Source of the DNA: a virus
Virus record (IMG/VR): IMGVR_UViG_3300037427_002536
Location: 1 to 23,239 of that record
DNA: 23,239 nt
Direction: 5' to 3' (one strand)
A program made the position numbers and the translations under genes. How positions within the stretch are numbered: position 1 is the stretch's first letter; each line of letters opens with the position of its first letter. Under the pieces are notes generated by a model that ran no database searches, was not told the DNA's origin, and worked only from the letters and a program-made list of their open reading frames with translations. This document shows positions 1-23,239 of this stretch, in pieces.

Positions 1-1927
1 CTATCTCAGTATTTGTCGGTTCCCATTTGCCATCTTTTTTTACAATAAAATAATAATGCTCGCTGCTCTGTTGCGCGACATAAGCTCCGTCGTTGACGGT
101 GTTATGAGTAAATATTATATCTCCCTCTTTATAGCTTTTACCCTTTTGAAGCCCACAGGAAAGCCTACCTCCCTGAGATACTAATTTTTGAATTTCTGGG
201 GCAGTATTCTTACCCGTGCCCTTATCTTTGTATTTTTCAACAATGTCTACATAATTTTTTAAATTTTCTTTTATAGCTTTTATGTTTTCATATAAGCCAT
301 GACAAGCTGTTTTACAAAATTGAGCTTGAAGTTTATCGCCTCTACTGAGTAAGTTGGCTATGCCAATTCTATTGCCGTTGACTTTAGCTACTATATCCGC
401 CTTGCCGCCGCTGATTGTTGCGCCTTTATTTAAGCTTCTTATTTTAATTCTTTTAAAATATCCTTGACCCACTTTTCGCATAATTACATAACCTGCGCCG
501 CCAGCGCTGGTACTTCTGGTCACGCCCTCGGCGACAGTACGGGGGGTATATAATTTTATGCCATCAATCGTTGGAACTTCAAACGTGACGTCTTGGCCGT
601 TGAGTATCGTAGCGGTGGCATCTAATTTAACACCTATTATTTCACAAGGTTCATTTACTTCGTTTCCAGAACCAAGCGCTATCTCCGAATCGCTCGCGCC
701 AAATAACTGCCGCACTTTCACCAGTAGAGAGTCATAGGTACTCTTAGCGCCTTCCCACAAGGTCTTCACGTTTGTAGCAATATCGTATTGTTGCGCGGAC
801 GACTTAACCCAACTCATGATAGCATTATCGCTAGGAGTAACAACCAAGAAAGGCGATGCGTGCTTTATTAGCCCAGCGCTAGAAGTAAAAGAAAGTACAC
901 CGCCGCTACCTCTACCTTTTTTCCTTATGGTTCCAAAAATACCCGCTAAAGTTCCGATACCAAAAGCGCAAAGGTTAGCTATCACAAAAGAGGCCAACCC
1001 TTTTTTTACGGTACTATAATTCGGCATGGCTGGTTTAGGGTCATTTTCTTGCATGAAGTTTTCCCAGTTCCAAGCCTCGTTAGACAAGCTCAAAGATTTA
1101 TAATCAGTGGTTCCGTGAAGTTCGTTTAGCCTTGCCGCGTGACTGTCAAACCAGTTCGGGTCAAAGTTTTCTGGACCACCTATGGCTATGAATCTTCTGT
1201 TGCTGCTGGGGTCGAATGCACCGTGTTGTGATATGAGGAATTCATTTTTTTTCCATAGAGCCTTGCTAAATACGTCACCCATTTCCCCTTGGCTCCACCA
1301 ATCACTCGGGCTCGTGCTTAGTGGCGTAATGTTCTCAGTGGCTCCTAAAGCAAAACCAGGGTGCCAGACGTTTGTGTGCTGATTACCCATTTCAGTTTCA
1401 TATGCGAGATATCTAGCATCTTTAGCGTGCGTTGGCGTGAACTCGTCTTTGTTCCATTCTATTATGGCATTTGAATATTTATCTTCGGCTTCCTCGAGGC
1501 TCTCATGCATCATCCACGCGCCATAAGTTTTCATTAAATGCCCGAAAAATTTGTTCATATTAGAATAATCGTATCTTCTGTGACGAATATTCATTATCGG
1601 CATTCTTTTGGCGTTTCGAATGTCAGTGAGGAACGCCTCTCTTGACTCATTATCTATTCTTTCTAGTGACCCTGTATTATCCGCAATGCCCATCACATTA
1701 TGGTGATTTTCCGCCACCTCAGTCGGGTCCAAAGCTAAAAGGCTACCTATTCCCTTAAACCTGTTGACCTTCCCAAAGTCTTTAACGGTTGGGTCATCAG
1801 AAAGCTTATCGTTTACTGTTGGTCCCCATATGACAACGCCCTCGGTCTTTTTAGGCAGAGCCATTGGGTCCCTTGTTGAATTGTCAACAACGCTTCCTCT
1901 AGTATTTAAAATTACATATCCAGCCAT
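1..1927 (-). CDS. Large structural-type protein, partial (642 residues, C-terminus cut by window edge)
   Basis: The frame opens at an ATG at 1927 and runs without a stop to the window edge, giving 642 codons, so the C-terminus is missing. I do not recognise a full-length family. The first 300 residues are rich in Trp, Asn and His. A hydrophobic Gly/Ala-rich stretch at about residues 310-334, followed by Arg-Lys-Lys, could be a membrane segment, unusual for a virion protein. A Lys/Glu-rich helical stretch lies at about 545-570. The last visible part (about 598-642) has the pattern YKEGDI, then Gly-x-Tyr, then KWEP, reminiscent of small chitin/cellulose-binding modules of the CBM5/12 type. It starts 10 nt after the stop of the 179-residue gene. 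The place after capsid and YHYH genes suggests a virion, adsorption or tail-tip role, by inference only. Confidence 0.8.
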   Translation of the reverse strand, partial: MAGYVILNTRGSVVDNSTRDPMALPKKTEGVVIWGPTVNDKLSDDPTVKDFGKVNRFKGIGSLLALDPTEVAENHHNVMGIADNTGSLERIDNESREAFLTDIRNAKRMPIMNIRHRRYDYSNMNKFFGHLMKTYGAWMMHESLEEAEDKYSNAIIEWNKDEFTPTHAKDARYLAYETEMGNQHTNVWHPGFALGATENITPLSTSPSDWWSQGEMGDVFSKALWKKNEFLISQHGAFDPSSNRRFIAIGGPENFDPNWFDSHAARLNELHGTTDYKSLSLSNEAWNWENFMQENDPKPAMPNYSTVKKGLASFVIANLCAFGIGTLAGIFGTIRKKGRGSGGVLSFTSSAGLIKHASPFLVVTPSDNAIMSWVKSSAQQYDIATNVKTLWEGAKSTYDSLLVKVRQLFGASDSEIALGSGNEVNEPCEIIGVKLDATATILNGQDVTFEVPTIDGIKLYTPRTVAEGVTRSTSAGGAGYVIMRKVGQGYFKRIKIRSLNKGATISGGKADIVAKVNGNRIGIANLLSRGDKLQAQFCKTACHGLYENIKAIKENLKNYVDIVEKYKDKGTGKNTAPEIQKLVSQGGRLSCGLQKGKSYKEGDIIFTHNTVNDGAYVAQQSSEHYYFIVKKDGKWEPTNTEI

Positions 1928-1937
1928 CTTCTAATAT

Positions 1938-1943
1938 TTACAC
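1938..1943 (-). promoter_or_regulatory. GTGTAA junction motif, copy F
   Basis: The minus strand reads GTGTAA ending 10 nt before the ATG at 1927. Here the motif coincides with the Val codon and TAA stop of the 179-residue gene, so it may be accidental. It is the weakest of the six junction copies. Confidence 0.3.
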
Positions 1944-2477
1944 TTTCATGATTGTGGTTTTTGTTTGTTTGGGCCAAGTTTTATTCTCGACTCTTGTAAA
2001 TTTTTTAGTTGCCCAATCTTCTAATTCTATATATAAATGCCTTACGGGTATATCTGGGTCAACTTGAGCTTCAACGGTGGTCGGTGTTTTAAACAGAGCA
2101 AACATGGCCTCCAACCTTAAGGCTCTAGTTTTATCCATGTTTATCTTAACCCAATCAATATAAGTGCTCTCGCTGCTATACCAATACGGCGGGTTCATAG
2201 ATAATTGCAAAAATTGTATTTCAATATCTGACTCACTTACTGTACCGTCGTTCAATTTTGAATGATTTCTTAAATACAAACCAGAGGATAAGTCTTTCGA
2301 GTACCCGTCGTCTATACTCGCGGGACTATCGGAGTGCTCCATTACTTCAATCAACTCCTTTGGCCTAATAAAATACCTTGGATAAGGGTCAACGCCCAGC
2401 CTGTTCTGAGACATAGGTACCGCGTAAAGTCTGGCCTTAAATCTATAATAATTTGAAAATGATATAATAGTATTCAT
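1938..2477 (-). CDS. Hypothetical phage protein, 179 aa
   Basis: A 179-residue protein of unknown function lying 9 nt after the YHYH-domain gene and 10 nt before the large partial gene, so almost certainly in one transcript with them. It has no signal peptide or membrane segment. It is mixed alpha/beta in appearance, with aromatic-rich patches (SNYYRF near the N-terminus, NPPYWY in the middle) and a basic C-terminus. The start is the first ATG in frame. Its setting among virion genes suggests a minor structural or tail-completion protein, but no motif shows this. Confidence 0.75.
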   Translation of the reverse strand: MNTIISFSNYYRFKARLYAVPMSQNRLGVDPYPRYFIRPKELIEVMEHSDSPASIDDGYSKDLSSGLYLRNHSKLNDGTVSESDIEIQFLQLSMNPPYWYSSESTYIDWVKINMDKTRALRLEAMFALFKTPTTVEAQVDPDIPVRHLYIELEDWATKKFTRVENKTWPKQTKTTIMKV

Positions 2478-2486
2478 AAACTACCT

Positions 2487-4703
2487 TTAGCTGTTAGCTT
2501 GACTCTCTTTCATTTTTACCCAAGACCTCATCTTGGAGTTCATATTTTTAATTCCGCTGTTAACTAACAACATGTTATTTTCGTTTTTAAGATTTTTCGT
2601 TGCCTGTTGCATTGCTGATTTATAAGCCTCTTCCTTGGAGTCTCCAAAGCCTGAAACTGTCGAGAATAAGGTGATAACGTTTCCAGAAGTCATTGGGTGC
2701 TCTTGGCAGGGAATGACAGAGAGCTTTCCATCAAAGCCGACAGAGTTACCATTGAAAGCCCAGTGTTCTATTTTGAAAGGTGTTCCAGCGGGAATTTTTC
2801 CATCCCAATCTACATCATGGATTTTGCCAGAGACTTTTTTGTGTCCGCTGTAATGAGTGTATAAAGCGGTTCCTGTTAATCGGTTAGCCGCAAGGCTGGG
2901 TATTAAGTTTCCTGCGTTGTCCATGTTAACATACGCAAAATACATACCTCCAGACAGAATAGAATCTTCATAAATCATTGCCGTGTCTGACGAAGGAAAT
3001 CTGTATCCACTTTCTTCTATTAAAAACTTTCCGTTTCCTGTCGCTACGTATTTGTTTCCGCTGTAAGTAGCTGCGGTCACGCCGTCTGATTTATATTTTT
3101 GTATTTCTCCAGTTTTTAGAAAGACTCCGTCAGCCGATTTAGTTAAATGAGGAGATACAAATATAATCTTTTCGTTTAGCAAGCCATTAGCCTTGGTAAA
3201 TTCGTCTCCATACAAATCCCAACTGTGTATTGCTGGGTTGGGATAAACAGAGATTACCTTAGATTTGGGGGAAAGAGGTTTAATTCTTGGTATTAATGGA
3301 GCTTCTGTAGCAGGACCATTTAGCCCTTGGGTGGAGTCAACGTTACCGTAATAAGTCGGGCCTACAACGTAAGGGTATTTTGGGTCATTGTTGCTGTCGA
3401 TACTTGCAAAATAAGCGTACGTACCGTTGGGGTATTCTGGCGTAATACCTGTTCTTCCGTTGTGTGTATCTAAATCTCCCAGCGCGCTAACGTATTCATA
3501 GTCTTCTATATAATACCCCGAAACATAAGTAGAATCAAAATTGGGACCGTCAGTTCTGGAGGAGGTCTGCTTAAGTCTATAGCTCGGCTGTAAAGTTTTT
3601 AACGCGCTCGAAGGGTTTCCTGGGTCAGAATAACCTACTGGGCCATATATAGGGTAACCATCTTTAGCGTATCCGATTATGGCCGAATGAGAGCCTGTAG
3701 CCGTAGAGTGAGCACAAACAGAAAGCGACTTGTAGTGATAACTATTTGTATTTTCTATATTAGTATCGTTATGAATTGAGCCAAAGCAATTATCCAATAA
3801 GTTAGCTTCTGAAACTAAAGAGTTTTCATGCCAAACCCCAGAGTCGTTATAGCTTTTGCCGTTATTGACGCTATGTAAAAAAACGCCATTAGTAAACACG
3901 CCCGCAGCGCCAGATTGTACAGCTACAGGCGCAGAAGCTTGGGATAAATTCGAATTTCCAGTATTCTTAAATTTAAATGACTTTAAGTTTAAATCAGAAT
4001 TTGGATAACCATTTTGGTGTTCAGGTCTAGAGGGGGTTTCTACATGGATATGGCCAGAGACACCAGTTGTATACATTACGTCTTTAGCGTTATAGAGCAC
4101 TTCGGCGTCGTCCGCAAAAATTTTAAGTTTGCCGCTCTTAACAACAATCAAATCCTCAACGTTTTGAATTGCGCCTTCAGCTTTTAAATATACATCATAA
4201 TTATACGGTCCGAGCCAAGTGCCTCTTATATGAGGCTCTACGTATCTGTGCTCGCCCTTTTTGAAGTAATCGTAATGAAACGTTTTTGGCGTAGACAAAT
4301 CAGAGACAGCGCCGCCGATTAATTTTTTGGTTTTTTTGTTTAGTCTTTCGTATTTTGGTAAATCAGTAATGCTGTAAAAACGGTTTAAAAAAGTATAATT
4401 TTGAAAAGACATAAACAGCTTATCATACACAGTGGTAGAGTAAAGATAAGAGGCCTTGTTTGTTAAATTGTAATAAGTTGTATAAGGTGACTGCCCGCCC
4501 TCTGGGTGTTTGCAAGCTATATTGCCACCGTTTAATGTAAGCTCTAAATTATCATTGGTGTCTACGAAGCCTCTAGCAAAAATATAGCCCCTTTTGTCTA
4601 CATGAATAGGAATTCCTTTGTCTTTCATTATTGGGAGTAAATCGTCTCCCTCTTGAAGATTATAGTTTTCCTCTCTCCGATTGTATTTTTTAGTGCCAGC
4701 CAT
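2487..4703 (-). CDS. YHYH-domain virion protein, 738 aa
   Basis: The middle of this protein carries a YHYH domain (Pfam YHYH family): SYHYK at about residues 321-325, GYAKDGYPIYGP at about 344-355, and LDTHNGRTGITPEYPNGTY at about 411-429, followed by YPYVVGP. These are the family's hallmark blocks. The first block reads YHYK rather than YHYH. Before it lie about 300 residues rich in Tyr/Asn/Gly, with a GHIHVETPSRPEH stretch near 217. After it lie a likely beta domain (about 500-680) and a Lys/Asn-rich helical tail. The family is found in phage structural proteins and bacterial surface proteins; its biochemical role is poorly defined and metal binding is only a guess from the His/Asp content. 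The gene follows a terminator and a GTGTAA motif, so it probably begins its own transcription unit. Confidence 0.85.
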   Translation of the reverse strand: MAGTKKYNRREENYNLQEGDDLLPIMKDKGIPIHVDKRGYIFARGFVDTNDNLELTLNGGNIACKHPEGGQSPYTTYYNLTNKASYLYSTTVYDKLFMSFQNYTFLNRFYSITDLPKYERLNKKTKKLIGGAVSDLSTPKTFHYDYFKKGEHRYVEPHIRGTWLGPYNYDVYLKAEGAIQNVEDLIVVKSGKLKIFADDAEVLYNAKDVMYTTGVSGHIHVETPSRPEHQNGYPNSDLNLKSFKFKNTGNSNLSQASAPVAVQSGAAGVFTNGVFLHSVNNGKSYNDSGVWHENSLVSEANLLDNCFGSIHNDTNIENTNSYHYKSLSVCAHSTATGSHSAIIGYAKDGYPIYGPVGYSDPGNPSSALKTLQPSYRLKQTSSRTDGPNFDSTYVSGYYIEDYEYVSALGDLDTHNGRTGITPEYPNGTYAYFASIDSNNDPKYPYVVGPTYYGNVDSTQGLNGPATEAPLIPRIKPLSPKSKVISVYPNPAIHSWDLYGDEFTKANGLLNEKIIFVSPHLTKSADGVFLKTGEIQKYKSDGVTAATYSGNKYVATGNGKFLIEESGYRFPSSDTAMIYEDSILSGGMYFAYVNMDNAGNLIPSLAANRLTGTALYTHYSGHKKVSGKIHDVDWDGKIPAGTPFKIEHWAFNGNSVGFDGKLSVIPCQEHPMTSGNVITLFSTVSGFGDSKEEAYKSAMQQATKNLKNENNMLLVNSGIKNMNSKMRSWVKMKESQANS

Positions 4704-4744
4704 ACTTATATACCTTATTCCTCAGTATATTATACTAAAATTTA

Positions 4745-4750
4745 TTACAC
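4745..4750 (-). promoter_or_regulatory. GTGTAA junction motif, copy A
   Basis: Minus-strand GTGTAAT lies 8 nt after the U-run of the capsid-gene terminator and 41 nt before the ATG of the YHYH gene. A second AT-rich box, TATAAT-like, sits about 15 nt further downstream (TAGTATAATATA), then GAGGAATAAGG as ribosome-binding region. A new transcript must start between the terminator and the gene; either box could be the promoter core. Confidence 0.45.
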
Positions 4751-4758
4751 ATAAATAT

Positions 4759-4786
4759 AAAAAAAACCTCCCTTTTTAGGGGGAGG
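4759..4786 (-). terminator. Rho-independent terminator after the major capsid gene
   Basis: On the minus strand CCTCCC (4786-4781) and GGGAGG (4772-4767) form a 6-bp GC-only stem around an 8-nt loop, followed at once by eight Ts (4766-4759). It begins 25 nt after the capsid stop codon. This is a textbook intrinsic terminator and would end the head transcript. Confidence 0.9.
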
Positions 4787-4811
4787 TGTGAATTTGAGTT
4801 GTTATTTAGAC

Positions 4812-5933
4812 TTAGACAGCCAAGCCAACCAACGCGCGAGCGTCCAAGCAAACACGGCCCTCTTCGAGGTATCCGTAGAAGCCCATCTTCTCGGCACGGG
4901 TAACGAACTGGTCGTCAGGCAACACACTAAAGGTGCCACCGCTATCGTGCTCGCGAGCAACCGGACGAACGAGGGACTCTCTAGAGAGGTCCACGCCGAC
5001 GATTAACTCATCAGTCGTACCAGCAGTGCTGAATGTACCACCGCCACCACCATTAAGAATGGTGTTGGAGCCAATCAACGAACCGAACAGCTTGTTGTAC
5101 TTGCGGGTGCTGCCAAGCTCAAGGAGCTCATGCAGAACGATGCCGTACAGGGAGCTCATTCCACCGCTGTTCCAGATGTTTTCACGAACATTGTCGGGAA
5201 GAGCAATTGGGCCAGTGCCGATGTTAGCGCTACCTTGCTGCGAGTTAACAGCGTGATAAGCAAAGGCTCTCACTTGCTGCATCATCTCAGGCGACATGAA
5301 CAGGTCGGTAAGCCCTTTGGCAGTCAAGCCTTCGGGAGAACCACCAGCGTAGTCGGTGTTGATACGTTTGATGTGGGTCATCAGTCTGTTGATATCATGC
5401 GGGATGAACTCGTTAGCGTCACCCGAACCAATAACGTGCTTGGTGCTGTTAGTTTCAGCATCAGCGAGAGCTTTGAGCAACACGGCCCAAGCATTACGCT
5501 CTTGCTTCACGAGCACTTCGTTCGACATTCTTTCGATACCCTTGCCAATAACGTCAAGACGAGCCTTGCGAGCATATCTCTTGAGCCAGCTAATAGCGCT
5601 GTCAAGACGATAAGTAGCAATCTTCATCTCAGCGAGACCGGAAACCTCGGAGGTGGGAAGACCACCAGCGATGTTTTGCGACCACACCTGTACGTAGTCG
5701 GCTCCTTGGTCATACCAAAGGTCCAACGGAAGGCTGGGGTTATCATCTTCATCATATTCAAGGTCGTTATAAAGAACGCTAGCACTGCCAGCGTGCATCA
5801 ACACTTTTTGTACGACGGGGCCGATAAAAGCTGCGAAAGCCTGAGAGGCTTCTGCGGCTGCGACCACGTCTTTCGAACCCATCGCGCGGATAAGCTCTAC
5901 TTGTTCTGGAGTATTTTTAAGTTTCAATTTCAT
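4812..5933 (-). CDS. Major capsid protein, HK97-fold type, 373 aa
   Basis: This is the probable shell protein. The length suits a compact HK97-fold capsid protein. It begins with a basic/helical N-arm, has a long central helix region (about 105-160, including ISWLKRYARKARLDVIGKGI), a glycine-rich loop near 300, and a C-terminal beta-rich region ending DARALVGLAV. There is no obvious protease-cleavage delta domain of large size, though the fused protease two genes upstream implies maturation cleavage. The start is fixed by AGGAG 8 nt before the ATG. It follows the decoration gene by 17 nt and is followed by a strong terminator. The coding sequence looks more GC-rich, with less AGA and more CGN Arg, than its neighbours, consistent with selection for high expression. 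The call rests on gene order as much as on sequence. Confidence 0.85.
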   Translation of the reverse strand: MKLKLKNTPEQVELIRAMGSKDVVAAAEASQAFAAFIGPVVQKVLMHAGSASVLYNDLEYDEDDNPSLPLDLWYDQGADYVQVWSQNIAGGLPTSEVSGLAEMKIATYRLDSAISWLKRYARKARLDVIGKGIERMSNEVLVKQERNAWAVLLKALADAETNSTKHVIGSGDANEFIPHDINRLMTHIKRINTDYAGGSPEGLTAKGLTDLFMSPEMMQQVRAFAYHAVNSQQGSANIGTGPIALPDNVRENIWNSGGMSSLYGIVLHELLELGSTRKYNKLFGSLIGSNTILNGGGGGTFSTAGTTDELIVGVDLSRESLVRPVAREHDSGGTFSVLPDDQFVTRAEKMGFYGYLEEGRVCLDARALVGLAV

Positions 5934-5950
5934 ATTAATTTCTCCTATGT

Positions 5951-6487
5951 TTACAGTTCTAGTTTAACCAAGGCGAACCCGCTAGCATCTTTGCCACCAA
6001 GGGCGATGCCAATAGCTTTCTCAGTCGTGGCTTGGGTTGAGGTTAACTCGCCGCTTGCGCCAGCGTATACAGTTCCGCCAGCCGAAGGAGCCCATGTACC
6101 ATGAGCGCTCTTAACGATGACTAAACCGCGTGTTAGAATCGGAACAGATTGTCCCGGTACAACTACTCCCATCTCGGCGGCTTTGCGAGGGTTGAAAACA
6201 AGCTTCTCGCCGTTTTCATCGGTCTCTTTCATAGCTACCAGAGTCATACCGAGTGGGTCATCTCCAACGGAGACAGTTTCCACTTTGGCATCAAGACTCC
6301 AAGTTGTTGAGAGTACGTTTCCATAAGTATTTCCGACAGCGGAACCCAAGTCTACTTGGTCGTCGTCGGCTTTCCAGCCTGTGTTAATCTTAACCATTCG
6401 ACCCGCATCCACTGTAGTAGTGGACATGGTAAATAGGTTGATAACATCATGCTCATCGTATTGTCTGAATGGTCTTAGTTCTGACAT
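5951..6487 (-). CDS. Capsid decoration/head protein, 178 aa
   Basis: A 178-residue protein directly before the major capsid gene, the usual place for a head decoration or stabilising protein. The N-terminus (MSELRPFRQYDEHDVINLF) has the look of N-terminal arms seen in decoration proteins of marine phages with this head-gene order. The rest is beta-rich with many Val/Gly/Thr: VVVPGQSVPILTRGLVIV at about 108-125 and a GTVYAGASGEL turn. There is no signal peptide or membrane segment. Like the capsid gene, it is relatively GC-rich. AAGGA lies 8-9 nt upstream of the ATG. A cargo or fibre-attachment role cannot be ruled out. Confidence 0.75.
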   Translation of the reverse strand: MSELRPFRQYDEHDVINLFTMSTTTVDAGRMVKINTGWKADDDQVDLGSAVGNTYGNVLSTTWSLDAKVETVSVGDDPLGMTLVAMKETDENGEKLVFNPRKAAEMGVVVPGQSVPILTRGLVIVKSAHGTWAPSAGGTVYAGASGELTSTQATTEKAIGIALGGKDASGFALVKLEL

Positions 6488-6510
6488 AATATATTTCCTT
6501 TATTTATAAA

Positions 6511-8103
6511 TTAGTTTTTAATGTTGAAATTTTCCAAGCTAAAAGCGTCCTTATACTTCTCGTAAAGAGTGGGAGCTTCGGCTTCGGTTGATGTCGCAAC
6601 AGCGTCATTTTCAACTTCAGCGTTATCAATAGCTTTTTCCACTACTTCCTCGGAGTCTTCTTCAGAAGCCTTGGCTTCTTCGGGCTGCTCTTCGCTTGCT
6701 TCGATTACTTCTTCCTTAGAGGCTTTGGCTTCTTCTTCAGCAGCAGCAAGGAGTTCCTTGTTTTTGCCTTTTAGAAGTACGGCCATTTTCTCTTTGTAAG
6801 AATTAAAATTCTCTTCGTCCAAATCTTGAATATCCGAAGCGATTACCTTGCGGTCTCCGTCATCAAGTTGGTATTCTTCGTCGAAGGACGCCATTCTTTG
6901 ATTGAATGTTTCCTCAGCTTCTTTAGCTGCCTTTTGCTCTTGCAAAACGTCAAGCGTTTCAGCAACAGTTTTAAGCTCGTCCTTTACTTTATCATGCTCT
7001 TCAGTCAGGCTGGCGAGTTGTTCTTGTGCGTCTTTAATCAGCGAATCTTTCGCGTCTTTTTCAGCAACAAACTCCTCAGATGCCTTCTTGAGTTCATCTT
7101 GGATAAAGTCATGGACAGCCGAAGCTTCCAGTGTCTTCAACGACTCGTCATTGATATCTTTCATGCATGTGATTTTCATAACTACGTCTTTTTTAATATT
7201 TACATCGTTATCGCTAGAAAGAGAAGTATTTTCTGCCGGTTTAGGCTCGTTTGGAGCCGCTTCGCAAGCGTTGTCTTCTTTCTCTTTTTTTACTTTAACG
7301 CATTTGCCATCTTTCTCCTCATAACCTTCGTTACAATTCGGAGGGTATCCAGCCTTTTCATCGGCTTCGCTTTCCTCTTTGACGGCTACTCCTTTAACAT
7401 CGGCTGCTGGGGTTTCAGTTAGTCCTATACCAAGCGGAACAACTTGCTCTACTACTTTTCGGTATATTTTCCTACCGTCTTCCAGCTCTCCGGTGCCTCC
7501 CTCGGTTCTTAAAAACGCTTTTAAAGCGTCTTTTTCGATAGAGGAATTTATTGTTATAGCATTCTCTATGTTTTTGTTGTCTTTATCTAAAATAACTAAA
7601 TCATAATCAGAAAAACCTAATTCCCAGCTTGCGGAAATCTTTTGGTAGTTTTCGCTTGTTGGGTCATTAGACTCTTCAATGAGGTCAGTTAGAGTGGAGT
7701 TGACAATTCTCCAAACAACCCCGCCCAACGTCACGTTGAAGGGGCCTTTTAATTCTTTCGCTTGGTCTTCGGTAAGCGGTTTGTCTGTACCAAACTCACT
7801 GAATCCAGCTGTTAAAATCGTGCCAATAATCTTTTGCCTATTATGCTCAATATTAATTGGTTTATTAACGAAGTCTTTGTAAACGTCTACAGCGGTAGAC
7901 GTATCAATAACATCACCATTCTTATTAACTCTATTAACAACGCACGCATTAAAAGCGATTGGAAGTAAGTCAATATTTTTTTCCGTATCCACGTTAGGGA
8001 CAAAATCAGCAACTTCCAGCAAGCTGGCCATAGCTAAATACTTATCCTTTTCTTCGGCAACGAGGGGTTTAATTGTAGAACTAAAAATTGTTGTATATTT
8101 CAT
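6511..8103 (-). CDS. Prohead protease-scaffold fusion, 530 aa
   Basis: The N-terminal part (about 40-250) looks like a head maturation protease of the herpesvirus-assemblin/S78 type. NKPINIEH (His about 87) and KISASWELGF (Ser about 157 or 159) are the likely catalytic His and Ser. About residues 265-310 form a small Cys-containing stretch (PPNCNEGYEEKDGKC). The rest, about 330-530, is a highly charged Glu/Lys/Ala-rich coiled coil ending in an acidic tail, as expected of a scaffold. The protein would therefore combine the roles of T4 gp21 and gp22. I place the start at the ATG at 8103: it follows the upstream gene's stop by 1 nt (TAGTATG), and the longer frame to 8169 would overlap that gene. 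No good Shine-Dalgarno is seen, so translational coupling is likely. The catalytic residues are inferred, not proven. Confidence 0.8.
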   Translation of the reverse strand: MKYTTIFSSTIKPLVAEEKDKYLAMASLLEVADFVPNVDTEKNIDLLPIAFNACVVNRVNKNGDVIDTSTAVDVYKDFVNKPINIEHNRQKIIGTILTAGFSEFGTDKPLTEDQAKELKGPFNVTLGGVVWRIVNSTLTDLIEESNDPTSENYQKISASWELGFSDYDLVILDKDNKNIENAITINSSIEKDALKAFLRTEGGTGELEDGRKIYRKVVEQVVPLGIGLTETPAADVKGVAVKEESEADEKAGYPPNCNEGYEEKDGKCVKVKKEKEDNACEAAPNEPKPAENTSLSSDNDVNIKKDVVMKITCMKDINDESLKTLEASAVHDFIQDELKKASEEFVAEKDAKDSLIKDAQEQLASLTEEHDKVKDELKTVAETLDVLQEQKAAKEAEETFNQRMASFDEEYQLDDGDRKVIASDIQDLDEENFNSYKEKMAVLLKGKNKELLAAAEEEAKASKEEVIEASEEQPEEAKASEEDSEEVVEKAIDNAEVENDAVATSTEAEAPTLYEKYKDAFSLENFNIKN

Positions 8104-8104
8104 A

Positions 8105-8449
8105 CTAAATAAAAGAGTTGTCCTGAATGTAGTAAAAGATAGTGCATGCTCCAGCGCTGGGCGCATCAATGTAAATACCCTTATTCTCGGCTACGCGTAA
8201 AGCACCGGGAAATCTGATACCATCTGCGTCACCCGGAATAATCGCAAGGATATCGCCCGTTGACGTAGCGCCATTGTGGTCTTCCCTTAGGTTTATTTGG
8301 TTATCTGTCATAACCCCTAAGATAACTAGGTGTTTACCTGCGCCTGGTGGAGCAAGTTCAGTTTCGTGTCCACCCGTGGTTGAATAAACCACATCACATG
8401 GTTTAGCCCAACCAGTGCGGTCATAGCTATAGTGGCCGTTCTTTCCCAT
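8105..8449 (-). CDS. Hypothetical small head-region protein, 114 aa
   Basis: A 114-residue protein immediately upstream of, and probably coupled to, the protease-scaffold gene (TAGTATG junction). The sequence is beta-rich with alternating hydrophobic residues (KHLVILGVMTDNQINL at about 39-54; AGACTIFYYI at the C-terminus) and resembles a compact beta-sandwich. AAGG lies just upstream of the ATG. There is no membrane segment. From its place it may be a head decoration, vertex or completion protein; no family is recognised. Confidence 0.7.
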   Translation of the reverse strand: MGKNGHYSYDRTGWAKPCDVVYSTTGGHETELAPPGAGKHLVILGVMTDNQINLREDHNGATSTGDILAIIPGDADGIRFPGALRVAENKGIYIDAPSAGACTIFYYIQDNSFI

Positions 8450-8460
8450 TTATAAGCCTT

Positions 8461-8598
8461 TTAGTTTCTTCTGCATCTGCCCCTAGGAGCATCTCCAGAG
8501 TTGTTGTTGTCTTCTTTTTCTACGACCTCTTCAACGATATCCTCGATGTCCTCGATGATTTCGTCATGAATTTTGTCATTATTAATTTTGTCTTCCAT
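8461..8598 (-). CDS. Small charged protein, acidic with basic tail, 45 aa
   Basis: The frame is open upstream to 8658, but the ATG at 8598 is chosen because AAAGGAG lies 8-10 nt before it and the longer version would overlap the preceding gene. The 45-residue product is strongly acidic in the middle (IIEDIEDIVEEVVEKED) and ends in a short basic, Cys-containing tail (RGRCRRN). The acidic stretch matches the repeat of the gene before it, suggesting duplication or a shared role. Position in the head cluster before the protease suggests a prohead-core component. Function unknown. Confidence 0.65.
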   Translation of the reverse strand: MEDKINNDKIHDEIIEDIEDIVEEVVEKEDNNNSGDAPRGRCRRN

Positions 8599-8623
8599 AA
8601 TAATTTCTCCTTTAAATATATTT

Positions 8624-8857
8624 CTAACTATTGCCCGTAGTTCTTCTATAATTGACATAATCTAACCAAGTGTCTCCGGTCCAATAGAGGCGGTGCCCGC
8701 CTTCATCTTTAGTGTCTCCAACTTTATGGTGAGAGGGGGCTTCTTCTGTCACTTCTTCAATGACCTCTTCCACCACGTCTTCGACTACCTCTTCAACAGG
8801 CTCTTCGATGGGTTCCTCCTTACCGTTAGCTTCAAATAACCATTTTTTCATCTCCAT
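8624..8857 (-). CDS. Acidic repeat protein, possible prohead-core analogue, 77 aa
   Basis: A 77-residue protein. Residues 14-39 are six to seven copies of a four-residue unit (EEPI, EEPV, EEVV, EDVV, EEVI, EEVT), giving a very acidic, probably helical segment. The C-terminal third is different, with aromatic residues (HRLYWTGDTWLDYVNYRR). AAGGA lies 9 nt before the ATG. It is the first gene after a hairpin, an inverted repeat and a GTGTAA motif, so it probably leads the head transcript. T4 has a small acidic prohead-core protein, gp67, at the equivalent place before its protease gene. An analogous role is my inference from position and charge, not homology; a DNA-mimic protein is an alternative. 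Confidence 0.7.
   Translation of the reverse strand: MEMKKWLFEANGKEEPIEEPVEEVVEDVVEEVIEEVTEEAPSHHKVGDTKDEGGHRLYWTGDTWLDYVNYRRTTGNS
8741..8818 (-). repeat. Imperfect 12-bp tandem repeat encoding EEVV-type units
   Basis: About 6.5 imperfect copies of a 12-bp unit of the form GAAGAGGTNGTN encode the acidic segment. Third positions vary while the two-Glu-two-hydrophobic pattern is kept, so selection appears to act on the protein rather than on recent slippage. A shorter stretch of the same type lies in the following gene. Confidence 0.7.
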
Positions 8858-8880
8858 AATAGATATTCCTTTGTCATAGT

Positions 8881-8886
8881 TTACAC
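8881..8886 (-). promoter_or_regulatory. GTGTAA junction motif, copy B
   Basis: Minus-strand GTGTAAA lies 23 nt before the ATG of the acidic repeat gene and downstream of the terminator hairpin at 8924-8962. It is preceded by the T-rich GTATTTTT. A promoter is needed here to start the head transcript, and this is the best-placed candidate. Confidence 0.5.
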
Positions 8887-8897
8887 AAAAATACTAC

Positions 8898-8920
8898 ATA
8901 TTCGACATTAATTCGAATAT
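8898..8920. promoter_or_regulatory. 8-bp inverted repeat, possible operator
   Basis: ATATTCGA and TCGAATAT form a perfect 8-bp inverted repeat around a 7-nt AT-rich spacer. It lies between the terminator hairpin and GTGTAA copy B. Its size, dyad symmetry and place just upstream of a probable promoter fit a binding site for a dimeric regulator; it could also be a weak RNA hairpin. The binding partner is unknown. Confidence 0.4.
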
Positions 8921-8923
8921 TAC

Positions 8924-8962
8924 AAAAGCGCCCCCTAATTCCTTGGGTGGAAAAAGGGGGGC
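8924..8962 (-). terminator. Probable terminator after the Cys-rich lipoprotein gene
   Basis: On the minus strand GCCCCC near 8962-8957 pairs with GGGGGC at 8935-8930. An inner TTCC/GGAA pairing brings the arms together, and a short T run (8927-8924) follows. The stem is strong but the loop region is imperfect and the T run is only four, so it is weaker than the other two terminators. Confidence 0.65.
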
Positions 8963-8988
8963 TAGTGTTTGACTATGAGCTATGTGGG

Positions 8989-9141
8989 CTAGGCGTCTTT
9001 ACACGCGCACCCACAAGCCTCGGTACATTCGCCTGAGTCGCAACAACCAGCGTTACATCCGCAAGAACACTTGTCATTACCCCAGTTGCAGCCAGAGGCA
9101 AACATCATAGTAAATACTGATAATAGTAGTAGTTTTTTCAT
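8989..9141 (-). CDS. Cys-rich small lipoprotein, 50 aa
   Basis: This short gene begins at an ATG within the ATGA overlap with the protease stop, so the two are almost certainly translationally coupled. GGAGAAAG lies just upstream. The product starts with a type II signal peptide: MKKLLLLSVFTMMF, then the lipobox ASGC, giving a predicted lipidated Cys18. The mature part is about 33 residues with ten Cys (18, 25, 27, 29, 33, 34, 39, 43, 45, 47), in C-x-C and CC patterns like a metallothionein or disulfide-rich peptide. It has no proline-rich region, unlike the Rz1 outer spanin. Lipidation and export are inferred from family rules. Function unknown; metal binding, disulfide exchange, protease partner or envelope anchor are possible. 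A terminator-like hairpin follows. Confidence 0.8.
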   Translation of the reverse strand: MKKLLLLSVFTMMFASGCNWGNDKCSCGCNAGCCDSGECTEACGCACKDA

Positions 9142-10121
9142 TCTTTCTCCATCGTTTTAAACGGTGCGGGTCTAGTTTCCAAAAAACTTGGTCGCCCGTC
9201 TTTATTCGTTTTGTAAATTCTTAACATAAAAGGAAAGCTTTTAGTCGTTTCATCTTCATCAGCAGTTTCGCCAGCTTCCTCCTCCTTCTCTTTAGGCTCA
9301 TGCTCAACAGGCATTTTCTTTAATTCGTCTTCCGAAGGCATGGCTACCTTTGGGTCTAGCGCCCACATTAATTTATGCTTTTCGCAATATTCTTGCATCC
9401 TACGGACGGGGACAATGAGATTAAATCCCTCACCGGCACCCCGAACAAGCATCCCAATATATTTAGCGTCTCCCTTTAAATAGACTCCGCCACCCGAAGA
9501 ACCTGGAAATGCGGTAACCGTCGTTTGGTCAAACACATGCTTATTTAAAGATTTAATGATTCTTCCGTGTTGAGAATAGATACCATCGGTCATAGAGTTT
9601 GCGCCCATTTGGCCTAGGAGAGAACCTACATGAAGTAGGTCCGTGCCTAAACCTGGGATTTTATCCTCGAGATAAAAGGTGACTGTATCTTTTACAAAAT
9701 TAAATTTACGAATACGCAGTAGAGCTAAGTCGTGCCCGTCTTTCGCGTCTGAATACTTTAATACTTCCGCGTCCATTTGAAGTCTGCCGACAGTTCTGCC
9801 GTTCTGCCTAATCTCCTTAACCACCATTGGGTCTTTAAACTCAACGATTGTTTTGGGGGAACCGTTAACCACGGTTTTCCTTGTCTTTCTTAAGTTGTCT
9901 ATAACGTGGGCGGCTGTCCACACAAAGTTTACTTGGTTTCCTTTCGAGTCTTTTCTTGTGAAAATGACCCCAGAGCCCTCCCCATTTGAGAAGTCCCCTT
10001 CTGACCTAATTGTTACGGAAACCGTTTGAAGATGCTCTGCGGTTTTGGAGTCTGCTTCTGCTGCGTGAGAGCTAGTTAGCAACGCGAAGCCCAGTACGAA
10101 TGCTGCGGCGATATTTTTCAT
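9138..10121 (-). CDS. Exported trypsin-like serine protease, 327 aa
   Basis: A predicted Sec signal peptide (residues 1-20, cleavage after SHA) is followed by a chymotrypsin-fold protease domain with a complete triad in order: His72 in TAAHVI, Asp131 in GHDLALLRI and Ser209 in FPGSSGGGVY. After about residue 260 comes a highly acidic linker (about 270-293) and a short C-terminal stretch of unknown role. The family cleaves peptide bonds through the triad; here the enzyme would act in the periplasm or outside. No PDZ domain is seen, so it is not a DegP/HtrA type. The start is the ATG 9 nt after the preceding stop; no clear Shine-Dalgarno is seen. Its stop overlaps the Cys-rich lipoprotein start by 4 nt. 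Virion processing is possible but the export signal argues against it. Exported trypsin-like proteases are unusual in phages. Confidence 0.88.
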   Translation of the reverse strand: MKNIAAAFVLGFALLTSSHAAEADSKTAEHLQTVSVTIRSEGDFSNGEGSGVIFTRKDSKGNQVNFVWTAAHVIDNLRKTRKTVVNGSPKTIVEFKDPMVVKEIRQNGRTVGRLQMDAEVLKYSDAKDGHDLALLRIRKFNFVKDTVTFYLEDKIPGLGTDLLHVGSLLGQMGANSMTDGIYSQHGRIIKSLNKHVFDQTTVTAFPGSSGGGVYLKGDAKYIGMLVRGAGEGFNLIVPVRRMQEYCEKHKLMWALDPKVAMPSEDELKKMPVEHEPKEKEEEAGETADEDETTKSFPFMLRIYKTNKDGRPSFLETRPAPFKTMEKE

Positions 10122-10130
10122 AATGTAAAA

Positions 10131-10652
10131 TTAACAATCAAAATAAAGATTAGAGCTTGGACCATCATTCTCAATGTACAATTCGTCTATATCTTCAAAG
10201 TGATAATCTAAATCGTAGTATTCAATATCAGACTTGGCTTTATCAAGGTCCTCATCGGACGGTTTGAAATAGTCTGTTATATCTACTAATTCATTGTAGG
10301 TAGGCTTTTTGCTAATATCTAAATTTAAATCATCAATTTTACCGGCGACCATGCGTAGAAATAAATTAACCCTCGCCAAACCGCGTTCGGTATTTGTTGA
10401 CTGAGGGTCATTTTTCATTCTAGCGCCATTGCAGAAAACGCTTTTGAGTTGATGTAGTTTAATTCGTTTAGAATGTTCTGAGTTATGGTTTTTAAGTTTA
10501 TCATCCAAAACTCCTAATACTTTCTTGGAAAACTCTATAGCTTCCGACTGTTCCTGCTGCGGGCTCTTAACGTCTGTAACGTCAAGCTCTACGCTAGGCG
10601 TTTCCGCTGCGCGGCTGTTTGTGTGATGCAAGTCGTAGTCTAGTTTATCCAT
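10131..10652 (-). CDS. Hypothetical acidic protein, 173 aa
   Basis: A soluble-looking protein with no signal peptide or membrane segment. The middle third (about 60-125) is the most ordered part: a basic helix (HSKRIKLHQLKSVFCNGA) then ERGLARVNLFLRMVAG. The C-terminal third is very acidic and Tyr-rich (IEYYDLDYHFEDIDELYIE). Such a split between basic core and acidic tail could suit a nucleic-acid or core-binding protein, but this is guesswork. It lies between the membrane coiled-coil gene and the protease gene, 9 nt before the latter. GTGTAA copy D sits 17 nt upstream of its ATG. No family recognised. Confidence 0.7.
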   Translation of the reverse strand: MDKLDYDLHHTNSRAAETPSVELDVTDVKSPQQEQSEAIEFSKKVLGVLDDKLKNHNSEHSKRIKLHQLKSVFCNGARMKNDPQSTNTERGLARVNLFLRMVAGKIDDLNLDISKKPTYNELVDITDYFKPSDEDLDKAKSDIEYYDLDYHFEDIDELYIENDGPSSNLYFDC

Positions 10653-10669
10653 TTTTCAGCTTTCTTATT

Positions 10670-10675
10670 TTACAC
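10670..10675 (-). promoter_or_regulatory. GTGTAA junction motif, copy D
   Basis: Minus-strand GTGTAAA lies 17 nt before the ATG of the 173-residue gene, inside a 47-nt AT-rich gap after the coiled-coil gene. It may allow separate expression of the last three genes of this island. Confidence 0.4.
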
Positions 10676-10699
10676 GTAATTAAAGATAATTATAAAAAA

Positions 10700-11008
10700 T
10701 TATGTATAATCTCCATTTAATAGGGCGGTAAGATTGTTTATTCTCTCAATTAACTTTCTTATGCCTTCTTGCTGGTTTCTGATTACTGCTTCTTGCTCGT
10801 TTATATGTTTGACTGTTCCGCCTAGATTTTGCTCCATTCTTATAAGGCTCTCCTTTAAAAAATGGTTCTCACTTCTAAGTTGAGATTCCACACTCATTAT
10901 ATGAACACTAAGCCAAACTACGAATCCTAAAACAAAAAGAACCACCCCGAAATTAATTGCTTCGATGTGGTTTTTTACCCAATTCCAAGAGTTTTTAATG
11001 GTTTTCAT
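10700..11008 (-). CDS. Membrane-anchored coiled-coil protein, 102 aa (inner-spanin-like topology)
   Basis: The N-terminus is short and basic (KTIKNSWNWVKNH). One clear transmembrane helix follows at about 18-39 (FGVVLFVLGFVVWLSVHI), then a predicted coiled coil from about 40 to 98 rich in Glu, Gln, Asn and Leu. By the positive-inside rule the coiled coil would lie in the periplasm. This matches inner spanins (Rz-like), which join an outer-membrane lipoprotein during lysis, and a small lipoprotein is encoded two genes later. However, no holin or endolysin is seen nearby, and short membrane coiled coils have other uses such as superinfection exclusion. The ATG at 11008 is supported by GAGG 8 nt upstream. 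It is the first gene after a strong terminator. Confidence 0.7.
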   Translation of the reverse strand: MKTIKNSWNWVKNHIEAINFGVVLFVLGFVVWLSVHIMSVESQLRSENHFLKESLIRMEQNLGGTVKHINEQEAVIRNQQEGIRKLIERINNLTALLNGDYT

Positions 11009-11027
11009 AAGGTTCCTCTATTTTGGG

Positions 11028-11033
11028 TTACAC
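11028..11033 (-). promoter_or_regulatory. GTGTAA junction motif, copy C
   Basis: Minus-strand GTGTAAC begins 2 nt after the U-run of the terminator at 11036-11071 and ends 19 nt before the ATG of the coiled-coil gene. Any promoter for that gene must overlap this point if the terminator is efficient. Confidence 0.5.
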
Positions 11034-11035
11034 AC

Positions 11036-11071
11036 AAAAAAACGCTCTCCCATGCGAAAAAGGAGAGCGTT
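11036..11071 (-). terminator. Strong rho-independent terminator after tail genes
   Basis: On the minus strand AACGCTCTCC (11071-11062) pairs perfectly with GGAGAGCGTT (11050-11041), a 10-bp stem around an 11-nt loop. It is followed by a run of seven Ts, the first two overlapping the stem. It lies 27 nt after the 59-residue gene and would end the portal-to-fibre transcript. Confidence 0.93.
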
Positions 11072-11098
11072 AAGCCTTATGACGATAAACCTGCGCTG

Positions 11099-11278
11099 TT
11101 ATTCTTGGAGGTCTAACGCTTCATGGAGGTCACGAACAGCCTTATCCACAAGTGCGTGTTCGTCATAAGTTAGCTTGCTCTGCCTTGCGAGGTTTACAAG
11201 CAAATTGAAAGATTGCTGTAGATTAAGCTCTTTTGGGGCCTCTACGGCTTGCTGCTGTTCGTTGGTTTCTTCACTCAT
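11099..11278 (-). CDS. Small helical phage protein, 59 aa
   Basis: A short frame from the ATG at 11278 to the TAA at 11099 encodes 59 residues: an acidic, Gln-rich N-terminus (SEETNEQQQAVEAP) and a helical core (LNLQQSFNLLVNLARQSKL, then DEHALVDKAVRDLHEAL). Small phage proteins of this two-helix pattern are common next to tail or lysis genes, but I know no proven function. It lies 40 nt after the fibre gene and just before the strong terminator, so it is the last gene of that unit. The ribosome-binding site is weak. Confidence 0.7.
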   Translation of the reverse strand: MSEETNEQQQAVEAPKELNLQQSFNLLVNLARQSKLTYDEHALVDKAVRDLHEALDLQE

Positions 11279-11318
11279 ATGTTTATAATATTAACATAAA
11301 AGCTAACGGAAAGCAAAT

Positions 11319-14300
11319 TTAATTTTCTTCTAATTTAGCTTCTAGCGCCTCGACTTTGGCGGCTAGCTCTTGAACAGCTTTAAGTAAGCATGTGTTTATT
11401 AGGTCGTAATTTACAGATTTTAAAGCGTCTTGCTTTTCTTCTTCGGATAGATTATGGTAATTGGGTACGCCTATAAATGCGAGGTCGTCTACCCCCACCT
11501 CTTCCAGAACCGCTTCTAACTCTTGGGCGATTAGACCGCAGTTTTTTCTTGGGGTAGCGTCGGTTGTTCTTCTGAATTCTACGGGTCTAAGTTTTTTGAT
11601 AAAATCCAAACCTAAAGACAAATCTTCAATATCCGTTTTGATTCTAGCATCAGAATACCACCATTGAGAAATGCGCCAACTTCTAGCTATAAAGCCTTCA
11701 TTAAAATATCTACTAGGAGAACCAAGCCTAGAGCCGTAAACTATTTTTATGCTTGAAGCTCCATAGTTCCCCCTGCCCCATTGGTCACTTTCCTGTACTC
11801 CAATACCCCAAAGCTTGCCGTACAAGCTCGAAGTAGTTGGGCTAACGCCCGCTGACAATGTGGCCTCGGCGGCTTTTTCAGCAGCAGTTACATCTATTGC
11901 ATTTGTGTAAGGCTCGATGTTAAATGATTTAAGACCTATACCAGTGCGGGTCAGAAGTACAGACTTGACTGTATTAAACTGAACGTTGCTGGTTGTGTCT
12001 ACGGATTGGTTTGCTGTATAGGTGGTGTACCCTTCGCCGTTGGTTAATTGATTGTTGTTTGTTGGGATTGTTGTGCTGTTAAACGCGTTAGCGCCAAATG
12101 TATAAGACTGGTCTGTTGTTCCATTAACGCTAAAAGTTAATTTATTAATATCATCGCCAGTACCTTTTGTGATACCATCTAAATAATTGTTGGTGTCCGT
12201 GGAGCTGATGGTGAATTTGTTTGCGTCTGTTCTTGTGACTGAAGTTGCTCCGTCGCCCACGAATTCAATGTCATCTGTGACCGGAGTAGCACTGGAATCA
12301 GTTAGTCTAAGTTTGGTGGTGCTGTCTGGGATGCTTATTGAATAGGTTGTGTTGGTGTCTGTATCCGTAAACAGCGCATTAGCTGGAACGTCTGTCAGCA
12401 CTTGTGTCGCTAAGGCAAACGTACCCTTGGTTTCATAAGCCGCGCTTTTGAGACCCAAGAAAGTTTGAACCTGACCATCAGTAAAGTCATAATGAACGGT
12501 GCCCCCATTTACCTTACCAATTATATGTTTTAAAGCGGTAGTTGTTGTGTTAGCTGCTGTGGCTAAATTTGTATCGCATTTTATTTTGGTAACGGTTAGT
12601 TTATCTTCGTGAGGGTTATAAAATATATTTGCGTCCGTAAAGAGTGATTCAGCAGCGGCGGCGGAGTTGTTGTCATTAACAAAAGTTAAATAATGATTTG
12701 AATTATTATTATATGTTTTGGGGTTTGTGTTGGGAACTACCTCGCTGACGTCTCTTTGTATTGTATTTATTGTATCTGCTACGCCGCCGTTTGCGGAGCC
12801 AGCCGTGGTCGCGTAAGGAACGGTAATGTACCCCAAGTCGGTACTGCCATCGACAGCTTGAAGCCCAATCTTATTGTCGTTGTTTCCCGAGCCTACCACA
12901 AGGCTTCCACCAAGGGCGGCATCTTTTAGGTAGAAGTTTAAACTGATATTACCATTAGTGGGAGCGAGGTCGCCTGAGTTTTGAGCTGTACGCTCAACGT
13001 TGGTGTATAATTGGCCATGCGTTATTAGCTCTATTTGACCCACGCCACCACCGCCACCTTGCCCAGCGGACTCTTCTTTGAAGCCAATGATTTGGCCTTT
13101 TCTATTAATCTTGAGTGTGGGGTATACCGTAGAGCTGCCGATTATAATTTCATCCGCCCAATCTGTCGAGGCCACCGTGGTCATGTTGACTCCTGCTGAA
13201 GCGTCTATCTGAGCTTGTGGGTTTGCGGTGGGGTCTATGAAACTTGCTAAATGGTCAAACAGCTTTGAATCAAAACTTATATTAGCGCTTCCATCAAAAG
13301 AGTTTGTTATGCCATCTATATCGCCAGCCGCTTGGCTGGAAGTTTTACCAATGGTTATATCTCTCGCGGTTTCTAAAGCTGTAGCTGTAGCGGCATTGCC
13401 TGTTGTGTCTTGGTCCCAAGTAGGGACTGTACCCAACTTAGAGTACGCGATAGCCGCGTCAGATTTAATATCCGCATTTACAATCACGCCAGCAGCAATA
13501 GAAGTAGCGTTTCCTACAGAAGTAACATCTCCTGTTAAGTTAGCGTTTGTAGTTACTGTGTCTGCGTTACCTTCTAGTGCGCCAATGAATTTTGTTGCTT
13601 TTGCGTTGCCATTGACTTCTAGTAATTCGGTTAGGGTACTCGTTGTGCCTATGCCAACATTTCCATAATTAAAAACATATTGAGAAGCACCGAATTGCAA
13701 CCCCCTGTTCGATGTACCATTCTTCTCCGATTTAATCCAAGAAGTGCTGGTCGCAGTATCGAACATTAAGTGGAGCCCATCGCTTCCTACTGGACTAGCT
13801 GTGCCGCCATCAGTAATGGACGTGCCCCCTACTATCTGTAATTTATTTACTGGCGCACTTGACCCCGTGCCTACGCCAACATCTCCCGTATCTGTGATAA
13901 CCATTTTAGGCGTGCCTAGGAACGTGGGCTGTACAGAGCCTTCCACATGAAAAGCCATGTAATCTGGCGTAGATGTCCTGTGGGTTATCATGGACCCGTG
14001 GCCCGCCCTACCGAATCTTATACCTCCGTCATTATTGGACTCGATGTCCAACATGATACTGTCACTGCCCGAGGACTGTTTAATATGCAGCAAAGACGAA
14101 AGCGCGCCTGTTCCCGTGCCTATGCCAACTTTTCCATCTGGGTGAAGAGATAATACTTCAGTAGTCGGGCTATCGTCACTTATAAACCTCAGTCTATCAT
14201 TAGCAATAACAGTCCACTCACCTTGACTGTTTTTCATCTTTACGCCAGCGTTACCTACTCCGGAATTTTCGACAAAGAAGTAAGTGTTGTTAGTATTTGC

Positions 14301-14696
14301 ACCATTGTAAAGTTTGACTGTATCGCTATTAACGTCAAGACGACCATTAGTACTGACGCTTCCATCATCTAGTATAGTCAAAGCCGCAGGTGAGCTCCTA
14401 GTGCCAAACACTAAATTGGGATATCCGTCAGTGGTGGTATAATCTACTTTTATAGAAGCCATCACTGTAGTGGCTGCGACACCTTGCGTAAAAGCAATAC
14501 CTCCATAATTGGTGGCGTTAGATGTTGTACCCTCATTGTTAATAACTAGTTGGTACTTCGGCTCTTCATTAATTCTAGAGATAGCTAATTCAAAATCCGT
14601 AGTGGCAGAAGCTTCTATACCAATAGCGACATTACTTCGGGAGCCTGAATCAGCTTTACCGAGTGTCAAATTTGGAACGTCTCTAATTTTAATCAT
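11319..14696 (-). CDS. Tail fibre/spike with C-terminal S74 intramolecular chaperone, 1125 aa
   Basis: A long beta-rich fibre protein. The last 111 residues form a peptidase S74 (endosialidase-type) chaperone domain. It begins at SDARIKTDI (about 1015-1023), the family's Ser/Lys self-cleavage site, and continues with LGLDFIKKLRPVEFRR and CGLIAQELEAV. It ends in a coiled-coil helix. In this family the domain trimerises the fibre and then cuts itself off. The shaft shows repeats of the form GxVGIGT...L at about 188, 272 and 345, a block LTGDVTSVGNATSIAAGVIV near 387-406, and Thr/Asn-rich beta repeats. The gene starts 3 nt after the stop of the tail-tube-like gene. It probably encodes the host-binding or side fibre; the receptor is unknown. 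Confidence 0.92.
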   Translation of the reverse strand: MIKIRDVPNLTLGKADSGSRSNVAIGIEASATTDFELAISRINEEPKYQLVINNEGTTSNATNYGGIAFTQGVAATTVMASIKVDYTTTDGYPNLVFGTRSSPAALTILDDGSVSTNGRLDVNSDTVKLYNGANTNNTYFFVENSGVGNAGVKMKNSQGEWTVIANDRLRFISDDSPTTEVLSLHPDGKVGIGTGTGALSSLLHIKQSSGSDSIMLDIESNNDGGIRFGRAGHGSMITHRTSTPDYMAFHVEGSVQPTFLGTPKMVITDTGDVGVGTGSSAPVNKLQIVGGTSITDGGTASPVGSDGLHLMFDTATSTSWIKSEKNGTSNRGLQFGASQYVFNYGNVGIGTTSTLTELLEVNGNAKATKFIGALEGNADTVTTNANLTGDVTSVGNATSIAAGVIVNADIKSDAAIAYSKLGTVPTWDQDTTGNAATATALETARDITIGKTSSQAAGDIDGITNSFDGSANISFDSKLFDHLASFIDPTANPQAQIDASAGVNMTTVASTDWADEIIIGSSTVYPTLKINRKGQIIGFKEESAGQGGGGGVGQIELITHGQLYTNVERTAQNSGDLAPTNGNISLNFYLKDAALGGSLVVGSGNNDNKIGLQAVDGSTDLGYITVPYATTAGSANGGVADTINTIQRDVSEVVPNTNPKTYNNNSNHYLTFVNDNNSAAAAESLFTDANIFYNPHEDKLTVTKIKCDTNLATAANTTTTALKHIIGKVNGGTVHYDFTDGQVQTFLGLKSAAYETKGTFALATQVLTDVPANALFTDTDTNTTYSISIPDSTTKLRLTDSSATPVTDDIEFVGDGATSVTRTDANKFTISSTDTNNYLDGITKGTGDDINKLTFSVNGTTDQSYTFGANAFNSTTIPTNNNQLTNGEGYTTYTANQSVDTTSNVQFNTVKSVLLTRTGIGLKSFNIEPYTNAIDVTAAEKAAEATLSAGVSPTTSSLYGKLWGIGVQESDQWGRGNYGASSIKIVYGSRLGSPSRYFNEGFIARSWRISQWWYSDARIKTDIEDLSLGLDFIKKLRPVEFRRTTDATPRKNCGLIAQELEAVLEEVGVDDLAFIGVPNYHNLSEEEKQDALKSVNYDLINTCLLKAVQELAAKVEALEAKLEEN

Positions 14697-14699
14697 TTT

Positions 14700-16496
14700 C
14701 TAAAAGTTGAATGGATAGGTATCACCTATCAAGTTTCCGTTGTCGTCTGTAAGAGGTATCAAGCTGTCATTAACTAACACATCCAAAACGAATAATCCTC
14801 TTCCTTCAGCCGCTATTACATTTCTACCATAATCATAATCATTGGATAGGGCAAAGTTTAACGTGGTGGTTTTGGGCGAGTTAATATCCAAACCATAACT
14901 AACTCCTTGGAACTTGCTACCAAAAATTCTAAATTTCATCGCCTCGGCAGATTGATTATCCGTAAACGTTAAATAAATATCGTATTCTTCGTCTTTTTCT
15001 AGGTTATCTAAAAAATTACCCTGCCTATCCTCCCCCTCTACCTGAACGGGATACTCTAAATCTTGAGATACCATATCAATAGAATAAGTAGTTTTAACTG
15101 GAAGCTGAACAGCTCTATCAGCATAATACTTATAACCAACACAAGATATATTTTCTCTAGACAGAGGTATATTCAGTTTAAATGACTGCATTAAATTAGT
15201 ATGGAATTTAAGCGGTGGATTTTCGGGCTCTTTGGTTAGGTAGACGTTATCAATCCAAATGGTGGCGTTTGGCGTCGTAGTGTATATATAAAAATTAGAC
15301 CTAATAACATCAAGCTTTGCTCTCTTTTGTATCTTCACCCAGCCATCTTGATATCTTATAGATTTAAAAGTAGATAAATTATTTTGGTTTCCCCAACCGT
15401 CTTGGACGCTGAAAACTACGTTTATAGGACTAACAGAGTCAACTTTAACATACGCTTCTAGTATGTAATATTTATCGACTTCCATTTTATCTGTTGGTAG
15501 GGTTACTAAAGCTCCAGCGCCATTACTGCTGCCAACGGATTTTAAAGATTTTGTTCCAGCGTATGAATTAGAGCTATCGCTAGAAACCGCTCCTCTGTAG
15601 TCACTAAAGCTTGTAGACTCTGGCTCATTTGCAGCCAGCGTTCCCGCTTCGAAATCAGCCTTAAGTAGAGTATCTAATTGCGAGGGTCTAGTTTCTATAG
15701 TGAGTGAGGTGTCGCCCGGCGTAAAGGAATGGTCAACATTAAAATTGGGGTTTACTCTTTTATAGTTTCTTGGTATAATAAACTCAGCGTTCGTGCCTTT
15801 GTTATTTTTCTTAAAGTATGATGTTGCAGTTTTCGCATTAAGCCAAGGTACGTGTTGACCCGATGAAGACGGAAGGTATATGACGTTGTCAGCTATGAAA
15901 GAGGTGTCTGCCTTGGGCATTGAGCCCACGCTTACGTCCAATGAGTAACTATTAGCGTGACAGTTTTGAAAAACAACCATGCCCATTTTATCCGTATTAG
16001 GGTGAGTTAATTCTCTGTATCTCCCAGAGTTTATAAGACCATAGATTTCACTTGGGTCTCTGGCTGGCTCCCTAACATCATCGCTATCTTGATTAACGGC
16101 CAAGTAAATATTCTGCTGCTTGTTTCCGCTAACAAAAGTCTCAGAAAACTCTTTATTGAATGCGTTATCTACGTTATAAGATAGAACATTAAAACCCATT
16201 CTAGTTTCGTTGTTTAAACCTTCTAGAGTGTGGGTGACAGTTACGTTTACGTCTGGGGGGCTGGTTATGATGCTTTCGTCATAAGAGGCTCTACCGAGCA
16301 CGCCTATATCTTCACGGTTAACTTGAAAGTCGTAAGTAACGCTTTGAACCCTGTGGATTCTTTTTAGTATTTCGATTTCTTCGCCATTGTCCCCAGTAAC
16401 CAGTGGGACATTTTTCTCCCCACTAACAAGTCCAAAGAATAAATCTTGGACGTTGTATATTACGCGGTTCTTCTGTAGATTTGCCTCGTCTGCCAT
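14700..16496 (-). CDS. Tail-tube-like protein with carbohydrate-binding-like insertion, 598 aa
   Basis: The N-terminal part (about 40-200), with IHRVQSVTYDFQVNREDIG, LGRASYDES and a conserved-looking VNVTVTHTLEG strand, resembles phage tail-tube proteins; the C-terminal part (about 430-575) looks like the rest of that fold. Between them, about 280-422 reads like a jelly-roll carbohydrate-binding module of the CBM4/9 kind: DFEAG at the start, SYAGTKSLKS, YYILEAYVKV, DGWVKIQKRA and ATIWIDNVYLTKE at the end. Such a domain on a tube would project outward and could hold glycans. The gene lies between portal and fibre genes, with AGGAAAG about 10 nt before its ATG. It could instead be a baseplate or tail-tip protein; the tube assignment is moderate. 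Confidence 0.7.
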   Translation of the reverse strand: MADEANLQKNRVIYNVQDLFFGLVSGEKNVPLVTGDNGEEIEILKRIHRVQSVTYDFQVNREDIGVLGRASYDESIITSPPDVNVTVTHTLEGLNNETRMGFNVLSYNVDNAFNKEFSETFVSGNKQQNIYLAVNQDSDDVREPARDPSEIYGLINSGRYRELTHPNTDKMGMVVFQNCHANSYSLDVSVGSMPKADTSFIADNVIYLPSSSGQHVPWLNAKTATSYFKKNNKGTNAEFIIPRNYKRVNPNFNVDHSFTPGDTSLTIETRPSQLDTLLKADFEAGTLAANEPESTSFSDYRGAVSSDSSNSYAGTKSLKSVGSSNGAGALVTLPTDKMEVDKYYILEAYVKVDSVSPINVVFSVQDGWGNQNNLSTFKSIRYQDGWVKIQKRAKLDVIRSNFYIYTTTPNATIWIDNVYLTKEPENPPLKFHTNLMQSFKLNIPLSRENISCVGYKYYADRAVQLPVKTTYSIDMVSQDLEYPVQVEGEDRQGNFLDNLEKDEEYDIYLTFTDNQSAEAMKFRIFGSKFQGVSYGLDINSPKTTTLNFALSNDYDYGRNVIAAEGRGLFVLDVLVNDSLIPLTDDNGNLIGDTYPFNF

Positions 16497-16508
16497 ACAT
16501 AAACTTTC

Positions 16509-18494
16509 CTATTTTTTACTGGCGAGCAAAATACTAGCTAAATAGTCGTCGACTTGATGTTCACCAGCAATTTCCCTTATCTCTTTTATTCTCTCGTGGT
16601 TGTGGTCAACTGGCTTTTTGATGTATTTATTTACATTCTTTTCCCAGCTTTTCACTTCCTCGTTGGCTATGATTAAACAGGCGATGCCTTCTGCAATTTC
16701 TTTTTGCTGTTTGCTTAAACGTTTAATCTTGTGCTGTTTCCTTAACCCAGCCTCAACAGCCTTGAACAGCTTGTTGGCGGCTACCATATTATCCGTTATT
16801 TTTGTTAAACTAAAGCTGGCGTACCTCGATTGCTGACCGTCTCCTATAGGAGACTTATTGCTTTGGTCTTGCGGCGTACCCTCGGGTCGGCCAGCGGGTT
16901 GCCCTTCGCCTTTCTCTCCACCCGGTAGGTTGGGAGAGTTCTTAGCTTCTTTTTGGGTGTCTTTTTGAACTTTTTCTTGATGCTTTATTTGCTTGTCAGC
17001 TAAAGTGTTTTGGGTATGCGGGCCTCCCATAATCGGCTCGTAAAGACCCTCTTCTTTATGCTTCTTAAAGTCTTTTTGTGAATCAACTGAATTTGTGGCT
17101 TCTGGCAATCTTCCTGTTTCAATTGCTTCGATGCCCTCTTCGGCAGTCAAAACACCGACCTCAATCAGTCTGCTGTAAATTCTCAAAAGGTTAGTGTTAT
17201 CTTTGAGGGATATCTTATCGAAATGTGGAATTGGATAAGATTTGAACCCCACCTCCTTGGCTATCCTTTTGATTTCTGGAATTAAAAATTCATTTAAGAA
17301 AGTTTTTCTACCCTGAGCTAAACGTGACACAAACAAATCAACTTTAGCATTTTGATTCGCGTACTTACTTTCTCCAACTAAAATGTTGTTTAAACCGATT
17401 TGAATATCTCTGTCTACAACTTCATATTTTTTCGGGTCTAGTAGGGCGGCGATATTGGGCACAACGAACTCGGCTTTGGTGGTATAGTCCGCAATCAACA
17501 CTCTGCCCACAGACTCGTTCTCGAACAACGACTGCATGGCTTGGAGGTTCTTTTGATTTACTCCGCCTTTGTCTGGCTCTGCACCCATGGTAATTAGCAA
17601 AATTGCTTGCTGCATTGTGCGACTCACAGCCATATCCATCTTCTTAAGCTCTGCCTTCCAGTTGATATCCTCTAAAACTGGGAAGCCCATAGGAACAGCA
17701 AATGGCTCGTAGTCTTGCTTCTTATAAAATACTGCTGTAACTTTTTCCTTTTGAAGCTCCACCAATACAGAAGAGACTTTTTTCTGTTTAATTAATTTTT
17801 GAATGCTTGGGTCTAAACCCCTCAGTACTTGAACATCTTCTTCGGTCCTTGGGTTTTTGAGCCTCTCTAGCTCGTAGTCCGACAGGACTTTATAGTAAGT
17901 GCCAGCATGGAAAGAAACGCTGCCACCCAACTGAATATCAGCAGGGTTGAGTATGATGTATTTAGCAGGAAGATTAACGTTCTTGCGGGATTTTTTTGCT
18001 CCGTATACCTGAGACACCCTGAGGGCGTCTTCGCTGGTTAGGCTAGCGTCAAACCTGTAAAGAAACACATTGCCAGACCTATAGTATTCTCTGAAGTACC
18101 TATCTAGCAGGGAGTTAATATTTAGCTTCTTAAAGAACGCTTCGAAAAAGTCTCTCGATTTTTTATTACCCCCAGTAAAGTATATATCGCCAACGGAAAA
18201 TTCAGTCATCAAATCAATAACGTTTCTGAAAGTCGCAAAATTATAATAAGCCTTCTGGCATAGAATTACAGTGTCTCTAACGTCTACGTTGGATTTGTTA
18301 TTTACGCCGCTGGAAGAATATTTATAAGGAATCAATCCCTCATCAATATTTTTGAATCTATCAGTTCTAATTACCCCCGAAGCTTTATTCCTTCTAGTCC
18401 TAGTGCTAGAAGTTGACGCAGCAGCTTTTACCTCCCCAGCGCTAGTCATCAATGGGATAACCTCTTCAACCTTTTTTCGCCTTGTACCTGCCAT
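16509..18494 (-). CDS. Portal protein, 661 aa
   Basis: The protein follows the large terminase and precedes tail genes, the usual place of the portal, the dodecameric ring through which DNA enters the head. The central part (about 75-480) has portal-like features: a long alpha/beta wing with YYRSGNVFLYRF near 138-149, and a helix-rich stem/clip region including DMAVSRTMQQAILLITMGAEPD near 285-306. From about 480 to 570 there is a Gln/Lys/Pro/Gly-rich, probably disordered linker, then a basic C-terminal helical domain (about 580-661). The N-terminus is basic and low-complexity. At 661 residues it is large for a portal, owing to this tail. The gene starts 31 nt after the terminase stop, with GTGTAA copy E between them. 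Confidence 0.88.
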   Translation of the reverse strand: MAGTRRKKVEEVIPLMTSAGEVKAAASTSSTRTRRNKASGVIRTDRFKNIDEGLIPYKYSSSGVNNKSNVDVRDTVILCQKAYYNFATFRNVIDLMTEFSVGDIYFTGGNKKSRDFFEAFFKKLNINSLLDRYFREYYRSGNVFLYRFDASLTSEDALRVSQVYGAKKSRKNVNLPAKYIILNPADIQLGGSVSFHAGTYYKVLSDYELERLKNPRTEEDVQVLRGLDPSIQKLIKQKKVSSVLVELQKEKVTAVFYKKQDYEPFAVPMGFPVLEDINWKAELKKMDMAVSRTMQQAILLITMGAEPDKGGVNQKNLQAMQSLFENESVGRVLIADYTTKAEFVVPNIAALLDPKKYEVVDRDIQIGLNNILVGESKYANQNAKVDLFVSRLAQGRKTFLNEFLIPEIKRIAKEVGFKSYPIPHFDKISLKDNTNLLRIYSRLIEVGVLTAEEGIEAIETGRLPEATNSVDSQKDFKKHKEEGLYEPIMGGPHTQNTLADKQIKHQEKVQKDTQKEAKNSPNLPGGEKGEGQPAGRPEGTPQDQSNKSPIGDGQQSRYASFSLTKITDNMVAANKLFKAVEAGLRKQHKIKRLSKQQKEIAEGIACLIIANEEVKSWEKNVNKYIKKPVDHNHERIKEIREIAGEHQVDDYLASILLASKK

Positions 18495-18514
18495 GATATT
18501 AAATTTAGTTTAAA

Positions 18515-18520
18515 TTACAC
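18515..18520 (-). promoter_or_regulatory. GTGTAA junction motif, copy E
   Basis: Minus-strand GTGTAAT lies between the terminase stop and the portal start, ending 20 nt before the portal ATG, in an AT-rich leader. It could provide a separate promoter for the portal-tail unit. Confidence 0.42.
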
Positions 18521-18525
18521 GCTTA

Positions 18526-20346
18526 TTAGAGCATTTTGGGCATAAATGTTGCCGTTTCTTCTTTCGGCTTTGCCATCATGTCATAATAACACTTTACGGC
18601 CCAATTACCTAACATTAATGTCGTATAGTTGTCTCTACGGGCTCTATTTTGCGTTGTGTCGCGTTTTAAATGCTGCGGAAGGTCAAACGTCTGCACCCCC
18701 TTAGCGGTGCTTCTAACCTCAATTAGCGTGCATTGTTTTTTTACTTGATATATAAGGTTATCTTGATTTTCGATTAAGTCAAGTATAGATTCTCCATTTT
18801 TGAATTTTAATTTCAAATTTTGATTCGTAGCTCTATTAAAGGCGTCTGGGGCTGGGGATAACCTAGAAGCAAACCAAAGCTTTTTATGGTCAATACAGGC
18901 CTGAAGATATTCATTGGCATTTCTAATAAAGTTAGTGGTAAACATCTGCTTGAAGCACTTCACGCCGTCCTGCTTGTTGTAGAGGCGTCTGGCTTTTCTA
19001 AGCATCTTCTCTTGGTCTACCCCCTCCTTATCGGAATCAAAGTCAAAAAACTTCATCTGCTTTTTAACGAATGATGAATTTTCATTACATGAGTCTAGAA
19101 ATTGATAGCCAGCATTATCAATAATAATCATTTCTAAATTGAAGGAATCAGTTACGTAGTCCATATAAGCGATATGGTCTTTAAGGTCTGCTCCAGCTAC
19201 CGCGTAATTATGAACTAATGTAGAGGTATATGGGTTTTCTTCATCTAGCTCCATAACTGCCATAGCAAAAAAGTCAGAAGTTGGGCTATTCGAAAAAGAG
19301 GGGTCAATTCCTAGGATATATTTTTTGTTTTTATCACCCTTAATCTTTAGTGTCGGGTATTCCCCGTCAGGCACGGTACAGGCATGCATTTTCTTCGCAC
19401 TAAAGTAGCTATCGCTTCCATCAGTGAATTGAGCACAATACTCGCGCTGAAAACTAGAGTGGCTTTGCCCACCGCTTTGAGCTTCTTCAATTATTGTCGG
19501 GTCAATCATTTCTTCAGGTAAAGCTTCGTAACCCATTTGAGATATAAAATAGCTTGCGTCCGCAGATTCTTTGCTGTATATTTTTTCCATCCACTCCTTG
19601 TATTGCCGATAGAGATTTTCAAACGTATAACTAGCGGAAGAAAGGGCAATCATTTTAGATGTGTTTTCGAACACAAGTCTATCCGCCTCTTTCATGTGAC
19701 CGTCTTCTATAAGTTTGTCTTCCATCTCTCTGATTTGTAGGCGCTCTTTCATGTTCTGCGGAGCAACCAAGAACGGCATGAGAACGGTGGTAATAATATC
19801 TTCAGGCAATAAAAGGTACTCATCAAGAACCAGTACGTTGGCGCGAAAACCACGGATTTTTTCACCGTTAAGAGGGATAGCGGTAATAGAGCCTCCGTTA
19901 ATCAACCATTCGAATTGGTCATTACGCTTGGCTTTAGCCCCAAAACACTGAGCTAACAATTCAGCCTCTTTAGATTCTACAAGCTTTTCTAAGTGGTTGA
20001 ATATAAAACGAGCAGTACGAAAAGTCGGTCCAGCAATTAGAATTTTAGTGCCAGGTTCAAATAAGCACTGAAGAAAACAAAACACTGAAGCGATAAATGT
20101 TTTACCGCAGCCACGACCCCATACGCACATGGAAAAGTTTCTGTTAAGCATTCCCTTTAGCGTCACCTCTTGGTACGGGGCCAGTTTAAGCCCGGATATC
20201 AACTCCGTTGTAAACCCCACATTTGCTCGCAAAAATCTAGCCAAGGATATTTTAGCCTCTTTGTCTTGAAGGTCCCCCTTTAGACTCTTAAACTCCTCGT
20301 TCAAGTCGGGGAAATTTCTATCGTATTTTTCTGGAGCGTACCACAT
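18526..20346 (-). CDS. terL: Terminase large subunit, 606 aa
   Basis: This is the ATP-driven DNA-packaging motor and head-filling nuclease. The N-terminal ATPase has Walker A GRGCGKT at 77-83 and Walker B VLVLDE at 171-176, followed by a likely coupling motif (ALSSASY) near 234-240. The C-terminal RNase H-like nuclease has three acidic sites: Asp348 in ILGIDPS, Asp410 in IIIDNAG and Asp572 in RRDNYTT. The length is typical. A charged helical stretch (about 200-225) lies in the ATPase linker. The gene starts by a 1-nt TAATG overlap with the ERCC4 nuclease gene. All motifs are intact, so it is probably functional. Confidence 0.97.
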   Translation of the reverse strand: MWYAPEKYDRNFPDLNEEFKSLKGDLQDKEAKISLARFLRANVGFTTELISGLKLAPYQEVTLKGMLNRNFSMCVWGRGCGKTFIASVFCFLQCLFEPGTKILIAGPTFRTARFIFNHLEKLVESKEAELLAQCFGAKAKRNDQFEWLINGGSITAIPLNGEKIRGFRANVLVLDEYLLLPEDIITTVLMPFLVAPQNMKERLQIREMEDKLIEDGHMKEADRLVFENTSKMIALSSASYTFENLYRQYKEWMEKIYSKESADASYFISQMGYEALPEEMIDPTIIEEAQSGGQSHSSFQREYCAQFTDGSDSYFSAKKMHACTVPDGEYPTLKIKGDKNKKYILGIDPSFSNSPTSDFFAMAVMELDEENPYTSTLVHNYAVAGADLKDHIAYMDYVTDSFNLEMIIIDNAGYQFLDSCNENSSFVKKQMKFFDFDSDKEGVDQEKMLRKARRLYNKQDGVKCFKQMFTTNFIRNANEYLQACIDHKKLWFASRLSPAPDAFNRATNQNLKLKFKNGESILDLIENQDNLIYQVKKQCTLIEVRSTAKGVQTFDLPQHLKRDTTQNRARRDNYTTLMLGNWAVKCYYDMMAKPKEETATFMPKML

Positions 20347-21281
20347 TATAAAATCTTAGTATCGTATGCTAGTTGTAAGTCTATTTTTTTATAAGCGCAG
20401 CCGCATGTGAATATTTTTTCAATAGTTTCTGAGGCCTCCGCTCTGTTTTTTACAAATAGAAACTGTATGTGAGGATAAGTTTGAATTAATTTTCTTACGT
20501 TATGAAATATGTAGTCGGGAGTAACTTTAGTTTTTTTATACACATGAGGAAGGTAATTAAATCCCATACAATTACTAAAGCTCTCCTCGACTAACACAAT
20601 CAACTGCGCTTCGGCTTCCGCCGCTCTTTCTATCTCTCGCGTAAATCTATCGTAACCGCCACTCAGGGTTCCTATGAAGTCTCCTATTGCCTTGCGTTCG
20701 ATGTAACAGTTACAGGTGTGCTCTTTAGAACTCAGGGCGTAGTCCCCAAATTTTAATGTCTTAACTTCTGTTTGAAAATTTTTAAATTTTAGGGGCTTCT
20801 TTTCCCTAGTGTCGATATACACTGAGTAACTAGAGTCGTTATATATCCCTCCGTATGTAATTTTACGAGGGTTGTGAAATCTGTTCTGGTAACCTAAAGA
20901 CTCGCATAGTTCGTAATAGCTACCAAAAAGCTCGTTGTAATAATGAACAGGGGGGCTTAATATGCTTCTAAGCTCAACTTGAGTTGGGGAATATACTAAA
21001 TCTTTTTTTTCTTTTCTTTTAGATAGGAGCTCGGAACAATACTTCTTAGTTTCTTCCTCTGGGGCCTCTTTTAGCCATTTCTTGAGTGTGATTCTTGAAT
21101 TAAAATCGGAGCTTAAATATTGCTCTTTATTTTTAAATTTAATTATAGATTTATCGAACTTGTCATACCTAGGGAACTCTTGCTGGTAATATTCAGCAAC
21201 CCTCAACTTATGAGCTTTAAGGTGAGCGTGAAGTTGTTTGTCGGTTTGGAATTCTTTTCCGCATATTGCACATTTAACCAT
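20346..21281 (-). CDS. C2H2 zinc-finger/ERCC4-type nuclease fusion, 311 aa
   Basis: Residues 4-24 form a C2H2 finger (C4-x2-C7-x12-H20-x3-H24: CAICGKEF then LHAHLKAH). Residues about 152-290 match the ERCC4 (XPF/Mus81-type) nuclease core: YIDTRE with Asp157, FGDYAL at 178-183, YIERKAIGDF with Glu195-Arg-Lys197 and Asp201, then GGYDRFTREIERA and LIVLVEE. The ERK-x3-D signature is complete. XPF-family enzymes cut branched or junction DNA. The linker (about 30-150) is basic and helical. The start overlaps the preceding gene by 8 nt, and the stop overlaps terL by 1 nt, so the three are translated together. The likely role is resolving replicating or branched DNA before packaging, or a nick at the packaging site; this part is inference from position. 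Confidence 0.85.
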   Translation of the reverse strand: MVKCAICGKEFQTDKQLHAHLKAHKLRVAEYYQQEFPRYDKFDKSIIKFKNKEQYLSSDFNSRITLKKWLKEAPEEETKKYCSELLSKRKEKKDLVYSPTQVELRSILSPPVHYYNELFGSYYELCESLGYQNRFHNPRKITYGGIYNDSSYSVYIDTREKKPLKFKNFQTEVKTLKFGDYALSSKEHTCNCYIERKAIGDFIGTLSGGYDRFTREIERAAEAEAQLIVLVEESFSNCMGFNYLPHVYKKTKVTPDYIFHNVRKLIQTYPHIQFLFVKNRAEASETIEKIFTCGCAYKKIDLQLAYDTKIL

Positions 21282-22356
21282 TTAATACCTCATCCTCGCT
21301 TATGCCCATTATCCTAGCTTTAACTTCTTCCATAGATGATAGCTTTTTTATCTCAGCTTTTACAGCTTTTTTTCTTAACTCGGCAAGCTTTATTAATTTT
21401 TTCCTAGACTCCTCCTCCTTCCACATCTCTACCAAATTAATAATACTGGCATTCGCTTTGATTTGGTTTTTAAGCTTATCGGAGCGCTTTTCTTTCAGGT
21501 CGCTGAGCAACTTATGTTGTCGGCCAACGCATTGGTTGTACTCTGTTTGAGCCGCGCTGATGGCGTTTACCAAGCCCATAGCAACCCGTCTACCTTCTGT
21601 GTCCTCCGCTGAAACGTCTAGCAATTGCTGTAGTCGCTCAGAGCGAGCCTGAATGGTTGAGCCTATAACTACTTCAGTAGCTAACACTATATACTGGTCA
21701 ACTTCTTCCTGCGTTAAATCTGGCTTATCATATGTATACCTAACGAAGCAGCTCTCGTATAAAGTCCTATCAGTATTAGTGGCATAGGTCTCCATCTGGT
21801 GGACGAATCTATAAGTATTAAGGTAGCCCATTAGGGCCTCTAAGCCTTTTCTAACTCTGGGGCTAATTTTCTTTTTGTCAATTTTAGGATTTACATACTG
21901 GTTAGCCCGGATAAGAGTTTTATCAAATGATTTTGGCGGTAGGTACTCGTTAGTGTTGGGTACATCGTTTGTGTCTTGTGCTATTTCATTTGGGTCTAAA
22001 GTTTGCAGGTAATCATTAACAGCTCTTGCCTCTGCGTGCAGGTTGGTGATGGTTTCGTCCGCGAATACAACCCTAGCTAATTGGACCGCTGACATAAGAC
22101 TTGCGTTATTTCTTACAAATTCTTTTTGTTCGTCATTTAGCTCTATAGTTTTAGAGTGGTAAACATGTGCGCCATCAGCGGATATGCCATGTTCGGTCAG
22201 GTACGCCTTGAGCTCTCTAGCCTCTTTGGTGCGTCCATCAATGTCGTCTCTACCTGGATAAGCTACAGATATAAGCTCAGCCAAGGACGGGGGATTTTCC
22301 TCGCCTCTTTCCTGCCACAGCTCTAAAGCTTTAAGATGTCTTTCTTCAATAGTCAC
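21274..22356 (-). CDS. Helical DNA-binding-like protein, possible terminase small subunit, 360 aa
   Basis: The N-terminal 120 residues hold two copies of a related module: SLAELISVAY...TKEARELKAYL at about 24-53 and SAVQLARVVF...HAEARAVNDYL at about 89-117. Each looks like a helical, HTH-like unit ending EAR-x4-YL. The C-terminal part (about 160-350) is a long helical, Lys/Glu-rich region that probably forms coiled coils. A small terminase subunit has DNA-binding helices plus an oligomerising coil and often sits just before terL, so that is my best guess; no conserved TerS signature is seen. The start is a GTG 4 nt after the sigma gene's stop, with no clear Shine-Dalgarno and the next Met only about 90 codons later. 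It overlaps the nuclease gene by 8 nt. Confidence 0.8.
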   Translation of the reverse strand: MTIEERHLKALELWQERGEENPPSLAELISVAYPGRDDIDGRTKEARELKAYLTEHGISADGAHVYHSKTIELNDEQKEFVRNNASLMSAVQLARVVFADETITNLHAEARAVNDYLQTLDPNEIAQDTNDVPNTNEYLPPKSFDKTLIRANQYVNPKIDKKKISPRVRKGLEALMGYLNTYRFVHQMETYATNTDRTLYESCFVRYTYDKPDLTQEEVDQYIVLATEVVIGSTIQARSERLQQLLDVSAEDTEGRRVAMGLVNAISAAQTEYNQCVGRQHKLLSDLKEKRSDKLKNQIKANASIINLVEMWKEEESRKKLIKLAELRKKAVKAEIKKLSSMEEVKARIMGISEDEVLNG

Positions 22357-22360
22357 TTAT

Positions 22361-23047
22361 TTAAAATATATCAATTTCTTCGTCATTAAGCAAGGCTTTT
22401 ACTTTCTTTATTATGTTTTTTTTGATGTTTTTAATCTGCTTGTAGCCAGGCTGCCTATTCTTCTCGGTGGTCCTATACCCCATCTTATTGGCGACTTCTT
22501 CTTCAGATAAGAAATCTACATATAAATACTTATATACCATCCATTCATTAGGTTTTAAAATTTTTTGCATTTTTTTATGAAGTTTCTTTGCGGCTCGTTC
22601 AATGTCACAATTATCAGTTGGTATAGAGTGGACTTCTTTAGTGTGGTTTTCTAATGATAGGGGAAGCTTCGCGTCATGCGCTCGTTTTTTGGTTTTCTCC
22701 CATTGAGCGTAAAGTGGGCAATCGGCGCATTGGGTTTTATATATTTGACATAGGTCTTCGCCTTCAGCAGCAGCACATCTTAAACAGGGTCTAGTAAAAT
22801 TACCATAGTTGTTTCTGATTAGGTTTTTGATTTGATTGGTGATTATCCTATTTATCCAAGGAGCCAGGGGTTTGATTTGGTCATATAAATGCCATTTTTT
22901 ATGTATGTGTATCCTTAGAATTTGGGATACATCATCAAAATCCATCCAAGCTAGAGCTGTAAGATTCCACTTACTTCTTCTTTTATTGATTTCAAAATCA
23001 ACATCACTGACGCAATCTTCAAATTTGAGCTTTTTTTTTCTAGGCAT
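22361..23047 (-). CDS. Late-type RNA polymerase sigma factor with Cys4 insert, 228 aa
   Basis: A sigma-70 region 2 lies at about 30-80: WMDFDDVSQILRIHI, WHLYDQIKPLAPWINRI and ITNQIKNLIRNNY, the pattern that contacts core polymerase and melts the -10 region. A region 4-like HTH lies at about 163-220 (LKPNEWMVYKYLY, then SEEEVANKMGYRT and a basic end). Between them is an insert with CLRC (88-91), Cys100 and CADC (107-110), probably binding zinc. T4 gp55 is the best-known phage late sigma; this is likely a functional relative, directing host RNA polymerase to phage late promoters. The gene starts by a TAATG overlap with the gene before it. Placement ahead of packaging and virion genes fits late control. 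Confidence 0.82.
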   Translation of the reverse strand: MPRKKKLKFEDCVSDVDFEINKRRSKWNLTALAWMDFDDVSQILRIHIHKKWHLYDQIKPLAPWINRIITNQIKNLIRNNYGNFTRPCLRCAAAEGEDLCQIYKTQCADCPLYAQWEKTKKRAHDAKLPLSLENHTKEVHSIPTDNCDIERAAKKLHKKMQKILKPNEWMVYKYLYVDFLSEEEVANKMGYRTTEKNRQPGYKQIKNIKKNIIKKVKALLNDEEIDIF

Positions 23048-23239
23048 TACGAATCGGGTTTATCTCTTCTGCTAGCCCCAGCTTCTTTCCTAAACTCCTC
23101 CATCACGCTTTTTGCGTTCTCTTCCTTTGCCTTTTTACTTATCCTTTTTGCTTTGCCCCTTTTCGCCTTGGGCGCGGGTTGTAGGCCTTGGTCAGAGTCC
23201 AAGGAGTTGTTAACCACTTCGCCAAGGGTGACTGAATTA
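23047..23239 (-). CDS. Basic C-terminal fragment of an unknown protein, partial
   Basis: A frame open at the right window edge ends at the TAA at 23047-23049, overlapping the sigma-factor ATG by 1 nt (TAATG). The visible 63 residues are very basic: a Lys/Arg/Ala-rich middle (PKAKRGKAKRISKKAKEE) and a helical end (SVMEEFRKEAGASRRDKPDS). The tight overlap supports it as a real gene co-translated with the sigma factor. The basic tail may bind nucleic acid; its identity needs the missing upstream part. Confidence 0.65.
   Translation of the reverse strand, partial: NSVTLGEVVNNSLDSDQGLQPAPKAKRGKAKRISKKAKEENAKSVMEEFRKEAGASRRDKPDS

Follow-up and report, generated by a model that had tools for sequence, protein, structure and literature searches.

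The locus at positions 8989-9141 raises the question of whether a minus-strand open reading frame with a 50-residue product, overlapping the end of a protease gene, is a genuine phage gene and, if so, what a small Cys-rich lipoprotein does for the phage. The window, meaning the whole stretch of DNA that was analysed, is a complete virus record of 23,239 bases. Its identifiable genes are those of a tailed phage and include genes for an S74-chaperone-domain tail-fibre protein (11319-14696) and for a large terminase subunit (18526-20346); putative portal, prohead-protease/scaffold, and capsid genes were assigned solely from their size and order. Relatives of the terminase in IMG/VR number more than 500, and against deposited phage genomes it gave only partial matches of less than 60% identity, the best being about 24%. 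On terminase sequence, the virus belongs to a large phage group to which no deposited phage is closely related.

The product, MKKLLLLSVFTMMFASGCNWGNDKCSCGCNAGCCDSGECTEACGCACKDA, contains ten Cys within residues 18-50, its last 33 residues, as the preliminary description had reported without naming a strand. These are the lipobox Cys18 and nine further Cys (residues 25, 27, 29, 33, 34, 39, 43, 45, and 47). All features of this region are on the minus strand. A signal peptide (residues 1-17; 9091-9141) ends in A-S-G immediately before Cys18 (9088-9090), the predicted lipidated N-terminal Cys of the mature protein, and the nine remaining Cys form a domain spanning residues 25-47 (9001-9069). A Shine-Dalgarno-like GGAG (9147-9150) is located 5 nt upstream of the ATG. 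The A-S-G-C lipobox and the 4-nt ATGA overlap with an exported protease, both described earlier, are present in the sequence, the overlap (9138-9141) being formed by the lipoprotein ATG (9139-9141) and the protease stop codon TGA (9138-9140). The protease gene (9138-10121) encodes a trypsin-like serine protease of 327 aa with a signal peptide and a match to Trypsin_2 (PF13365; E 5e-9). Genes for a 173-aa protein of unknown function (10131-10652) and for a 102-aa protein with an N-terminal transmembrane (TM) segment and a coiled coil (10700-11008), inner-spanin-like in layout only, are located further upstream.

Relatives of the lipoprotein were reached via the protease neighbour first and then via family alignments. 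Counting that of the window, the family comprises 46 distinct sequences, all from phage contigs in IMG/VR, and has the framework C(lipid)-x6-C-x2-C-x-C-x3-CC-x4-C-x4-C-x-C-x-C with minor variation in the loops. Among 49 records searched whole, 24 held a convincing lipoprotein copy, one each, and the remainder were mostly fragments. In L025 and L052, the lipid Cys is replaced by an N-terminal hydrophobic anchor and the Cys counts are 9 and 11. The window peptide alone gave no match when used as the query against viral contigs, and deposited phages queried with the window peptide and a consensus member gave chance-level matches only. Degenerate-DNA scans were run on subsets because of the high diversity of the whole family alignment. 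At the sensitivity of these searches, no family match was obtained in Pfam, NCBIfam, PHROGs, deposited phages, or the PDB. A search of 299 Pseudomonadota genomes gave no match, an empty result that is uninformative because the host may belong to another phylum. The sole match in the genome collection, in Roseibium (L177), was rejected as a chance 20-residue alignment inside an unrelated sequence, and a weak match in G017 was rejected as a different lipoprotein with few Cys.

Over 65 close pairs, dN/dS was approximately 0.13 for the whole protein, 0.19 for the signal peptide, and 0.09 for the mature part, the pairwise values having branches in common and hence not being independent. Both Cys codons, TGT and TGC, are used at every conserved Cys position, and the encoded residue is Cys in 417 of 420 alignment cells; the lipobox Cys is conserved in 40 of the 42 aligned family members. 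A density of nine Cys per 23 residues did not occur in any open segment of 150 first-order Markov windows of the same length, and a scan for a lipobox plus Cys in more than 1 Mb of fetched loci returned essentially only the lipoprotein family and three unrelated matches. The reading frame at 8989-9141 is thus a real phage gene with a conserved family under purifying selection. The preliminary description had called it a probable real gene despite its size and had proposed examining related phages for the Cys spacing and lipobox, as well as the ratio of synonymous to nonsynonymous substitution. Its judgement is confirmed: spacing and lipobox both recur among the relatives, and substitution is purifying, not neutral.

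The protease query yielded 55 IMG/VR loci. A protein of 47-64 aa with the Cys framework is encoded downstream of the protease, within about 175 nt, in 23 of these, and most of the 23 overlap the protease stop codon or start within 20 nt of it; five more loci have an alternative Cys-rich lipoprotein instead. When loci were collected by the lipoprotein and not by the protease, the protease was nearby in 20 of 41, and three of the loci without it give no information because they start at a contig end. Tens of kb separate the two genes in G008, G010, and G013; contigs of 178 kb and 162 kb likewise encode both at such a distance. No protease was found in the 142-kb record G043, which is possibly incomplete. 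ATGA overlaps occur with trypsin-like, ClpP-like, and HAD genes alike. The earlier claim that the lipoprotein is coupled to a protease therefore stands for about half of the family, in which the two genes are adjacent; in other phages the ATGA-type overlap is with a ClpP-like or HAD gene. The trypsin-like protease often adjoins the lipoprotein gene and is not an obligatory partner.

In another context, PhoH, ClpP-like, and HAD genes are followed by the lipoprotein gene and then by a gene for a second small Cys-containing protein. This protein, with the consensus MGTWSSGxGKFxKKDPNHGxLWKKIKxWxCxxGLCNLxKC, is encoded directly 3' of the lipoprotein in many phages (for example L138:4160-4375, L143:4153-4305, L146:4446-4688, L150:4449-4688, and L171:4160-4462); it is conserved and basic, has no signal peptide, and gave no significant Pfam or PHROG match. 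Further contexts of the lipoprotein gene are portal genes, tail genes, or a lipoprotein weakly resembling C39 peptidases, and in L159 and L172 a piece homologous to the C-terminal part of the 173-aa protein lies directly before it. The lipoprotein gene is linked to structural and envelope genes. The alternative occupant of the slot after the protease, found in five loci (L007:6971-7102, L010, L011:6971-7102, L013, and L020:6977-7102), is a different lipoprotein of 41-43 aa with repeated C-x-C (MKYLIIAILGATLVGCACMPCTGSVACPCDKVCACKGECICDK).

Several side observations were made in the same phages. A tmRNA gene of their own is located downstream of the protease in several (L014:7360-7770, L030:8059-8459, L189:10910-11327, L047:6984-7372, L052:6682-7082, and L201:5-397), that of L189 matching Rfam RF00023 with 125.7 bits; the predicted tag peptides, which include ANDNVDMAPSVAEADEILARFGFQEAALAA and GKNKVSELFAKVADMFQATPKQELALA, are unusually long at 21-31 residues. 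In L014, L021, L017, L172, L159, L222, and L223, the motif EIDFTxQIK opens several otherwise different small proteins, and AGYPPNCNxGYEEKDGKC is common to many; these may represent a shared targeting or assembly tag. A tubulin/FtsZ-like (TubZ-like) protein adjoins the portal gene in L213 (9305-10462) and L006 (Pfam PF00091, E 1.5e-11).

The Cys domains of the 46 members, taken from first to last Cys, consist of 36% Cys together with Ser, Asp, Ala, and Gly; 6% of residues are hydrophobic, and there is one aromatic residue in total. No normal hydrophobic core is possible with this composition, and folding must therefore come from cross-links or metals. AlphaFold2, run without ligands, produced no confident fold (mean pLDDT 55), low confidence being expected for any shallow alignment anyway. 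The number of Cys after the anchor position is nine in 38 of the 46 members, ten in L005 and the L104/L159/L160/L172 group, and eight in L024 and L193. A Cys number that shifts one by one is unlike obligate disulfide pairs, and the different C-x-C lipoprotein in the same slot suggests that anchored thiols, not one exact sequence, are conserved. On the basis of these single changes, the predominance of nine thiols, the odd counts in L025 and L052, the C-x-C substitute, and the composition, we consider a putative metal-thiolate microdomain, metallothionein-like, more likely than a disulfide knot. Against the metal reading, the C-x-C lipoprotein has eight Cys after its anchor, an even number. In most Gram-negative bacteria the periplasm is oxidising towards thiols and thus favours disulfides; the envelope type of this host may differ. 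The best sequence match in the PDB was conotoxin Vc7.2, a cystine-knot peptide with C-C-CC-C-C spacing, at a non-significant E of 0.03, and the family consensus resembles inhibitor cystine-knot peptides in its sub-spacing C-x4-C-x3-CC-x4-C-x4-C when one Cys is skipped. It differs from them in having three more Cys and an odd total, and the window sequence differs in a loop; the odd count and the single Cys changes argue against an inhibitor cystine knot.

The reading that we prefer, with a probability of roughly 0.4, is that this real gene encodes a lipid-anchored nine-thiol microdomain that would be folded by metal and would most likely serve as an envelope metal or thiol trap, the protease not being an obligatory partner. 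The precursor would be exported by Sec and lipidated on Cys18, and the mature peptide would be displayed towards the periplasm on one of the infected cell's envelope membranes. There, nine free thiols could fold the chain around d10 ions, Zn(II) or Cu(I), as a thiolate cluster, and the membrane-tethered trap may alter the envelope's metal or redox state in late infection. Nine-Cys metallothionein domains fold by binding d10 metals in a thiolate cluster. The phage peptide shares with metallothioneins, as these are generally known (the nine-Cys beta-domain; bacterial SmtA/BmtA), nine thiols in a short domain, the motifs C-x-C, C-x-x-C, and CC, a Cys content of about one-third, and hardly any aromatic or hydrophobic residues. 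It differs in its predicted export and lipid anchor and in having no detectable homology to them, and its metal binding is putative: mature peptides searched against Pfam at E up to 10 matched no family, metallothioneins included, NCBIfam gave no metallothionein match for the family, none was among the PDB matches, and a literature search found no paper on phage metallothioneins. The narrower proposal of a phage membrane-tethered metallothionein, in which a lipid- or helix-anchored nine-thiolate cluster would be placed on the envelope of the host during late infection and be substituted by the C-x-C lipoprotein in sister phages, is offered more tentatively.

Two alternatives draw on the neighbouring genes. 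The lipoprotein might be a partner of the exported trypsin-like protease, as its membrane anchor, inhibitor, chaperone, or substrate. The frequent adjacency, the several ATGA overlaps, and the invariance of the catalytic triad of the protease (His72/Asp131/Ser209 in 56 sequences) are consistent with this, as is the peptidase-like character of the upstream gene elsewhere, which is ClpP-like (PF00574) or the weakly C39-peptidase-like lipoprotein. Such a role is possible where the two genes adjoin; as a general explanation it is unlikely, given that about half of the lipoprotein loci have no protease close by, many protease loci have no lipoprotein nearby, the genes can be widely separated, overlaps are just as tight with ClpP-like and HAD genes, and the lipoprotein neighbours in L169 and L153 are portal and tail genes. 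The other alternative, an unusual outer spanin, had been raised in the preliminary description and is weakened to the point of being very improbable. It would place the lipoprotein in a lysis cassette, paired with the 102-aa TM coiled-coil protein (10700-11008). Like Rz1-type outer spanins, the product is a small phage lipoprotein with a TM coiled-coil protein near it in some genomes: in the window, L002, and L005, one of inner-spanin layout is encoded about 1.6 kb upstream, and such proteins are also present in L193, L219, and L222. Unlike them, it is Cys-rich and has no Pro-rich segment, and what makes the assignment unlikely is that L193, L219, and L222 carry a separate Pro-rich lipoprotein after the Cys lipoprotein, a better outer-spanin candidate. 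In addition, PHROG spanin matches were at chance level, and the coiled-coil gene is not consistently linked to the lipoprotein gene. The group of genes in these relatives (L193:11285-12316; L219:2758-4477; L222:2758-4481), comprising the TM coiled-coil protein, the weakly C39-peptidase-like lipoprotein, the Cys lipoprotein, and the Pro-rich lipoprotein, is a possible lysis cassette.

The remaining alternatives concern the envelope itself. The preliminary description could name no phage role for such a peptide, and here it is corrected: small disulfide-containing phage lipoproteins are known as superinfection-exclusion factors, T5 Llp acting on FhuA and Rtp45 on LptDE, with one disulfide each, Cys11-Cys58 in Llp and Cys30-Cys38 in Rtp45 (PMC9586334, PMC12685063). 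By analogy with this documented role of phage lipoproteins of about 6-8 kDa, the product could be a disulfide-stiffened lipoprotein that engages an outer-membrane receptor from the periplasm, denying the receptor to later phages and to progeny. Most members have Asn, Lys, or Arg immediately after the lipidated Cys, which in E. coli would not retain a lipoprotein in the inner membrane and so fits such a location. The product is likewise phage-encoded and small with a Cys-containing mature part, its lipidation being predicted from the conserved lipobox. Whereas Llp and Rtp45 have one disulfide and a receptor-binding surface, it has nine Cys, an odd number, and little other sequence, and its mature part is strongly conserved across many phages when a protein that plugs a receptor would be expected to diverge along with it. 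The hydrophobic anchors of L025 and L052 would imply the inner membrane, and neither Cor nor any other exclusion family resembles the product in sequence; the window protein retrieved no PHROG family at E up to 1, and thus no known exclusion family. These counter-arguments weigh against exclusion and leave it doubtful, as the main rival and second after envelope metal or thiol capture. A redox effector, whose thiols would accept electrons or disulfides from DsbA-type machinery or reshuffle the disulfides of, for example, LptD, is improbable. Very dense thiols at the periplasmic side would suit this role, and LptM, a small host lipoprotein that is a maturation factor for LptD disulfides, provides a precedent (PMC12685063). 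The phage product has no thioredoxin-like active site or fold, and the LptM profile matched one member at E 0.11, a chance-level match driven by the signal peptide.

Genes as short as this one are often overlooked, and the lipoprotein family is absent from every family library searched, yet strongly selected. Should exclusion prove to be its role, the lipoprotein would be a new scaffold for that function. We know of no earlier envelope-anchored phage metallothionein; if metal binding is true, this family would be the first, and envelope metals or thiols would be something that phages manage.
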